A DNA stretch of 64,000 bases from Opitutus sp. GAS368 (GTDB taxonomy: Bacteria; Verrucomicrobiota; Verrucomicrobiia; Opitutales; Opitutaceae): contig CAMDRP010000003.1 in NCBI GenBank assembly GCA_945906965.1, forward strand, positions 1 through 64,000, given 5' to 3'. The notes under the pieces were generated by a model. That model was not told the DNA's origin, made no database searches, and worked only from the letters and a program-made list of their open reading frames with translations. The position numbers and the translations under genes are program-made. The first letter of the stretch is position 1. Every line of letters begins with the position of its first letter. Of the stretch, positions 1 to 64,000 are shown one piece after another.

Positions 1-2
1 AG

Positions 3-494
3 GACTTCGCTTCGCGCCCCGCCGACGACCAAGCTTGGGCTGCGCTCATCACCGCCGCCGAAAAACTCGCCGCTCCCGCCGCGCTCCTCGACGTCACCGA
101 TCCCGCCTTCACCAATCCCAAGTCGATGAAAGCCGCCATCGACGCTCAACTCAAACGCCGCAAGTTGCCCGCCCCAAAAACCCTCGCTGCCTATACGCGC
201 CTCATCTGCGACTCCCTCGGCCGTGGCCACGCCGACGCGATGCGCGCCTTCGAAAAAATGGCAGGCAAAAAATTCCGCCGCATTCTCATCGTCGGCGGCG
301 GCTCTAAAAATCGTCTCCTCTGCCAAGCCACCGCCAACGCCGCCGGCATCCCGGTCGTGTCATTCGCCCTCGAAGGCACCGCCGTCGGCAACATCGCCAG
401 CCAGCTCATCGCCCTGCGCGCCGTGAAAGATCTCCCGACCTTCCGCCGCCTAATCGGCGCGACGTTGGCGAAGAAAATTTACGCCCCGCGCTGA
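3..494 (+). CDS. rhaB: Rhamnulokinase, C-terminal part (cut by window edge)
   Basis: Reading frame is open from the first bases and ends with TGA at 492-494, so only the last ~163 residues are here. The visible part carries the C-terminal FGGY-kinase signature: ILIVGGGSKNRLLCQATANA followed by an alanine/glycine-rich VGNIASQLIAL segment, which in rhamnulokinases lies in the ATP-binding second domain. RhaB phosphorylates L-rhamnulose to L-rhamnulose 1-phosphate. The call fits the aldolase/dehydrogenase for that product at 2695-4887 on the other strand. Another FGGY sugar kinase cannot be fully excluded because the N-terminal substrate domain is missing. Confidence 0.75.
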   Translation, partial: DFASRPADDQAWAALITAAEKLAAPAALLDVTDPAFTNPKSMKAAIDAQLKRRKLPAPKTLAAYTRLICDSLGRGHADAMRAFEKMAGKKFRRILIVGGGSKNRLLCQATANAAGIPVVSFALEGTAVGNIASQLIALRAVKDLPTFRRLIGATLAKKIYAPR

Positions 495-514
495 TCTCTT
501 GGCCAACGGGCCAA

Positions 515-547
515 CAAAAAACGCGAGCCCTACAGCTCGCGTTTTTT
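515..547. terminator. Bidirectional Rho-independent terminator between rhaB and the M13 peptidase
   Basis: Perfect inverted repeat AAAAAACGCGAGC / GCTCGCGTTTTTT with a 6-base loop (CCTACA). A-run on the left and T-run on the right mean it can stop transcription from both convergent genes. Confidence 0.85.
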
Positions 548-573
548 CACCCGCGGCCAAACGCCGCCGCGGG

Positions 574-2583
574 TCACCAGATCGTGACCCGCTCTGCCGG
601 CGTGCGGCGCATCGCTGCACCCTCGGGCACGCCGAAGGCGGCGGCGAATTCGTCGAGGTTGGTGAGCGGACCGTTCGCCCGGAATTCACCGGGTGAGTGC
701 GTATCGGTCATGACGCGCACGCGGAGGTTTTCCGGGCGGATATTGTTTCGCCAGATCGTCGCCCAGCTGAGAAAGAACCGCTGCTCGGGCGTGAATCCGT
801 CGATGGGCGTGCGTACTTGGTCGGCGAGCGCCCGTTGCAGCGCCGCGTAGGCCACCTTCACGCCGCCGAGGTCGGCGATGTTTTCGCCGAGCGTGAGCTC
901 GCCGTTAACGTTGAGCCCGGGCAACGCCGAGTAGCCGGCAAATTGTTTCACCACGATCGCTGCGCGTTGCTTAAACTTAGCGGCGCTCTCCGGGGTCCAC
1001 CAGTCGGTGAGATTACCCTGCGCATCGTATTGGCGGCCCTGGTCGTCAAAGCCGTGCGTGATCTCGTGGCCGATCACCGTGCCGATGCCGCCGTAGTTCA
1101 CCGCATCGTCGGCCTTGGGGTCAAAAAAAGGCGGTTGCAAAATCCCCGCCGGGAACGCGATGCCGTTCACCGAGGGACTGAAGTAGGCGTTCACCGTCGG
1201 CGGGGTCATGCCCCACTCGGTCTTGTCGACCGCTTTGCCGATCTTCTGCAGATTGCGGCGGGCCTCAAACTCGGCGGCGCGGAACACGTTCAACACGTAA
1301 GGCCCGCGGTCGATGACCACGGCACTGTAGTCCTTCCATTTGTCGGGGTAACCCATCTTGACCGTGAAAGCATCCAGTTTCGCGAGCGCGCGGGTGCGCG
1401 TGGTCTCGTCCATCCAGTCGAGCGTTTCTAGCCGCGCGCGGAAAACGGCGCGTAGATCGGCGACGAGCTTGAGCACGCGGGCCTTGGCCTCGGGCGGAAA
1501 ATACTCGGCGACGTAGAGCTGGCCGAGCGCTTCGCCGAGAGACGAGTCGGTCTGGGCCACGATGCGTTTCCAGCGCGGCTTGAGCACTTTCACGCCGTTG
1601 AGCGTCGTGCTGTAGAACGCGAAGTTCTCATTCACAAACGCCGAGCTGAGATGTGGCGCGGCGGCGCGCAGCAGGTGCCAGCGCAGGTAGTACTGCCAGT
1701 CGCCAACAGGCGTCGCGGTCAGCTCGGTAGCGAAAGCTTTGTAGAAATCGGGATGCGCGAGGTTGATCTCGGTGAACGTCGGCGCGTCCACCGCCTTGAA
1801 GAAGGCCGCCCAGTCGAGCTCGCCAGTGGTCTTCGCCAAGTCGGTCACCGGCATCTTGTGGTAGCTCGCGTAGGGGTTGCGCAGGAGAACCCGCTTCAGC
1901 GAAGCGGTGGCGAGCTTGGTCTCGAGCGTCAGCACGGCGTTCGCCGCCGCTTCGGCCACCGCTGGGGAATCGCCTAGCAGGCCAAACATCTTGGTCACGT
2001 GGGCGACGTAGGCCGTGCGGATGGTTTTCGATTTCTCGTCGTCGTGGAGATAGTAATCGCGGTCCGGCAACGAGAGCCCGCCCTGCCGGAGCTGGGCGAT
2101 CTCAAGGTTGCTGTTCTTCGCGTCGGCTCCGCTGTAAAATCCGAAACCTGCGCGGACGCCCATGCGATGAAATCGCGCGAGTGAGGCCATGATGTCGTCG
2201 GGTGTTTTGATCGCAGCGATTCGCGCGAACTCGGGCGCAAGCGGACGCGTACCCGCGGCTTCGATAGCGGCTTCGTCCATACCACTAGCGTAAAAATCAC
2301 CGACGAGTTTCTCGATCGGCGACGGGATCTTGCCGGCGGCGGCGCGTTCCAGAATCGTGTGGAGATTTTTTTGATTATCTTCCTGGAGAACCGAGAAACC
2401 GCCCCAGCGGCTTTCTTCGGCGGGAACGGGATTATTTTTTAACCACGCCCCATTCGCGTAACGGTAAAAATCATCCTGCGGACGAATTTCGGGATCGAAA
2501 TTTTTTGGATTAATTTCCGCGTGAGCGAGTGTGGTCAACGCGAGGACAAAGGCGGCGTGGGCCGCGCGGGGGAGAGTTCGCAT
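574..2583 (-). CDS. M13 family zinc endopeptidase (PepO/neprilysin-like), secreted
   Basis: About 669 residues when started at the ATG at 2583. That start gives a clean signal peptide (RTLP, alanine/leucine-rich core, cut after AHA before EINPKNF); an in-frame ATG nine codons upstream would spoil it. The N-terminal half matches Peptidase_M13_N (DDFYRYANGAWLK near residue 25). The C-terminal half holds the zinc motif HEITH near residue 505 and the third ligand in ENIADLGG near residue 565. The family ends with a conserved CxxW-type tail; here it is R-V-T-I-W. Known family role: cleavage of short extracellular or periplasmic peptides. It is a single gene, convergent with rhaB, and has no obvious functional link to the rhamnose genes. 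Confidence 0.9.
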   Translation of the reverse strand: MRTLPRAAHAAFVLALTTLAHAEINPKNFDPEIRPQDDFYRYANGAWLKNNPVPAEESRWGGFSVLQEDNQKNLHTILERAAAGKIPSPIEKLVGDFYASGMDEAAIEAAGTRPLAPEFARIAAIKTPDDIMASLARFHRMGVRAGFGFYSGADAKNSNLEIAQLRQGGLSLPDRDYYLHDDEKSKTIRTAYVAHVTKMFGLLGDSPAVAEAAANAVLTLETKLATASLKRVLLRNPYASYHKMPVTDLAKTTGELDWAAFFKAVDAPTFTEINLAHPDFYKAFATELTATPVGDWQYYLRWHLLRAAAPHLSSAFVNENFAFYSTTLNGVKVLKPRWKRIVAQTDSSLGEALGQLYVAEYFPPEAKARVLKLVADLRAVFRARLETLDWMDETTRTRALAKLDAFTVKMGYPDKWKDYSAVVIDRGPYVLNVFRAAEFEARRNLQKIGKAVDKTEWGMTPPTVNAYFSPSVNGIAFPAGILQPPFFDPKADDAVNYGGIGTVIGHEITHGFDDQGRQYDAQGNLTDWWTPESAAKFKQRAAIVVKQFAGYSALPGLNVNGELTLGENIADLGGVKVAYAALQRALADQVRTPIDGFTPEQRFFLSWATIWRNNIRPENLRVRVMTDTHSPGEFRANGPLTNLDEFAAAFGVPEGAAMRRTPAERVTIW

Positions 2584-2647
2584 GGGGCAAACTTTCTCCG
2601 GCCGTCGCATCGCGCAAGCCCGTTATCGTCAGCTACCGCGCAGAAAA

Positions 2648-2671
2648 AAGCCCCGGCTGGGGCCGGGGCTT
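2648..2671 (-). terminator. Terminator of the rhamnose aldolase/dehydrogenase gene
   Basis: Ten-base stem AAGCCCCGGC / GCCGGGGCTT with a 4-base loop. Read on the minus strand it is followed by a run of T (AAAAAA at 2644-2649 on plus), as expected for the gene ending at 2695. Confidence 0.8.
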
Positions 2672-2694
2672 GAGCACAACGAAACTAACCGTAC

Positions 2695-4887
2695 TCAGCG
2701 CAGGAACGCTTCGTGCAAACCGCCGTCGACAGTGACGATCTGGCCCGTGGTTTTGCTAAGGCGCTGCGACACGAGAAGGAAATACGCTTCCGCTTGATCG
2801 GCGGGCGTGATCGGTGCCTTCGTGAGCGTGCGGTCGGCGTAGAACTGGGCTAGTTTCGATACGAGCGAATCAGTCGCTTCGTCGTCCTTGTAAGGGATGT
2901 TGTATTTCGCGAGTGAACCGATGACACGGTCGCGCGGAAACATCGCGGAGCCTTGAACCACGGTCGCGGGAGCGACGCCGTTCACACGCACGAGCGGCGC
3001 GAGTTCCATGGCGAGTTCGCGCACAAGATGATTGGCGGCGGCCTTCGAGCAGTCGTAGGCGAGTGAACCTTTTTTAGCGACGGCGGCGTTGGCCGAAGTC
3101 GTGAGGACGAGCTGGCCCTTGAGGCCCTGTTCTTTCCAGGTCTTGAGCGCTTCGTCGCCGACGATGTAGCTGCCAGTGACGTTGACGCCGAAGGTGAACG
3201 CCCACTTGTCGTCGGGAATGTGGCCGGTCGTATCGCTCGGCCAGAAGACGCCGGCCGTGACGCAGATCGAGTCAAAGCCGCCATAGGCCAGCGCGACGTC
3301 ATCGAGCATGGCGCGCACGCTGGCACGATCAACGATGTTGGCCGCGAGACCGAGCGCGGGACCGCAGGCGGAAATTCCGGAACCGGCGACGCCGATGCCG
3401 ACGCCGTATTTGTCGGTGATCTCTTTGGCGGTGGCTTGGGCGGTCTCGATCTTCATGTCGACGCAGACGATGTGAGCGCCTTCTTTGACGATGCGATGCG
3501 CGGTTTCTTTACCGATGCCGGAGCCGGCGCCGATGACGATGACGACTTGGCGCGCGAGCTCTTTTTCGGCGGGCATGCGCTTCAATTTAGCTTCTTCCAA
3601 AAGCCAGTATTCGATGTCGAAGGCTTCCTGCTGCGAAAGCGCGATGTAGGTATCGATCGCCTCGGCGCCGCGCATGACTTCAACGGCGCAGGTATAAAAT
3701 TCGGCGGTAACCCGGCTCTCAGATTTATCTTTGCCCCACGCGATCAGACCGACGCCTGGGATGAGCACGACCGTGGGATTCGGGTCGCGCATCGCGGGCG
3801 AGTTGGCGTGTTTGCACTTGTTGTAATAAGCGGCGTAATCCTTACGGTAAGCCTCGAGGCCGGCGGCGAGTTTTTGCTTTAGCGCGGCGGTGTCTTCGGC
3901 CTGCGGATTCCAGTCCACGTAGAGTGGCTTGATCTTGGTTCGGAGGAAATGGTCGGGGCAGCTCGTGCCGAGTTCAGCGAGACGAGCGGCGTCTTTGGAA
4001 TTCACGAAGCGGAGGATTTTTTCGTCGTCCTGCACGGTGCCGATGAGGCGCTTGGCCTTGGAAACTTGGCCGCGGAACCAAGGGAGGATCGCGGCAAAGG
4101 TCGCGCGACGTTGTTCGGGCGTAAGCGTGGCGTATTTAGCGCCGCCGAAGGCCGCGGCGTCGCCGCCCTTGGCTTGGTATTTCGCTTCGATGAAGGCGGA
4201 GGCTTTCTCGATGCAATCGAGCGTATACGTGTAGCAGGCTTTTTCTTCGTTATCCCAAGAGATGAAACCGTGTTGGCCCATCATGATGGATTTTACCTTC
4301 TGATTTTTTTGAACGATGGCCTGCATCGCGAGGCCGAGCTCAAAACCGGGACGCATCCAGGGCACGTAAGCCATCTCACCACCGAAAATTTCCTGCGTGA
4401 GTTTTTCGCAGTTTTTGGAAGCCGCGATCGAGATGATCGCGTTGGGGTGCATGTGATCGACGAATTTCGCGGGCAGGAAACTGTGCAGTGGGGTGTCGAT
4501 CGAGGAAGCGCGGGGGTTGAGGTTGAACGTGGCGTGCGCTTGCATGCCCACCATGTCGTCTTCAGCGGGAGCCTTCAGGCCCTTGTCAGGACGGGCAGCG
4601 TAGAGCTGCTGCATATCGAGCAATTTTTGCTGATAAAGAGAGGAGAAATTTTCGCGCGTGCTGGTGCGAAGATCGCCGCCGGAGCCTTTGACCCAGAGCA
4701 CTTCTGTGGGCTGGCCGGTGAGCGGATCTTTCTCGGAAATCTTGGACGAGGTGTTGCCGCCACCGGTGTTGGTGATGCGTTGGTCGCTGCCGAGAATGTT
4801 GGAGCGATAGACAAGGCGGCCTACGGGATCGAGGGCGGCGGCTTTGGCGTCGTCCCAAAGGAAGTTCACGAATTTATAGGATTTCAT
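2695..4887 (-). CDS. rhaEW: Bifunctional rhamnulose-1-phosphate aldolase / short-chain (lactaldehyde) dehydrogenase
   Basis: 730 residues, the length of known RhaEW-type fusions. Residues ~1-430 form a class II aldolase domain: NTGGGNTSSK near the start and the zinc-binding HMHPNAI near residue 143. From about residue 447 an SDR domain begins with the NAD motif GAGSGIGKE, and carries a YDCSK catalytic motif. Known family role: cleavage of rhamnulose 1-phosphate to dihydroxyacetone phosphate and L-lactaldehyde, then oxidation of lactaldehyde. The fusion would channel the reactive aldehyde. The gene lies 26 bases behind another class II aldolase gene and probably shares its transcript. No Shine-Dalgarno is visible upstream of the ATG. 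Confidence 0.9.
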   Translation of the reverse strand: MKSYKFVNFLWDDAKAAALDPVGRLVYRSNILGSDQRITNTGGGNTSSKISEKDPLTGQPTEVLWVKGSGGDLRTSTRENFSSLYQQKLLDMQQLYAARPDKGLKAPAEDDMVGMQAHATFNLNPRASSIDTPLHSFLPAKFVDHMHPNAIISIAASKNCEKLTQEIFGGEMAYVPWMRPGFELGLAMQAIVQKNQKVKSIMMGQHGFISWDNEEKACYTYTLDCIEKASAFIEAKYQAKGGDAAAFGGAKYATLTPEQRRATFAAILPWFRGQVSKAKRLIGTVQDDEKILRFVNSKDAARLAELGTSCPDHFLRTKIKPLYVDWNPQAEDTAALKQKLAAGLEAYRKDYAAYYNKCKHANSPAMRDPNPTVVLIPGVGLIAWGKDKSESRVTAEFYTCAVEVMRGAEAIDTYIALSQQEAFDIEYWLLEEAKLKRMPAEKELARQVVIVIGAGSGIGKETAHRIVKEGAHIVCVDMKIETAQATAKEITDKYGVGIGVAGSGISACGPALGLAANIVDRASVRAMLDDVALAYGGFDSICVTAGVFWPSDTTGHIPDDKWAFTFGVNVTGSYIVGDEALKTWKEQGLKGQLVLTTSANAAVAKKGSLAYDCSKAAANHLVRELAMELAPLVRVNGVAPATVVQGSAMFPRDRVIGSLAKYNIPYKDDEATDSLVSKLAQFYADRTLTKAPITPADQAEAYFLLVSQRLSKTTGQIVTVDGGLHEAFLR

Positions 4888-4913
4888 GGAGGTTTGAAAA
4901 AGGGAGGATGAGT

Positions 4914-5696
4914 TTAACGGAGTCCGAGCATTTTTTCGCGGTATAGTTCATCGGGCCGACCCGCGATGCGCGACGCCACTGCGCTGGACAGGAAACGCGG
5001 CGAGCCGAGCGCAACGGCGCCGGCGTAAATTTCCGCCGCTTTTACGGCCATCAATGTCGCCGCCAACACCGCCTCGGGCGTGCCGCCCAGTGCGATCAGG
5101 CCGTGATTTTCGAGAAGGATCACGCGTGGGGCCCGAGCGAGACGTTTCACGTAAGCGAGGACGCTGCGGCGGATCTGCTGCGCGAGTTTCAGGCCAGGAT
5201 CGACGTAAGGCACGAGCACGAATTCTGTCCCGCAGCACACGATCTCGTCAGGGCAAAGTCGGCGCGTGGCGAAGGTCTTCGCGTGCGGGGTGCACAGGAT
5301 CGCATTCACCGCAATCGGGTGCGTGTGGCCGACAAAATTCACTCCCGGCAACGTCAGGAGCCACGCGTGAAACATCGCTTCAACCGAAGGTTTTTTACCC
5401 GCGAGTTCCACGCGCGCAGCCAGCAAGCGTTCATCCACGGCGGTGTCGGCGAGACCTTTTTCATCTAGTAGCGAAACGAGCGGTTCAAACCGACATGCCG
5501 CCACGCCAGCCGGAGCGAGGGTGGCGAGATTCGAGCCGCTGGCTTTAACCAAAAACGTATCGGCGCCAAGGCGGGTCGAGGTGTTGCCTTCGCCTAGGAT
5601 AGCGAGCTTGCGCTCCTCGCGACCGAGTTGGTGCGAGAGTTCGAGCAACCGAGCAAGCGGATCGGGAGCGGGAACAGATGAGGATTTCACGGCCAT
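4914..5696 (-). CDS. Class II aldolase/adducin family protein
   Basis: 260 residues from the ATG at 5696 (MAVKSSSVPAPD). An upstream in-frame start at 5750 adds a cysteine-rich stretch not expected in this family. The fold signature is clear: GEGNTSTR near residue 40, KASGSNLA, zinc ligands in GHTHP near residue 122 and a third in LENHGLIAL near residue 193. Members cleave sugar phosphates such as fuculose, rhamnulose or ribulose phosphates; the exact substrate cannot be read from sequence. Its place just upstream of rhaEW suggests a role in deoxysugar use. It is too short and lacks the dehydrogenase domain to be a duplicate of rhaEW. Confidence 0.8.
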   Translation of the reverse strand: MAVKSSSVPAPDPLARLLELSHQLGREERKLAILGEGNTSTRLGADTFLVKASGSNLATLAPAGVAACRFEPLVSLLDEKGLADTAVDERLLAARVELAGKKPSVEAMFHAWLLTLPGVNFVGHTHPIAVNAILCTPHAKTFATRRLCPDEIVCCGTEFVLVPYVDPGLKLAQQIRRSVLAYVKRLARAPRVILLENHGLIALGGTPEAVLAATLMAVKAAEIYAGAVALGSPRFLSSAVASRIAGRPDELYREKMLGLR

Positions 5697-5775
5697 GAAG
5701 AAACGACAGCAAAATGAGAGATAGTGCGAGATTCCACCAAAATCTCTCAATTCGCCCCTTTTCCGATCAGGCGGC

Positions 5776-6618
5776 TCACAGCTCGACGTTGTCGATCAGG
5801 CGCACTTCATCGATCCAAGCGGAGATGGCTAACAAACTCCGGCCCGGGACGACTTCGCGCAACGTCTCCATCGTTTGGCCATCGACGATGGCGACGTAAA
5901 TCACCCGCACGCGACGGTGTTGTCCCATGATATGCGTCGCCTCGGCGATCAAGCGATCGGTGCTACGCACGCCACTATCGGCCATTTCTTTGGCGCGTTT
6001 GAGCGCCTTGCTGAGCGCGAGCGCCTCTTGGCGTTGGCTGGGAGTGAACTCGCGGTTGCGCACGCCCGCCGCGAGGCCATCCGCTTCGCGCACCGTCGGC
6101 ACCACCACGATCTCCACGGGGAAATTCAACTCCTCGGCCATGCGGCGGACCACGGCGGCTCGTTGCGCCGTTTTTTGTCCAAAGAAAACCGCGTGCGGCC
6201 GGACGATGTTAAACCATTTCGCCATGACCGTGGTCACCGCTCGAAAATGCCCCGGCCGCGAAGCCCCGCATAACGGCTTGCTCGTCGCTTCCTCGCTGAC
6301 GAACGTCGCATAGCCGCGCGGCAATATCACCTCCTGTTTCGGCGAAAAAACCACATCGGCCCCACAGGTTTCACAAAGCGCGAGATCTTCGACCGGCGTA
6401 CGCGGATAGTTCTCGATACGCTCATTGGGACCAAACTGCAGCGGATTCAAGAAAATGGAAACCACGACCACATCCGCTCGCGCCTTCGCCGTGCGGATCA
6501 TCGCGGCCTGACCAGCATGAAGCGCGCCCATCGTCGGCACGAGCGCCAGGGTCTTGCCGGCCGCGCGCCATGCAGCAACCTCAGCAGCCATCTCTGTCAC
6601 GGATTCGATTATCTTCAT
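5776..6618 (-). CDS. panC: Pantoate-beta-alanine ligase homologue with altered active-site motifs
   Basis: 280 residues, normal PanC length, aligned end to end: MKIIESV start, [10 protein letters not shown] near residue 25, [13 protein letters not shown] near 65, GASRPGHFR near 118, and a C-terminal [12 protein letters not shown]-like end. PanC condenses pantoate and beta-alanine with ATP. Several hallmark positions differ from the E. coli and Mycobacterium enzymes: GH of the HxGH motif is GQ, GEKDxQQ reads GQKTAQR near residue 145, and SSRN of the KMSKS-like loop reads GVRN near 183. Asn and Gln of the NPxQF motif and the Lys of the GxK motif are kept. It may be a lineage-specific PanC or a changed enzyme. 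No panB or panD is nearby. The gene is divergent from dapL. Confidence 0.75.
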
Positions 6619-6747
6619 AGGGGTAAGCCGATTTGGACTAACGTCGGGCTTGAACAAACTCGGCCCGCCGCGTTTGTTCAAGTTTTTCGCCTCAACCCAG
6701 CGACCCTTCTTTCGCAAACTCCTCACAACATTTTACCGACCCGCACC

Positions 6748-7977
6748 ATGATCCGCATCAACGAAAACTACACCAAGCTCAAGGCCTCCTACCTCTTCGC
6801 CGACATCGCCAAGCGTGTCAGCGCCTACGTCGCCGCGCACCCGGATAAACCGGTCATCCGCCTCGGTATCGGCGATGTAACCGAGCCCCTCCCCGCCGTC
6901 TGCACCGCCGCGCTCCACGCCGCCACCGACGAGATGGCCATGCGCGCCACCTTCAAGGGCTACGGCCCCGAGCAAGGCTACGCTTTCCTCCGCGAAGCCG
7001 TCGCCCAACACGACTATGCCGCCCGCGGCTGCGCCATCGAAGCCGATGAGATTTTCATCTCCGACGGCTCCAAATGCGATTGCGGCAACATCCAGGAAAT
7101 CTTCGCCACCGAAGGCCTAAAACTCGCCATCCCCGATCCCGTTTACCCCGTCTACATTGACACCAACGTCATGGCCGGCCGCACCGGTCCCAACCTCGAT
7201 GGTCGCTACGCCGGCATCACCTACCTGGATTGCACGCCGGCCAACGGCTACGTGCCCGCCATCCCGAGCAACGCGACCGACCTCATCTATCTCTGTTTTC
7301 CCAATAACCCCACCGGCGCCGTAGCCACGCGCGCACAACTCACCGCTTGGGTCGCCTACGCCAAGGCCAACAACGCCATCATCCTCTTCGACTCCGCCTA
7401 CGAAGCCTACATCCGCGACCCGCAGATCCCGCACTCGATCTACGAAATCCCCGGCGCGCGCGACGTCGCTATCGAGTTCCGTAGCTTTTCCAAAACCGCC
7501 GGCTTCACCGGCACCCGCTGCGCCTACACCGTCATTCCCAAGACCCTCGTCGCCTACGACCTCGCCGGCCAAACTCACTCCGTGCACGCGCTCTGGAATC
7601 GCCGCCACACCACGAAATTCAACGGCGTCGCCTACCCGATCCAGAAAGCCGCCGCCGCGATCTACACGCCCGAAGGCAAAGCCCAGGTAAAAGCCATGAC
7701 CGACTTCTACCTCGCCAACGCCGCGCTCATCCGCACCGCCGTCAACCAACTCGGCCTCAGCTGCGTCGGTGGCGACAACGCGCCCTACATCTGGGTCAAT
7801 ACGGGCCGCGATTCTTGGGAGTTCTTCGATCTCTTGCTGAACAACGCCCAAGTCGTCTGCACGCCAGGCGCCGGCTTCGGCAAATGCGGCGAAGGTCACG
7901 TGCGCATCAGCGCCTTCAATTCGCGCGCCAACGTCGAGACCGCGCTCCAACGCATCGCCACGGCGCTGAAAAAATAA
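6748..7977 (+). CDS. dapL: LL-diaminopimelate aminotransferase
   Basis: 409 residues from the ATG at 6748. The start [26 protein letters not shown] near residue 40 and the PLP-binding lysine in [13 protein letters not shown] near residue 247 are typical of DapL. The enzyme converts tetrahydrodipicolinate directly to LL-diaminopimelate using glutamate, giving the diaminopimelate for lysine and peptidoglycan. DapL is known from Chlamydiae and Verrucomicrobia, which supports the suggested host lineage. It is a single gene, divergent from panC and closed by a strong terminator at 8039-8066. Confidence 0.95.
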
Positions 7978-8008
7978 GCACGCGGCAAACTCCGCCAAAA
8001 ATAAAAAG

Positions 8009-8033
8009 CGGCGGTCTCACGCGAGATCGCCGC
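8009..8033 (-). terminator. Terminator of the Mla operon (minus strand)
   Basis: Stem GCGGCGGTCTC / GAGATCGCCGC (one G-T pair) with a 4-base loop. On the minus strand it is followed by TTTTTAT, so it serves the gene ending at 8081. Confidence 0.6.
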
Positions 8034-8038
8034 ACCGC

Positions 8039-8066
8039 ATCGGGCCGACCACGGCCCGATTTTTTT
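8039..8066 (+). terminator. Terminator of dapL
   Basis: Perfect 8-base stem ATCGGGCC / GGCCCGAT followed by seven T on the plus strand. Confidence 0.85.
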
Positions 8067-8080
8067 GCCCAAGCCGAGCG

Positions 8081-8737
8081 TTACAACTTCGCCGGTAACA
8101 CCCCGACCACGTCTTCGCTCAGTGCCGCCACGGCCGCACTCAAACGCGCCGCCAATTGGGAAAAGTCTTTGCCGTCCCACGCGGTCTCGGGCGCAACAAA
8201 ACGCCGGCGCGCCACCACTTCGCCGAGCGCCCCAATACGCGTCACCTCGATCATCGCAACGAGCCGCACCATGCCAGCACCGCCGGCGGCGGACAACACG
8301 CCTTCGGCGCGCAGCAGGCGCACGCTCACATCAAAATCGCGCGGCTCTTCAAACGGAAACGGCTGCACAAACACCCGCCCCACCGTTGGCGAGGCCAACA
8401 ATTGCGCGCGCAGCGTGTGTAAAATTTCTTGCTCCAGAGGCTCCGCCCAGCGCGCCTCCGGTGGAAACGACAGTTCGTTTTCCCCGGTGCGCACGACGAG
8501 CGAGCCTTTTTTCAAGTAAGGCGCGAGATCAACGTTTCTCAAACCGATGCGCAATCCGCCGTTGATGGGTTGCGCGCCCGCCGCGCCCGCTGAAGGCGCC
8601 GAAAGCACATAATAACGCGTGGTGTCCGCCGTCGGCGCGGGGATGACGTTGCAACCCGTGACGAGCAGCGCGCAGGCGCTGAGCGTCAATACAGCGCGCC
8701 ACCCTAAATCCTGCGTGAAAAATTTCTGAGTGCTCAT
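8081..8737 (-). CDS. ABC-type transport auxiliary lipoprotein (PqiC/DUF330-like)
   Basis: 218 residues from the ATG at 8737. A basic start is followed by a short hydrophobic segment and the lipobox LLVTGC, so it should be lipid-anchored in the outer membrane or periplasm. The body shows RYYVLSAP and a LRIGLRNVDLAPYL stretch typical of ABC_trans_aux proteins that accompany MCE (MlaD/PqiB) systems. It is the last gene of the minus-strand operon mlaE-mlaF-mlaD-lipoprotein. In this layout the lipoprotein is thought to link the MCE protein to the outer membrane, replacing the MlaA/MlaC parts that are absent here. Confidence 0.8.
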   Translation of the reverse strand: MSTQKFFTQDLGWRAVLTLSACALLVTGCNVIPAPTADTTRYYVLSAPSAGAAGAQPINGGLRIGLRNVDLAPYLKKGSLVVRTGENELSFPPEARWAEPLEQEILHTLRAQLLASPTVGRVFVQPFPFEEPRDFDVSVRLLRAEGVLSAAGGAGMVRLVAMIEVTRIGALGEVVARRRFVAPETAWDGKDFSQLAARLSAAVAALSEDVVGVLPAKL

Positions 8738-8777
8738 GCGCGCGATGGGGGAAGTTGAAGATCGGTGAATGAATCGC

Positions 8778-9779
8778 TCAGCGCGGCGCTTTCTTGCCGG
8801 TGAGCAGAGCGTTGGGATTACGTTCGAGGAAATCGGCGAGGCGTTGCACGGCATCGGCGGCTTCGGAGAGTTTACCGAAAGCCTCGCCGGCGCCTTCGCC
8901 CAGGCCTTGTTGCGCGTTAATGAAACTGCGCAGCGTGAGCGCGGTGGCGTTAAAATTCTGTAGCGTCTCCTGCGCCTTGCCGAGGGTGGCGTGGACATCC
9001 GCGCCGGCCGTCGCCACTTGGCCATCGAGCTTCGCCAAGGTCGTGCGCAGATCGACCAACGTGGCATTGAGATTCACGAACGCTTCCTTCAGCTCGGGCG
9101 AACTCGCAAGCGTTTCGACCGCCGCGCCGGTGCGTTGCCACTGCGCGCTTACGCCTTTCAGATCTAGGCCGTCGACTTGGCGGCGGGTGGTCGCGAGTAA
9201 GGTTTTCAGCTCCACGGAGAGTCCGTCGAAATCGATCTTTCGCACCTTGGAGAGAATCTCGCTCGCGCTGGCCTGAAACTCCGATATCGCCGAAGGCACC
9301 GCTGGTACGACGACGTATTTTAATTCCGTCGTGCGGGTATCAGCCGGGAATTCCTTGGGGTTCAAAAAATCTAGCTCCACGAATAACATGCCCGTCGCGA
9401 GCCCCAACACGCCGAGTTGGGCGCGTAGGCCGTGGTCGATCAGCGTCTGTAATTCGCCGCGCTCCGCGACGTTGATCAACGCGCCCTGACTGTCGGTGAG
9501 GGTGTTGCGGCTAAATTCACACGTCACAACCACGACCGAGTGGTTTTTGCGTTCGTCGTAACGGACCGTGAGATCGGCCACACGGCCGACGCGCACGCCA
9601 CGCAACTTCACCGGCGAACCGAGATCAAGCCCGTGGATCGACTCGTCAAAATACACTACAAAGCGCTGCGGCTTGGAGAAAAAGTTCACGCCGCCAAACG
9701 CCAGCAACACGACAATACCGAGCGCAAACGCTCCCAGCGCAAAGGCTCCGACGATGGCAGGACTGACCTTGGTTTTCAC
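8778..9779 (-). CDS. mlaD: MlaD-family MCE domain protein
   Basis: 333 residues with a GTG start at 9779 (no in-frame ATG nearby). One N-terminal membrane helix (residues ~8-32) is followed by the MCE domain: VVYFDESIHGLDLGSPVKLR and GVRVGRV, then a long helical C-terminal half containing repeated QXXLXXL-type patterns that form the MCE channel. It binds lipid in the periplasm and sits on the MlaE/MlaF complex. Third gene of the operon, about 100 bases behind the ATPase gene. Confidence 0.88.
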   Translation of the reverse strand: MKTKVSPAIVGAFALGAFALGIVVLLAFGGVNFFSKPQRFVVYFDESIHGLDLGSPVKLRGVRVGRVADLTVRYDERKNHSVVVVTCEFSRNTLTDSQGALINVAERGELQTLIDHGLRAQLGVLGLATGMLFVELDFLNPKEFPADTRTTELKYVVVPAVPSAISEFQASASEILSKVRKIDFDGLSVELKTLLATTRRQVDGLDLKGVSAQWQRTGAAVETLASSPELKEAFVNLNATLVDLRTTLAKLDGQVATAGADVHATLGKAQETLQNFNATALTLRSFINAQQGLGEGAGEAFGKLSEAADAVQRLADFLERNPNALLTGKKAPR

Positions 9780-9880
9780 GTGAATGAGAGAAGAAGCAAA
9801 ATTAGGTTAAAAGGACAGCCGGAAGCAACGACGGGGACAAACGTCACGCAACGCGCATGCGAGCGACGGAGTTGGGCGCT

Positions 9881-10675
9881 TCATGAAATCGGTACCTTGC
9901 CCGTGCCGCGCGTCAGAAATTCCTTCACGCGGGGATCCTCGCTCGTCGTCGCGAGCGTCCGCGGCGCGCCTTCGGCGATAATACCCTGCGCCTGCTTTTC
10001 GAGCATAATGACCCGATCGGCGATATCGTAGATCGAGGCCAATTCGTGCGAAACCACCACGATCGTGGTGCCAAACATCGCCCGGATTTCCACGATCAAC
10101 TCGTCGAGCTTGCGCGAAGTCACCGGGTCGAGCCCAGCGGAAGGTTCGTCGAAAAATAAAATCTCTGGATCTAGCGCCAAAGCCCGCGCCAAACCTGCGC
10201 GCTTTTTCATACCGCCCGAAATCTCCGCGGGATAGTAATCTTCGTAACCGCCCAACCCCACTTGCCCGAGTTTGAGCGCGGATAATTCCTCGATCTCGCG
10301 CCGCGTGAGCGAGGTATATTCCTCGAGCGGCAACGCCACGTTTTGACGCAAAGTTAGCGAAGTCCAAAGGGCGCCGCCTTGAAAGAGCATGCCGAAATGC
10401 CGCAACTGCGCCCGACGCGTTCCTGCATCGGCTTCCGAAAATGGCGCGCCGAGAAACCGAACGCTTCCGCCGGTCGGTGGATTCAAACCCACGAGATGCC
10501 GCAGCAACGTGCTCTTGCCGCAACCCGACCCGCCTACGATGAAAAAAATCTCTCCGCGGGCGACGTTGAACGTCACATCCCGCAAAATCGTCTGCTCGCC
10601 GTAGCCACAGACCAAGCCGGCCACTTCGATCGCCGGGCCGCCGTTGTGAGTGTGATTCCGGTTCAGCGCGCTCAT
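9881..10675 (-). CDS. mlaF: Lipid-transport ABC ATPase (MlaF family)
   Basis: 264 residues. Walker A GGSGCGKST near residue 45, Q-loop MLFQGGALW, ABC signature ISGGMKKR near 150, Walker B ILFFDEPSAGLDP and switch histidine in VVSHEL. This is the set of motifs of MlaF-type ATPases (SGGM signature). Its start codon overlaps the stop of the upstream permease gene (ATGA at 10672-10675), so the two are translationally coupled. It powers lipid movement by the MlaE permease in the inner membrane. Confidence 0.92.
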   Translation of the reverse strand: MSALNRNHTHNGGPAIEVAGLVCGYGEQTILRDVTFNVARGEIFFIVGGSGCGKSTLLRHLVGLNPPTGGSVRFLGAPFSEADAGTRRAQLRHFGMLFQGGALWTSLTLRQNVALPLEEYTSLTRREIEELSALKLGQVGLGGYEDYYPAEISGGMKKRAGLARALALDPEILFFDEPSAGLDPVTSRKLDELIVEIRAMFGTTIVVVSHELASIYDIADRVIMLEKQAQGIIAEGAPRTLATTSEDPRVKEFLTRGTGKVPIS

Positions 10676-11799
10676 AGCCCGAGAATGTTAAATGCCACCG
10701 CGAAAAACGCGTCGGATACGATGATCAGCAAAATCGCCGTCACCACCGCTGAAGTCGCCGCCCGCCCCACTCCAGCCGCGCTGCGGTCCGCCTGCAAACC
10801 GCGCAAACAACCCGCCAAGCCGATTAACAAGCCAAACGTGAGCGCCTTAAATAACCCCGTGTTCACATCCGAAAGATCGATGATGCTCTGCGTCTCGATC
10901 CAGTACGCCGACGGCGGAATCTGAAGCACCCCGAGCGCCACCATCATGCCGCCCAAGATACCGACGCAGTTAGCGTAAAGCGCCAGTAGCGGCATCATCA
11001 ATCCGAGGGCCACGATTCGGGGCAGCACCAAAAAATCTACCGGCGAAATTCCCAGCGCCACGAGCGCGTCGATTTCTTCATTGGCCTTCATATTGCCGAG
11101 CGTCGCCGCAAACGCCGCGCCCGTGCGCCCCGCCAACACGATCGCCGCCATCATCGGCCCCATCTCGCGCACGACCGACAGGCCCACCAAATCCGCTACA
11201 TAAATATCCGCGCCAAACTGCCGTAGCTGCACCGCCGCCTGATACGCCATGATCAGCCCGACCAGAAAACTGATTAGGCTCACGATGGGCAACGCCATCG
11301 CGCCGCATTGCTGCATCTCGTCGACGCAGTCCCGCCAGCGAAATTTATGCGGTAACCGCACCAGCCGCCACGCGCTGATCACGCACTCGCCCACAAACGC
11401 GATGATCTCGCGCACTTTTTTCCACGCGTCCTGCGTCGCCAGCCCGACGCTCGTTAAAAAATTCTCCGAGCGGTCAAACGGCACGCTCGTCTCATGCGAA
11501 GCGACCAACTGCCCGAGCAAGGTTCGCACCCTCGCTGGCACCGCCTCGAGATCGCAATGCGCCCCGTGCGCCCGACACCACTGTTGCACTTCAAATAGAA
11601 ACAGCAGCAGCGACGAATCCCAGCGCTCCACCGCATCCATCACGACTGTGACGTGGTTCGATTTCTCCCCGCACGCGCACTCCGCCCAGCGCGGGGGCGC
11701 GGCGGTGATGCGCCAAACGCCAGCCAGAATCACCGTACAACCCTCCGCGCCCGGTTGGACGGTCACACGGGCCTGCGGTTGATCGGCGTTATCAGACAT
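10672..11799 (-). CDS. mlaE: MlaE-family permease with N-terminal STAS-like domain
   Basis: 375 residues from the ATG at 11799 (MSDNADQPQARV). Residues ~1-110 are soluble and look like a STAS/anti-sigma-antagonist fold (VTVVMDAVERWDSSLLLFLF); the remaining ~260 are the MlaE permease with about five membrane helices, the amphipathic entry VSLISFLVGLIMAYQA and the family core EMGPMMAAIVLAGRTGAAFAA. Fusion of a STAS domain to MlaE is known in several phyla and replaces the separate MlaB subunit of E. coli. First gene of the operon. Confidence 0.9.
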   Translation of the reverse strand: MSDNADQPQARVTVQPGAEGCTVILAGVWRITAAPPRWAECACGEKSNHVTVVMDAVERWDSSLLLFLFEVQQWCRAHGAHCDLEAVPARVRTLLGQLVASHETSVPFDRSENFLTSVGLATQDAWKKVREIIAFVGECVISAWRLVRLPHKFRWRDCVDEMQQCGAMALPIVSLISFLVGLIMAYQAAVQLRQFGADIYVADLVGLSVVREMGPMMAAIVLAGRTGAAFAATLGNMKANEEIDALVALGISPVDFLVLPRIVALGLMMPLLALYANCVGILGGMMVALGVLQIPPSAYWIETQSIIDLSDVNTGLFKALTFGLLIGLAGCLRGLQADRSAAGVGRAATSAVVTAILLIIVSDAFFAVAFNILGL

Positions 11800-11887
11800 G
11801 GACTCGGTTGTAGCGGTATCCGCCCAAAACCAAACCCTAAAAAATTTCCGTGCCTCCGCCCCACTCCCGCCGCCACTCTTTCCGCTC

Positions 11888-12529
11888 ATGCAGTTTCGCA
11901 CCTTTCTCTTCGACCTCGACGGCACGCTGATCGACCACTTCACCGCCATTCATCGCTGCTACGCGCACACCCTGCCGCAACTCGGCCTACCCGAGCCCAC
12001 GCTCGCCCAGGTACGCGACGCCGTCGGCGGCGGCCTCGAAAACGCTCTGCTCAAGTTCATCCGCCCCGACCAAGTCCCCGCCGCCGTGAAAATCTACCGC
12101 GCCTACTGGGATCGCACGATGCTCGACGACGTCCTCGCCCTCCCCGGCGCCCTCACGCTCCTGCGCGCCCTGCACGCGCGCGGCCTTACCGTGGCGATTT
12201 TTACGAACAAACACGCCCCGTCCTCCCGCCTCATCGCCGACCACCTCGGTTTCACTCCCTTCCTCGCCAATAATTTCGGCGCCCAAGACACCCCGTGGCT
12301 CAAGCCCGACCCGGCCTTCACCGCGCACGTCCTCACCACGCTTCACGCCGAAGCCGCTACGACGCTAATGATCGGCGATTCCCCGTTCGACGTCCAAGCC
12401 GCCCTCAATGCCGGCTTCCCTTGCTGGGCCGTCACCACCGGCACCCACCACGCCGCGGAACTTCATGCCGCCGGCGCCACGCGCGTTTTTGCCAACCTCG
12501 CCGAAATCCAAGCCGCCCTCAGCGACTGA
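11888..12529 (+). CDS. HAD-superfamily hydrolase (phosphoglycolate phosphatase-like)
   Basis: 213 residues from the ATG at 11888 (MQFRTFLFDLDGTLID). The HAD motif I nucleophile pair is in DLDGT at residues 9-13, motif II threonine in IFTNKH near residue 100, and motif III/IV in LMIGDSPFDVQAA near 165. A cap domain of subclass IA lies after motif I. Phosphoglycolate phosphatase is the most common role for such proteins, but the substrate is not fixed by sequence. Its last 11 bases overlap the end of the convergent DUF2721 gene. Confidence 0.8.
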   Translation: MQFRTFLFDLDGTLIDHFTAIHRCYAHTLPQLGLPEPTLAQVRDAVGGGLENALLKFIRPDQVPAAVKIYRAYWDRTMLDDVLALPGALTLLRALHARGLTVAIFTNKHAPSSRLIADHLGFTPFLANNFGAQDTPWLKPDPAFTAHVLTTLHAEAATTLMIGDSPFDVQAALNAGFPCWAVTTGTHHAAELHAAGATRVFANLAEIQAALSD

Positions 12530-12986
12530 GCCCGCGCACCCGCACGACTTCCAGTTTCAAGGCCCGCAGCGAGACTACGATGTCGCGCAGAAACGCCGTC
12601 AACGCCGCGATCAAGCAAGCGATACTCGCCAGAAAAATTACCACCATCTCGACGGCAAATTCACGCTCCAGCACCGCGTCCACGAAAATAATCATCACGA
12701 GCACGCACGCCAGCAGCATGCTTAAGCCGGCAAACATCACCGCGCGTTGCACGAGCCGCGCCCGCCGCCACAAGATATCCAGCTGATGCTCCAAGTGCTC
12801 GCGTTCCTCGCTTTCTTGCGAAGCCGCCTGCCGCACTTGCCCCGCCAAAATCCGCGTGCGGTCCACCACGCGCGCCATGCGATTGGTCAACGTGATCATC
12901 AACCCACCCACGCCGCTCAATAAAATCACCGGCGTGATCGCCAACTGAATCACCGGCAAAAACGAGCTGGGTACGATCGTATTCAT
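12519..12986 (-). CDS. DUF2721 membrane protein
   Basis: 155 residues. Starts with a hydrophobic helix containing the family stretch QLAITPVILLSGVGGLMITLTNRMARVVDRTR, then a charged coiled segment and two more membrane helices. DUF2721 proteins are small inner-membrane proteins of unknown function, common in Verrucomicrobia and Proteobacteria. It is convergent with the HAD gene and divergent from the RecD2 gene. Confidence 0.8.
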   Translation of the reverse strand: MNTIVPSSFLPVIQLAITPVILLSGVGGLMITLTNRMARVVDRTRILAGQVRQAASQESEEREHLEHQLDILWRRARLVQRAVMFAGLSMLLACVLVMIIFVDAVLEREFAVEMVVIFLASIACLIAALTAFLRDIVVSLRALKLEVVRVRGLSR

Positions 12987-13029
12987 CTGCCCAACCTGAG
13001 CCGCTCTCCCGCCGCCCGCAATCCTCGGT

Positions 13030-15381
13030 TTGCCACGCCACGATTTCCCGCTTCACCTTTCCTCGCCCGTGCCACCGCCCGCCGCCCATTCCACGCTCAC
13101 CGGCGTCCTCGAACGCATCATTTTCCACAACGAGGAAAATCATTACACGATCGCGGAATTTCGACCCGACACCCGTCCCACGGCCTTAAAAACGCCTGCC
13201 TCCTCCGAGGAGAAAATCGAAAAAGTCACCATCGTCGGCGCCCTCCCCAGCGTCGAATGCGGCGAGACGCTCCACCTCACCGGCGAGTGGACCCAACACT
13301 CCCAACACGGCGCCCAGTTCAAAATCGCCGCCTTCAAGAGTGAACTCCCCGCCAGCGTCTACGGCATCCGCAAATACCTCGGCAGCGGTCTCGTCCCCGG
13401 CATCGGTAAAGCCTACGCCAATAAAATCGTCGACGCCCTCGGCACCGATACGTTCCGCGTCCTCTCCGAAGAATCCGGCAAACTCCGCGATGTCCCCGGC
13501 ATCGGCCCGAAACGCGCCACCGCCATCAAGGCCGCCTGGGACGCCAAACGCACCGAGCGTGAACTCTACATTTTCCTCCAGACCTACGGCGTCACGCCCA
13601 GCCAATGCGTGAAACTCGTCGAGCGCTACGGCGCCCAAGCTAAACCCATTCTCCTCGAGCAACCCTACCGCGTCGCCCGCGAGATCGACGGCATCGGTTT
13701 CAAAACCGCCGACCGCATCGCCATCAACCTCGGCTTCGCCAACGACGCCCCGCCCCGCCTCGACGCCGGCCTGATTTACGCTTTGGAGACGCTCCAAGAC
13801 GAAGGCCACACCGCCTACCGCGAAGCCGATCTCCAAGACTACGCCGCGACGATGCTCGAAACGAGCGGCGACCACATCACCGCCCGCATCGACGCCCTCG
13901 TCCAAGCCAAAGCTCTCTCGCGTCATCAACCCGCCGGAGTGGAAAACCCACTCCCGGGCTCCGCGTTGATCCAGCTCCTGCACCACGACCGCGCCGAACA
14001 AAAAATCGCCGAGGTCGTCGCCCGCCTCGCCCGCACCGGCAGCGGCCTGCCCGCGATCAAAGCCGATGCCGCCGTCACGTGGGCCGAAGCCAAAGCCGGC
14101 TTCGCCTTCCACGAGCTCCAACGCACCGCCGTCAAAAACGCCCTCACCCACAAGTTCACCATCCTAACCGGCGGACCTGGAACGGGTAAGACGACCATTT
14201 TGCGCGCCCTCGTCGAAATTCTAAAAGCCAAAAAGGTCCGCGTCCACCTCGCCGCTCCCACCGGTCGCGCCGCGCAACGTCTCGCGCAGACCACCGGCGG
14301 CTTCGCGACCACGATCCACCGGCTCCTCAAATACGACCCCGCCGGCGGCGGCTTCGTCGCCAACGAATCCGCGCCTCTCGCCACCGATTTCCTCATCGTC
14401 GACGAGGCCTCAATGCTCGACAACCGGCTCGCCTCCGCGCTTCTCCAGGCCGTCCCGTCGCGCGCGCATCTGCTCCTCGTCGGCGACACCGATCAGCTCC
14501 CAAGCGTCGGCGCCGGCAACGTCCTCAAAGACCTCATCGCCGTCGCCACCGCCGAGTCCTCGCCCCACGCGCCGGCCGTCACGCGGCTCGCCGTCATCTA
14601 CCGCCAACAAGGTCAGAGCCAGATCGTCACCACCGCCCACGCCATCAACGCCGGCGACCCATCACTGCCACCCGCCGTCAACGAAGTCTCCGCCACCCAA
14701 GTCTGGGCCGACCTCACGTTCATCGTGGCCACCGACGCCGAGGATTGCGTTCGCAAAACTCTCGAACTCCTCACCACGTTCATCCCGCAAAAATTAAAAT
14801 GGCCGCACCCGATCCGCGACGTGCAGGTCCTCGCGCCGATGCACAAAGGCGTCGCCGGCGTCGGCAATTTCAACGTCCAACTCCAAGCCGCGCTCAACCC
14901 CGCACCGCGCGGCGCCAAAGCCCTGCGCACACCCACCGGCGAATTCCGCGCGGGCGACAAACTCATCCAGCTGCGCAACAACTACGACAAAAACCTCTTT
15001 AACGGTGACATCGGTGTCATCACCGCGATCGACGCCGAGGCCGGCACGTTCACCGCGGATTTCGACGGCGACGTCCACACCTTTGAGCGCGGCGAGTTCA
15101 ACGATCTCGCCCTCGCCTACACGGTGAGCATCCACAAATCCCAAGGCTCCGAATATCCCGTCGTGATCGTGCCGCTACTGAAGGCTCATTTCATGATGCT
15201 GCAGCGCAATCTGATTTACACCGCGATCACGCGCGGGCGGAAAAAAGTCTTCATCATCGGCGAACCCGCCGCCTACGCCATGGCCGTGCGCAACGCCGAA
15301 TCCAAAACGCGCACGACCCATCTCCGCGAAAAAATCACGGCCACGCCCGCTCCGGCTTCCGCCCCAGCCCGAGCGCCTTAA
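13030..15381 (+). CDS. recD2: RecD2-type ATP-dependent DNA helicase
   Basis: 783 residues from the ATG at 13030; a GTG at 13069 would remove 13 poorly conserved residues and is a possible alternative. N-terminal OB-like segment (GVLERIIFHNEENHYTIAEF), then helix-hairpin-helix repeats (GSGLVPGIGKAYA, DVPGIGPKRA, EIDGIGFKTADRIA), and the helicase core: Walker A TGGPGTGKTT near residue 379, DEASMLD, GDTDQLPSVGAG, and C-terminal SIHKSQGSEYP motif VI region. RecD2 proteins unwind DNA 5' to 3' and act outside RecBCD in genome maintenance. It stands alone between two small transcription units. Confidence 0.93.
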   Translation: MPRHDFPLHLSSPVPPPAAHSTLTGVLERIIFHNEENHYTIAEFRPDTRPTALKTPASSEEKIEKVTIVGALPSVECGETLHLTGEWTQHSQHGAQFKIAAFKSELPASVYGIRKYLGSGLVPGIGKAYANKIVDALGTDTFRVLSEESGKLRDVPGIGPKRATAIKAAWDAKRTERELYIFLQTYGVTPSQCVKLVERYGAQAKPILLEQPYRVAREIDGIGFKTADRIAINLGFANDAPPRLDAGLIYALETLQDEGHTAYREADLQDYAATMLETSGDHITARIDALVQAKALSRHQPAGVENPLPGSALIQLLHHDRAEQKIAEVVARLARTGSGLPAIKADAAVTWAEAKAGFAFHELQRTAVKNALTHKFTILTGGPGTGKTTILRALVEILKAKKVRVHLAAPTGRAAQRLAQTTGGFATTIHRLLKYDPAGGGFVANESAPLATDFLIVDEASMLDNRLASALLQAVPSRAHLLLVGDTDQLPSVGAGNVLKDLIAVATAESSPHAPAVTRLAVIYRQQGQSQIVTTAHAINAGDPSLPPAVNEVSATQVWADLTFIVATDAEDCVRKTLELLTTFIPQKLKWPHPIRDVQVLAPMHKGVAGVGNFNVQLQAALNPAPRGAKALRTPTGEFRAGDKLIQLRNNYDKNLFNGDIGVITAIDAEAGTFTADFDGDVHTFERGEFNDLALAYTVSIHKSQGSEYPVVIVPLLKAHFMMLQRNLIYTAITRGRKKVFIIGEPAAYAMAVRNAESKTRTTHLREKITATPAPASAPARAP

Positions 15382-15402
15382 TCGTTAACCTTATACGTGC
15401 CC

Positions 15403-16941
15403 ATGCTCCGCTCGATTTTTTGCCGCAATCTCACGCTCGGTGCCACCGCTTTTTTTCTCGTGCTCGCTCGCCTCGTAGCTGCACCGGTATTTTCCGAGCT
15501 CTGGGGCGAAGCCGGCGAAAAATGGTCCGCCACGAGCCGCCTCCCCGATTTTTCCTACGCCGGTTACCATCGCGGCGAACAACCGATCCCAGAATTGCCG
15601 CGCGCGACCAACGTCCATGATTTCGGCGCGCGCGGCGACGGCATGACCGACGACACTCGCGCTCTCCAAGCCGCGATCGATGCCACCTCAGCGGGCGCCG
15701 TTTATCTGCCGCCGGGGCGTTACCTCGTCTCCGATTATATCCGCCTCACGCGCAGCGGCGTCGTCCTCAGGGGTGCAGGGCGCGAGCAAAGCGTTCTCTG
15801 GTTCCCGCGCGGGCTCGACGTCGTCCATCCGCGCAAAGGCAAAACTAGCACCGGTTCGCCCGCGAGCGGTTACTCCTTCGACGGCGCGTTTGTCTCCATC
15901 CGAGGTGATTATCAGGCCAAATCGCTCGCGCAGATCACGGCCGTCTCCCGCCGCGGCGACCACAGCGTCGAGACCGACCAGGTCAGCGGCCTGAGCGTGG
16001 GGCAACTCGTCCTCATCGTCGTGCGCGAGACGCCCGACCAAAGTCTCAAAACCTATCTCTACAACAACGACCCCGGCGACATCGCCAAGGGCAAGCCCCT
16101 CGACACCAAAATGCTCGTGCGCATCACCGCGATTACCGGCGCGCGCGTGACGTTTGACCGCCCGCTACGTTTCGAGACGCGTGCGGCGTGGCGGCCGGAG
16201 TTGCGCGCGTTTAATCCCACCGTCACCGAGGCCGGCATCGAGCACTTGGGCTTCGCCTTCCCCGGTACGAAATACCGCGGTCACTTCAAGGAAGACGGTC
16301 ACAACGCCATCGAGCTTCGCAACGTTTACAACTGCTGGGTCCGCGACGTCGCCATCCACAACGGCGATCTCGGCGTCAACGTTGTCGCCTGCCACAACAC
16401 CCTCGACGGCGTTCTCCTCACCGCCGACACCGCGCGCGACACGGTCGAGGCCGGCGTCCCCGATTGCACCGGCCACCACGCCATTCAGGTCAAAAACGCC
16501 GAGGATAATCTCATCACCAACTTCGAAGTCCGCGCTCCCTACGTCCACGATCTTACGGTCGAACACGCCTCCGGCAATGTCTTCGCTCAAGGCCGCGGCC
16601 TCGATCTTGATTTTGATCACCATAAAGATACGCCGTACGAAAATCTTTTCACCGACATCGACTGCGGGCGCGGCACGCGCATCTGGCGTTGCGGCGGCGG
16701 TGCCAGCCTCGGCCGCCAGAGCGCCGGCTGGGCCACGTTTTGGAATATCCGCGCCACGCGCCTGATTGAGCCCGCCCCGAAAACGTGGGGCCCCGGCACC
16801 ATGAATTTCATCGGCTTGCGCACCAAGTTTCCCAGCAAGCTCGATGGCTCCGGCCCGTGGTTTGAAGCGATCTCGCCCAAAGACCTCTCGCCCGCCAACC
16901 TCCACGCCGCTCAATTCGCCCGGCGTCTCGCCCAACCCTAA
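15403..16941 (+). CDS. Secreted pectate-lyase-superfamily (right-handed beta-helix) protein
   Basis: 512 residues from the ATG at 15403; a GTG two codons upstream is also open. A signal peptide covers about 28 residues (basic start, hydrophobic core, LVAAPVF). After it the Pectate_lyase_3 signature NVHDFGARGDGMTDDTRALQ appears, then GAVYLPPGRYLVSD and GVVLRGAGREQSVL, the usual opening of a beta-helix that cuts or binds polysaccharide. Many Asn/His-containing rungs follow. Substrate is unknown; pectin, glucan and other uronic polymers are all possible in this superfamily. It is a single gene just behind recD2 (21 bases), so it may be cotranscribed by read-through. Confidence 0.75.
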   Translation: MLRSIFCRNLTLGATAFFLVLARLVAAPVFSELWGEAGEKWSATSRLPDFSYAGYHRGEQPIPELPRATNVHDFGARGDGMTDDTRALQAAIDATSAGAVYLPPGRYLVSDYIRLTRSGVVLRGAGREQSVLWFPRGLDVVHPRKGKTSTGSPASGYSFDGAFVSIRGDYQAKSLAQITAVSRRGDHSVETDQVSGLSVGQLVLIVVRETPDQSLKTYLYNNDPGDIAKGKPLDTKMLVRITAITGARVTFDRPLRFETRAAWRPELRAFNPTVTEAGIEHLGFAFPGTKYRGHFKEDGHNAIELRNVYNCWVRDVAIHNGDLGVNVVACHNTLDGVLLTADTARDTVEAGVPDCTGHHAIQVKNAEDNLITNFEVRAPYVHDLTVEHASGNVFAQGRGLDLDFDHHKDTPYENLFTDIDCGRGTRIWRCGGGASLGRQSAGWATFWNIRATRLIEPAPKTWGPGTMNFIGLRTKFPSKLDGSGPWFEAISPKDLSPANLHAAQFARRLAQP

Positions 16942-16955
16942 CCCTAGCCGCCGCC

Positions 16956-17150
16956 ATGTGCCTCGAATGTCTCGAACGCTTCGGCGTACCGCTCGATCCC
17001 GCGCACCACGCCGCGCTCAAGCGCCGCCCCAATCGCCATGTCCGCCGCGTGAAAAAAGTCACTCTATCCGCGGCCACTGCAACCTCCGCGCCTACTGCAA
17101 CACCCAAGACTAAAACCACTCAGCCCGCCCGCCCTACTTTTCGGCGCTAA
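16956..17150 (+). CDS. Possible small protein, 64 aa, with N-terminal CxxC
   Basis: The frame opens with MCLECLERFGVPLDP and ends in a Thr/Pro/Lys-rich tail. The first half uses the same GC-rich third codon positions as flanking genes, which favours a real gene; the second half does not. No recognisable family and no ribosome binding site. The gap it lies in (16942-17229) shows no other feature apart from this frame. Confidence 0.3.
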   Translation: MCLECLERFGVPLDPAHHAALKRRPNRHVRRVKKVTLSAATATSAPTATPKTKTTQPARPTFRR

Positions 17151-17229
17151 CGACTTGGCGAAACGCCAACTCGCGCTACAATTTACCCTTAAAAACATCC
17201 CTACCCCCTCTTCATTCCCTATCTTTTAT

Positions 17230-20031
17230 ATGAAACGTATCCTCGCCTTCGCCCTCGCCGCCCTCGCCTTCGGCTCCACGCTCCGCGCCGCCGAAACTCC
17301 CGCCCCCGCCCAGATCGACGGCTTCACCTTCGTCCGCACCGTCGGCGGAATTTCCGAATACACGCTCGAGAGCAACGGCCTCACCGTCCTACTCATGCCC
17401 GAGCACTCGAGCCCCACGCTCACGTTCATGGTCACCTACCGCGTGGGTTCGAAAAACGAAGTCACCGGCACCACCGGTGCCACTCACCTTCTCGAGCATC
17501 TCATGTTCAAGGGCACGGAAAAATTCCTCCGCTCCAAGGGCACCGGCGTTGACCAGCTCCTCGAGAAAACCGGCGCACTCTACAACGCCACCACGTGGCT
17601 CGATCGCACCAACTACTACCAAAATCTCGGCAGCGAACACCTCCCGATGGTCGTCGAAATGGAAGCTGATCGCATGCGCAACTTGCTCCTGCTCGAAACC
17701 GACCGCGCCCCCGAGATGACGGTCGTGCGCAACGAATTCGAACGCGGCGAAAACTCCCCGTTCCAATCCCTCATCAAGGAAATCTTCCAAGCCGGTTTCG
17801 TCGCCCACCCCTACCACCACTCCACCATCGGCTGGCGTAGCGATATCGAAAAAGTCTCCATCGAGAAACTCCGCGAGTTCTACGACACCTACTACTGGCC
17901 CAACAACGCCACGGTCTCCATCATCGGCGATTTCCAGACGCCCGCCGCCCTCGGCCTCGTCAAAAAATTCTACGGCGTCTATCCGAAATCCCCCAAGCCG
18001 ATCCCACAGCTCTACACCGAAGAACCCGAGCAGACCGGCGCCCGCCGCGTCACCGTCAAACGCAGCGGCCAACTCGGCGTCGTTGCGGTCGGCCACAAGA
18101 TGCCCGCCGCCACCCACGCCGATTACCCGGCCATGGCCGTCCTCAGCGCTATTCTCACCGACGGCAAAAACAGCCGGCTCTACAAAGCCCTCACCGATAA
18201 AAATCTCACCACGGGCGTCCAAGCCTTCGCCGGTTTCAACCACGACACGACGATGCACATCATCTTCGCCCCACTCGCGCCCGGCGCGAAACACGACGAG
18301 GTCGAAAAAATCACCGTCGACGAAATCGAACGCCTGAAGAAAGACGGCGTGACCGCGACCGAGGTCGCCTCCGCCGTCGCCAAGACCCTCGCCGACGCCG
18401 CCTTCCAACGCGACGGCTCCTTCGCCATCGCTGGCAACCTCAACGAATGCATCGCCGCCGGCGATTGGGCGTTGTTCTACTCCCTCGAAGCGACCGCCCA
18501 GAAAGTCACCCTCGCCGACGTCCAGCGCGTCGCCAACCGCTACCTCAACATCGACCAAAGCACCACGGGGTGGTTCGTCCCCACCGCCGCCGGCGGCGCC
18601 CCTGGCGCCAAACCCACGGCTAAACTCGCCCCCAAGCCCGCTCTTAGCGACGGCCCTTATTACTACCGCACACCCGGCCTCGACGACGCTGGCCTCGGCG
18701 CTCCGCTCGCCCTCGCCGAAACCTCCGCCGCCAGCTCTGCGCCCGCGGTCAGCTCCGGCGCCAAAATCGCTCCCAATGCCGTCCGCACCAAAATCGCCGG
18801 CATGGATGTCATCGCTTACCCCACCGGCGTGAAACAGGTCGTCACGATGAAAGCCTCCTTGCCCGCCGGTGACGCCTTCGCCGCCGACGGCAACCCCGCC
18901 ATCCCCACCCTCACGGGCATGCTCCTCGACCAAGGCACCACGAAGCAGGATAAATTCGCCATCGCCGAAAAACTCGAATCCGTCGGCGCCACTATTTCCT
19001 TCAGCGTTGATACGCAGGTCGCCACCGTGAGCGCCAAGTGCCTCAAGAAAGACGTCCCGCTCGTCATCAGCCTCATCGCCGAGCAACTCCGCACCCCCGC
19101 CCTCTCCGCCGAGGAATTCGCCAAGGCCAAGAAACAATACGCCGGCAGCCTCAAACGCTCCCTCGAGAACACCGACTTCCGCGCCGCCGATGCCTTCACC
19201 CGCGCCGTCTATCCCATCGGTCACCCCAACCGCCAGACGCCTGCCGATGAAATGCTCGCCGCCATCGAATCCGCCAAACTCGAAGACGTCGTCGCCTTCC
19301 ACAAAAAATACTACGGCCCCGATCACCTCACGCTCGTTGTTGTCGGCGACCTCGACATTCCGCAGATCCAAAAAGAACTGACTAGCGCCTTTGCCGGCTG
19401 GACCGGCGGCGCCGCTCTCATTCGTCCCGCCAAAGCCACGCAGACCGATGCCGCCAAAGACCAGAACGTATTCATGGCCGACAAGACCAGCGTAAGCGTC
19501 GTCCTCGGCCAATCGAGCGGCCTTAAATACAACGATCCCGATTACCAAGCCCTCCGCGTCGGCACCGCCATCCTCGGCAGCGGCTTCACGGGCCGCCTCA
19601 TGGCCAACGTCCGCGACAAAGAAGGCCTCACCTACGGCATCGGCTCCAGCCTCGCGCGCGACACGTTCAGCGACGGCGACTGGAAGATCACCGCCAGCTT
19701 TGCCCCCGCACTCCTCGAAAAAGGCCTCGCCTCCACCCAGCGCCAGTTGAAGGGCTGGTATGAAGCCGGCGCCACCGACATCGAAGTCGAACGCCGCAAG
19801 AGCAACCTCGTCGGCTCCTTCAAAGTCGGCCTCGCCACCACCGACGGTCTCGCCGGCGCTATGTTGAGCGCCGTCCACCGCGGCTACGATCTCAACTGGC
19901 TCGACGAATACCCCGGCAAGATCAACGCCCTCACCACCTCCGACGTAAACGCCGCGATCAAAAAATACCTCAAGCCGGAGAACATGATTTTGATCAAGGC
20001 CGGCACCGTGCCCGGCGCCCCCACTAAGTAA
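17230..20031 (+). CDS. M16 (insulinase-type) zinc peptidase, two-domain, secreted
   Basis: 933 residues from the ATG at 17230, giving a signal peptide cut after LRAAE. The first M16 unit holds the inverted zinc motif HLLEH near residue 85, with the downstream glutamate in RNEFERGE. A second inactive-type unit begins near residue 520 (VVTMKASLPAGDAF) and ends with EGLTYGIGSSLARD, the conserved arginine/tyrosine segment that helps bind substrate in M16 proteins. Thus both halves of the clam-shell are in one chain. Likely periplasmic; it degrades peptides. Single gene. Confidence 0.92.
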   Translation: MKRILAFALAALAFGSTLRAAETPAPAQIDGFTFVRTVGGISEYTLESNGLTVLLMPEHSSPTLTFMVTYRVGSKNEVTGTTGATHLLEHLMFKGTEKFLRSKGTGVDQLLEKTGALYNATTWLDRTNYYQNLGSEHLPMVVEMEADRMRNLLLLETDRAPEMTVVRNEFERGENSPFQSLIKEIFQAGFVAHPYHHSTIGWRSDIEKVSIEKLREFYDTYYWPNNATVSIIGDFQTPAALGLVKKFYGVYPKSPKPIPQLYTEEPEQTGARRVTVKRSGQLGVVAVGHKMPAATHADYPAMAVLSAILTDGKNSRLYKALTDKNLTTGVQAFAGFNHDTTMHIIFAPLAPGAKHDEVEKITVDEIERLKKDGVTATEVASAVAKTLADAAFQRDGSFAIAGNLNECIAAGDWALFYSLEATAQKVTLADVQRVANRYLNIDQSTTGWFVPTAAGGAPGAKPTAKLAPKPALSDGPYYYRTPGLDDAGLGAPLALAETSAASSAPAVSSGAKIAPNAVRTKIAGMDVIAYPTGVKQVVTMKASLPAGDAFAADGNPAIPTLTGMLLDQGTTKQDKFAIAEKLESVGATISFSVDTQVATVSAKCLKKDVPLVISLIAEQLRTPALSAEEFAKAKKQYAGSLKRSLENTDFRAADAFTRAVYPIGHPNRQTPADEMLAAIESAKLEDVVAFHKKYYGPDHLTLVVVGDLDIPQIQKELTSAFAGWTGGAALIRPAKATQTDAAKDQNVFMADKTSVSVVLGQSSGLKYNDPDYQALRVGTAILGSGFTGRLMANVRDKEGLTYGIGSSLARDTFSDGDWKITASFAPALLEKGLASTQRQLKGWYEAGATDIEVERRKSNLVGSFKVGLATTDGLAGAMLSAVHRGYDLNWLDEYPGKINALTTSDVNAAIKKYLKPENMILIKAGTVPGAPTK

Positions 20032-20103
20032 GGTCATTAGAGTAAAAATCGGCGGAGAGCAAAAATCTCCTCCGACTCGCTCCTCAGTGTGGCGATGCGC
20101 CAC

Positions 20104-20328
20104 TCAATGCAGGTTCTGCAAAACCTGCAAGATGTGCATCGCCTTGGCGAAGTCGCCGGCGTCAATCGCATGAAACAAAGCCTTTTTGAGATCGTGGATC
20201 GTATCCACATCGCCGGCCCAATCGGCCGGATTCACCCTGAGATCTAGGTTCGTATGCCGCTCATATAGCGCGGCCGTTTGCCGTAGGGCCGGCACCGCGG
20301 GAGCGGGACTAATCATGGCGATATTCAT
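20104..20328 (-). CDS. Small hypothetical protein, 74 aa
   Basis: No known family recognised. Residues 1-20 are Ala/Pro-rich and the C-terminal half is predicted helical (DTIHDLKKALFHAIDAG then AMHILQVLQNLH). It is supported by a rare canonical ribosome binding site for this window: AGGAGG about 10 bases before the ATG. That site lies in a hairpin formed by TAACAG (20331-20336) and CTGTTA (20342-20347), with the purine core in the loop on the mRNA, which may affect translation. It borders the AT-richer patch that follows. Confidence 0.6.
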   Translation of the reverse strand: MNIAMISPAPAVPALRQTAALYERHTNLDLRVNPADWAGDVDTIHDLKKALFHAIDAGDFAKAMHILQVLQNLH

Positions 20329-20956
20329 GGTAACAGTCCTCCTGTTAAAGTGATATCTAGGAGCGGGAGCTCGGGGAGCTCTGAGGAAGCAGAGCCTCGC
20401 GCTAGTAGAAAATTAATAAGGTATTCAAAGGTGAAAAAAAGAGGTGATTTATCCTGGTGAACCCAGGCTCGATGAAGGCAAACGCTCACTGGGTGAGCAG
20501 ACCGGCGGCGCGTGGATGTTCATAGCGGAAAAACAAGAACCAGAAGGCATATAATCACCTGCCGGTTTTTATTGGTTTAACACCCCGCATCCTACACCCA
20601 AAATACTGCAAGGGTGACGCATCTTTTGGCGGAAACCCCTCATGCCTTGCCGTACATGGCCCAATTACTGAATGAGGCCACACTAAGTGCCGAACACGCC
20701 ATCCGATCGCAATCGTTTCACTTTTCACTGCAGTCCGATGACATTTGAATTACGGTTTTTAGTTAACTATGATCAATTTACATCAATTCCAGAAATTGCC
20801 TTCCTACCAACCCTTAAGGACCGGGCTTTCGCGCCGTCCACTGAATTAAATTTATCATGTGCTAAATTCCGTATTAATAGTTGATTTATTAACATGATTC
20901 ATCAATATTTAATGGTTCCATGTTTAAAAATACAGTTTCTTAACGGATAATTATAC
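20329..20956. other. AT-richer gap without a convincing gene
   Basis: About 630 bases, clearly lower in GC than the surroundings, most so at 20740-20950. I see no frame with the codon use of neighbouring genes. A 65-codon frame at 20687-20884 has no family resemblance. The right end must contain the promoter of the AbiEi gene. The left end contains the leader of the small gene at 20104-20328. This looks like acquired or decayed DNA. Confidence 0.5.
20874..20920 (+). promoter_or_regulatory. Candidate promoter/operator of the AbiEi gene
   Basis: TTGATT (20881-20886) is followed after 17 bases by AATATT and overlapping AT-rich hexamers, 40-50 bases before the ATG at 20957. It overlaps the inverted repeat TTAATA (20874-20879) / TATTAA (20887-20892). 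AbiEi antitoxins are known to repress their own promoters through inverted repeats. In such AT-rich sequence the match may be chance. Confidence 0.25.
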
Positions 20957-21775
20957 ATGATACCTGAAAAAAGCAAAAAGCTCTCCTCTTACATCGCCGA
21001 TATGCAGGCGGGCGGGCGGCTGGTTTTTTCACGAAGGCAAGCGGAGCAGGCGCTGGGTATCTTGCGTCGCCCGTTTCTAGACATGGCCGAGCGTCTACAG
21101 AAGAAAGGCAGCCTAATCCACCCACGGAGGGGTTTCTACGTTATAGTGCCCCCTCAATTTATGAGTTGGGGATCGCCCCCTCCAGCATGGTTCATCGATG
21201 ACCTGATGCATCAGGAAGCGTGCCCCTATTATGTGGGCCTGCTAAAAGCCGCTGAGCTTCATGAGGCCGCCCATCAAGCAGTGATGGAATTTCAGGTGAT
21301 AACGCAGAAGCGAATGCCCAAGCTTCGGACCGGCCGCTCAGCTATCGCATTTTATTACAGTAAAAAGATAGCTGCCTTGGAAAGTGGTATCGAGGAACGA
21401 AAAACCGATACCGGTAAAATGCGCATCTCCTCGGTTGAATTAACTGCGCTCGATCTGCTGCGCTATCCGCGCGCAGCCGGCGGTCTCGATAATATCGCGA
21501 CGGTGCTAGCCGACTTAGGCCCTAAGCTCGATGGGAACCGCCTAGCGCTTTTAGCTTCGGTGTTCGAGCGTTCCGTACGACAGCGTCTAGGCTACCTGCT
21601 CACGCGAGCCGGACACACGCGGACGGCCGAGATGCTTCTTCCCGGTCTGGCACCCACCCTTTGGGTTGAACTGGACCCGCTAACGGCGAACGATACTGAG
21701 TTTTCACCCGATCCCATCGACCGTGATCCGCGCTGGCGAGTAATCGTGCGACGCATGCCGGAGGCAGACACATGA
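20957..21775 (+). CDS. abiEi: AbiEi-type antitoxin (type IV toxin-antitoxin), orphan
   Basis: 272 residues. The N-terminal ~80 residues form a winged-HTH-like region (VFSRRQAEQALGILRRPFLD, then LIHPRRGFYVIVPPQF) and the C-terminal part has the AbiEi core PPPAWFIDDLMHQE, YYVGLLKAAELH and MRISSVELTALDLLRYP. AbiEi proteins neutralise the AbiEii nucleotidyltransferase toxin and repress the operon; some loci give phage resistance. The stop overlaps an ATG (ATGA at 21772-21775), the classic junction to abiEii, but the toxin is missing beyond its first codons. Codon use is less GC-biased than in neighbours, a sign of transfer. Confidence 0.85.
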   Translation: MIPEKSKKLSSYIADMQAGGRLVFSRRQAEQALGILRRPFLDMAERLQKKGSLIHPRRGFYVIVPPQFMSWGSPPPAWFIDDLMHQEACPYYVGLLKAAELHEAAHQAVMEFQVITQKRMPKLRTGRSAIAFYYSKKIAALESGIEERKTDTGKMRISSVELTALDLLRYPRAAGGLDNIATVLADLGPKLDGNRLALLASVFERSVRQRLGYLLTRAGHTRTAEMLLPGLAPTLWVELDPLTANDTEFSPDPIDRDPRWRVIVRRMPEADT

Positions 21776-21819
21776 TCCCAAGAGCGAATCTTACCTCTTG
21801 GGGGCAGGTTGTGGCATTT
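21772..21819 (+). pseudogene. Remnant of AbiEii toxin gene (first ~15 codons only)
   Basis: The ATG overlapping the AbiEi stop opens with MIPRANLTSWGQ, which resembles the usual AbiEii beginning (MI-x-RA-x-ITxW pattern as recalled for the family). The frame then runs into unrelated sequence and into the next gene in a wrong frame. The nucleotidyltransferase motif (GGTALHK region of the family) is absent. I infer a deletion that removed the toxin. Confidence 0.55.
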
Positions 21820-21878
21820 AAATGTATTTTCTGCACCGAAGATTTGTCGTCGGACTATTTCCTCTCAAACTCTAAACC

Positions 21879-22652
21879 ATGGATTCCCCTATTTCTGTTT
21901 CGGCGCCGGCACCGGTTGTCCTCATCGGCGGTGTCACGGGCGGCATCGGCTCCGCCCTCGCTCGTCGGCTCGCCGCAGCCGGCGTCTCGGTCGCTGGCTA
22001 CGCACGCGACGCCGGTAAACTCGCCGCGCTCCAAGCCGAATTGCCCGGCCTACTCACCCTCACCGCCGAGGCCACCCAGCCCGCCGAGGTCGAAGCCGCC
22101 GTCGCTGCCACGGTCGCACATTTCGGCCGGCTCGATGGTTACGTGCACGCCGTGGGTTCGATTTTAATCAAAGCCGCCCACCAGACGCGCCCGGAGGAAT
22201 GGCTGCGCGTCCTCGATCTCAACCTCAACTCCGCCTTCTACGGTTTACGTGCCGCGCTGGGCCCGATGCAGACCCAAAACCACGGGAGCATCATCTTCGT
22301 GAGTTCCGTCGCCGCGCAAGCCGGCTTGCCCGCGCATGAAGCCATCGCCGCCGCCAAGGCCGGGATCGACGGTCTCGTGCGCTCCGCCGCCGCCAGCTAC
22401 GCGCCACGCAACATCCGCATCAACGCCGTCGCGCCGGGCCTCGTCGATACGCCGCTCGCCGCCCCGCTGCTCGCTAGCGAAGCGGCGCGTGCGTTTTCCG
22501 AAAAGATGCACCCGCTCGGGCGGATCGGCCGGCCCGAGCAAATCGCCAGCCTTATCGCTTGGTTGCTCACGCCCGATGCGGATTGGGTCACCGGCCAGAT
22601 CTACTCAATCGACGGCGGCCTCGCGCACCTGCGCCCCCGGCCCAAGGTCTGA
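21879..22652 (+). CDS. Short-chain dehydrogenase/reductase with substituted catalytic tyrosine
   Basis: 257 residues. Rossmann motif GGVTGGIGSALAR near residue 18, NNAG-like HAVGS near 92, catalytic Ser in IIFVSSVAAQAG near 145, and C-terminal NAVAPGLVDTPL and TGQIYSIDGG typical of classical SDRs. The YxxxK motif reads IAAAK (HEAIAAAKAG), so the general acid Tyr is Ile. Either a nearby residue takes over or the protein is not a usual oxidoreductase. It starts right after the broken abiE locus and precedes the myo-inositol oxygenase gene by 108 bases on the same strand. Confidence 0.85.
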   Translation: MDSPISVSAPAPVVLIGGVTGGIGSALARRLAAAGVSVAGYARDAGKLAALQAELPGLLTLTAEATQPAEVEAAVAATVAHFGRLDGYVHAVGSILIKAAHQTRPEEWLRVLDLNLNSAFYGLRAALGPMQTQNHGSIIFVSSVAAQAGLPAHEAIAAAKAGIDGLVRSAAASYAPRNIRINAVAPGLVDTPLAAPLLASEAARAFSEKMHPLGRIGRPEQIASLIAWLLTPDADWVTGQIYSIDGGLAHLRPRPKV

Positions 22653-22760
22653 GCGCACTGCTCCTTTTTTTAATAAGCTTGAACAACCTCCGCTGGACTC
22701 GGCGAGGGTCTGGGCTCAACGTCGGCGGTACCCCACAGCGTCAATCCCCATCGCGCCCCC

Positions 22761-23672
22761 ATGTCCTCTAACGTGAATCCCGCTTCCAGCCAACCCCTCG
22801 CTAGCCTCGATGAGTGGGAAGATTTTCTGAAAGACAAATACCCTGAGCCCGCACCGGCCCCCGCGCGCAGCAAGCCCGCCGTCGGCACCGCGCCCGACAA
22901 GCAGAAGGCAGAATTCCGCGTCTACGAAGCCGAGGCGCGGCCCACGGTGCGCGAGTTTTATCGGCTCAACCACACGCACCAGACGCACGAATTTGCCGTC
23001 GCCAAGCGCCAAGAATATCTGGGCCTCAACCGCATGACCATGGGCATCTGGGAGGCCATGGAATATCTCAACCAGCTCGTGGACGATTCCGATCCGGACA
23101 CCGATCTTTCGCAGCTCCAGCATCTGCTCCAAACCGCCGAAGCCATGCGGCGCGACGGCCAACCGCGCTGGATGATCCTCACCGGCTTGATCCACGATCT
23201 TGGCAAGATTCTCTGCCTTTGGGGCGAACCACAGTGGGCGGTCGTAGGTGATACGTTTGCGACGGGTTGCGCATTCTCCGACAAAAACGTTTTTCCGCAA
23301 TTCTTCGCCGCCAACCCCGACAGCCAAATCGCGCGCTTCCAGACGCCCAACGGCATCTACGAACCCGGCTGCGGCTTGGATAAAGTCATTCTCTCATGGG
23401 GCCACGACGAATACATCTATCACGTCGCGAAAGACTACCTGCCCGCCGAGGGCCTCGCGATGCTGCGCTACCATAGTTTTTATCCGTGGCACCGCGAAGG
23501 CGCGTATGACCAATTCTGCACGCCCGCCGATCGCGCGCTGATGCGGTGGGTTTTAAAATTCAACACCTACGATCTCTACACCAAGAGCCACGAAGCGCCC
23601 GACGTGAAAACGTTGAAACCCTATTACGAAGAACTCATCCGCGAGTTCTTCCCCGAGAAAGTGCGTTGGTGA
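22761..23672 (+). CDS. myo-Inositol oxygenase
   Basis: 303 residues. All di-iron ligand motifs of the animal and plant enzyme are visible: His in [13 protein letters not shown] (near residue 121), HD in GLIHDLGK (145-146), His in [10 protein letters not shown], His in RYHSFYPWH, and Asp in [10 protein letters not shown]. The neighbouring DPDTD and [11 protein letters not shown] segments also match. The enzyme opens myo-inositol with O2 to D-glucuronate. The first ~45 residues are Pro/Ala-rich and not part of the core. It is followed by a flavin reductase-like gene. MIOX is widespread in eukaryotes and much less common in bacteria. Confidence 0.93.
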
Positions 23673-23762
23673 GGCGCGCCCGCGCAGGCGCGGGAGCGGT
23701 AGCGGTAGCGATCCGCTCCGCGAGGTCTTGGCGCAGGACGGAAATGTATCCAGCGTTTTAAC

Positions 23763-24374
23763 ATGCACCTCGATTTCGCCACGCTCAAACGACCCGAAGC
23801 TTACGCGTGGATGACGACCACGATTCTGCCGCGGCCCATCGCTTGGGTCGCGACGCTCTCCGCCGACGGGAAAACCAACCTCGCGCCGTTTTCGTTTTTC
23901 CAAGCCATCACGGCGAATCCGCCCACGTTGATGTTTGTGCCCGTCAACCAGCGCGACGGCTCGCCGAAAGACACGTTGCGCAACCTCGAGGCCACGCGGG
24001 AATTTGTGGTGAACGTCGTGCCCTACGCGCTCGCCGAGTCGATGAACGCCTGCGCCGCGCTCTTGCCGCACGGCGAGAGCGAATTTGAGGCGTTTGGCAT
24101 CGCGACCGCGCCAAGTACGCACGTGCGCCCGCCGCGCGTGGCGGCCTCGCCGGTGGCGTTCGAATGCGCGTTGCACAGCGTGGTGCACATCGGCGAAGGC
24201 GCGGGTGCGGCCAATGTCGTTTTTGGGCGCATCCTTGGGATGCACGTGGACGACGCGGTACTCGGCGCGGATGGTCTGCCCGACGCGGCGAAACTGGATC
24301 TCGTAGGCCGCCTCGGACGCGAGGATTACGCGCGCACGATGGAGCGTTTCACGATCAAGCGGCCCGATCGTTGA
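23763..24374 (+). CDS. Flavin reductase-like FMN-binding protein
   Basis: 203 residues. The start is MHLDFATLKRPEAYAW, followed by LPRPIAWVATLSADGKTNLAPFS and a VNVVPYALAESMNA stretch, the FMN-binding split-barrel pattern of the flavin_reduct domain family (DIM6/NTAB type). Members reduce flavins or bind FMN as part of two-component oxygenases. The gene follows MIOX on the same strand after 90 bases of GC-rich repeats (GCGGTA units), so cotranscription is possible but not certain. Partner unknown. Confidence 0.8.
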   Translation: MHLDFATLKRPEAYAWMTTTILPRPIAWVATLSADGKTNLAPFSFFQAITANPPTLMFVPVNQRDGSPKDTLRNLEATREFVVNVVPYALAESMNACAALLPHGESEFEAFGIATAPSTHVRPPRVAASPVAFECALHSVVHIGEGAGAANVVFGRILGMHVDDAVLGADGLPDAAKLDLVGRLGREDYARTMERFTIKRPDR

Positions 24375-24402
24375 GCGGGCGAGCGCGACGCGGACGCAGC
24401 CC

Positions 24403-25593
24403 TCAGCGCAGCCAGAGGACGGGCTGGCGCACGGGCAAGTTACGGCGCACTTCTTCGATCGTGGGATCGGCGTCGAGTTTTTGCCAGAGCGCGACCCAAT
24501 CGGCGCGGCCAGCGGCCAACGCACCGAAGATCAAGGCGGGTTGGCGCACGGGCCAGTTGTCCCAATACATGACGTCGGGCTTGATCGGCTCGGGCTCGGG
24601 CGCGGTGCCGGGGGCGGCAGTAGCGGGGACGGGCTTGCGGGCGGTTTTGAGCCAGGCGTTTTTATCGGCAAGAAAAGGCGCGAGGAAAGCGACGCCGCGC
24701 ACGAGGCTGCGACCGTCCGGGAGTTGGAAACTCATGAGATCGTCGCCGGGCGTCGAGAGCGCGACGGCGATGGCGGTCATGACGTCGAGATTGAAGATGG
24801 AGTAGCCGTAGGGCTTGGTGCGGGCGAGTTCTTGCGGGAAACTGCCGTCGACGGCCATCTGGTTGGGCAGGTGGCTGGTAACGAGGCGCTGGCGGCATTC
24901 GGCGAGGACGGCGGTGTCGCCCACGAGCCGCGCGAAACAGGCGGCCTGGAGCGTCCAGCAGGTGCCGTGGTTGTTCTTGGCGTTACTCTCGTCGACACCG
25001 TACGGGTGCGTGCGAATCCAAGTGAGGTACTCGCGGAACCAACCCGTGATGGCGGCGTCGGCGGCAGGCGTAAGGGCCTTGGAACCGCGCAGAGCTTCGA
25101 CGCCGAGGGCGACTTCGGCCAGGTGCACGGTGTCGATGACGCCGATGCTGCGGCCCGTGCTGCGGCCTTTAATCGCCTGCGAGTAAAGGAGATTGGGATT
25201 CATCTTCGTCGCCGGATCAACGAACCACGCTTGCAGGTGGCGCACGGCGGCCGCGGCGTAACGTTCCTCGTGAGAGACTTTGTAGGCGGCACTGAGAATG
25301 CCGAAGTCGCGCGCAAAACTCAGGAGCAACTGACGGTGCGCGACAAAATTATCGGGGTTGGTCAAACCGTCGCGCTGGATGTACGGCGCGTCGGGATTTT
25401 TTGGGTCTGGCCACCAATAATCCCCTTCGGAGGAAAAGTCATGCAGCCCGCCGGCGCTGCGGGGGTTGCGCGCGGTGACGAGAGTCTTGGGCTCGACGCG
25501 GACGGAAACTCCGGCGGCGGTGACGAGTCGCGGGCGCTCGGCGGTGGCGAGGTCAAACTGGGGCAAAGCAAGCAGAGCAAGGAAGGCGAGCAT
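24403..25593 (-). CDS. Secreted alginate-lyase-family (PF05426-type) polysaccharide lyase
   Basis: 396 residues from the ATG at 25593, which gives a signal peptide (LAFLALLALPQFDLATA). The family pattern is clear: DFSSEGDYWWPDPKNP, HLQAWFVDPATKMNPNL, then WFREYLTWIRTHPYG and the active-site segment AKNNHGTCW, with YSIFNLDVM later. It folds as an alpha-barrel lyase acting on uronic acid polymers; alginate or glucuronan are likely substrates, which cannot be told apart here. It is convergent with the flavin reductase gene. A uronate-releasing lyase next to a glucuronate-forming oxygenase hints at shared uronate metabolism, but no uronate catabolic gene is seen. Confidence 0.82.
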   Translation of the reverse strand: MLAFLALLALPQFDLATAERPRLVTAAGVSVRVEPKTLVTARNPRSAGGLHDFSSEGDYWWPDPKNPDAPYIQRDGLTNPDNFVAHRQLLLSFARDFGILSAAYKVSHEERYAAAAVRHLQAWFVDPATKMNPNLLYSQAIKGRSTGRSIGVIDTVHLAEVALGVEALRGSKALTPAADAAITGWFREYLTWIRTHPYGVDESNAKNNHGTCWTLQAACFARLVGDTAVLAECRQRLVTSHLPNQMAVDGSFPQELARTKPYGYSIFNLDVMTAIAVALSTPGDDLMSFQLPDGRSLVRGVAFLAPFLADKNAWLKTARKPVPATAAPGTAPEPEPIKPDVMYWDNWPVRQPALIFGALAAGRADWVALWQKLDADPTIEEVRRNLPVRQPVLWLR

Positions 25594-25678
25594 GGGGATA
25601 GGTGAAAATAGGCAGCGTGCGACCGGCCGCGCCGGGGGCAAGCGCGGGCGGGTTACTATCGTTAAGCGCGAGCCAAGT

Positions 25679-27256
25679 TCAGAGTCGGTGCAGCTCGGGT
25701 CGATCGGTCTCGACGAGGTAAGAGGCGCGGGTCGTCAAGGGGGCGCCGGGGCGCGTGACAAAGGGAACCGTACGGTAGTCTGTGCGCCAAGCTTTGGGCG
25801 TAAGTTCGCAGTGCACGTAGCCGCGTTCGGCGTTGTAGAACTTGAGAAACGGATTCTCGCTTAGCAGGTGTTCGTGGGTCTTCGGCGTAGCGGCGCCGTC
25901 ACCGCCGGAGCTGATCGAGGTGCCGACAAACTCGGTGCCGACGCGCCTGGAATCGAGTTGGTCAAAATCGGCGATCAGTTCATTGGCCCAATTGGAGTGA
26001 ATATCACCCGTGATCACGACCGGGTTTTTGATTCGCTTTTCGTGGAAATGCCGGAGCACACGGCGGCGCTCAAATTCGTAGCCCGGCCACTGGTCCATAC
26101 TATATTTCACTTCGGGGCCACCGGCCCTGTCCACGCGCGCCATCATCACTTGTTGCGCAAGCACGTTCCAGTGAGCCGGGGAGCGTTCAAGTCCGCTAAA
26201 AAGCCAGTCGCGCTGACGCTCGCCCATGAGCGTACCTTGGGGATCGAGCAGCACAGGCGACGGAGCTTTGTTGCCATCGCCGAGCGGCTGGGGCGTACGG
26301 TATTGCCGCGTGTCGAGGACATGAAATTGGGCGAGTCGGCCAAAGCTGAGGCCCCGATAGAGCAGCATATCTGGGCCGCTCGGCAAAGCCGAGCGCCGCA
26401 GCGGCATGTGCTCAAAATAAGCCTGATAGGCGGCCGCGCGACGCCGGAGGAAATCGGCCCGTTTCGCTGGTTTTTCAGGGTGGTCGGCGGCGTAGTTGTT
26501 CGCCACCTCATGGTCGTCCCACGTCATGATCCACGGCGCCATAGCGTGCGCGGCTTGCAAGTGCGGATCGGTTTTGTAGAGCGCGTAGCGCAGCCGATAA
26601 TCATCGAGCGCCAAGCACTCGAGCCCGAGGTGGCGACGCACGCGGTCGGCTACAGCAGGGCCCTCATAAATGTAGTCGCCGAGGTGAACCACGAGATCGA
26701 CGTCCTCCTGCGCTAGATGTTGGTAAGCGGTATAGTAGCCGGTCTCGTAATGTTGACAGGAAACAAACGCGAAGCGCAGCCGCTCGGGCAACGCTTCTGG
26801 CGGGGGCGCGGTGCGCGTGCGCCCCTTGGGGCTAACTTCAGCCCCGACCTTAAATTGATACCAATACCAACGGTCCGGCCACAGCCCCGTCACCTCGACG
26901 TGCACCGCGTGCGACCAATCAGCCCGGGCGGTCGCCGTGCCGGACTGCACGACGCGCGACATCCCCTCATCCTCAGCAATCTGCCAAGAGACTTCCACCG
27001 ACTCCGCCCCCATCCCGCCACCCACTTCAAGCGGGCGCGGGGCCAGACGCGTCCACAGCACCACCCCATCCGGCAACGGGTCGCCTGAGGCCACCCCCAA
27101 CGAGAAAGGATAACCCGAGAACACGGCCTTCGTCGCCACTGCACCCCGTGCCCGCGTGGAAAGCAGAGCCGCAGCGGCAAATGAGGCCCCGCCCGCCAAA
27201 AACGAACGACGGCTAAGATGTTGAGCACCGGGCAAGGGGTAAAGCGGAGGGGTCAT
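25679..27256 (-). CDS. phoD: PhoD-family alkaline phosphatase, Tat-exported
   Basis: 525 residues. Twin-arginine signal SRRSFLAGG with a hydrophobic stretch to about residue 40. N-terminal PhoD domain (FSLGVASGDPLPDGVVLWTRLAP) and the metallophosphatase core: FVSCQHYETGYY, HLGDYIYEG, TWDDHEVANN, and ITGDIHSNW. PhoD is a Ca/Fe-dependent phosphodiesterase/monoesterase that frees phosphate outside the cytoplasm. It is divergent from carB, 195 bases apart. No Pho box was identified in that gap. Confidence 0.92.
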   Translation of the reverse strand: MTPPLYPLPGAQHLSRRSFLAGGASFAAAALLSTRARGAVATKAVFSGYPFSLGVASGDPLPDGVVLWTRLAPRPLEVGGGMGAESVEVSWQIAEDEGMSRVVQSGTATARADWSHAVHVEVTGLWPDRWYWYQFKVGAEVSPKGRTRTAPPPEALPERLRFAFVSCQHYETGYYTAYQHLAQEDVDLVVHLGDYIYEGPAVADRVRRHLGLECLALDDYRLRYALYKTDPHLQAAHAMAPWIMTWDDHEVANNYAADHPEKPAKRADFLRRRAAAYQAYFEHMPLRRSALPSGPDMLLYRGLSFGRLAQFHVLDTRQYRTPQPLGDGNKAPSPVLLDPQGTLMGERQRDWLFSGLERSPAHWNVLAQQVMMARVDRAGGPEVKYSMDQWPGYEFERRRVLRHFHEKRIKNPVVITGDIHSNWANELIADFDQLDSRRVGTEFVGTSISSGGDGAATPKTHEHLLSENPFLKFYNAERGYVHCELTPKAWRTDYRTVPFVTRPGAPLTTRASYLVETDRPELHRL

Positions 27257-27451
27257 ATTGAGCTAGTAAGTGATGACCCATAGCTAAAACCTGCTAGGCC
27301 CCAAACTCGACCCCATTCCGCCCTCTTTTGGAAACAATTTAGTGACGGTTTTCCCGCTGGCCTCGGTTGCCGCGGAGCGGATTTTCAGCCGGTGCGCTTT
27401 CCCGCTTGCCGCGCGTTTCGGCCCGCTCAACCCTCGCCGAAATCTACGCTC

Positions 27452-30400
27452 ATGCCCAAACGCCCTGATCTGAAATCCATCCTCATCATTGGTGCCGGTC
27501 CGATCGTCATCGGTCAGGCGTGCGAATTCGACTACTCCGGCACCCAAGCCTGCAAAGCCCTGCGCGAGGAAGGCTACCGCGTCATCCTCGTGAACTCCAA
27601 TCCGGCCACAATCATGACCGATCCGGAGTTCGCCGACGTCACCTACATCGAGCCGTTGAATCTCGAGATGCTCGAGAAGATCATCGCCACCGAACGCCCG
27701 TCCGCGCTCCTCCCCACCCTCGGTGGTCAGACCGCGCTCAACCTTTCGATGGAGCTCAACAAGGCCGGTATCCTCACCAAATACGGCGTGGAAATGATCG
27801 GCGCTAAGCCCGACGCCATCAACAAAGGCGAAGACCGCGAGCTCTTCAAACAATGCATGATCAAGATCGGCCTCGATGTCGCGAAATCGCGCACCGTGAA
27901 GTCGATGGCCGAAGCCCGCGACGCGGCGGACTTTCTCGGGGCATTTCCTCTTATCATCCGTCCCTCCTTCACCCTCGGCGGCAGCGGCGGCGGTATCGCT
28001 TACAATAAGGAAGAATTCGAAGGTATCTGCGCCAACGGACTCGATCTCTCGCCCGTCCACGAAGTGCTCGTCGAAGAATGTCTCCTTGGCTGGAAAGAGT
28101 ACGAGATGGAGGTCATGCGCGACCATAAGGACCAATGCGTGGTCATCTGCTCCATCGAGAATTTCGACCCGATGGGCGTCCACACAGGCGATTCCATCAC
28201 CGTCGCCCCGGCGATGACGCTCACCGACAAGGAATACCAGGTGATGCGCGACGCCTCGTTCGCTGTCATCCGCGAGATCGGCGTCGAGACCGGCGGTTCC
28301 AACATTCAGTTCTCTGTCGATCCCGTGACCGGCCGGATGGTCGTCATCGAGATGAACCCGCGCGTCTCGCGCTCTTCAGCGCTCGCTTCGAAGGCTACCG
28401 GTTTTCCCATCGCCAAGATCGCCGCCAAACTCGCCGTGGGCTACACGCTCGACGAGTTGCGCAACGACATCACGCGCGTCACACCCGCCAGCTTCGAACC
28501 CACGATCGACTACGTCGTCACGAAGATCCCGCGTTTCACCTTCGAGAAATTCCTCGGGGCCGACACCACGCTCACCTCCGCGATGAAATCGGTCGGCGAG
28601 GCCATGGCCATCGGCCGCACATTCAAGGAATCGATGCAGAAATGTCTGCGCTCGCTCGAGGTCGGCTCCCGCGGTTTCGGCGGCGGCGGCAAATTCGGCG
28701 GCGACGAGATTCTCGACGAAAAAATCATCAACGCAAAACTCGGCACGCCGAACTCTGAGCGCGTGTTTTACCTGCGCCACGCCTTCCGCGCTGGCTACAG
28801 CGTCGAGCGTATTTTCGAGCTCACCAAGATCGACCCGTGGTTCCTGCATCAGCTCCGCGAGATCCACGAGATGGAGCAGGACCTGTCCACTAAGACGCTC
28901 AAAACGATCGACGTCACCACGCTGCGCCGCGCGAAACAATTTGGTTTCTGCGACGCGCAGCTCGCCCACATCTTCAAGTCCGACCTCAACGCCGTCCGCG
29001 CCCATCGCAAACAAGCGGGGGTCAACACGACCTACCGGCTCGTCGACACCTGCGCAGCCGAGTTCGAGGCCTTTACGCCGTACTACTACTCGAGCTACGG
29101 CGACGAAAACGAAATCCTCCCACCGAGCGGCAAGAAGAAGATCATGATTCTCGGCGGCGGCCCCAACCGCATTGGCCAAGGCATCGAGTTTGATTACTGC
29201 TGCGTCCACGCTAGCTTCGCCCTCCGCGAAATCGGCTACGAGAGCGTGATGGTGAACTCCAATCCGGAAACCGTCTCCACCGACTACGACACCAGCGACC
29301 GCCTCTATTTCGAACCGCTCACGCTCGAAGACGTGCTCGAGATCTACACCCAGGAAAAGTGCGATGGCGTAATCGTCCAATTCGGCGGCCAGACCCCGCT
29401 CAATCTTGCCACCGCCCTTAAGGCCAACGGCGTGAACGTCATCGGTACTTCGCCCGAGAGTATCGAGCTCGCCGAGGACCGGAAAAAGTTCTCCGCCATT
29501 CTCGACGCCACCGGTTTAAAGTCACCCGCCAATCGTACCGCGATGAACGAGGGTGACGCGCTCAAAGCCGCCAAAGAAGTCGGCTTCCCGGTCCTCCTCC
29601 GTCCGTCCTTCGTGCTCGGCGGCCGTGGCATGTTTGTCGTCTACAGCGAGGAAGAATTCAAAGCCGTCGTCCGCCAGGCGTTCGACGTGATGCCGGATAA
29701 ACCGGTGCTGATCGACAAATTCCTCGAAGACGCGATCGAGCTCGACGTGGACTGCATCAGCGACGGCGAGACGAGCGTCGTCGGCGGCATGCTCGAGCAC
29801 ATCGAGTTCGCCGGCGTGCACTCCGGCGACGCCGCCATGGTGATGCCCCCGCACACCCTGAACGCCGCGATGCTCAACACCGTCCGCACCGCCACCTACG
29901 CGCTCGCGAAAGCGCTCAAGGTCGTCGGTCTCATGAACGTCCAGTTCGCCATCAAGGACAACGAACTCTACGTTCTCGAAGTGAACCCCCGCGCCTCGCG
30001 CACCGTGCCGTTTGTCGCCAAAGCCATCGGCGTGCCGCTCGCGAAACTCGCCGCCAAGGTCATGACCGGCGCCAAGCTAAAAGACCTCGGCTTCACCCGC
30101 GAACAGACGCCCAAACACTGGTGCGTCAAAGAAGCCGTATTCCCCTTCGTTCGCTTCCCCGGCGCCACCATCGCCCTCGGGCCCGAAATGCGCTCCACCG
30201 GTGAAGTCATGGGGATCGACGCCGACCTCGGTGTCGCCTTCGCCAAGGCGCAAGCCGCCGCCAAACCCGGCCTGCCGACCAAGGGCAACGTGTTCCTCAG
30301 TGTGAAAGACGCCGACAAACCCCGCGCCACTGCCCTCGCGCGCGCCCTCGTCGAACTCGGTTTCACGATCCACTCGACCAGCGGCACCGCCAAAACGCTC

Positions 30401-30691
30401 GCCGACAACGGCGTGCCCGTGAAACGCATTTCCAAGATCGCCGAAGGTCGCCCCAACGCCGTCGACATGTTGAAGAACGGTCAGATCCAACTGGTGATCA
30501 ACACGCCCGCTGGCATGATTCCACGTCAGGATGAAAACAAAATCCGCGCCGCCGCCTACGCTCACGGTGTGTGTTTGATGACGACGATCACCGGTGCCTT
30601 CGCCGCCGTCGAAGGCATCCGCGCCCTCCGCGACAAGCCCGTCGGCGTGAAGCCGATCCAGCACTACCGCGGCAACGTCAACCTCGTCTAA
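27452..30691 (+). CDS. carB: Carbamoyl-phosphate synthase large subunit
   Basis: 1079 residues from the ATG at 27452 ([20 protein letters not shown]). Two homologous ATP-grasp halves are visible ([13 protein letters not shown] and [15 protein letters not shown]), each with an IGxGPxxIGQ entry, and a C-terminal MGS-like allosteric domain ([20 protein letters not shown]). It makes carbamoyl phosphate for arginine and pyrimidine synthesis with CarA, which is not in the window. purU follows after six bases, so they probably share a transcript. Confidence 0.97.
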
Positions 30692-30697
30692 AGCCCC

Positions 30698-31552
30698 ATG
30701 ACCACGCCCGCGACTCTCGTCGCTCTGCTTCACGGACCCGATCAACCCGGCCTCGTGGCGCGGGTCTCCGGTTGGATCTTCGAGCGCGGCGGCAACATCC
30801 TCCACGCGGATCAACACCGCGACATGGAGTCGGGCGTGTTCTTCCAACGCGTCGAGTGGGTTCCCGCTCAAGGCGCCGCCTCCGCCGACTCCGCCGCGTT
30901 CCACACCTTCGCTGCGTCGCTCGGCATGAACGCCCGCGTCGCCGCCTCCGCGCAGCGCCCGCGCGTGGCAGTTTTCGTCTCCAAATTCGACCACTGTTTC
31001 CACGATCTGGTTCTGCGGTGGCGCGCCGGTGAATTCGCCTGCGATTTGGTCGCGGTCATCTCCAACCACGCCGATCTCGCCCCCGCCGCCGCGGCCTACG
31101 GCCTGCCGTTTCACGTCATCCCCGTGACCGCCGCCGACAAACCGGCCGCTGAGGCCCGACAACTGGCGTTGCTCCGCGAGCTGCGCGTCGATCTGGTGAT
31201 CATGGCGCGCTACATGCAGGTGCTCTCGGCGGATTTTCTATCGGGCTGCGGTTGTCCGGTGATCAACATCCACCATTCGTTTCTGCCCGCCTTCGCTGGC
31301 GGCAAGCCGTACCATCAAGCCGCCGCGCGCGGCGTGAAACTCATTGGCGCCACCGCGCACTACGCGACCGCCATCCTCGACGACGGCCCGATCATCCAGC
31401 AAGACGTCGCGCGTGTGACGCACCGGCACGATGTCGAAGATTTGATCCGCAAGGGCCGCGATCTCGAAAAATCCGTCCTTGCCCAAGCTGTCCGTTGGCA
31501 TCTCGAAAATCGTGTCCTCGTCTACGGTCACAAAACCGTCGTCTTCGACTGA
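30698..31552 (+). CDS. purU: Formyltetrahydrofolate deformylase
   Basis: 284 residues. N-terminal ACT domain (GPDQPGLVARVSGWIFERGGN) and C-terminal formyltransferase-fold domain with NIHHSFLPAFAGGKPY and GATAHYATAILDDGPII, including the catalytic Asn, His and Asp of the hydrolase. It splits 10-formyl-THF to formate and THF, balancing one-carbon units and supplying formate to PurT-type purine synthesis. It sits six bases behind carB and 16 before the next gene. Confidence 0.95.
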   Translation: MTTPATLVALLHGPDQPGLVARVSGWIFERGGNILHADQHRDMESGVFFQRVEWVPAQGAASADSAAFHTFAASLGMNARVAASAQRPRVAVFVSKFDHCFHDLVLRWRAGEFACDLVAVISNHADLAPAAAAYGLPFHVIPVTAADKPAAEARQLALLRELRVDLVIMARYMQVLSADFLSGCGCPVINIHHSFLPAFAGGKPYHQAAARGVKLIGATAHYATAILDDGPIIQQDVARVTHRHDVEDLIRKGRDLEKSVLAQAVRWHLENRVLVYGHKTVVFD

Positions 31553-31568
31553 GATTTTTTCACGCGCC

Positions 31569-32537
31569 ATGCTCGCGATCCGCATCCACGCCACCGGCGG
31601 ACCAGAAGCGCTCCGGGTCGATGACATCCCCGTGCCCGCGCCCGCCGCTGGCGAGGTGCGCATCCAAGTCGAGGCCGCCGGCCTCAACTTCATCGACACG
31701 TACCAACGCAGCGGACTGTACGCGGTGCCCTTGCCCTTCACGCTTGGCGCGGAAATCGCCGGCATCGTGTCGGCCGTCGGTGCGGGTGTGACGGAATTTA
31801 CCCCCGGTGATCGCGTCGCCACCGCCAAAGCCAGCGGCGGCTACGCGGCCGAAGCTCTCGCGCCCGCCGCCCATGTCGTGAAAATCCCCGCCGGCGTGAC
31901 GACGTCCACCGCCGCCGCGCTCATGTTACAGGGGCTCACGGCGCACTACCTGGTCACCGATACGTTTGCGCTAAAACCAGGCGACTCCGCGCTCATCCAC
32001 GCGGCCGCAGGCGGCGTCGGTTTGCTGCTCGTGCAACTCGCCAAGCGCCGCGGCGCCCGCGTGATCGCGACCGTCGGCACCGAGGAAAAAGTGGCCCTCG
32101 CCCGCGCGGCCGGCGCCGATGAAGTCGTCGTTTACACGCGCGATCCGTTTACGACCGCCGCGCGAAATTTTACGGATGGTCGCGGGGTGGACGTCGTGTA
32201 CGACGCGGTCGGCAAAGACACGTTTACCGGCAGCATCGACAGCCTGCGGCCGCGCGGGATGTTGGTCTCGTTCGGCAACGCCAGCGGACCCGTGCCGCCC
32301 TTCGCGCCGCTGCTCTTGGCACAGAAAGGCTCCTTGTTTTTCACGCGGCCCACGCTCGTGCATTATACGCAAACCACCGCCGAGCTCCGAGCCCGCACCG
32401 ACGATTTATTTGGCGCCGTGCTGGCGGGCACGTTGCAGGTGCGGATCGGGGCGACGTTTAAGCTCACCGCCGCCGCCGAGGCGCACCGCGCGCTCGAGAG
32501 CCGCGGCACGACCGGCAAAGTCCTGCTCGTACCCTAG
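31569..32537 (+). CDS. Quinone oxidoreductase, zinc-free MDR family
   Basis: 322 residues from the ATG at 31569 (MLAIRIHATGGPEALRV). GroES-like domain with NFIDTYQRSGLY, then NADPH-binding AAAGGVGLLLVQLAK near residue 145 and a conserved FGNASGPVPPF. This is the QOR (CryZ/QorA) pattern, lacking the zinc ligands of alcohol dehydrogenases. It reduces quinones or enones with NADPH. Third gene of the carB-purU unit by spacing. Confidence 0.9.
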   Translation: MLAIRIHATGGPEALRVDDIPVPAPAAGEVRIQVEAAGLNFIDTYQRSGLYAVPLPFTLGAEIAGIVSAVGAGVTEFTPGDRVATAKASGGYAAEALAPAAHVVKIPAGVTTSTAAALMLQGLTAHYLVTDTFALKPGDSALIHAAAGGVGLLLVQLAKRRGARVIATVGTEEKVALARAAGADEVVVYTRDPFTTAARNFTDGRGVDVVYDAVGKDTFTGSIDSLRPRGMLVSFGNASGPVPPFAPLLLAQKGSLFFTRPTLVHYTQTTAELRARTDDLFGAVLAGTLQVRIGATFKLTAAAEAHRALESRGTTGKVLLVP

Positions 32538-32615
32538 GCCGCATAACTTTTTAGAAGTCGCTGACCTTGCAACACCGCCTGGCACGCCGCCACCCTTACC
32601 GGGCGCGTCGATTCC

Positions 32616-32762
32616 GTGGCCGAGCACGCCCGCCTGTCCGGCGAATTATCCGTTCTCCGCGCCACCGCCGCCAAAGCTCGCCAGCTTAACCGCCGCGTGG
32701 AGCTAAACCTCGCCATCCGCGACCTAGAAACCCGCCAGCGCACCCTTGCGGATAATCTTTAA
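32616..32762 (+). pseudogene. Coding-like fragment of unknown protein, at least 48 codons
   Basis: Frame 32565-32762 between a TGA (32562-32564) and TAA has strong GC-rich third codon positions and reads as a charged helix (LSGELSVLRATAAKARQLNR, then LNLAIRDLETRQ). The only reasonable start is GTG at 32616, with no ribosome binding site, so it may be the 3' end of a lost gene. It lies just upstream of the RES/Xre pair in an accessory patch. Family not recognised. Confidence 0.35.
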
Positions 32763-32827
32763 GAAAACCCTACTTAAGGTTGACGACACATTGACGATAG
32801 ATTGACTGCCAGTGAATACCAATCCAC

Positions 32828-33703
32828 ATGAGCCACACCCTTGAATCCACTGCTCAGGTGCTCATCGAGCCTGCGCTTGATTTGCACGCCGGTGCGCCGT
32901 TCAGACGTCAACCGCGCGCTCACAGCGACTTCAGTCGCTTTACCTTCCTGATCAACCATCACCACCGCACCGGTCAGCTTACTCGCTTGCTTGCGTCCGC
33001 ACCCGCACCCACCGGCGATGATCCCACGGTAACCGTCGTGAAAGTGGATACAGCCGAGCAGCCCGCCCGCCTCCGTAACCGACTGCACTCGCTCAAGGCG
33101 CGATTTGGCGACCTCATAGTCGTGATAAATTCCACACAGTTTAATCGCCCCGACATTCGTTCCATTGTCACCGCCGAGGAGGGCGTCGAGGTGCTCATCG
33201 AGGAGGTAAATAATTTCCAGCCCGACCAGCTGCGTCCGTGGCTCGCTCACCTTGTTATGGCACGCATTGCCGCCAGGCAGGCGCGGCCCGTTCTGGCAAC
33301 AGCACCCGTCGCCGCACTTCCTCCCCCGGCCGATCCCCTCGATCTCAGCGCCCGTCTCCGCGATCCCGCCAACGGCCGTCTCGATGCCAAGGCCATTGCC
33401 ACCCTGCTTGGGATTCCGCTCACCGACCTCGCCCGCCTTTGCGGAGTGTCCAAGCAAAACCTTAGCCAGAACCCCACCAGCGCCGGTATACAGGCCGCCC
33501 TTCAGACCTTCGACGAGATTGCCCAGGTCCTTCTGTGGTGTGGCGGCAGCGAGGCCAAGCTCCGCGCCTGGCTCAATCGCCCCAATCGCGACTTCCCCGA
33601 GGTGGACGGCAGGAAACCCTCGCCGCTCGATCTCATCCTTCGCGGCCACGCCGAACTCGTCGCACAGAAGGTGCATAATCTCCGCACCGGCCAGCCCTCC
33701 TGA
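32828..33703 (+). CDS. Xre/MbcA/ParS-type antitoxin with long N-terminal extension
   Basis: 291 residues. The C-terminal ~115 residues match the antitoxins of RES toxins: an HTH-like part (LDAKAIATLLGIPLTDLARL, GVSKQNLSQNP) and the DUF2384 toxin-binding end (AKLRAWLNRPNRDFPEVDGR, PLDLILRGHAELV). Most relatives are only 110-160 residues long; the first ~150 here are additional and unrecognised (LINHHHRTGQLTRLL, LIVVINSTQFNRPDIRS). The stop overlaps the toxin start (TGATG at 33701-33705), as usual for coupled antitoxin-toxin genes. Confidence 0.75.
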   Translation: MSHTLESTAQVLIEPALDLHAGAPFRRQPRAHSDFSRFTFLINHHHRTGQLTRLLASAPAPTGDDPTVTVVKVDTAEQPARLRNRLHSLKARFGDLIVVINSTQFNRPDIRSIVTAEEGVEVLIEEVNNFQPDQLRPWLAHLVMARIAARQARPVLATAPVAALPPPADPLDLSARLRDPANGRLDAKAIATLLGIPLTDLARLCGVSKQNLSQNPTSAGIQAALQTFDEIAQVLLWCGGSEAKLRAWLNRPNRDFPEVDGRKPSPLDLILRGHAELVAQKVHNLRTGQPS

Positions 33704-34300
33704 TGCCTACCGCACCGCGATTTCAAGCCGAGCTGGCTGCGTGCCCCGTCGCTCCATTCGCGGCCAGATGCTTCCGCGTGGTCGAGCTCGAGGCTTACGC
33801 CAAGGCCCCCACGCCCACGCTGCTCTTCGACCTCGGCCCCAAGATCGCCAAGGGCGGTCAGCGCTTTAGCCCGCCCAACGATCATCGCGCGCTCTACGTG
33901 AGCACCGAGCTGATCACCGCCGGATCGGAGTTCTCCGGCGGTCGGTCTAAGTGGGAGGCGGGCGACTGCGCCAAACACGTCACCTTCGATATGGCCGTCG
34001 CGCTGGAATCAGTCCTCGATCTCACCTCCGCTCCGGTTCGCCGCATCCTCCACACCCTCTAAAAAAGAGCTGCTTTCAAATTGGGAAGGCTTCGCCGTCC
34101 TCAACGGCGGGCGCTTCCCGCCTACATGGACGCTGGGCCAGGCCGCCTTTGCATCCGGTCGTTTCGATGGCATCCGCTTCCCCTCCAATCGTAATCCGTC
34201 CGGCACCTGCCTCTTGATTTTCACCGAGCGCCTCGTCGCCGGCCGCACCCATGTGGTCATCAATCGACAGGATGGCTCGCTCTGGGAACGCCTGCCCTAA
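33703..34300 (+). pseudogene. RES-domain toxin, interrupted by a +1 frameshift
   Basis: First frame (33703-34062, 119 codons) has the RES opening: CFRVVELEAY, KGGQRFSPPNDHRALYVSTE and TAGSEFSGG, keeping the Arg, Tyr and Glu that bind NAD in this family. It stops at TAA (34060-34062). A second frame, read from 34058, continues with SKKELLSNWEGFAVLNG and ends NRQDGSLWERLP at TAA 34298-34300, with the same codon bias and typical RES C-terminal content. The junction is CTC TAA AAA A, before six A. RES toxins deplete NAD+. This copy is probably dead, unless the base change is an assembly error or recoded. Confidence 0.7.
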
Positions 34301-34416
34301 TAAATAAACCGCCTAAACCCGAGACCCGCGGGGATTGAGCCGGGTGATTTCCTGCATTTACACCGTCAGAGGCATTTGCTCTTGTCCCCGGTTTACACGA
34401 TACCAACACACGCGCC

Positions 34417-35163
34417 ATGACCACCCCCGCCAGCCCTGCCCAGCCCACTCCTTCCGGTGATGACCGCAACCTCGTCGCGGTGGACGCGACCTACATTGCG
34501 CCGTCCTTTGAAGAGAAATTGCACGCGTTCTGGAAGAAAAACGGTACCGTCGTCATCGTGCTCTGCGTGCTCGTGCTCGTCGGCATCGTGGCTAAAGGCG
34601 GCTGGGATTACCTCGCCGCGCAAAAAGAAGTCGAAGTCCAAAAAGACTACGCCGCCGCCACCACGCCGGAAAAACTCAAGTCCTTCGCCACCGCCCACGC
34701 CGATCACATCTTGGGCACCCTCGCCCAACTGCGCCTGACCGACGACGCCTACGCCGCCGGCAAAGCCGCCGAAGCCGTCACCGGCTACGAAACCGTTGCC
34801 GCCAAACTCAAGACCGGCCCGATCTTCGCTCGCGCCCAACTCGGCCTCGCGATGGCCAAGATCGCCGCCGGCAAAACCGCCGAGGGCGAAATCGCCTTGA
34901 AATCCCTCGCCGGCGAAGCCGCCCAACTCAAAGGCATCCGCGCCGAAGCCTCCTATCACCTCGCCAGCCTCGCCGCCGAAGCCGGTCGCGCCGACGACGT
35001 GAAGAAATATTCCGAACAGGTCGCTCAGATCGATCCCTCCAGCCCCTGGACACAACGCGCCATGACCCTCCGCGCCAGTCTGCCCGTCGCTCCTGCGGCG
35101 GCCGCGCCTCAAGCCGAAGCTCCCGCGGCCGGTGGTGTGCAGATCAAATTACCCGGCAAATAA
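34417..35163 (+). CDS. Membrane-anchored TPR-like protein (YfgM family type)
   Basis: 248 residues. A soluble N-terminus of ~40 residues is followed by one membrane helix (TVVIVLCVLVLVGIVAKGGW, residues ~43-63) and an Ala/Lys-rich helical domain with repeating A-x-LGLA-x-A patterns like TPR_21/YfgM. It ends with a Pro/Ala linker. YfgM-like proteins sit in the inner membrane facing the periplasm and bind chaperones or the Sec translocon in E. coli. That role is only an analogy here. A clear terminator follows at 35181-35219. Confidence 0.65.
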   Translation: MTTPASPAQPTPSGDDRNLVAVDATYIAPSFEEKLHAFWKKNGTVVIVLCVLVLVGIVAKGGWDYLAAQKEVEVQKDYAAATTPEKLKSFATAHADHILGTLAQLRLTDDAYAAGKAAEAVTGYETVAAKLKTGPIFARAQLGLAMAKIAAGKTAEGEIALKSLAGEAAQLKGIRAEASYHLASLAAEAGRADDVKKYSEQVAQIDPSSPWTQRAMTLRASLPVAPAAAAPQAEAPAAGGVQIKLPGK

Positions 35164-35180
35164 GCCGTTTCCCTTCTAAG

Positions 35181-35219
35181 CGCCGGGCTTGATGGTAAAT
35201 GCCATGAGCCCGGCGTTTT
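35181..35219 (+). terminator. Terminator after the YfgM-like gene
   Basis: Stem CGCCGGGCT / AGCCCGGCG, extended inside by TGGTA/GCCA pairing, followed by TTTT. Confidence 0.75.
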
Positions 35220-35282
35220 GCTGTCCAAACCACGTGGTCCGTTGCTTTAGAATCGAGGGCGCAAGCTTCGATTAGGGAAAAG

Positions 35283-35359
35283 TGGTCGGGGCGATAGGAT
35301 TCGAACCTACGACCTCCTGGTCCCAAACCAGGCGCTCTACCAGGCTAAGCTACACCCCG
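35283..35359 (-). tRNA. tRNA-Pro (anticodon TGG)
   Basis: 77 bases on the minus strand. Acceptor CGGGGTG pairs with CGCCCCG (one G-T pair), anticodon stem CCTGG/CCAGG encloses TTTGGGA with anticodon TGG, and the T arm has GGTTCGAATCC. The CCA end is encoded (TGG at 35283-35285 on plus). Confidence 0.95.
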
Positions 35360-35500
35360 ATGCACGCCGCACAGCACGCGCCTTCAACCAACGTGTCAAG
35401 CCCGCCGCCTAGATATCGCGCCGCATCTTCAGGTTTCTTAATAATCTCTGCTTGCCTCGCCCCGCGATTGGCTCTCATCTCAGAACTTAACTTCATCACC

Positions 35501-36019
35501 ATGGATACCATTTCTCGCGAAAATAACAGCATGTTGCCGGTCGGCGGCATCATTGTGGGCGTCGTTGCGCTCCTGCTCGGTGGCTACGCCGCCATGAGCC
35601 TCTCGAAGGTCAATAAGACCCTCGCCGCTCACGAAGAAAAGGTCGCCAAGGTTGACGCGATCGAGGGCCAAGTCGCTTCGGCCGCCGCCGCTGCCGACAA
35701 AGCTTCCAAAGAACTCGTCGGGCTGACCCGCTCGACGCAAGACGCCTTCAACCAAGTCGGTGGCGAGCTCGCCAAACAGAGCGCCGCGATCACCAAGCTG
35801 GAAGAATCCGCCAAGAAGCCCGCCGCGGCCGCGGGCAAAAAAGGCAGCGGCGAACCCGCCGTCGCCGGTCCAGGTGAATACGTCGTCAAAGCGGGCGACA
35901 CCGGCACCAAGATCGCCAGATCCAACGGCGTAAATCATGCCGACTTACTCAGCGTCAACCCCGGTGTGAACTGGAGCAAGTTGAAGGTCGGCGACAAAGT
36001 GAAACTCCCGAAGAAGTAA
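35501..36019 (+). CDS. LysM-domain membrane-anchored protein
   Basis: 172 residues from the ATG at 35501. One N-terminal membrane helix (residues ~12-32, GGIIVGVVALLLGGYAA), a ~90-residue Ala/Lys coiled-coil (KVNKTLAAHEEKVAKVDAIE onward), and a C-terminal LysM domain (EYVVKAGDTGTKIARSNGV ... VGDKVKLP). LysM binds peptidoglycan, so the protein probably spans from the inner membrane to the wall. A terminator follows. Confidence 0.85.
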   Translation: MDTISRENNSMLPVGGIIVGVVALLLGGYAAMSLSKVNKTLAAHEEKVAKVDAIEGQVASAAAAADKASKELVGLTRSTQDAFNQVGGELAKQSAAITKLEESAKKPAAAAGKKGSGEPAVAGPGEYVVKAGDTGTKIARSNGVNHADLLSVNPGVNWSKLKVGDKVKLPKK

Positions 36020-36047
36020 TTTTTTCGGAGAATTTCCTCCTCCTTTT

Positions 36048-36083
36048 AAAACCTCCTCGTCCTCTGCGGCGCGGAGGTTTTTT
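36048..36083 (+). terminator. Terminator after the LysM gene
   Basis: AAAACCTCC / GGAGGTTTT stem with a 16-base loop that can pair further, followed by a T-rich run. Confidence 0.65.
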
Positions 36084-36092
36084 CTTTTACCT

Positions 36093-36677
36093 ATGAGTAC
36101 ATCGTCCACGCCGGGGTCACCGGCCCGCTGGGAGCATCTAGGGCAAAGCACCCTGGCGACAACGCGCGTGCTTGACCTGCGCAGCGTGCGGCTGCGCCAC
36201 CCGCAACGCGCGGTGGAACGCGATTTTGTCGTCATCGCATCGGCGGATTGGTGTAATGTCATCGCGATTACACCCGACGGAAAGCTCGTGCTCGTGCGCC
36301 AATTTCGTTTTGGGATCGAGGAGTTTTCCCTTGAGATCCCCGGCGGCATCATCGATCCGGGCGAAGATCCTGTGACGGCGGCGATGCGCGAATTGCGCGA
36401 AGAAACCGGCTATACGGGAACGAGTGCGCGATTGCTGGCGAGCGTGCACCCCAACCCCGCCATCCAAAACAATCGCTGCCACCTCGTGCTCGTTGAAAAC
36501 GCCACGTTGAGCGGCGTGTCGGAATGGGATCACGACGAGGAAATCGAAGTCGTGACGGCGCCAGTGGACGAGGTCCTCGGCTGGGCGCGCGCGGGCAAAA
36601 TCACCCACAGCTTGGTTGTCTGCGGGCTCATGCATTTCGAGCCGATCTGGCGCGAACGCACCGGGCGAGGCGTTTGA
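36093..36677 (+). CDS. NUDIX hydrolase (ADP-ribose pyrophosphatase-like)
   Basis: 194 residues. The Nudix box is complete: GGIIDPGEDPVTAAMRELRE then ETG. The upstream VVIASADWCNVIAITPDGKL and VRQFRFGIEEFSLEIPGG are the pattern of ADP-sugar pyrophosphatases. It removes nucleoside diphosphate derivatives such as ADP-ribose. The PaaK-like ligase gene follows in the same direction after 42 bases. Confidence 0.85.
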   Translation: MSTSSTPGSPARWEHLGQSTLATTRVLDLRSVRLRHPQRAVERDFVVIASADWCNVIAITPDGKLVLVRQFRFGIEEFSLEIPGGIIDPGEDPVTAAMRELREETGYTGTSARLLASVHPNPAIQNNRCHLVLVENATLSGVSEWDHDEEIEVVTAPVDEVLGWARAGKITHSLVVCGLMHFEPIWRERTGRGV

Positions 36678-36719
36678 CTTAGCAGAAGGGCGCATCTTTC
36701 TTTAACGGTAATCCTTACG

Positions 36720-37979
36720 ATGCCTGCGCCCGCCTTCGCCAACCACCCTGACGTCCTAGACGCGACTACGTCCGTCGTGATTCCAGCTGCGTTGGAGCAG
36801 GAAGTGCGAAAAATCTACGAGCGCAGTCCGCTCTACAGTCGGCGTTTTCCGCTGCATAAGGATCCGTTGCAGTGGTCGTGTTTTCAGGAAATCCCGGCGT
36901 TGTCTAAAAAAGACATCGTGGAAAACGGGCATCAGGCGTTCTTCGCTGATTACCGCGTGATCGAGCGCGGCCTCGCCGACAAGAGCTACGAATACGAAAG
37001 CACTTCCGGCACGACGAGCGGCCCCATGACGGTGATCATGGAAGAAGGCTGGTGGAATAAGCAGACGGATCGCGCCTATTTGGCGTCGCCGATTTTGCGG
37101 CAATTCGTCGGGCGCTATTATCGCAAGTGCGTCCTCGCGCCGATCGGTTGCTCAAGCAATCTCTGCCCGTACGAGGATCACCCGTTTCCACACCGCTATT
37201 TTGACGGCACGGTTTACCTGAACCTCACGAGTGATCCGTTTGTCTTTCCCGAGAGCGAATGGGATCGGATCGTGCGCGAGTTGCAGGCCACGCAGCCCGA
37301 GGTGATCGAGGGCGAGCCGGTTTATCTCGCGCTACTCGCGCGCGCCGCCCAACGCCGGGGCGTGACGGTGCCGAGCGTGCGCGCGGTGATTTTGACTTAC
37401 GGCAAAGCCAGCCTACAACACAGTCGGCGCATCGCGGAAGTGTTTCCCGCGCCGCAAGTCGATCTGTACGGCTCGACGGAGGCCGGGTATCTTTTTGTGG
37501 GCGAAGCGTTCCAAGATAACCTCCAAGCAATCGACGCGAATGCGTTCATCGAGCTGGTGCCATGGCGCGCGGAATTGAGCGACGTCGCTCAAATCTACGT
37601 GACCACACGTGAGCGCGAGGCGATGCCGTTATTGCGTTACCACACCGGCGACATCGTGCAACGGCGAGCCACGGGGTTCCGCATTCTCGGCCGCGAGGGC
37701 AGCATTTATTTCCGACCCGATGGCTCGCTGGTGGCCGCCAGCGATGTAGACGAGGCGTTACCGGTAGCGTTTCGTTGCTGGCATTACACGTTGATCCAGA
37801 CGGGAGAGTTGCGTTGGGATTTTCACTACGTGGCTGACGAAACGGCCGATCATGGCGCAGTGGAAAGCGCTCTCGCCCAACTGCTCGGCTCGGGCGTGCG
37901 CGTGAATGCCTTTCGCCGCAAGTTCATCGCACCAGCCGCCAGCGGGAAGTTCGCCCTCCTCAAGCCGCTCGCCAAATAA
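36720..37979 (+). CDS. PaaK-like adenylate-forming ligase (phenylacetate-CoA ligase / F390 synthetase family)
   Basis: 419 residues. Pattern of the PaaK/CapK family: IYERSPLYSRRF near the start, the ATP-binding ESTSGTTSGP near residue 98, LYGSTEAGYLF near 245, and RYHTGDIVQRR near 305 followed by LGREGSIYF. This family activates an acyl group as the adenylate and passes it to CoA or another acceptor. The substrate is not inferable; length and motifs are intact. Phenylacetate genes are not nearby, so a role in surface polymer or other acyl transfer is as likely. Confidence 0.75.
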   Translation: MPAPAFANHPDVLDATTSVVIPAALEQEVRKIYERSPLYSRRFPLHKDPLQWSCFQEIPALSKKDIVENGHQAFFADYRVIERGLADKSYEYESTSGTTSGPMTVIMEEGWWNKQTDRAYLASPILRQFVGRYYRKCVLAPIGCSSNLCPYEDHPFPHRYFDGTVYLNLTSDPFVFPESEWDRIVRELQATQPEVIEGEPVYLALLARAAQRRGVTVPSVRAVILTYGKASLQHSRRIAEVFPAPQVDLYGSTEAGYLFVGEAFQDNLQAIDANAFIELVPWRAELSDVAQIYVTTREREAMPLLRYHTGDIVQRRATGFRILGREGSIYFRPDGSLVAASDVDEALPVAFRCWHYTLIQTGELRWDFHYVADETADHGAVESALAQLLGSGVRVNAFRRKFIAPAASGKFALLKPLAK

Positions 37980-38129
37980 CCAGACGGAGTCGTTCTCCGG
38001 GCGCTGCGGTCACTTCTGAAAAAGGTAAGGCCCACTAATAAGCAGACAGGTTCATTCCGCCCTCTTTACAAAGCAGCGATGCTGGGGAATCATAATGACA
38101 GCAGTATTTATCTAACCCGCGCTTTTTCG

Positions 38130-38906
38130 ATGAACCTTGTTGGCAACCTCTTCGGCTCTTCCATCGGCCGCAAAATCCTGATGGCCGTTACGGGCCTCGC
38201 GCTCATCGGCTTTGTCATCGGCCACCTCGTGGGCAACCTCCAGGTGTTTTCGCACCCCGACAAGCTCAACGGCTACGCCCACTTTCTGCAATCGCTCGGG
38301 CCCGCCCTGTGGGTCGCTCGAATCGGCCTGTTAGTCTGCGTCGGCATCCATATCTGGGCCGCTACGGTCCTCACTCTCGAAAGCAAACGTGCCCGCGGCG
38401 GCCAAGCCTACGGCGTGAAAACCTGGATCCAAGCCACCCTCGCCTCGCGCTACATGCGCTGGACCGGCTACGTGGTGCTGGCGTTTATCATTTATCACCT
38501 CGCTCACTTCACGCTCGGGACCGCCCAAGGCGCTACTTTTAAAGCCGCCCTTCCCGCCTACAAGATGGCGCACGATTACCAGGTCCTCGGCTTCACGGTC
38601 GTCCCCGCCGGTACCGCAGTCCTCGATGTGTACCGCATGGTCATCCTCGGTTTTCAACCGCCGCTCGTCGCGAGTTTCTACCTTCTCGCCGTCGGCTTGC
38701 TCTCGCTGCACTTACTCCACGGCATGGATAGTCTCTTCCAGACGCTGGGCTGGCGTAATTCCCGTTGGTCTAAATCCCTCCGCACCGTCGTCATCATCGC
38801 GTGTCTCGCCTACTTCGCGGGCAACGCCGCGATTCCCGGCGCCGTGCTGACCGGTAAACTCTCCCTGGAATCCGCCGCCAAGTCCGCCCCCGCCGCGCAC
38901 CACTAA
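38130..38906 (+). CDS. sdhC: Succinate dehydrogenase cytochrome b subunit
   Basis: 258 residues from the ATG at 38130. Five membrane helices, with histidines placed to bind two hemes (GFVIGHLVGNLQ, VGIHIWAA, IIYHLAHFT, LLSLHLLHGM), fit the Bacteroidetes/Bacillus type (type B) single large subunit rather than the SdhC/SdhD pair. The C-terminus has a short Ala/Pro/His tail. First gene of sdhCAB. The 150-base gap upstream holds the likely promoter. Confidence 0.92.
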   Translation: MNLVGNLFGSSIGRKILMAVTGLALIGFVIGHLVGNLQVFSHPDKLNGYAHFLQSLGPALWVARIGLLVCVGIHIWAATVLTLESKRARGGQAYGVKTWIQATLASRYMRWTGYVVLAFIIYHLAHFTLGTAQGATFKAALPAYKMAHDYQVLGFTVVPAGTAVLDVYRMVILGFQPPLVASFYLLAVGLLSLHLLHGMDSLFQTLGWRNSRWSKSLRTVVIIACLAYFAGNAAIPGAVLTGKLSLESAAKSAPAAHH

Positions 38907-38930
38907 AACCCACGAACTTCGATCAACGCC

Positions 38931-40850
<1,920 letters not shown>

Positions 40851-40871
40851 CCCTCTTACCCGTTCCCCGCC

Positions 40872-41684
40872 ATGGTCGCTGCATCCACTCTCAAAACTTT
40901 CTCCGTTACTCTCCGCGTCTGGCGCCAGGCCGGCCCCGCCGCCACCGGTGCCTTCGTCGATTATCCCGCGAAAGACATCAGCCCGGACATGTCCTTCCTC
41001 GAGATGCTCGACGTCGTAAACGACGAGCTCAGCGCCCAAGGCATCGAACCGATCGCCTTCGCCCACGACTGCCGCGAAGGCATCTGCGGCACCTGCTCCT
41101 GCACCATCAACGGCAAACCCCACGGTCCCGGCAAAGGCGTCGCCACCTGCCAGACCTACATGCGCTCCTTTAGCGACGCTGACACCATCGTCGTCGAGCC
41201 CTTCCGTGCCCGCGCCTTCCCCGTCGTTAAGGACCTCGTCACCGACCGCTCCGCCTTCGACAAGATCCAACAATCCGGCGGCTTCATCACCGCCCGCGCG
41301 GGTTCCGCACCCGACGCCAACGCCCTGCCTATTCCCAAAGGCGACGCCGATCTCGCGATGGACGCCGCGCAATGCATCGGTTGTGGCGCCTGCGTCGCCG
41401 CCTGCAAAAACGCCAGCGCGATGCTCTTCGTCTCCGCCAAAGTCGGCCACCTCGGGCTCTTGCCCCAAGGCCAGGCCGAGCGCGACCGCCGCGTCCTCGC
41501 CATGGTCAACACCATGGACACGCTCGGCTTCGGTAGCTGCACCAACCAATACGAATGCAGCGCCGCGTGTCCGAAACTCATCTCGCACGATTTCATCGCG
41601 CGCATGAACCGCGATTACCTCACTGCCAGCCTGCGCTCGGCCTTCAAACCCGCCCCCGCCAACACCGGCGGCGGCGCCGCTTAA
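40872..41684 (+). CDS. sdhB: Succinate dehydrogenase iron-sulfur subunit
   Basis: 270 residues. [2Fe-2S] cysteines in [11 protein letters not shown] near residue 67, then [11 protein letters not shown] near 167 and CSAACP near 228 for the [4Fe-4S] and [3Fe-4S] centres. This is the full set. It carries electrons from SdhA to the cytochrome b. Its TAA (41682-41684) overlaps the stop of the convergent arnD gene (TTA at 41681-41683) by two bases. Confidence 0.95.
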
Positions 41685-42586
41685 GCCGCCCGCTGCACCG
41701 CGACGACGCCACTCCGGCCGTCGATCTCGCCCAGCACTTGGTCGCGCGTCGGAATCGCCGCGCGATCCTTCAAGAGCGTGTTCGCGTAGTCGTCCATCCG
41801 CACAAACTCGACGCCCGCCTCACGACAACGCGCGAGCAGTTCCTGAAAAAGTTTCCGCCGCCCCATTCCTTCGATCTCGGCGTGGAGCGTGAACACATTC
41901 ACGTGCTCCGCGCTCAATAACCCGAGGTAGTGATCCACGATCTTCTCATCCGGGTACTCGGGCCGGCCCATCAATTCATCGAACGTCGGTAAGGTGCTCG
42001 GGATTTCCAGCGTCTTGAAAACCTGGCCGTCAACGCGCGGGAAAAACGGCGCCCCGCCGCGCGCATCGCTCGCGTAAAGTAAGCCCGCCTCATCGTACAC
42101 CGCGCGACTCCGCGCGTTACTCTGCCAGCCCGGCGCTCCCGCCGTCTGCGCCTCGGCCCCGAAGATCCGCAAAAACTCTGCCCGTGCCGCCTCAAATTCC
42201 GCGCGCACGCCGGCGAGCGGCATCGTCTGCACATAATCCTGCCAGCGGTAATGATTGAAACAATGAATCCCGACCTCAAACCCCGCGTCGCGCACCGCGC
42301 GCATCACGCCAGCGTTACGCCGACCAATATGCGGCGCAGGTAACAAGGTCCCGTTGAGTAATGTGCGCACGCCGTAAATTTGCACGACGCTCGTGCGCGA
42401 AACTTTTTGGAAAAATCCCGGCCGCAACACACGCGTGATCGCACGCCCGGTCTGATCCGGCCCGAGCGAAAACAAAAACGCCGCGGGCGCACCGACCGCC
42501 TGCAAATCGGCCACGAGGTTCGGAACGCCTTCGCGCGTACCGCGATCGGTATCGACATCCACCTTGAGTGCGAGACGGACAGACAT
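41681..42586 (-). CDS. arnD: 4-deoxy-4-formamido-L-arabinose-phosphoundecaprenol deformylase
   Basis: 301 residues from the ATG at 42586. Starts [19 protein letters not shown], the polysaccharide-deacetylase-type motif specific to ArnD, followed by [14 protein letters not shown] and [11 protein letters not shown]. ArnD removes the formyl group from the lipid-linked sugar on the inner membrane, making undecaprenyl phosphate-Ara4N. Last gene of the arn operon. The gap to the preceding gene is ~90 bases. Confidence 0.9.
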
Positions 42587-42676
42587 GGTTAAAAGGTAGG
42601 GCAGGACCACTGGGCCCGCCAAAAAATTAAAGGGTAGCGCAGCGCAGCCAGCGGGCGCGCCACGCCATGTCGGAGT

Positions 42677-43714
42677 TTACTCGAGCTGATAATCTTTGTG
42701 CGCGAGGTGGTAATCGAGCGTGAGCTTGATCGCCTTCTTGAGGCCGACCTTAGGGCTCCAGCCGAGACGCTTCTTCGCGTTAGCGATCGAGGGCACGCGT
42801 TTCTGGATGTCTTGGTAATATTTTCCAAAATATTTACCCGAGGGCACGATCACGGTCTTGGCCGCCTTCACGTGCGCGGCGTAGTCGGGATAATCCTTGA
42901 ACGCTGTGATGATGTGCTTCGCCAAGTCGGCCACGCTCACGTCGTTTCTGGGATTGCCGATGTTAAAAATCTGGCGCGAGGCGCAGCCATTTTTGTTTTC
43001 GATGATGCGAAGGAGCGCGTCGACGCCATCGTCAATAAACGTGAAGGAGCGGCTTTGTTTGCCGCCGTCGACGAGTTGGAGCGGTTTCTTGAAAATGACG
43101 TTGGAGATGAACTGCGTGAAAAGGCGCGAGCTGCCTTCCTTAGGCTCCATGACGTCGTCGAGTTGCGGCCCAATCCAGTTAAACGGACGGAAGAGCGTGT
43201 AATCGACATTGTCGCGCACGCCGTAGGCGTAAATGACGCGGTCGAGCAATTGCTTCGAGCACGCGTAAATCCAGCGCTGACGCTCGATAGGGCCGTAAAC
43301 AAGGCTCGTCGTTTCTTCGTCGAGCTTGGCATCGGTGCTCATGCCGTAGACTTCGGACGTGGACGGAAAAATGATGCGCTTCTTGTATTTGGCGCAGTGT
43401 CGGACGACGGCGAGATTGGCCTCGAAATCGAGTTCGAAGACACGCAAGGGATCTTTGACGTATTGGATCGGGTTGGCGATGGCGACGAGTGGGATGACCA
43501 CGTCGCACTTCTTCACATGGTACTCGATGTACTCGCGGTTGATCGTGATGTCGCCTTCGACGAACTTGAAGCGCGGATTGCTCAAGCTGTCCTCGAGTTT
43601 GTGGGAGCCGATGTCCATGCCGTAGACCTCCCAGTCTTTTTGTTTGAGAATCGCTCGGGTGAGCGAACTGCCGATGAAACCGTTGGCGCCGAGGATGAGA
43701 ACTTTGAGGGGCAT
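42677..43714 (-). CDS. arnA: UDP-glucuronic acid decarboxylase, ArnA C-terminal domain as a separate protein
   Basis: 345 residues from the ATG at 43714. Rossmann entry VLILGANGFIGSSL, then IVVPLVAIANPI-like VVIPLVAIANPIQYVKDPL, catalytic PSTSEVYGM, Tyr/Lys of YACSKQLLDRVIYAYG and the FRPFNWIGP segment, all as in the dehydrogenase domain of E. coli ArnA. It oxidises and decarboxylates UDP-glucuronate to the UDP-4-keto-pentose used by ArnB. In enterobacteria this domain is fused to the formyltransferase; here it is free. Confidence 0.88.
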   Translation of the reverse strand: MPLKVLILGANGFIGSSLTRAILKQKDWEVYGMDIGSHKLEDSLSNPRFKFVEGDITINREYIEYHVKKCDVVIPLVAIANPIQYVKDPLRVFELDFEANLAVVRHCAKYKKRIIFPSTSEVYGMSTDAKLDEETTSLVYGPIERQRWIYACSKQLLDRVIYAYGVRDNVDYTLFRPFNWIGPQLDDVMEPKEGSSRLFTQFISNVIFKKPLQLVDGGKQSRSFTFIDDGVDALLRIIENKNGCASRQIFNIGNPRNDVSVADLAKHIITAFKDYPDYAAHVKAAKTVIVPSGKYFGKYYQDIQKRVPSIANAKKRLGWSPKVGLKKAIKLTLDYHLAHKDYQLE

Positions 43715-43754
43715 GAGATAAGGATTCGATCTGAAGTTTGAGCAAAGCCACCAG

Positions 43755-44666
43755 TTAGGCGAGCCTTTGTCCGACTTGAAAAATCGCGGGCGGCGCACCG
43801 CGCCATTCGGTCCGCGTGAGTTCCAACGCGCCATCGCCCGTGGCGACAACGAGCGGTGCGATTGAAAGCACTTCGCCGGGCGCGCCGCGGCGACCGCTCT
43901 TCGCAGGCGTGTCGGTCTCGCCCCACCACACCATTAACCGCGCACCCTCGAGCTCGGTGAACGCACCGGGGTACGGGTCGGTCACCGCGCGAATGAGATT
44001 AAAAATTTGCCGCGAAGACTGAGCCCACGGGATGCGACCGTCCTCGGGTTTGCGGCCGCCGAAGTAATTGGCCTGGGTCTCGTCTTGGGCCGTCTCGCGG
44101 GCGGTACCAGCGAGCAACGCATCGATCTGGCGCGCGAGCACCGCCGGCGCGCAGGGCAACACCTTGCGAAACGCCTGCTCCGCCGTATCGCGCGGGCCGA
44201 TGTCCACGCCCGCTTGATCCACCACGGCGCCGGCATCCGCGGATTTCACCATGCGGTGCAACGTCATCCCGATGCGCGGCTCGCCGTGGAGCACGGCCCA
44301 ATTGATCGGCGCGCGGCCGCGATATTTCGGCAGGAGCGAACCATGCATATTCCATGCGCCAAGCGGCGGCAGCGCGAGGATCTTGGTCCCGATCATATGC
44401 CGGTAATAAATCGATAAAATCAGATCGGGCTGCAGCGCCGCGATGCGTTCGCGCCACTCGGGCGTGTTGACGGACTCGGGCGTGAAAACGGGAATGCCTT
44501 TTTCCCGCGCCGCCACAGCCGGCGTCTTGAACCAGATTTTCTCGTGCGGGTTGTCCTCATGCGTGATGAGCGCAACAACGTTGTCCCCTCGCTCCAACAG
44601 CAACGAGAGACACGCATAACCAACTTCGCTATAACCGAAAAATAGGATGCGAGGCTTCGCGCTCAT
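43755..44666 (-). CDS. arnA: UDP-Ara4N formyltransferase, ArnA N-terminal domain as a separate protein
   Basis: 303 residues. RILFFGYSEVGYACLSLLL start, then THEDNPHEKIWF and the catalytic NMHGSLLPKYRGRAPINWA with His and Asn of the formyltransferase, plus an Asp in DAGAVVDQ and a C-terminal Fmt_C-like barrel. It formylates UDP-Ara4N with 10-formyl-THF, the step that makes the next transferase favourable. The gene overlaps arnC by four bases and is 40 bases before the decarboxylase gene. Confidence 0.88.
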   Translation of the reverse strand: MSAKPRILFFGYSEVGYACLSLLLERGDNVVALITHEDNPHEKIWFKTPAVAAREKGIPVFTPESVNTPEWRERIAALQPDLILSIYYRHMIGTKILALPPLGAWNMHGSLLPKYRGRAPINWAVLHGEPRIGMTLHRMVKSADAGAVVDQAGVDIGPRDTAEQAFRKVLPCAPAVLARQIDALLAGTARETAQDETQANYFGGRKPEDGRIPWAQSSRQIFNLIRAVTDPYPGAFTELEGARLMVWWGETDTPAKSGRRGAPGEVLSIAPLVVATGDGALELTRTEWRGAPPAIFQVGQRLA

Positions 44667-45613
44667 TTCGTTTCGAGCACTTCCTTCACGTGGTAACGCT
44701 GGCGGGCGCGGACAACCTGATAAGTGCGCCCCACGTATTCGCCAATCAGGCCGATGCCGATCATCGCCACGCTGAGCACGAAGAGTACGATCGCCAATAG
44801 CGTGAACACCCCGAAGGTCTCGCGATCGAGGTTGAATGCGAAACGACGCACAAACAGCAGTACCACCAGCGCAAGACTCCCGAGCGAACTAAGCCCGGCA
44901 AACATCGTGAAATATTGCAGCGGTGCGATAGAGAAGCCCGTGATGAGGTCGAAATTCAACCGAATCAGACTGTAAAACGAGTAATTGGAAACGCCCGCGT
45001 GCCGTTCCTCGTGCTTCACGCCGACTTCAGCCGGATTACCCGCAAAGCTGTACGCCAGCGCGGGGATAAAAGTATTGATCGCGCCGCTACGCACGATGGC
45101 GTCGATCACCGCCCGCGAGTACGCGCGCAACATGCAACCTTGATCCGTCATCTCGATGCTCGTCGTTTTTTCACGAACGTAGTTGATGACTTTAGAAGCG
45201 TACGTACGGAAAAAAGAATCCTGCCGATTCAACCGATAACCACCGACATAATCGGAGCCAGCGTCCATCTGCGCGAGCAACTTGGGGATTTCCTCGGGCG
45301 GATTCTGGAGATCGGCGTCGAGCGTCACGATGATATCGCCGCGCACGCGCTCAAAGGCCGCCATGATCGCCATGTGCTGCCCGTAGTTGGCGTTGAAATC
45401 GATAACCCGCGTCACGTCGGGCCGGGCCGCGTGTTGCGCGCGGAGCAACTCGATGGAGCGATCGGCGCTGCCATCGTTAGTGAAGATAATTTCGTAACGG
45501 CGACCGATCGCATCGAGCACCGGATAAAGTCGCGCAAAGAGCGTGGGCAGATTGAGCTCCTCGTTGTAAACGGGGATGACGATGGAGAGCGGGAGATTCG
45601 ACGAAGTGCTCAT
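44663..45613 (-). CDS. arnC: Undecaprenyl-phosphate 4-deoxy-4-formamido-L-arabinose transferase
   Basis: 316 residues. GT2 family: LSIVIPVYNEELNLPTLFARL, FTNDGSADRS, VTLDADLQNPPEEIPKL, and two C-terminal membrane helices (LGSLALVVLLFVRRF, LAIVLFVLSVAMIGIGLIG) ending with YVGRTYQVVRARQRY. This is the ArnC/GtrB layout; position inside the arn operon makes ArnC the choice. It places Ara4FN on undecaprenyl phosphate. Overlaps its neighbours by four bases on both sides. Confidence 0.88.
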   Translation of the reverse strand: MSTSSNLPLSIVIPVYNEELNLPTLFARLYPVLDAIGRRYEIIFTNDGSADRSIELLRAQHAARPDVTRVIDFNANYGQHMAIMAAFERVRGDIIVTLDADLQNPPEEIPKLLAQMDAGSDYVGGYRLNRQDSFFRTYASKVINYVREKTTSIEMTDQGCMLRAYSRAVIDAIVRSGAINTFIPALAYSFAGNPAEVGVKHEERHAGVSNYSFYSLIRLNFDLITGFSIAPLQYFTMFAGLSSLGSLALVVLLFVRRFAFNLDRETFGVFTLLAIVLFVLSVAMIGIGLIGEYVGRTYQVVRARQRYHVKEVLETK

Positions 45614-46770
45614 GGTTTTTTTGCCGGCGCCAAAATAGAAATAAGGGCATCAACGACGCGGGCCACATCGGCGGCGGTCATCGCGGGGAACAGCGGCAGA
45701 GTCAAAATACTGCGGCAGATCGCTTCAGCGCGCGGACAATCGCCTTCCTTAGATCCGAGCCGGCGGTAGATCGCAAAAAGGTGAATCGCAGGGTAATGCA
45801 CGCCAGAGCCGATGCCGGCCGCGTGCAGCGCCGCCATGACGTCGGCGCGTTTCAACGCGGGTGGCAGCACGACTTGAAACATGTGCCAATTACTCTGCCC
45901 AAAATCCGCCACCGGCAACCCGAGCCCAAGCGCCGCAGCGCCCTTCGCGGCGAACGCCTCGAAATAAGTCCGCGCCAACTCGCGACGCTTGGCGTTGAAC
46001 TCCTCGAGCCGCGGCAGTTGGCCGAGTCCGACGCGAGCGGCGACGTCAGTGAGATTAAATTTTCCCCCGACGACCTCGACTTCCATGCCATCAAAACCAG
46101 AGCGTATCACGCCTTGGAGCCGGTATTGCTCGGCGAGTTTGGCTTCGGCCTCGGTGTTCAACACGAGGCAACCGCCCTCGATCGTCGTGATGTTTTTATT
46201 CGGGTGAAAACTCACCGACACAAAATCGCCGAAGGAGCCGATGCGTTGGCCGTTCCACGTTGAACCCATCGACTGCGCTGCGTCCTCGATGACGCGGAGG
46301 TTGTGTTTCTTGGCGATGGCGTAGAGGCGGTCGCGGTCCACCGGCAAACCCGCGAGATCGACCGGGATGATGGCCCGCGTCGCCGGTGTGATCGCGGCCT
46401 CGATGAGCGCGAGGTCGAGATTGCGCGTGACCGGATCGATATCGACGAAGACCGGCTTGGCGCCGACCTCGAGAATGACATGGCTCGTCGCCACCCATGA
46501 TAGCGGCGTGGTGATCACTTCATGACCCGCGCCAATGCCAGCGATGCGCAGCGCGATCTCCATCGTACAGGTCCCGGAGTTAAACACCCGCACAGGCCGG
46601 CCGCCGAAATATTCCGACAGTTTGCCTTCGAGTGCTTTCACATTCGGTCCGGAGGTGATCCAACCCGAGCGAAGCACCTCGACGACGCCCGCGATGGTGG
46701 CTTCGTCCAGAGTCGGTCGCGTGAGCGGCAAATAAGGCACAACAGGCGGGGTGGCAGCAGGGACGGACAT
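45610..46770 (-). CDS. arnB: UDP-4-amino-4-deoxy-L-arabinose aminotransferase
   Basis: 386 residues. DegT/DnrJ fold with LPLTRPTLDEATIAGVVEVL at the start, GAGHEVITTPLSWVATSHVI, VIEDAAQSMGSTWNG, and the PLP lysine in SFHPNKNITTIEGG. The ITTP-LSW and NKN-ITTIEGG signatures fit ArnB better than perosamine-type enzymes. It transfers an amino group to the UDP-4-keto sugar. Start codon is one base behind the arnT stop; the stop overlaps arnC by four bases. Confidence 0.9.
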   Translation of the reverse strand: MSVPAATPPVVPYLPLTRPTLDEATIAGVVEVLRSGWITSGPNVKALEGKLSEYFGGRPVRVFNSGTCTMEIALRIAGIGAGHEVITTPLSWVATSHVILEVGAKPVFVDIDPVTRNLDLALIEAAITPATRAIIPVDLAGLPVDRDRLYAIAKKHNLRVIEDAAQSMGSTWNGQRIGSFGDFVSVSFHPNKNITTIEGGCLVLNTEAEAKLAEQYRLQGVIRSGFDGMEVEVVGGKFNLTDVAARVGLGQLPRLEEFNAKRRELARTYFEAFAAKGAAALGLGLPVADFGQSNWHMFQVVLPPALKRADVMAALHAAGIGSGVHYPAIHLFAIYRRLGSKEGDCPRAEAICRSILTLPLFPAMTAADVARVVDALISILAPAKKP

Positions 46771-46771
46771 A

Positions 46772-48466
46772 TCAGGGTTGATTGCTAAAAAGCGTGTGGG
46801 CCGAGGACTGACCGAGCAAATGATAACGAAACGACGGATCGGCGAAGAGTTCCTTCAAGTCCTTCGTGCGCGCCACCGCGAAGATGCGTCCGGACTCGGT
46901 CCACTGCCGGCGGAACTCAGGTCCATCAATAAACCGCCCGCTCGCCCGCGCCGCCGCGTCGATCTCGAGCTCCAGCTCGCCCTTGAAGGCCACGGTGCCC
47001 ACCGTGCGTTGCGCGTAAAACGTGAAGTCGTGGAAGAACTCAGCGTAATGATAAACTTTGTCGCCGGTTTTGATTTTCTGCGCGACGATTGTCGCGAGTT
47101 CCTTTGTGCCGGGCTTCTGGATGTACGGCGCGGCCAACATGAGGCAAAAATAAAGCCCGACCGCCGTGGCGAGTATCACGCCCAAAGCCCCACGTACACC
47201 GCGACGCCGCGCCCACCACGGAGCCGCCACCCCGCCGACGAGCAACACCGCCGCCATCGCAAATGCATAGGGTCGCAGCCAATCCGCCTGCCCCGGCTCG
47301 CGGATCAAGCCCGGTTTCATAACGGCGACCACGAGCGCCACCGCCAGCAACCCGCTCACAAACGCGAAACCGTTGAGCCCCGCGCGCACCCGCGCCGCCG
47401 CGCCATCCGCCCAGCGTCGCGCCCACCAGCCACCAAGTAAAACCGCCAGCGGCGGAAACACCGGCAAGATGTACGGGATCAATTTCGACTGCGACTTGGA
47501 GAAAAATAAAAACACGAAGCCCACCCAAACCACTAGGAACCACGCGTCGGCATTTTCCTTCCGCTTCGCCCAACCGCCCGCGAGCGCCTCGCGCAAGGCC
47601 GCCGGCACAAAGCCCATCCAGGGGAAAAGCCCCAGAATCACGATCGGGATAAAATACCACCACGGCTCGTAACGCCCATGCGTTGTCGTCGTAAAACGCT
47701 CCCAATGTTCATGGATGAAGTAAAACTGCGCCCACGTCTCGTTGCGCTGCGCCGCCAAGATATGCCACGGCGCCGCGATCGCTAAAAATAACGCGATGCC
47801 TGACGGCAGGTGCAGCGGCCGCAGTCGCTTCCACTGATTAAAAATCAGGAGCCACAAAAACATCACCGCACCGGTCACGAGAAAGCCGATCAAGCCCTTA
47901 GTAAGTGTCGCCAGTGCTGCGCTAGCGTAGAGTCCGTAAAATAGCCACCGTCGCCGTGCACCAGGAGCTTCGCGTACGCCGAGGATAAAACAAAACAACG
48001 TCGCACACATCAACATCGAGACCGCCATATCGAGAATCAGGATCCGCGAGAGCGCGAAGAACAGCAGCGAAGAGCCGAGCACCACCGCCGAAGCCAAGCC
48101 CACCGCGCGACCCTGCCAACGCCGCGCCGCCGCATAGGTCAGCAACACGCCGCCGAGCCCACTCAGCGCCGGCATCATGCGCACCGCCCATTCGTTAAAC
48201 CCGAAAACCTGCAGGCACCCCGCCACCGCCCAGTATAAGAGCGGCGGCTTTTCGAAATAGTTCACGCCATTGAGCCGCGGCGTGACGTAGTCTTGGCTCG
48301 CGATCATCTCGCGCGGGATGGCCGCGTAGCGACCTTCATCGGGATTGGAAAGTGGATGCCCGCCCAATAGCGCAAAATAAAGGGCGCCAAAACTGACCGC
48401 GAGCAGCAGTAAATCGCGCCGCCAAGATTGAGGTGCGGCCGTTGGAGCGGTGGGGTGGTTAGGCAT
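46772..48466 (-). CDS. arnT: Lipid A 4-amino-4-deoxy-L-arabinose transferase-like (ArnT/PMT family)
   Basis: 564 residues, ~12 membrane helices. The PMT_2 periplasmic loop motif NPDEGRYAAIPREM near residue 41 and YFEKPPLLYW near 70 match ArnT. It uses undecaprenyl phosphate-Ara4N to modify lipid A phosphates on the periplasmic side, which lowers negative charge and protects from cationic peptides such as polymyxin. First gene of the operon; divergent from holA. No PmrA-type box was identified in the 87-base gap. Confidence 0.85.
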   Translation of the reverse strand: MPNHPTAPTAAPQSWRRDLLLLAVSFGALYFALLGGHPLSNPDEGRYAAIPREMIASQDYVTPRLNGVNYFEKPPLLYWAVAGCLQVFGFNEWAVRMMPALSGLGGVLLTYAAARRWQGRAVGLASAVVLGSSLLFFALSRILILDMAVSMLMCATLFCFILGVREAPGARRRWLFYGLYASAALATLTKGLIGFLVTGAVMFLWLLIFNQWKRLRPLHLPSGIALFLAIAAPWHILAAQRNETWAQFYFIHEHWERFTTTTHGRYEPWWYFIPIVILGLFPWMGFVPAALREALAGGWAKRKENADAWFLVVWVGFVFLFFSKSQSKLIPYILPVFPPLAVLLGGWWARRWADGAAARVRAGLNGFAFVSGLLAVALVVAVMKPGLIREPGQADWLRPYAFAMAAVLLVGGVAAPWWARRRGVRGALGVILATAVGLYFCLMLAAPYIQKPGTKELATIVAQKIKTGDKVYHYAEFFHDFTFYAQRTVGTVAFKGELELEIDAAARASGRFIDGPEFRRQWTESGRIFAVARTKDLKELFADPSFRYHLLGQSSAHTLFSNQP

Positions 48467-48553
48467 ATTAAGGAGTACCTCGATTCAGAGCACGGGGACC
48501 ACGCTGGCGATTTTTTTCGTGCGCCCGCGGCCTCTTCCTCGCCATATGACCCC

Positions 48554-49681
48554 ATGGCTTCGGCGAAACCTTTCACTTTCATCTGCGGGCAGGACGATTA
48601 CCTCGTCGGCCGGATGGGCGCGGAGCGTTTCGCCGCCCTCACCGCCGAGCTCACCGACGAATTTGCCCGCGAGACGATCAACGGCTTCGCCGCCAACATG
48701 AGCGAGGTCGAGTCCGCGCTGAACCGTTTCCGCGAGAGCGTGCAGACCGTGTCGATGTTTGGCGGCAAACGCGTCGTCTGGCTCAAAGATGTCAACTTTT
48801 TGGCCGATAGCGTCACCGGTCGCGCCGAGGGCACCTTGAAGCTCGTGGAGGACCTCCAAGAGCTCCTCACCAGCGTGAACCCCGAGGAAACTTCGATTTT
48901 AATCACGGCCTCACCCGTGGATCGCCGCCGAGCGTTTCCAAAGTGGTGCGAAAAAAATGCCGACTTTGCGCTCGCGGGCGGTGACGGCGAAGACGCCGGT
49001 GAGGCCTTGGCGGGCGTCGCGCTCGCTGAAGCCCGAAGCCTAGGCGTCTCGTTTGCCCCTGGCGCCCTCGAACTCCTCCTCCAAAAAGTCGGCGCGAATA
49101 CCCGTCTCGTCGTCGAGGAAACCCGCAAACTCGCCGCGTACGCGCAACCCGCCGCGCCCGCCGCCGCCCATGGCCCCGGCGCCAAAATCGAGGAAGCTCA
49201 CGTCGCCGAACTCACGCCCAACGTCGCGGCCGGTGATTTCTTTGAAGCAGCGGAAGCGTTTTTTAGCGGTGACCTCAAGTGGACGCTCGCGGCGCTGCAC
49301 GGCCATTTTTTTAGCGGTGGCGATGCCCGTCCGATCATCAGCGCCCTGCAAAATCGCAATCGCATCCTACTTCAAGTCCGCGCGCTCCTCGACAGCGGCG
49401 AGGCCCGCATAGGCGCCCGCGGCCTCGACGGTCTGCCCAAGGCCCAGGCCGCGTACGGCAAGCACTTCATCGGCGCGACCGAGAAAAATTCGTTCAATTT
49501 ATTTTCCCAAAACGCTTGGTACGTCGGCAAACTCGCCAGCAACGCGAAACTGCCCTCACTGCGTCGCTTGATCGATAACCAGCAGGAATTCATCGTCGCG
49601 TTTGAGGAAATCATCCGCCGGCCAAACAACGCGCAGGAAGAAGTGTTGCGCGAGCTCGCGGTCCGTTGCCTCACGACCTGA
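48554..49681 (+). CDS. holA: DNA polymerase III subunit delta
   Basis: 375 residues from the ATG at 48554 (MASAKPFTFICGQDDYLVGR). The ICGQDDYL/RM opening and LLQKVGANTRLVVEETRKLA, AAEAFFSGDLKWTLAALHGH, and RNRILLQVRALL segments are the HolA AAA+ and collar domains. Delta opens the sliding clamp in the clamp loader. A longer Ala/Pro/Gly insertion (AQPAAPAAAHGPGAK) sits in the middle domain. Divergent from the arn operon; purB follows 90 bases downstream. Confidence 0.88.
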   Translation: MASAKPFTFICGQDDYLVGRMGAERFAALTAELTDEFARETINGFAANMSEVESALNRFRESVQTVSMFGGKRVVWLKDVNFLADSVTGRAEGTLKLVEDLQELLTSVNPEETSILITASPVDRRRAFPKWCEKNADFALAGGDGEDAGEALAGVALAEARSLGVSFAPGALELLLQKVGANTRLVVEETRKLAAYAQPAAPAAAHGPGAKIEEAHVAELTPNVAAGDFFEAAEAFFSGDLKWTLAALHGHFFSGGDARPIISALQNRNRILLQVRALLDSGEARIGARGLDGLPKAQAAYGKHFIGATEKNSFNLFSQNAWYVGKLASNAKLPSLRRLIDNQQEFIVAFEEIIRRPNNAQEEVLRELAVRCLTT

Positions 49682-49691
49682 CCGGCAGGCG

Positions 49692-49715
49692 CGCCCGCTT
49701 GAGGTCGGAAGCGGG
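49692..49715 (+). terminator. Weak hairpin after holA
   Basis: GCCCGCT / AGCGGGC with a 10-base loop, followed by TGAGATTTT. Only a moderate T-run. Confidence 0.35.
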
Positions 49716-49771
49716 CTGAGATTTTCCGTTGGCCTCAGCGACCAAGGGCCCGCTTACTCGTTTTTTTAACC

Positions 49772-51220
49772 GTGCACGCCTCCAACGCCACCGCCGCAGA
49801 TTCCGCCATCCCCAACGTCCTCGCCGAGCGCTACGCCTCGGCCGCGATGAAATCCATCTGGTCGCAACACGGGCGCGTCGCCCTCGAGCGCGATTTCTGG
49901 ATCGCCGTCATGAAGGCGCAGCGCGACCTCGGCGTCGCCATTCCGGCCGCCGCGATCAAGGACTACGAGCGCGTTAAAAATCAGATCGACCTCGCCGCCA
50001 TCGCCCGGCGCGAACGCGTCACGCTGCACGATGTGAAGGCCCGCATCGAGGAGTTCTCCGGTCTCGCCGGCCGCCAGTTCATCCACCTCGGCCTCACCAG
50101 CCGCGATCTTACGGAAAACGTCGAGCAGCTGCAGATTTTTAGCGCCCTTAAAGTCGTGCGTTTCAAAACCGCCGCCGCGCTGCTCGCGCTCTCGCGCCAA
50201 GCCGCGACGCACCGCGGCCTGATGCTCACCGGCCGCACGCACAACGTCCCGGCCCAACCCACCACCCTTGGCAAACGCCTCGCGATGTTCGGTCAAGAAC
50301 TCCTCGGCGCGTTCACCCGCATCGAAGAGCTCGTTGCGCGCTATCCCGTACGCGGGCTCAAGGGCGCCGTCGGTACGCAGCTCGATCAACTCACGCTCCT
50401 CGGCGGCAACGCCAAGAAAGTCGCGACCCTCGAGGCCCGCGTCATCAAACACCTAGGGTTCAACGCGTCGCTCGATGCGGTCGGGCAGGTTTATCCACGC
50501 TCACTCGATTTCGAAGTTGTGAGCGCGCTCCATCAACTCGGCGCCGCCGCGGCGAGTTTCGCCACCACGCTCCGGCTGATGGCGGGTGCCGGCTTGCTCA
50601 CCGAGGGTTTCCAAGCGGGCCAGGTCGGTTCCTCCGCGATGCCGCACAAAGTCAACGCCCGCAACTGCGAGCGCATCTGCGGCTTCTCCACGATTCTCTC
50701 CGGCTACGTCGCCATGACCGCCGCGCTCGCCGGACACCAGTGGAACGAGGGCGATGTTTCGTGCTCCGTCGTGCGCCGCGTCGCCCTGCCCGATGCGTTC
50801 TACGCGATCGACGGACTCCTCGAGACTTACCTCACCGTGCTGCGCCAGATGGACGTGTTTCCGGCCGCCATCGCCGCCGAAAACGAGCGTAACCTGCCAT
50901 TTCTCTCGACCACCACGATCATGATGGAAGCCGTGAAACGCGGTGCCGGCCGCGAGACCGCGCATGAAGCCATTAAAGAACACGCCCTCGCCGCCGCAAA
51001 GGCCCTGCGCTCCGGCGAAGGCGACGCCGATCTCCTCAACTGCCTCGCTGGCGACCCGCGCATAGGCCTCAACTTAAAAGACCTCCGCGCCATTCTGGCC
51101 GATAGCGCGCGCTTCGTCGGCGCCGCGCCTCAGCAAGTCGATGCCTTCGTCGCCACCGCCCGCCCCCTCGCCAAACGCTACCCCGGCGCGGCTGCTTACC
51201 ACCCCGCGCGCTTGTTATAA
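49772..51220 (+). CDS. purB: Adenylosuccinate lyase
   Basis: 482 residues with a GTG start at 49772. VLAERYASAAMKSIWS at the start, HLGLTSRDLTENVEQ near residue 108, GLMLTGRTHNVPAQPTT, and the fumarase-superfamily signature GSSAMPHKVNARNCERI near residue 285 with the catalytic serine loop. This resembles the eukaryote-like ADSL type. It works at two steps of purine synthesis. An ATG further in would remove conserved sequence, so GTG is kept. Confidence 0.92.
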   Translation: MHASNATAADSAIPNVLAERYASAAMKSIWSQHGRVALERDFWIAVMKAQRDLGVAIPAAAIKDYERVKNQIDLAAIARRERVTLHDVKARIEEFSGLAGRQFIHLGLTSRDLTENVEQLQIFSALKVVRFKTAAALLALSRQAATHRGLMLTGRTHNVPAQPTTLGKRLAMFGQELLGAFTRIEELVARYPVRGLKGAVGTQLDQLTLLGGNAKKVATLEARVIKHLGFNASLDAVGQVYPRSLDFEVVSALHQLGAAAASFATTLRLMAGAGLLTEGFQAGQVGSSAMPHKVNARNCERICGFSTILSGYVAMTAALAGHQWNEGDVSCSVVRRVALPDAFYAIDGLLETYLTVLRQMDVFPAAIAAENERNLPFLSTTTIMMEAVKRGAGRETAHEAIKEHALAAAKALRSGEGDADLLNCLAGDPRIGLNLKDLRAILADSARFVGAAPQQVDAFVATARPLAKRYPGAAAYHPARLL

Positions 51221-51357
51221 TATGGCCCGCGGAACCTGGCGCCTAAGCCTGACCTGGGGAGGGGCCGGGAAATTTTCGTTTGCTTCCGCCGCTCCAGACG
51301 CGCTTTCTCTCCCATTCTGACAGTCGAATCCCCGTATAAATTTAACACCACACTATC

Positions 51358-52614
51358 ATGGCTGAACTTGTAGGAAACGTTTTGGTGGGCCAATCCGGTG
51401 GCCCCACCGCCGTCATTAACGCCAGCGTCGCCGGCATCATTGCCGAAGCGCTCAACCATGAGTGCATCGAGGAGATTTACGGCACGCTTAACGGTGTGCT
51501 CGGCATTCTTCAAGAAGACCTGATCGATCTCGCGGCTCAATCCCAACAGCAGATCCGCGCCCTCAAGCACACGCCCGGCGCCGCCCTCGGCACCTGCCGT
51601 TACAAGCTCAAGAAGCAGGCCGATTTCGACCGCGTCCTTGAAGTCTTCAAGGCGCACAATATCCGCTACTTCTTCTACATCGGCGGCAACGACTCTCAAG
51701 ACACCGCCGACAAAATCTCCAAGCTCGCGCAAGCGCAGGGCTACGAGCTCCGCGTCATCGGCGTACCCAAGACGATCGATAACGATCTTACCCTCACCGA
51801 CCACACTCCTGGCTACGGCTCCGTCATCAAATACCTCGCCACCACCGTGCGCGAACTCGCTTGTGACAACGAGGCCATGGGCCAAGGCGACCTCGTCTCC
51901 ATCATCGAGGTCATGGGCCGCTCCGCAGGCTGGATCGCCGCCGGCGCCACCCTCGCTAAGCGCAAGGATCACCCGCACGATCCGCCCCATATCATCCTCC
52001 TGCCCGAAGTTCCTTTCGCCCAAGAGAAGGTACTCGAGGACATCAAACGCGTGCTCAAGCGCGAGAAATTCTGCCAAATCGTCGTCGCGGAAGGTCTCGT
52101 AGACACCGACGGCAACTACCTTGCGGCCGATGCCGCCACGGACGCCTTCGGCCACGCCAAACTCGGCGGCGCCGGCGACGCCCTCGGTGAAATCATCGAA
52201 GCCAACATCCCCGGCGTCAAAGTGCGCGTCGCTAAACCCGGCATCACCCAACGCGCCGCCGCCCATGCCGGTTCCAAGACCGACGCCGACGAAGCGTTCC
52301 TCGCCGGTCAAGCCGCCGTCGAAGCCGCCATTAACGGCGAGACCGACAAGATGATCACCCTCGTTCGCGGCGACACCGAGCACTACACCGTCGAGACCGG
52401 CCTCGCCACCTTGAGCGAGATCGCCAACGGCGTGAAGAAACTCCCGAAGGATTGGATCAACGAAGACGGCGTGAGTATGAACTTCCAGTTCCTCCGCTAC
52501 GCCCAACCCCTCATCGTGGGTGAGGTCGCCGTACCTTACGTCGATGGTGTGCCCGTGTTCGCCAAGCTGGATAAGTCCCGCGTCGACAAGATCCTCCCGG
52601 CCTACGAAGTCTGA
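51358..52614 (+). CDS. pfp: Pyrophosphate-dependent 6-phosphofructokinase
   Basis: 418 residues. GGPTAVINASVAG near residue 14, YIGGNDSQDTADKI near 108, PKTIDNDL near 137, and VMGRSAGW. The Asp of GGND and the Lys of PKTIDND, which replace the two glycines of ATP-type enzymes, mark use of PPi instead of ATP. It interconverts fructose 6-phosphate and fructose 1,6-bisphosphate reversibly, saving ATP in glycolysis. A strong terminator follows. Confidence 0.92.
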   Translation: MAELVGNVLVGQSGGPTAVINASVAGIIAEALNHECIEEIYGTLNGVLGILQEDLIDLAAQSQQQIRALKHTPGAALGTCRYKLKKQADFDRVLEVFKAHNIRYFFYIGGNDSQDTADKISKLAQAQGYELRVIGVPKTIDNDLTLTDHTPGYGSVIKYLATTVRELACDNEAMGQGDLVSIIEVMGRSAGWIAAGATLAKRKDHPHDPPHIILLPEVPFAQEKVLEDIKRVLKREKFCQIVVAEGLVDTDGNYLAADAATDAFGHAKLGGAGDALGEIIEANIPGVKVRVAKPGITQRAAAHAGSKTDADEAFLAGQAAVEAAINGETDKMITLVRGDTEHYTVETGLATLSEIANGVKKLPKDWINEDGVSMNFQFLRYAQPLIVGEVAVPYVDGVPVFAKLDKSRVDKILPAYEV

Positions 52615-52641
52615 GTCGATCTGAACCTAAGCCTAAGTTTC

Positions 52642-52675
52642 AAAAAGAGCGGGTCATTTGACCCGCTCTTTTTTT
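52642..52675. terminator. Bidirectional terminator between pfp and the ebo operon
   Basis: Perfect stem AAAAAGAGCGGGTC / GACCCGCTCTTTTT with a 4-base loop and T-runs on both strands, closing both pfp and the convergent eboF. Confidence 0.9.
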
Positions 52676-52695
52676 GTGCCTCGCGCCCGCCCGCG

Positions 52696-54069
52696 CTACC
52701 GCAGACACGCCGCGAGCAACCGCTCATGCACCGCCGTCGCCGCGATGGGTTCATCCCCCGCCGTCGCCCCTGTGCCGATCAACACCGGCCACTCCGCTGC
52801 ATCCGCCGGACACGTCCCGTGAGAACCTTTCACCAGCGACGGATCGAGCGAGATCACATCCATCAGCATTCGGAAACCGAGCGCCTTGCGCGCCAGTTTG
52901 CCCAAGACCTTTAATTTCGGAAAGCGAATCAACGGGTCCACAAACAGCTCCACCGGATCGTAGCCGTACTTACGGTGGATGTCGACGCAGCGCGCAAAAT
53001 CCGGCGCCCGCGCCGCGTCATCCCAATAATAATAGGTGAACCAAGCATCCTCCGTCGAAAACGCCACGAGGTCGCCCGAGCGCGCGTGATCGAGTCCTGC
53101 CGCGCGTTGCCCCGCCGCGTCGAGCACGCTCGCCACACCCTCAACGCCCTCGACCGCCGCCCGCACCGCTGCGAGCAACGAGCGGTCGTTCACGTAAATG
53201 TGCGCCACTTGATGATCTACGATGGCGAAGACCTTGCTCGCGCCGCAGTCCAATAACTCCAGCCCGAGCTCTTCCTTGATCGTGATCCAGCCGCGCGCCC
53301 GAAACACCCGGTTCAACGCAATCGTGCGCTTCACCGCCGTGATCCCATATTCCGAAAGCACCACGGAACGCACGCCGCACTGCGCGTAAAAATCCATCAG
53401 CCCACCCGCGACGCGATCAATCTCGCGATAGTCCGCCGCCATCCGCGGATCATCCGGCCCGAGCCGCTGCAGGTTATAATCCAAATGCGGCAAATAAACG
53501 AGCGACAGGTCCGGCCGATGCCGTTCCTCCACCCACTCCGCCGAACGCGCGATCCACTCCGACGACGCGATCCCAGCCCGCGGACCCCAAAACGCTGGAA
53601 ATGGAAACGGCCCGAGGTCCGCCTTGATCTCGTCGCGCATCCGCATCGGGTGCGTGTAAACATCAAATACTTTACGCCCGTCCGCCGGATACATCGGGCG
53701 CGGCGTGATCGACCAATCGGCCGATGAATACATGTTGTACCACCAAAATAATTTCGCGCACGTAAACCCCGGCCGCCGTTCTCGTAACGTCTCCCAGAGC
53801 TTCGGCCCTTGCACGACGTGATTCGACTGTTTCCAAAAATGATGCTCCGCGAGCGTGCGATCGTACCAACCGTTCGCCACACAGCCGTGGCCCGCGGGCG
53901 TGAGCCCCGTTAGATATGTGCTCTGCGCCGTGCACGTCACCGCGGGCAAAACCGGCTTCACCCGGATCAATCCCCCCGCCTGAGCCGCCGCGAGCAGCCG
54001 CGGCGTATCCGGCCCCAATCCGCGCGCGGTGAGCCCGACGACGTTTAGGATCGCCGTACGCTCAGCCAT
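52696..54069 (-). CDS. eboF: EboF-type alkaline phosphatase family protein
   Basis: 457 residues from the ATG at 54069. An AP-superfamily (nucleotide pyrophosphatase) protein: VGLTARGLGPDTPRLL, TCTAQSTYLTGLTPAGHGCV with the nucleophile Thr, YLPHLDYNLQRLG, LSEYGIT and DHQVAHIYV provide metal ligands. No signal peptide. The start overlaps eboD by eight bases, so it is the last gene of the ebo operon. In ebo clusters of cyanobacteria and other bacteria the sixth gene encodes such a protein; its substrate is unknown. Confidence 0.82.
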   Translation of the reverse strand: MAERTAILNVVGLTARGLGPDTPRLLAAAQAGGLIRVKPVLPAVTCTAQSTYLTGLTPAGHGCVANGWYDRTLAEHHFWKQSNHVVQGPKLWETLRERRPGFTCAKLFWWYNMYSSADWSITPRPMYPADGRKVFDVYTHPMRMRDEIKADLGPFPFPAFWGPRAGIASSEWIARSAEWVEERHRPDLSLVYLPHLDYNLQRLGPDDPRMAADYREIDRVAGGLMDFYAQCGVRSVVLSEYGITAVKRTIALNRVFRARGWITIKEELGLELLDCGASKVFAIVDHQVAHIYVNDRSLLAAVRAAVEGVEGVASVLDAAGQRAAGLDHARSGDLVAFSTEDAWFTYYYWDDAARAPDFARCVDIHRKYGYDPVELFVDPLIRFPKLKVLGKLARKALGFRMLMDVISLDPSLVKGSHGTCPADAAEWPVLIGTGATAGDEPIAATAVHERLLAACLR

Positions 54070-55234
54070 AACGTTCCCGCAATTCATCGAACGCCGCCTT
54101 CACCACCGCGCCGTCGATTTCATGAATGTCCAGCCGCACCCCCGGCGCGCGGATCATCGGAATCGTCAAGCGTCCACCGAGGTGCTCCCGAAACTCTTCC
54201 AGCCCGTCCAACATATCCTGTCGGCCCGTCACGCTGCGAATTTCTTTCACCGGCGCGAACAACTCAAAACCGAGCGCGCAAATCACCCCGAGAATACGCT
54301 CCGCCTCGGCCTCCGGCAGCAATCCGGTGCGCCGTGCGTAAATTAGATCAATCGCCATCCCCACCGCGACGGCCTCGCCATGGCTCACGCGAAATTCCGT
54401 GAGCTGCTCCAACTTGTGCGCCGCCCAATGCCCGAAATCCAACGGCCGCGCCGAACCGCGTTCAAACGGATCCCCGCCCGTCGCGATGTGCTCCATGTGC
54501 TGCCGCGCGCTTTCGCGAATCACCGCTTCAAACGCTTCGGGCTCAAATTTCGCCAACGCCGTGACGCGCGCCGCGATAAATTCAAAAAACTTCGCATCGC
54601 GGATCAGCGCGACTTTGACCGCTTCGATCAAGCCCACGCGCCGTTCGCGCTCGGGCAGCCCGCGCAGAAAATCCAGATCGTTGATGATCGCGTGCGGCAC
54701 GCCGAAGGCGCCAAGCCAGTTTTTCTTGCCGAAATAATTTACGCCATTTTTGACGCCTACGCCGCCGTCGCCTTGGCTGAGGCTCGTCGTCGGCAAACGC
54801 ACGAGCGGAATCCCGCGATGCGCCGTCGCCGCCGCGAAACCAACCAGATCCAGCACCGCGCCGCCGCCGACCGCGATCACGTACGAGTGCCGACAAAGGC
54901 CCGCGGCCTCGATCGCCGTCCAAATTTTTTCGAGCTGCGAAAAATCGTTTTTTACCGCTTCGCCGCCGGCCAAGGCCACGGGCTCCGCGGCCAACCGGAT
55001 CGCGTCACCGCGCGCCGCAAACCACCGCGTGATCCTCGCGGCGATGCCCGGAAAAGCTTTTTCCAACCCCGCGTCCCAAAACACCAAGGCGCGGATGCGT
55101 TCACCCGGCTCCCGCGGCGCGAGCGTCTGCGCGAGCGTGAGATTTTCCGGCGCGAACACATCGCGCGTGAAAATGAGCCGATGCTCATTGCGCAGCGTGA
55201 TGGGGAAAGAAACGACAGGGGAGGGCTCGGCCAT
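54062..55234 (-). CDS. eboD: EboD sugar-phosphate cyclase (3-dehydroquinate synthase-like)
   Basis: 390 residues from the ATG at 55234. DHQS superfamily: VIAVGGGAVLDLVGFAAATA, RLPTTSLSQGDGGVGVKNGV, GAFGVPHAIINDLDFL and HGEAVAVGMAID. The loop DGGVGVKNGVN differs from the DSSVGGKTGVN of AroB, so this is the divergent cyclase of ebo clusters, related to 2-epi-5-epi-valiolone synthases. It probably turns a sugar phosphate into a cyclitol. Overlaps eboF by eight bases. Confidence 0.85.
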   Translation of the reverse strand: MAEPSPVVSFPITLRNEHRLIFTRDVFAPENLTLAQTLAPREPGERIRALVFWDAGLEKAFPGIAARITRWFAARGDAIRLAAEPVALAGGEAVKNDFSQLEKIWTAIEAAGLCRHSYVIAVGGGAVLDLVGFAAATAHRGIPLVRLPTTSLSQGDGGVGVKNGVNYFGKKNWLGAFGVPHAIINDLDFLRGLPERERRVGLIEAVKVALIRDAKFFEFIAARVTALAKFEPEAFEAVIRESARQHMEHIATGGDPFERGSARPLDFGHWAAHKLEQLTEFRVSHGEAVAVGMAIDLIYARRTGLLPEAEAERILGVICALGFELFAPVKEIRSVTGRQDMLDGLEEFREHLGGRLTIPMIRAPGVRLDIHEIDGAVVKAAFDELRERYG

Positions 55235-55291
55235 GGACGTGCGAGAATTAGCCCGCATCCCTCGCGCCACCGCAAGGCCGCAATCGCGCGC

Positions 55292-56017
55292 TCAACTGGA
55301 AGCTGCTTTGCGCTGCGCCCACTTGCCGAGCGGCACCGCGGCCGCGCAACCCGCCGCAGGGATCACCGCCGTGGTCGCGAGCAATGCCACCGCGTCGACG
55401 AATGGAATGAACGCGAGCATCTTGCGGACGATTTTCCCCAGTTTCTGCGCCGGCGCGCCGGGGTGATATTCGCGGCGGGCGAGCAGACTCAGCACGACGA
55501 TGTAGACAAAAAGCGCGACGAGCCACGCGACGAAGGCCGGGCCCATCGTTTGTCCGGGCAGCGTCGCCAGTGTCACCGCGAGCATCACGCGACAACCCGC
55601 CATCAACACGACGGAGCCGGTCCAGCGTTTGTGGAGCCAATCGTAGAGCAGAATCGTCGCCGCTAAGCCCGCCGCGGCGAGCGACGAGGCGCCGAGAAAA
55701 ACCAATAGGCTTAGCCCCGCCGCGAGTTGCAACGCGCCGACCCCCGCGACGCTCGAGCGCGCGATGAGCCCGCGCGGAATCGCGCGCTCGGGGCGATGTT
55801 GGCGGTCAAAGTCGGCGTCGAAAGCGTCGTTGAGCGTGGTGCCGCCCGCGTAGGCGAGGCTGCCGGCGAGCGCGGCGAGCAGGAGCAAATGGATCGCTGG
55901 CCAAGAACCCGCGACGGGCGCGGAAAGCACGAGCGCGGCGAGGACGTTGCTCCACACCGACGGGAAATTACCCGCGCGGGCGAGATCGAGCCAGAGGCGA
56001 AGCGATGAAGCGCTCAT
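55292..56017 (-). CDS. eboC: EboC UbiA-family prenyltransferase
   Basis: 241 residues from the ATG at 56017; a GTG at 56041 would overlap eboE by 14 bases and is an alternative. About seven membrane helices. The aspartate motif NDAFDADFDRQHRPERAIP near residue 66 binds the prenyl diphosphate with Mg; the second motif is degenerate (YDWLHKR). UbiA enzymes attach prenyl chains to aromatic or other acceptors. In the ebo cluster the proposed acceptor is the EboD product. Confidence 0.88.
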   Translation of the reverse strand: MSASSLRLWLDLARAGNFPSVWSNVLAALVLSAPVAGSWPAIHLLLLAALAGSLAYAGGTTLNDAFDADFDRQHRPERAIPRGLIARSSVAGVGALQLAAGLSLLVFLGASSLAAAGLAATILLYDWLHKRWTGSVVLMAGCRVMLAVTLATLPGQTMGPAFVAWLVALFVYIVVLSLLARREYHPGAPAQKLGKIVRKMLAFIPFVDAVALLATTAVIPAAGCAAAVPLGKWAQRKAASS

Positions 56018-56027
56018 CGAGGCACGA

Positions 56028-57203
56028 TCAAGCGAGGCCACGGGCGCGGAGCGCGGCGAGCGTCCAATCGTATTCGCCCACGAGTTGATCTTCGATGCTC
56101 ACGCGCAACGCGGGCGGGAGCACTTCCCACGTGTAGGTTTCCATTTCGGCGTGTTGGCAAGCGGTCGGATGCGCCTGCATCCAATCCAGCGCACCGAGCA
56201 GATGGTCCCGCGTGTCGCCAAACGGCGCGCCGGGCGCGGCGTGCAGCGGCAGATGAAAATGAACGCGCCACTCATCGTCAGGCTGCACGGGCGCGGCGTC
56301 GGCGAGCGCATCAGGCAAATCAACGTAGCGGCGGCGAACGATGCCGGTGGCGGGGGAGCCCACGACGACTTGGTGGAGATACGTCGGCTCGACGAAAGCG
56401 GCGAGCGCGGCGCGGCCGGCGGCATCGGGCTTCACGCGGAGCGCGGAGCTGAGGTGAATTTTACTTAGGCGCAGGCCGGCGACGACGAGGCGGTCGAGCG
56501 CGACGGGCGCGGATTCAAATTCCACGCCGAGGTGGCAACAATCGTAGTTCACGCCAACGCGGCGGAGCAGTCCCTCGGCATCAACGGCACGATCGCTCGT
56601 GCGCCAGGCGTTGAAAAAATCCACGGTCTCGGGTGTCGTCTCGAACGTGCAGCACGGTTCCGGCTCGAGCCCGAGGTGTAGGTCGCGGCCGGTGCGTTCG
56701 GAAAGTTCGGCAATGGTGCGGCCGATGGCGGTGACGTTGGCGAAAATCGCGGCGCGGCGCGCGGGGTCGTCTTGGGTCCAGGCTTTGAACGAGCCCGGTA
56801 CGGTGCTCACGCTACCGGAGACGCCCGCGGGGACAAGTTGCGCGATGAGCGCGAAAAGGCGTTGCGTGTACGCGAGGCGCTCGGGCGTGGACCAATCCGG
56901 CGCGTAGACCTGCTCCTTCACGCGCGTGCCGTGGAAGCTGCCGTAGGGAAATCCATTAATCGTGAAAACGTAGCAGTCGTGCTCGTCCAGCCAGTGGCGG
57001 AAGGCGGTGAGCGCGGCCGGTTGCGCGAGTTCTTCGGCCGCGCGGGCGCCGAGCCGCAGACCGATCGCGTAAGCTCGACCGGCGGCGACGCGGCGGCGAA
57101 CGACAAGCGTGTGGCGCTCAAGAGTGTCAAACGTCTGCGCCCACGTTTCGCCGCGGTGGACGTTGGTGCAGTAGGCGAGATGCAGGCCGTGGTTGAGTTG
57201 CAT
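56028..57203 (-). CDS. eboE: EboE TIM-barrel protein (sugar phosphate isomerase/epimerase fold)
   Basis: 391 residues from the ATG at 57203 (MQLNHGLHLAYCTNVHRGET). That opening and the later TINGFPYGSFHG, HLGLEPEPCCTFE, GVNYDCCHLGVEF and HFHLPLH segments are the EboE family pattern, with the barrel's metal ligands (E, D/H). Its role in the pathway is unproven. It lies eight bases behind eboB and ends 10 bases before eboC. Confidence 0.85.
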   Translation of the reverse strand: MQLNHGLHLAYCTNVHRGETWAQTFDTLERHTLVVRRRVAAGRAYAIGLRLGARAAEELAQPAALTAFRHWLDEHDCYVFTINGFPYGSFHGTRVKEQVYAPDWSTPERLAYTQRLFALIAQLVPAGVSGSVSTVPGSFKAWTQDDPARRAAIFANVTAIGRTIAELSERTGRDLHLGLEPEPCCTFETTPETVDFFNAWRTSDRAVDAEGLLRRVGVNYDCCHLGVEFESAPVALDRLVVAGLRLSKIHLSSALRVKPDAAGRAALAAFVEPTYLHQVVVGSPATGIVRRRYVDLPDALADAAPVQPDDEWRVHFHLPLHAAPGAPFGDTRDHLLGALDWMQAHPTACQHAEMETYTWEVLPPALRVSIEDQLVGEYDWTLAALRARGLA

Positions 57204-57211
57204 CCGACGAA

Positions 57212-58018
57212 TCAAGCGCCGAGGCGAAACTTCGGGCACTGCGAGAGGAAGCGCACGGGGTTTTGGTAAAGCACGTGATCGACGTACGCGGCGGTGTGGC
57301 CGCGGCGGCGCATTTCAAAAGCGGCCTTCGGGACGGCGAGCGGATCACTCACGCCCCAGTCGCAGGCGGAGTTGAGCCAGATGCGGTCGTGGCCGGAGGT
57401 TTCCAACATATCCACCGCGCGGGGCGGCGAGGATTTGGAATCGGGATAAAGTGTGATGCCGGCCCAGAAACCGCGGTCGAGGACGAGGTTAACCGTGTGT
57501 TCTTCGACGTGGTCGATGATAACGCGTTCGGGTTTCACGCCCGGATGCGAGCGGAGCAAATCGACGATCAAGCGCGTGCCTTTGAGTTTGTCCTCGAGGT
57601 GGGGCGTGTGGACGAGAATGAGCTGATTGTATTTCACCGCGAGCTCGACGTGTTGCTCGAAGACCTTGAGCTCGTTGCGCGTGTTGCGATTGAGGCCGAT
57701 CTCGCCGATGCCGAGGACGTTGGGCTTCGTCAGGAATTCCGGGATCATCGCGAGGACATCCGCCGCGAGGGCGAGGTCTTCGGCTTCCTTCGGGTTGATG
57801 CACAACCAGGCGAAATGGGGGAGGAGAAATTTCGCCGCGCGGGCCGGTTCGTACTCGGTGATCTGGCGGAAATAATCGCGAAAACCGTCAACCGAGCTGC
57901 GATCAAAGCCGGCCCAAAACGCGGGTTCACAGACGGCGACGCAACCGGCCGTGACCATGGCCTGATAGTCGTCGGTGGTGCGGCTCACCATATGACCGTG
58001 GGGCTCGATGTAGCGCAT
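57212..58018 (-). CDS. eboB: EboB TatD-like metal-dependent hydrolase
   Basis: 268 residues from the ATG at 58018. Starts [17 protein letters not shown], giving the HxH metal pair, with [32 protein letters not shown] and LNSACDW contributing further ligands. The TatD family hydrolyses phosphodiester or amide bonds; here it is the form found in ebo operons. Longer frames upstream are low-complexity and overlap the preceding gene, so they are not used. Confidence 0.85.
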
Positions 58019-58028
58019 GGTCGGAGAA

Positions 58029-58361
58029 TTATTTAGCCCGCTTAGGGGACGACGGTTTTTGCCACGCACCGAGGGCGGCTTGGCCCGAAGTGATGACGTC
58101 GGGCTGCGTGGTAGGATCGCTGAGTTGCTCGAGGATGCGGCGCGCACGGGCAGGTTGGCCGTCGACGAGAATTTTGGCGGCTTGGCGCAGGGCGGCGCAG
58201 CGGAAGTCGCCCGCGGCGCCATAGCGTTCGACGCGGTCAAGGAACGCCGCGACCTCGATGAGCTTGGCCCGCACCGGCACGAAACTATGATCCACGACGG
58301 CGCGTTGCGCGGCGAGGGCGGGCAAGCGACCCGAGGTGCGGGAAGGGCGTGGCTTGGTCAT
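58029..58361 (-). CDS. Short protein at the head of the ebo operon (eboA position, no EboA similarity seen)
   Basis: 110 residues, basic at both ends, helical middle ([37 protein letters not shown]). EboA of other clusters is about twice as long; I see no match to its pattern. The gene is separated from eboB by only ten bases and is the probable first gene of the operon. It could be a truncated or lineage-specific replacement of EboA, or an unrelated gene. Confidence 0.6.
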
Positions 58362-58412
58362 ACGAGGAAGAAGTTAAAAGCCTAAAGGCGACAGGTCGGT
58401 CAAAGTAAACTC

Positions 58413-58443
58413 CGGGCGCGCCGGAAATCAACCGGCGCGCCCG
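58413..58443 (-). terminator. Hairpin upstream of the ebo operon / downstream of the gluconate dehydrogenase subunit
   Basis: Perfect 12-base stem CGGGCGCGCCGG / CCGGCGCGCCCG with loop AAATCAA. Read on the minus strand it follows the stop at 58455 and is followed by a moderately T-rich sequence (GTTTACTTT). Confidence 0.6.
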
Positions 58444-58454
58444 CCGGCCTGAGC

Positions 58455-59114
58455 TCAGGCGAGGCCGAGGTGTTTGAGCGCGGCGGGCGTGGGTCCCTCG
58501 TAGGTGACGGTGGGGACGTTGCCGACGTAGCCGAGGTCTTTCATGCCTTCGGGCGTGGTATAAAAACCGCCCGAGGTGAGGTCGCGGAATTTATTAAAAA
58601 AGAGCGCGGCAGTTTTGAACTCGGGCTTGGCCTTCGGGACGTAGCAGATGTCGTCGCAGAGGGCGCGTTGTTGGCCAGCGATGAGATTGGAGAAGTCATT
58701 ACCGAAGCGTTTCTGGGATTCGGCGTCGATCCAGACGAGGCCGTCGAGGATGAGGGCGCGGTCTTTGTCATGGCCGGGATAGGGCGCGCTGATCCATTCG
58801 TCGATGAAGTCGGGCACACCGACAGCGGAGGCCGCGGGGGATTTCGCGTCAGCGGGGATGATGACGTCGCAGAGCGCGGTGGCGGTGCGGCGTTGACCGG
58901 CGGTAAAGGTGAGGGCCCAGAAATCGCCGGGTTTGTAGATTTTGTTGAGCTCGGGATCGGTGCCGTAGCCGACGGCGGCCTTGGTCGTAGCGGTGTCGGT
59001 ACCGGCAGCGCCGGCTCGGTCCATGATGGCGATCGAAGCGGCGGCGGTCAGCATCCACTTGATGGCGGTGCGGCGATCCAGACGGGACCGCAGGGAAGAA
59101 TCGGACGGGATCAT
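58455..59114 (-). CDS. Gluconate 2-dehydrogenase subunit 3 family protein
   Basis: 219 residues. Tat signal DRRTAIKWML with a hydrophobic stretch to AGAAG. The body matches Gluconate_2-dh3: TAGQRRTATALCDVIIPAD and GVPDFIDEWIS. These subunits help export and maturation of GMC flavoproteins, which lack their own signal. The ATG is one base behind the GMC stop, so translation is coupled. Confidence 0.88.
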   Translation of the reverse strand: MIPSDSSLRSRLDRRTAIKWMLTAAASIAIMDRAGAAGTDTATTKAAVGYGTDPELNKIYKPGDFWALTFTAGQRRTATALCDVIIPADAKSPAASAVGVPDFIDEWISAPYPGHDKDRALILDGLVWIDAESQKRFGNDFSNLIAGQQRALCDDICYVPKAKPEFKTAALFFNKFRDLTSGGFYTTPEGMKDLGYVGNVPTVTYEGPTPAALKHLGLA

Positions 59115-59115
59115 G

Positions 59116-60915
59116 TTAGAGGTTTCCTTTCTTCATTTCGGCGAGGAGGTAATCGCTGGCGCGCCAGGCGAGCGCCATGATGGTGAGCGTGGGATTCTTG
59201 TCGGCGTTACTGGCAAAGGGGCCGCCGTCGTTGACGAAGATGTTTTTAACATCCCAGGTCTGGCCCCATTGGTTGGTGACGGATTTCTTGGGGTCGGCGC
59301 CCATGATGGTGCCGCCGACTTCGTGGATGATCTTGCCGCCGGGCTCGATGGCTTGGAGGCCGGTGGCGTCGAGCTTGTTGGGTTTGCCGCCCATGGCGGT
59401 GATGATCTCGGCAAACGTGCGCTGCATGTGCGCGGCTTGGCGCGTCTCGTGGTCAGACCATTTCCAGTGGAAACGCAGGACGGGCGTGCCCCATTTGTCT
59501 TTCACGGTGGGGTCGAGGTCGCAGTAGGAATCGGCGTTAGGGATCATTTCGCCGCGACCGGCGAAGCTGACGAAGGTGCCGTAATAGCGGCGGGCATCTT
59601 CTTTGAATTTGCGGCCGTAGCTGCCTTCGGTGAGACCGGCGACAGCCGTGGCGGCGCCAAGGCCGGGCATGCTGCGACCCGTTTGGAACTCGATGTGGTA
59701 GCCGCGAGCGAAGTCGAGTTTACCGGCTTTTTGTTCCTGATAGAGCCACCACGGGACATACATGTGGGCACCACCGGCGCCGTCCTCGTTGTGGGCGGGC
59801 ATGTTTTCGAGGAGCGGGATTTGACCGCCGAGGCGCGCGCCCACGGTGTCCATGATGTATTTGCCGACGAGGCCGCTGGAGTTGGCGAGGCCGTTGGGGT
59901 AGCGCGGGGATTTGGAATTGAGCAGAATGCGCACGGACTCGGCGGAGCTCGCCGCGAGGACAACGACGCGGGCTTTCAACGCGTGGGCTTCGCCGGTGAC
60001 GCGGTCGATGTAGATAACGCCGGTGGCCTTGCCGTTTTCGTCCATGGTGATCTCGCGCACCATGGCATTGGGCAGGATATCGAGGTTGCCCGTGGCGAGG
60101 GCGGGCGGGAGATGGACGGTGGTGGATTGGTAGTTGGCCTTGATCGAGCAACCGCGGCCGCACTGCGTCGCCCAGAAACACGCGGCGCGATCGCGCATGG
60201 CCTGTGCGAGGATGCGTTGGGCGGTGGGATTCTGAGGGTGCAGTTTCGCGGGGATGCGCTCGGCGTCTTGCTTCACGCTGAGAACGGCGCGGTGAATCGG
60301 GATGACAGGCAGGCCGAGTTTCTTGGCGCGTTTTTGCGCGAGGAGTTCGCCGGCGCGGGCCTTGGGCGGAGGCAGAAGCACGCCTTCGCTAGAATTGGGG
60401 GTGTTTTCGAGGCCTTCGTTGGAGCCGTAGACGCCGATGAGCATCTCGACTTTATCGTAGTAGGGCGCGACGTCTTCGTAGCTGATGGGCCAGTCGAGGC
60501 CGAGCCCATCGCGGGAGTAAGGTTTGAAATCGTAGGGGCCGTTGCGCAGGGAGATGCGGCCCCAGTGGTTGGTGCGACCACCGAGCATGCGCGCGCGCCA
60601 CCACCAAAATTGGCGCGTAGGATCGCTCGATGCGCTCGTGTAGGGCTCCCCTGGAACCTGCCAACCGCCGTCGACCGTGGAGTCATGAAAACCGAAAGGT
60701 TTATCCACCGTGCTCGAGCCGGCGAGTGGCGCTTGGCCGTTGGTCTGAAACATCGCGGTTTCTTTGACCGGGTCGTAGTTGCGCCCGGCTTCGAGCATGA
60801 GAACTTTCACACCCTCCATCGCGAGCGTGTAGGCCGTCTGGCCGCCACCGGCACCGGAACCGACGACGATCACATCATAAGTGGGCTGAGTCTTACTGGC
60901 AGTGATGATGGGCAT
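59116..60915 (-). CDS. GMC-family FAD-dependent oxidoreductase
   Basis: 599 residues. FAD motif VIVVGSGAGGGQTAYTLAMEG near residue 16, GGRTNHWGRISLR, TQCGRGCSIKANYQSTT, and a C-terminal GGTIMGADPKKS then NIFVNDGGPFASNADKNPTL. No signal peptide; it likely travels with the Tat-bearing subunit encoded downstream. Oxidises a sugar or alcohol such as gluconate; substrate unknown. The usual cytochrome c subunit gene is not next to it. Confidence 0.88.
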   Translation of the reverse strand: MPIITASKTQPTYDVIVVGSGAGGGQTAYTLAMEGVKVLMLEAGRNYDPVKETAMFQTNGQAPLAGSSTVDKPFGFHDSTVDGGWQVPGEPYTSASSDPTRQFWWWRARMLGGRTNHWGRISLRNGPYDFKPYSRDGLGLDWPISYEDVAPYYDKVEMLIGVYGSNEGLENTPNSSEGVLLPPPKARAGELLAQKRAKKLGLPVIPIHRAVLSVKQDAERIPAKLHPQNPTAQRILAQAMRDRAACFWATQCGRGCSIKANYQSTTVHLPPALATGNLDILPNAMVREITMDENGKATGVIYIDRVTGEAHALKARVVVLAASSAESVRILLNSKSPRYPNGLANSSGLVGKYIMDTVGARLGGQIPLLENMPAHNEDGAGGAHMYVPWWLYQEQKAGKLDFARGYHIEFQTGRSMPGLGAATAVAGLTEGSYGRKFKEDARRYYGTFVSFAGRGEMIPNADSYCDLDPTVKDKWGTPVLRFHWKWSDHETRQAAHMQRTFAEIITAMGGKPNKLDATGLQAIEPGGKIIHEVGGTIMGADPKKSVTNQWGQTWDVKNIFVNDGGPFASNADKNPTLTIMALAWRASDYLLAEMKKGNL

Positions 60916-60957
60916 GGGGAAAGAAAGACGAAGGGAGCGAGAAACGGTTGGAGGAAA

Positions 60958-63027
60958 TCAGGAATTGGCGGGCTTGAGCGCGACGTAAGGGTCTTCACGC
61001 AAAACGAGATTTTTGCGGCCGATGAGGATCTGCCACCACACGCGGGCGTTGGCCGCGAGGACGAGCGTCACCAGCACGAGAAACGCGCCCGTGACAGCGG
61101 CGTTGATCTGGTTGTTTAGCAGCAGCGTCTGCCACATTTTCATCTCGGCGGGCGTGCCGCCGGCGGCGATCTTGGCTTCGAAGCTGCGCGCGATCGCGAG
61201 GAAGCCGACGGGCGCGGGACTAAAAATTTTCATGAGGCCGGCGGTGGAGGTCACGGCGAGCAGCCAGACCAGCGGTAGCGTGGTGACCCAAGCGTAGCGG
61301 GCGCGGCCCATCTTGAGCAGCACCGTCGTGCCGAGCGCGAGCGCGACAACGGCGAGGAGTTGGTTGGCCACGCCGAAGATCGGCCAGAGCGAATTGATGC
61401 CACCGAGCGGATCGACGACGCCCTGGTAAAGGAACCAGCCCCACGCGCTAACAAAGGCCACCGTGGCGATAAAATTACCCAGCGTTGATTTCGTTTCCCC
61501 AAGTGGCTTCCACAAATAGCCGAGCAAATCTTGCACGATAAACCGCCCCACCCGCGTGCCGGCATCGATCGCCGTCAAAATAAACAGTGCCTCAAACATG
61601 ATCGCGAAATGATACCAGAGGGCGAGGGCGGCCTTGCTGCCGAGCACGCCCGCAAACATGTGCGCCATACCCACGGCAAACGTCGGCGCGCCACCGGTGC
61701 GGCCGACCATGGTTTTCTCGCCGACGCTCGAGGCGAGGTCGGCCATCTGCGCCTCCGTCACCGGAAAACCGAGCGCCGTAACTTTCGCCACAACGGCCGC
61801 GGGTTCGCCTTTCATATTAATCGCGAAGTATTCGCCGGGGGCCATCGCGCACGCCGCGATGAGCGCCATAATGCCAACGCACATTTCGGTGATCATCGCC
61901 CCGTAGCCGACGACGCGGATGTGATTCTCGCGGGCGAGTAATTTCGAAGTCGTACCCGAAGAAATAATCGAATGAAATCCCGAGAGCGCCGCGCACGCGA
62001 TGGTGATGAAGCAGAACGGAAACACCGGACCCGCAAACACCGGCCCCGTACCGTCGATGAACTGGGTGACGGCCGGCATCTGGAGCGTTGGCGCGAGCAC
62101 CGCGATCGCGATCCCGAGCGCGACGACCGTGCCGATTTTCATAAACGTGCTGAGGTAGTCGCGTGGAGCGAGGAGGATCCAGACCGGCAACACGGAGGCG
62201 ATCACTGCATAGATCATGATACCCCACGCGAGCGTCGTGCCATTCAGCGTGAGCCAATGTTCGAGGCGCGTGCCGGGGAGAAATTGCCCACCCCAGACTG
62301 CCAACAATAAGGCCACCAAGCCCGCCGCACTGATCCAAATTAATTTCGCGCCTTCATGCGTACCGCGCATCGCCAATCCCATGAGGACCGCGATCGGCAT
62401 CGTCGCCAAAATCGTGAACAGGCCCCACGGACTCTCCGCGAGGGCATTGACCACGACCAACGAAAGCACCGCCAACAGGATCACCATGATCCCCAAAATA
62501 CTGATCAATGCGACGATCCCAGCAAAAGGCCCGACCTCGTCGCGGACCATCTGCCCGAGCGATTTACCGCCGCGCCGCACCGAGCAAAACATAATCATAC
62601 TATCGTGCACCGCGCCGCCGAGGGTCGCGCCGATTAATATCCACAACATCCCCGGCAAATAACCAAATTGCGCCGCGAGCACGGGCCCGACCAACGGCCC
62701 TGGCCCCGCGATCGCCGCGAAATGATGCCCAAAAACGACCCACTGGTTCGTCTTCACGTAGTCCTTACCGTCGCCCTTGGTCTCGGCCGGCGTGGCCCGC
62801 ATTTCGTCGAGGGTAAATACCTTCGCCATGAGCCACGCCGAGTGAAACCGATAGGAGATAGCAAACGTGCAGAGCGCCGCGACGACCATCCACAGGGCGT
62901 TGAGCGGCTCGCCGCGCGACCAGGCGAGCACACCTACGCAAGTGGCGCCGGTGGCGGCGACCAAAGTCCAGCCAAGAATACGCAGCGGGGTAAGAGACGG
63001 TGAAACAGGGGCAGCGGTAAAGCTCAT
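60958..63027 (-). CDS. cstA: Carbon starvation protein A family peptide/pyruvate transporter
   Basis: 689 residues from the ATG at 63027. Many membrane helices. The core NQWVVFGHHFAAIAGPGPLVGPVLAAQFGY and GATLGGAVHDSMIMFCSVRRGGKS, FHSIISSGTTSKLLARE, and GIADVNQ-like GVANQLLAV are typical of CstA. In E. coli CstA proteins import peptides or pyruvate during starvation. Upstream in-frame starts (63048, 63192) extend into unrelated sequence. It lies 42 bases before the GMC gene. Confidence 0.92.
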   Translation of the reverse strand: MSFTAAPVSPSLTPLRILGWTLVAATGATCVGVLAWSRGEPLNALWMVVAALCTFAISYRFHSAWLMAKVFTLDEMRATPAETKGDGKDYVKTNQWVVFGHHFAAIAGPGPLVGPVLAAQFGYLPGMLWILIGATLGGAVHDSMIMFCSVRRGGKSLGQMVRDEVGPFAGIVALISILGIMVILLAVLSLVVVNALAESPWGLFTILATMPIAVLMGLAMRGTHEGAKLIWISAAGLVALLLAVWGGQFLPGTRLEHWLTLNGTTLAWGIMIYAVIASVLPVWILLAPRDYLSTFMKIGTVVALGIAIAVLAPTLQMPAVTQFIDGTGPVFAGPVFPFCFITIACAALSGFHSIISSGTTSKLLARENHIRVVGYGAMITEMCVGIMALIAACAMAPGEYFAINMKGEPAAVVAKVTALGFPVTEAQMADLASSVGEKTMVGRTGGAPTFAVGMAHMFAGVLGSKAALALWYHFAIMFEALFILTAIDAGTRVGRFIVQDLLGYLWKPLGETKSTLGNFIATVAFVSAWGWFLYQGVVDPLGGINSLWPIFGVANQLLAVVALALGTTVLLKMGRARYAWVTTLPLVWLLAVTSTAGLMKIFSPAPVGFLAIARSFEAKIAAGGTPAEMKMWQTLLLNNQINAAVTGAFLVLVTLVLAANARVWWQILIGRKNLVLREDPYVALKPANS

Positions 63028-63129
63028 AGGGGGAACAAAGGGTGCCATCAGCGTGTGAGCGACCAAGTCCAGTGCAAGCTCACGAAAGAATTTGGCGAGA
63101 AATCTTGGGACCGCGCCGCCGCCCCCACT

Positions 63130-63283
63130 TAGACATCTGGATGATGCCACGGCGGATCGCTTCGGCCGTGGCCTGAGCGCGATCAGGCACATTTAATTAC
63201 TTTAGAATGTGGCTGACGTGGCGTTTCACGATGTCCTCGGAAATACCTAAGGTGGCGGCGAATTACTGGTTGGCGCCTTTGGC
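63130..63283 (-). pseudogene. Remnant of a LuxR-type response regulator DNA-binding domain
   Basis: Minus-strand frame reads AKGANQ, stop, FAATLGISEDIVKRHVSHIL, K, stop, LNVPDRAQATAEAIRRGIIQ. That is the helix-turn-helix pattern of the LuxR/GerE domain (AxxLGISxxTVKxHVxNILxKL, then A-x-RRGII). Two TAA codons lie inside it, and there is no receiver domain upstream. The 325-base gap between cstA and the last gene contains nothing else recognisable. Confidence 0.65.
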
Positions 63284-63352
63284 CTAGATCGTCACAGAAA
63301 ATTCACTTTAACCATGGTGCAATTACACCCAATCGTCGTAAGTATTTAGGAA

Positions 63353-64000
63353 ATGCCATACAACCGACCCCTTGCCCTCGTCGTCGCCCTTCTGAGCGTC
63401 AGCGTCGTCTTAGCGCACGAGACCCCGTCATCCGCCTGGAAACCGACCCTCTACGCCGACCAACTGGCCCACGCCCCCACCCCGCTGCCCGACCGCGTGG
63501 TCCTGACTTGGGCCGGCGATCCGGCGACCACACAAGCCGTCACTTGGCGCACCGCGACAAGCGTCGAACGCGCGCTCGCCCAACTCGCCCCCGCGGCCGA
63601 TAACGCCAAACTCCGCGCCACCGATTTTCCAGCCCGCACCGAGGATTTCACCTCCGATCTCAGTTCCGCCCATTACCACTCAGTCAACTTCACCGGCCTC
63701 ACCCCCGACACCCTCTACGCCTACCGCGTCGGCGATGGCGCCAACTGGTCCGAGTGGTATCACTTCCGCACCGCGAAAGCCGGCCCCGGCCCCTTCACCT
63801 TTGTCTACTTCGGTGACGCGCAGAACGACATCAAGACCCACTGGTCCCGCGTCTTCCGCGAAGCCTTTCGCGATGCGCCCCGCGCCGCCTTCACGCTCCA
63901 CGCCGGCGATCTCATCAACCGCGCTAACCGCGACGCCGAGTGGGGCGAATGGTTCGGCGCCCCCGCCTGGGTCAACGCCTCCGTTCCGGTCTTCCCCACG
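63353..64000 (+). CDS. Purple-acid-phosphatase-like metallophosphoesterase, N-terminal part (cut by window edge)
   Basis: 216 codons from the ATG at 63353 to the window end without a stop. AGGA lies directly before the start. A signal peptide (LALVVALLSVSVVLAHE) is followed by a fibronectin-like N-terminal domain of purple acid phosphatases (VVLTWAGDPATTQAVTWRTA, HSVNFTGLTPDTLYAYRVG, YHFRTA) and the first metal motif VYFGDAQND and HAGDLINR. Secreted phosphatase; full domain content not visible. Second phosphatase gene in the window after phoD. Confidence 0.85.
   Translation, partial: MPYNRPLALVVALLSVSVVLAHETPSSAWKPTLYADQLAHAPTPLPDRVVLTWAGDPATTQAVTWRTATSVERALAQLAPAADNAKLRATDFPARTEDFTSDLSSAHYHSVNFTGLTPDTLYAYRVGDGANWSEWYHFRTAKAGPGPFTFVYFGDAQNDIKTHWSRVFREAFRDAPRAAFTLHAGDLINRANRDAEWGEWFGAPAWVNASVPVFPT

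What the first reader, a model, noticed from the sequence alone, without database searches (positions are those of the whole stretch)
52696..58361. Near-complete ebo operon in a probable verrucomicrobial genome
Five tightly packed minus-strand genes encode a TatD-like hydrolase, EboE-type TIM-barrel protein, UbiA prenyltransferase, AroB-like cyclase and alkaline phosphatase family protein. That combination is the ebo cluster known from cyanobacteria (scytonemin export), Pseudomonas edge-biofilm work, and eustigmatophyte plastids and Phycorickettsia. Gaps are -8 to +57 bases, so it is one transcript. The product is still unknown; enzyme types suggest a prenylated cyclitol.
Basis: partly seen in the sequence, partly recalled or inferred. 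Interest (0 to 1): 0.8.

Follow-up and report, generated by a model that had tools for sequence, protein, structure and literature searches.

The report
Complete EboG-type ebo operon in Opitutaceae
A freshwater verrucomicrobial genome carries all six genes of the 'ebo' operon, a widespread gene set of unknown product, and comparison with relatives shows its ring-making enzyme can be replaced by inositol-phosphate synthase, which hints that the unknown product is built on an inositol-like ring.

Summary
On the minus strand at 52696-58361 lies an operon with TatD-like EboB, EboE, UbiA-like EboC, AroB-like EboD and EboF. It is complete rather than near-complete. Its profile hits the short ORF next to eboB in Deinococcus and Gemmatirosa (E 5e-19 to 1e-23). 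The genome is an Opitutaceae (Verrucomicrobiota) MAG. In 194 verrucomicrobial genomes EboE and EboD co-occur in exactly the same 69, and only 33 of those have them linked. Comparisons beyond the finding: (1) in Actinomycetota, Halobacteria and Gemmatirosa clusters inositol-3-phosphate synthase stands in place of EboD, never with it; (2) EboD has the ValA-type residues DFGH and His, not the DHQS ones; (3) EboF lacks four of six canonical metal ligands family-wide; (4) Opitutaceae EboC lacks about 50 residues (roughly two helices). The best-supported reading is synthesis of a prenylated cyclitol, probably for membrane traffic of a small molecule. The product is unproven. 'Edge biofilm' is a misreading: EDB means 'edible'. 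New member of a known kind, with a useful clue to an open question.

The parts
   Evidence: Profile from verrucomicrobial copies hits the short ORF beside eboB in Deinococcus sp. QL22 (1e-23), Deinococcus AB2017081 (5e-19) and Gemmatirosa (1e-23); found beside or near eboB in 78 loci; no EboA match anywhere in the window
57212..58018 (-). eboB (268 aa): TatD/amidohydrolase-type metal enzyme
   Evidence: PF01026; HxH (H7, H9), E106, H137, H170, D220 invariant in six relatives; nearest solved relative AF_1765, 3guw, 9e-21; tree places it on the EboG side, 100/99
56028..57203 (-). eboE: xylose-isomerase-like TIM barrel (ATG 57203 preferred; longer GTG start at 57239)
   Evidence: NF035939 427.7 bits, cut-off 250; model pLDDT 87, nearest folds L-ribulose 3-epimerase, UlaE, IolI, AsbF; invariant E192, D233, H236, H289, H327, H329, E365, E367 across phyla
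55292..56041 (-). eboC (249 aa): UbiA-superfamily prenyltransferase, shortened in this family
   Evidence: PF01040 53.8 bits; best NCBIfam model EboC, below its cut-off; N71-D72-x2-D75-x3-D79 kept; about 50 internal residues missing relative to 13 other EboC
54062..55270 (-). eboD: sugar phosphate cyclase (ATG 55234 likely)
   Evidence: NF004852 517.7 bits, cut-off 333; D278 (DFGH) and H363 align to ValA residues, no DHQS NLGH/DKK; a second, AroB-type match elsewhere in the genome
52696..54087 (-). eboF: alkaline-phosphatase-superfamily protein with altered metal site (ATG 54069 likely)
   Evidence: PF01663 192 bits; V17, Q207, E246, Y247 at NPP ligand positions, T51, D203, H423 kept
52640..52675 (.). 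14-bp perfect inverted repeat with A/T runs on both sides: bidirectional terminator between eboF and the convergent phosphofructokinase gene
   Evidence: Sequence; fold -25.2 kcal/mol, z -5.4
58413..58443 (-). 12-bp G+C-only hairpin after the upstream gene (gluconate dehydrogenase subunit 3-like): likely marks the end of the preceding unit
   Evidence: z -2.8; the T tail is weak

Best explanation
This is a complete ebo operon of the EboG type, order G-B-E-C-D-F, in an Opitutaceae genome (identity: about 0.95 likely). Most likely mechanism (about 0.4 likely, inferred): EboD closes a sugar phosphate into a cyclitol; EboE, an epimerase/isomerase-fold metal enzyme, and EboB, an amidohydrolase-fold metal enzyme, remodel it; EboC, in the membrane, joins it to a prenyl chain; EboF acts on a phosphate-bearing intermediate or has become a binding or transferase protein; EboG is a small helical partner, perhaps of EboB, its usual neighbour. 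The resulting prenylated cyclitol would sit in the membrane and help carry or store a small molecule, as ebo mutants of Nostoc suggest. Shown here: gene content, order, family membership, co-occurrence, the EboD/inositol-3-phosphate synthase exclusion, and residue patterns. Inferred: every reaction, the substrate, the product and the biological role.
For: Six-gene content and order. EboE and EboD present in the same 69 of 194 genomes with none discordant although only 33 pairs lie within 10 kb, so selection, not only linkage, keeps them together. EboG in 34 genomes, 33 of them EboE-positive. Inositol-3-phosphate synthase in place of EboD in nine clusters of Actinomycetota, Halobacteria and Gemmatimonadota, and never with EboD; the two EboB halves of the tree each contain such a swap. 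EboD shares DFGH and the C-terminal His with ValA, a cyclase of sedoheptulose 7-phosphate, and lacks the DHQS NLGH and DKK; the genome has a separate AroB and two other UbiA genes, so EboD and EboC are not its housekeeping enzymes. EboE model matches sugar and inosose epimerases/isomerases. Nostoc mutants in ebo genes hold the scytonemin monomer in the cytoplasm (PMC6282210).
Against: No ebo product has been isolated in the papers held. The one biochemical result on an EboC homologue is farnesylation of 8-hydroxyquinoline-2-carboxylic acid, an aromatic, not a cyclitol (PMC9235831). The EDB cluster of Pseudomonas NZI7, which contains a full ebo set, yields indoles in E. coli (review PMC9655573). 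EboC here lacks about 50 residues and the family lacks the second Asp-rich UbiA motif, so prenyl transfer itself is open. The replacement of EboD was seen in a modest, plasmid-derived sample; the two enzymes might serve different products. Co-occurrence counts ignore shared descent.
Confidence: 0.55

Rival explanations
1. The ebo proteins act together as a translocation aid rather than a pathway to a secreted metabolite: the operon makes a lipid carrier, or forms a membrane complex around EboC, that moves an aromatic small molecule to the periplasm.
For: Deletion of any tested ebo gene in Nostoc leaves the scytonemin monomer in the cytoplasm and no gene-specific intermediate accumulates (PMC6282210). 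EboF has an altered metal site family-wide and EboC lacks part of the UbiA fold here, both compatible with non-catalytic roles.
Against: EboB, EboD and EboE keep full sets of metal/catalytic residues across phyla, which argues for chemistry. No scytonemin genes were seen beside this operon. Compatible with, rather than opposed to, the best explanation if the carrier is the prenylated cyclitol.
Confidence: 0.25
2. EboC prenylates an aromatic acceptor such as a quinoline acid, and the cyclase EboD supplies an aromatic precursor, so the product is a prenylated aromatic.
For: Three EboC homologues farnesylate 8-HQA and quinaldic acid in vitro (PMC9235831); the EDB cluster is linked to indoles.
Against: Inositol-3-phosphate synthase, whose product is not a route to aromatics, replaces EboD in three phyla; 8-HQA was the best of a panel of aromatics only, and the R145A mutant was as active; EboD lacks the DHQS signature.
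Confidence: 0.12
3. EboD is a second 3-dehydroquinate synthase and the operon belongs to the shikimate pathway.
For: NCBI names the family 3-dehydroquinate synthase and the match to NF004852 is strong; nearest solved structures are DHQS.
Against: Asn in DHQS NLGH is Asp, DKK is FRE, and His363 matches ValA; an AroB-type gene is elsewhere in the genome and in nearly all ebo-negative genomes; published phylogeny separates EboD from DHQS (PMC5133447).
Confidence: 0.03
4. A decayed or partial operon, with a truncated eboC and a missing eboA.
For: EboC is 249 aa against 282-335 in most others and falls below the NCBIfam EboC cut-off; no EboA.
Against: All six frames are open; the short EboC linker is shared by 33 Opitutaceae loci, so it is an old, kept form; EboG replaces EboA; proteins are 93-99% identical in sister genomes.
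Confidence: 0.03

Closest known systems
EboG-type ebo operon of Deinococcus (plasmid clusters of Deinococcus sp. QL22 and AB2017081; variant defined in PMC5133447)
   Same: Same six families; eboG directly before eboB, then eboE, eboC; no eboA; EboB in the same half of the tree
   Different: Deinococcus order is D-G-B-E-C-F, here G-B-E-C-D-F; EboC there is full length (292-297 aa); EboE 38% identical
EboA-type ebo operon (ABCDEF; Bacteroidota, Cyanobacteria, eustigmatophyte plastids, Phycorickettsia)
   Same: EboB, C, D, E, F homologous
   Different: eboA in place of eboG; different gene order; EboB separated by a long, 100/99-supported branch
Inositol-phosphate-synthase-type clusters of Streptomyces, Embleya, Nonomuraea, Halobaculum, Halocatena, Gemmatirosa
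   Same: EboB, EboC-like, EboF and (bacteria) EboE adjacent, with EboA or EboG in the bacteria
   Different: Inositol-3-phosphate synthase plus, where annotated or read here, an extra sugar-phosphate-isomerase-like protein instead of EboD
EDB ('edible') cluster of Pseudomonas fluorescens NZI7
   Same: Contains a full ebo set (PMC6282210)
   Different: Embedded with other genes; linked to indoles that repel nematodes (PMC9655573); nothing of that kind tested here

Membership tests
ebo operon (PMC5133447) | EboE, TIM_EboE NF035939 | tested here: met
   427.7 bits against cut-off 250
ebo operon (PMC5133447) | EboD, cyclase clade apart from DHQS | tested here: met
   NF004852 517.7 against 333; over cut-off in exactly the EboE-positive genomes; separate AroB present; no full cyclase-superfamily tree was built here
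ebo operon (PMC5133447) | EboC, UbiA superfamily | tested here: inconclusive
   PF01040 met (53.8/34.2) and EboC is the best NCBIfam model, but 83 of the 250 bits asked. The Deinococcus EboC in accepted ebo operons are also named only 'UbiA family'; profile made here links them (3e-52 to 7e-50)
ebo operon (PMC5133447) | EboB, TatD-like | tested here: met
   PF01026; 57-60% identical to the TatD gene of Deinococcus ebo clusters
ebo operon (PMC5133447) | EboF, PF01663 | tested here: met
   192 bits against 23; 56% identical to Deinococcus EboF
ebo operon (PMC5133447) | eboA or, exclusively, eboG | tested here: met
   EboG present, EboA absent; no locus with both. Homology to the Deinococcus ORF was tested; the paper's own EboG sequence list was not at hand
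ebo operon (PMC5133447) | clustered, same strand | tested here: met
3-dehydroquinate synthase (AroB) | DHQS active-site signature (NLGH, DKK) | tested here: not met
   DFGH and FRE in 18 of 18 and most EboD
2-epi-5-epi-valiolone-type cyclase | ValA residues (DFGH Asp, C-terminal His) | tested here: met
   D278 and H363 invariant in 18 EboD, aligned to ValA; substrate not tested
NPP phosphodiesterase | six metal ligands plus nucleophile Thr | tested here: not met
   Thr, one Asp, one His kept; Asp to Val, His to Gln/Leu, Asp to Glu, His to Tyr
UbiA prenyltransferase | first Asp-rich motif NDxxDxxxD | tested here: met
   N71, D72, D75, D79 invariant in 18
UbiA prenyltransferase | second Asp-rich motif | tested here: not met
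   Reduced to A(R/K)xE in the EboC set
scytonemin/metabolite export function | cytoplasmic retention of a small molecule in mutants | not testable with these tools
   Known only from Nostoc (PMC6282210)

The most novel reading that the evidence does not exclude
The ebo product is a prenylated inositol or inositol-like cyclitol: EboD and inositol-3-phosphate synthase are interchangeable suppliers of the ring, EboA and EboG interchangeable small partners, and all four combinations exist in nature, making ebo a two-socket modular pathway for a membrane cyclitol lipid shared by bacteria, halophilic archaea and algal plastids.
Probability: 0.3. Interest if true: 0.72.

Novelty: new member of a known kind. 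Interest (0 to 1): 0.5.

Why it matters
The product of ebo has been open since the operon was named, although it spans many phyla and algal plastids. The papers held do not describe the exchange of EboD for inositol-3-phosphate synthase, a characterised enzyme class, and it narrows the guess for the ring. It also gives a direct test: feed or trace inositol in a Streptomyces cluster and compare with an EboD-type cluster. The altered metal site of EboF warns against assuming a phosphatase step, and the Verrucomicrobiota, with about a third of complete genomes positive, are a large untapped group for such work.

Tried and rejected
Viral contigs for EboE: no match. EboE against solved structures by sequence: none; fold search only gives the superfamily. 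EboG fold against solved structures: no match below E 1; its model is three helices and says little. I considered that EboG plus EboB is a separate two-gene system, because many other Verrucomicrobiota have that pair apart from the rest; rejected because 17 of 18 such genomes, two of them Opitutales controls, carry EboE elsewhere. Considered EboC decay; rejected. Hydropathy count of EboC helices was too crude to give a helix number and is not used beyond the alignment gap. One regex count (L045, 282) is an artefact, and 26 loci were not scored by it. The promoter scan found nothing convincing upstream of eboG. The two primary papers on the NZI7 EDB cluster were not held.
Full report
OBSERVATION. 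The minus strand at 52696-58361 holds six tightly packed open frames. EboE and EboD exceed curated cut-offs (427.7/250 and 517.7/333 bits); EboB, EboC and EboF fall in PF01026, PF01040 and PF01663. EboC is the weak point: its best NCBIfam model is EboC, but at 83 bits against a cut-off of 250.

THE SIXTH GENE. The 110-aa frame 58029-58361 matches no library family. It is conserved in every complete relative examined, and a profile of it hits the short ORF directly before the TatD gene in two Deinococcus ebo clusters and one Gemmatirosa cluster, E 5e-19 to 1e-23. PMC5133447 defined eboG as the short, poorly conserved gene that replaces eboA in Deinococcales and some others. An EboA profile finds nothing in the window. 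The operon is therefore a complete EboG-type operon, order G-B-E-C-D-F. A tree of EboB splits EboA-type from EboG-type clusters with 100/99 support and places the window among Opitutaceae on the EboG side, in line with the published bipartition. AlphaFold gives EboG three helices (pLDDT 82) with no fold match.

HOST AND CONTEXT. The nearest named records are Opitutae and Opitutaceae MAGs, several of freshwater origin by their isolate names. The operon lies between a convergent phosphofructokinase gene, with a perfect 14-bp hairpin bounded by A/T runs (z -5.4), and a GMC oxidoreductase/gluconate-dehydrogenase-3 pair that ends in a 12-bp G+C hairpin. One transcript is likely but not shown. Neighbours are conserved in the genus.

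DISTRIBUTION. In 194 verrucomicrobial genomes of at least 90% completeness, EboE over cut-off occurs in 69 and EboD over cut-off in 69, and these are the same 69 genomes. Only 33 have the two within 10 kb. EboG is found in 34 genomes, 33 of them EboE-positive. The Fisher value (2e-54) ignores shared descent and should not be read as a probability. In many non-Opitutales loci eboG and eboB stand alone, but 17 of 18 such or control genomes carry EboE elsewhere. In most of the family's cultured members EboE is absent, so presence is patchy.

THE CYCLASE SWAP. Eighteen ebo clusters or part-clusters from plasmid records were read. Nine carry inositol-3-phosphate synthase and no EboD: Streptomyces (three), Embleya (two), Nonomuraea, Halobaculum, Halocatena and Gemmatirosa. 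Nine carry EboD and no inositol-3-phosphate synthase. None has both. The haloarchaeal clusters have no clear EboE; they have sugar-phosphate-isomerase-like proteins. Combined with the small gene, four combinations exist: A with EboD (Proteobacteria, Bacteroidota), A with inositol-3-phosphate synthase (Actinomycetota), G with EboD (Verrucomicrobiota, Deinococcus), G with inositol-3-phosphate synthase (Gemmatirosa). Since the swap appears in both halves of the EboB tree it probably happened more than once. The two ebo papers do not mention inositol and a literature search found no paper joining the terms; papers outside the held library were not checked. Within Verrucomicrobiota inositol-3-phosphate synthase is rare (3 of 194; absent here). 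Inference: EboD probably supplies an inositol-like or related cyclitol ring.

RESIDUES. EboD keeps the metal ligands and lysines of the superfamily, has DFGH where DHQS has NLGH, FRE where DHQS has DKK, and His363 where ValA has its His. The naming of these ValA residues as substrate-determining (Asp281, His360) is from my own knowledge of the ValA work; the alignment is. EboF, against Xanthomonas NPP, keeps the nucleophile Thr51, Asp203 and His423, but has Val17, Gln207, Glu246 and Tyr247 at four metal-ligand positions, in 19 of 19 (17 of 19 for Gln) sequences over several phyla; the ligand assignment in NPP is established knowledge. A two-metal phosphodiesterase is therefore unlikely. EboC keeps NDxxDxxxD but has A(R/K)xE in place of the second Asp-rich motif, and in Opitutaceae about 50 residues between that motif and the last helices are missing (33 loci short, 14 scored long). 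EboB keeps a full TatD-type ligand set. EboE is a confident model (pLDDT 87) closest to L-ribulose 3-epimerase, UlaE, IolI and AsbF, with E192, D233 and E365 conserved across phyla.

MECHANISM. Best supported: cyclitol formation (EboD), remodelling (EboE, EboB), prenyl transfer (EboC), with EboF and EboG as unknown helpers; the lipid would serve metabolite traffic as in Nostoc (PMC6282210). Against it stand the aromatic preference of EboC homologues in vitro (PMC9235831) and the indole link of the EDB cluster (PMC9655573). No step has been shown biochemically for this lineage.

CORRECTION. EDB means 'edible', not edge biofilm.

VERDICT. Real, complete, a new member of a known kind. The comparative by-products (cyclase swap, EboF site, EboC gap) are what give it interest.

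Noticed in passing
L119:9394-10593; L123:4502-5701; L126:2399-3553; L130:5556-6752; L132:3187-4374; L133:3292-4422: Inositol-3-phosphate synthase sits in ebo-like clusters that lack EboD, in three phyla, with an extra sugar-phosphate-isomerase-like protein.
   Followed up: partly
window 52696-54087 and 18 EboF relatives: EboF has lost four of six canonical NPP metal ligands across phyla; published annotation as a phosphate hydrolase may be wrong.
   Followed up: partly
window 55292-56041 and Opitutaceae loci L031-L061: EboC of Opitutaceae lacks about 50 internal residues, roughly two membrane helices.
   Followed up: partly
L064-L110 (non-Opitutales loci): eboG and eboB occur as a pair, or near each other, away from the other ebo genes, which lie elsewhere in the genome.
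   Followed up: partly
L027:6590-7410: eboB is split over two frames in a same-family genome; a frameshift or a sequencing error.
   Followed up: no
window 20957-21775: AbiEi-type antitoxin gene in the only low-G+C stretch of the window (52% against about 62%), probably recently acquired.
   Followed up: no
window 58455-60915: GMC oxidoreductase with a gluconate-dehydrogenase-subunit-3-like partner directly upstream of the operon, conserved in the genus.
   Followed up: no
G239:C235:22382-22582: The one verrucomicrobial genome of the sample with an EboG-like match but no EboE (E 4e-11).
   Followed up: no
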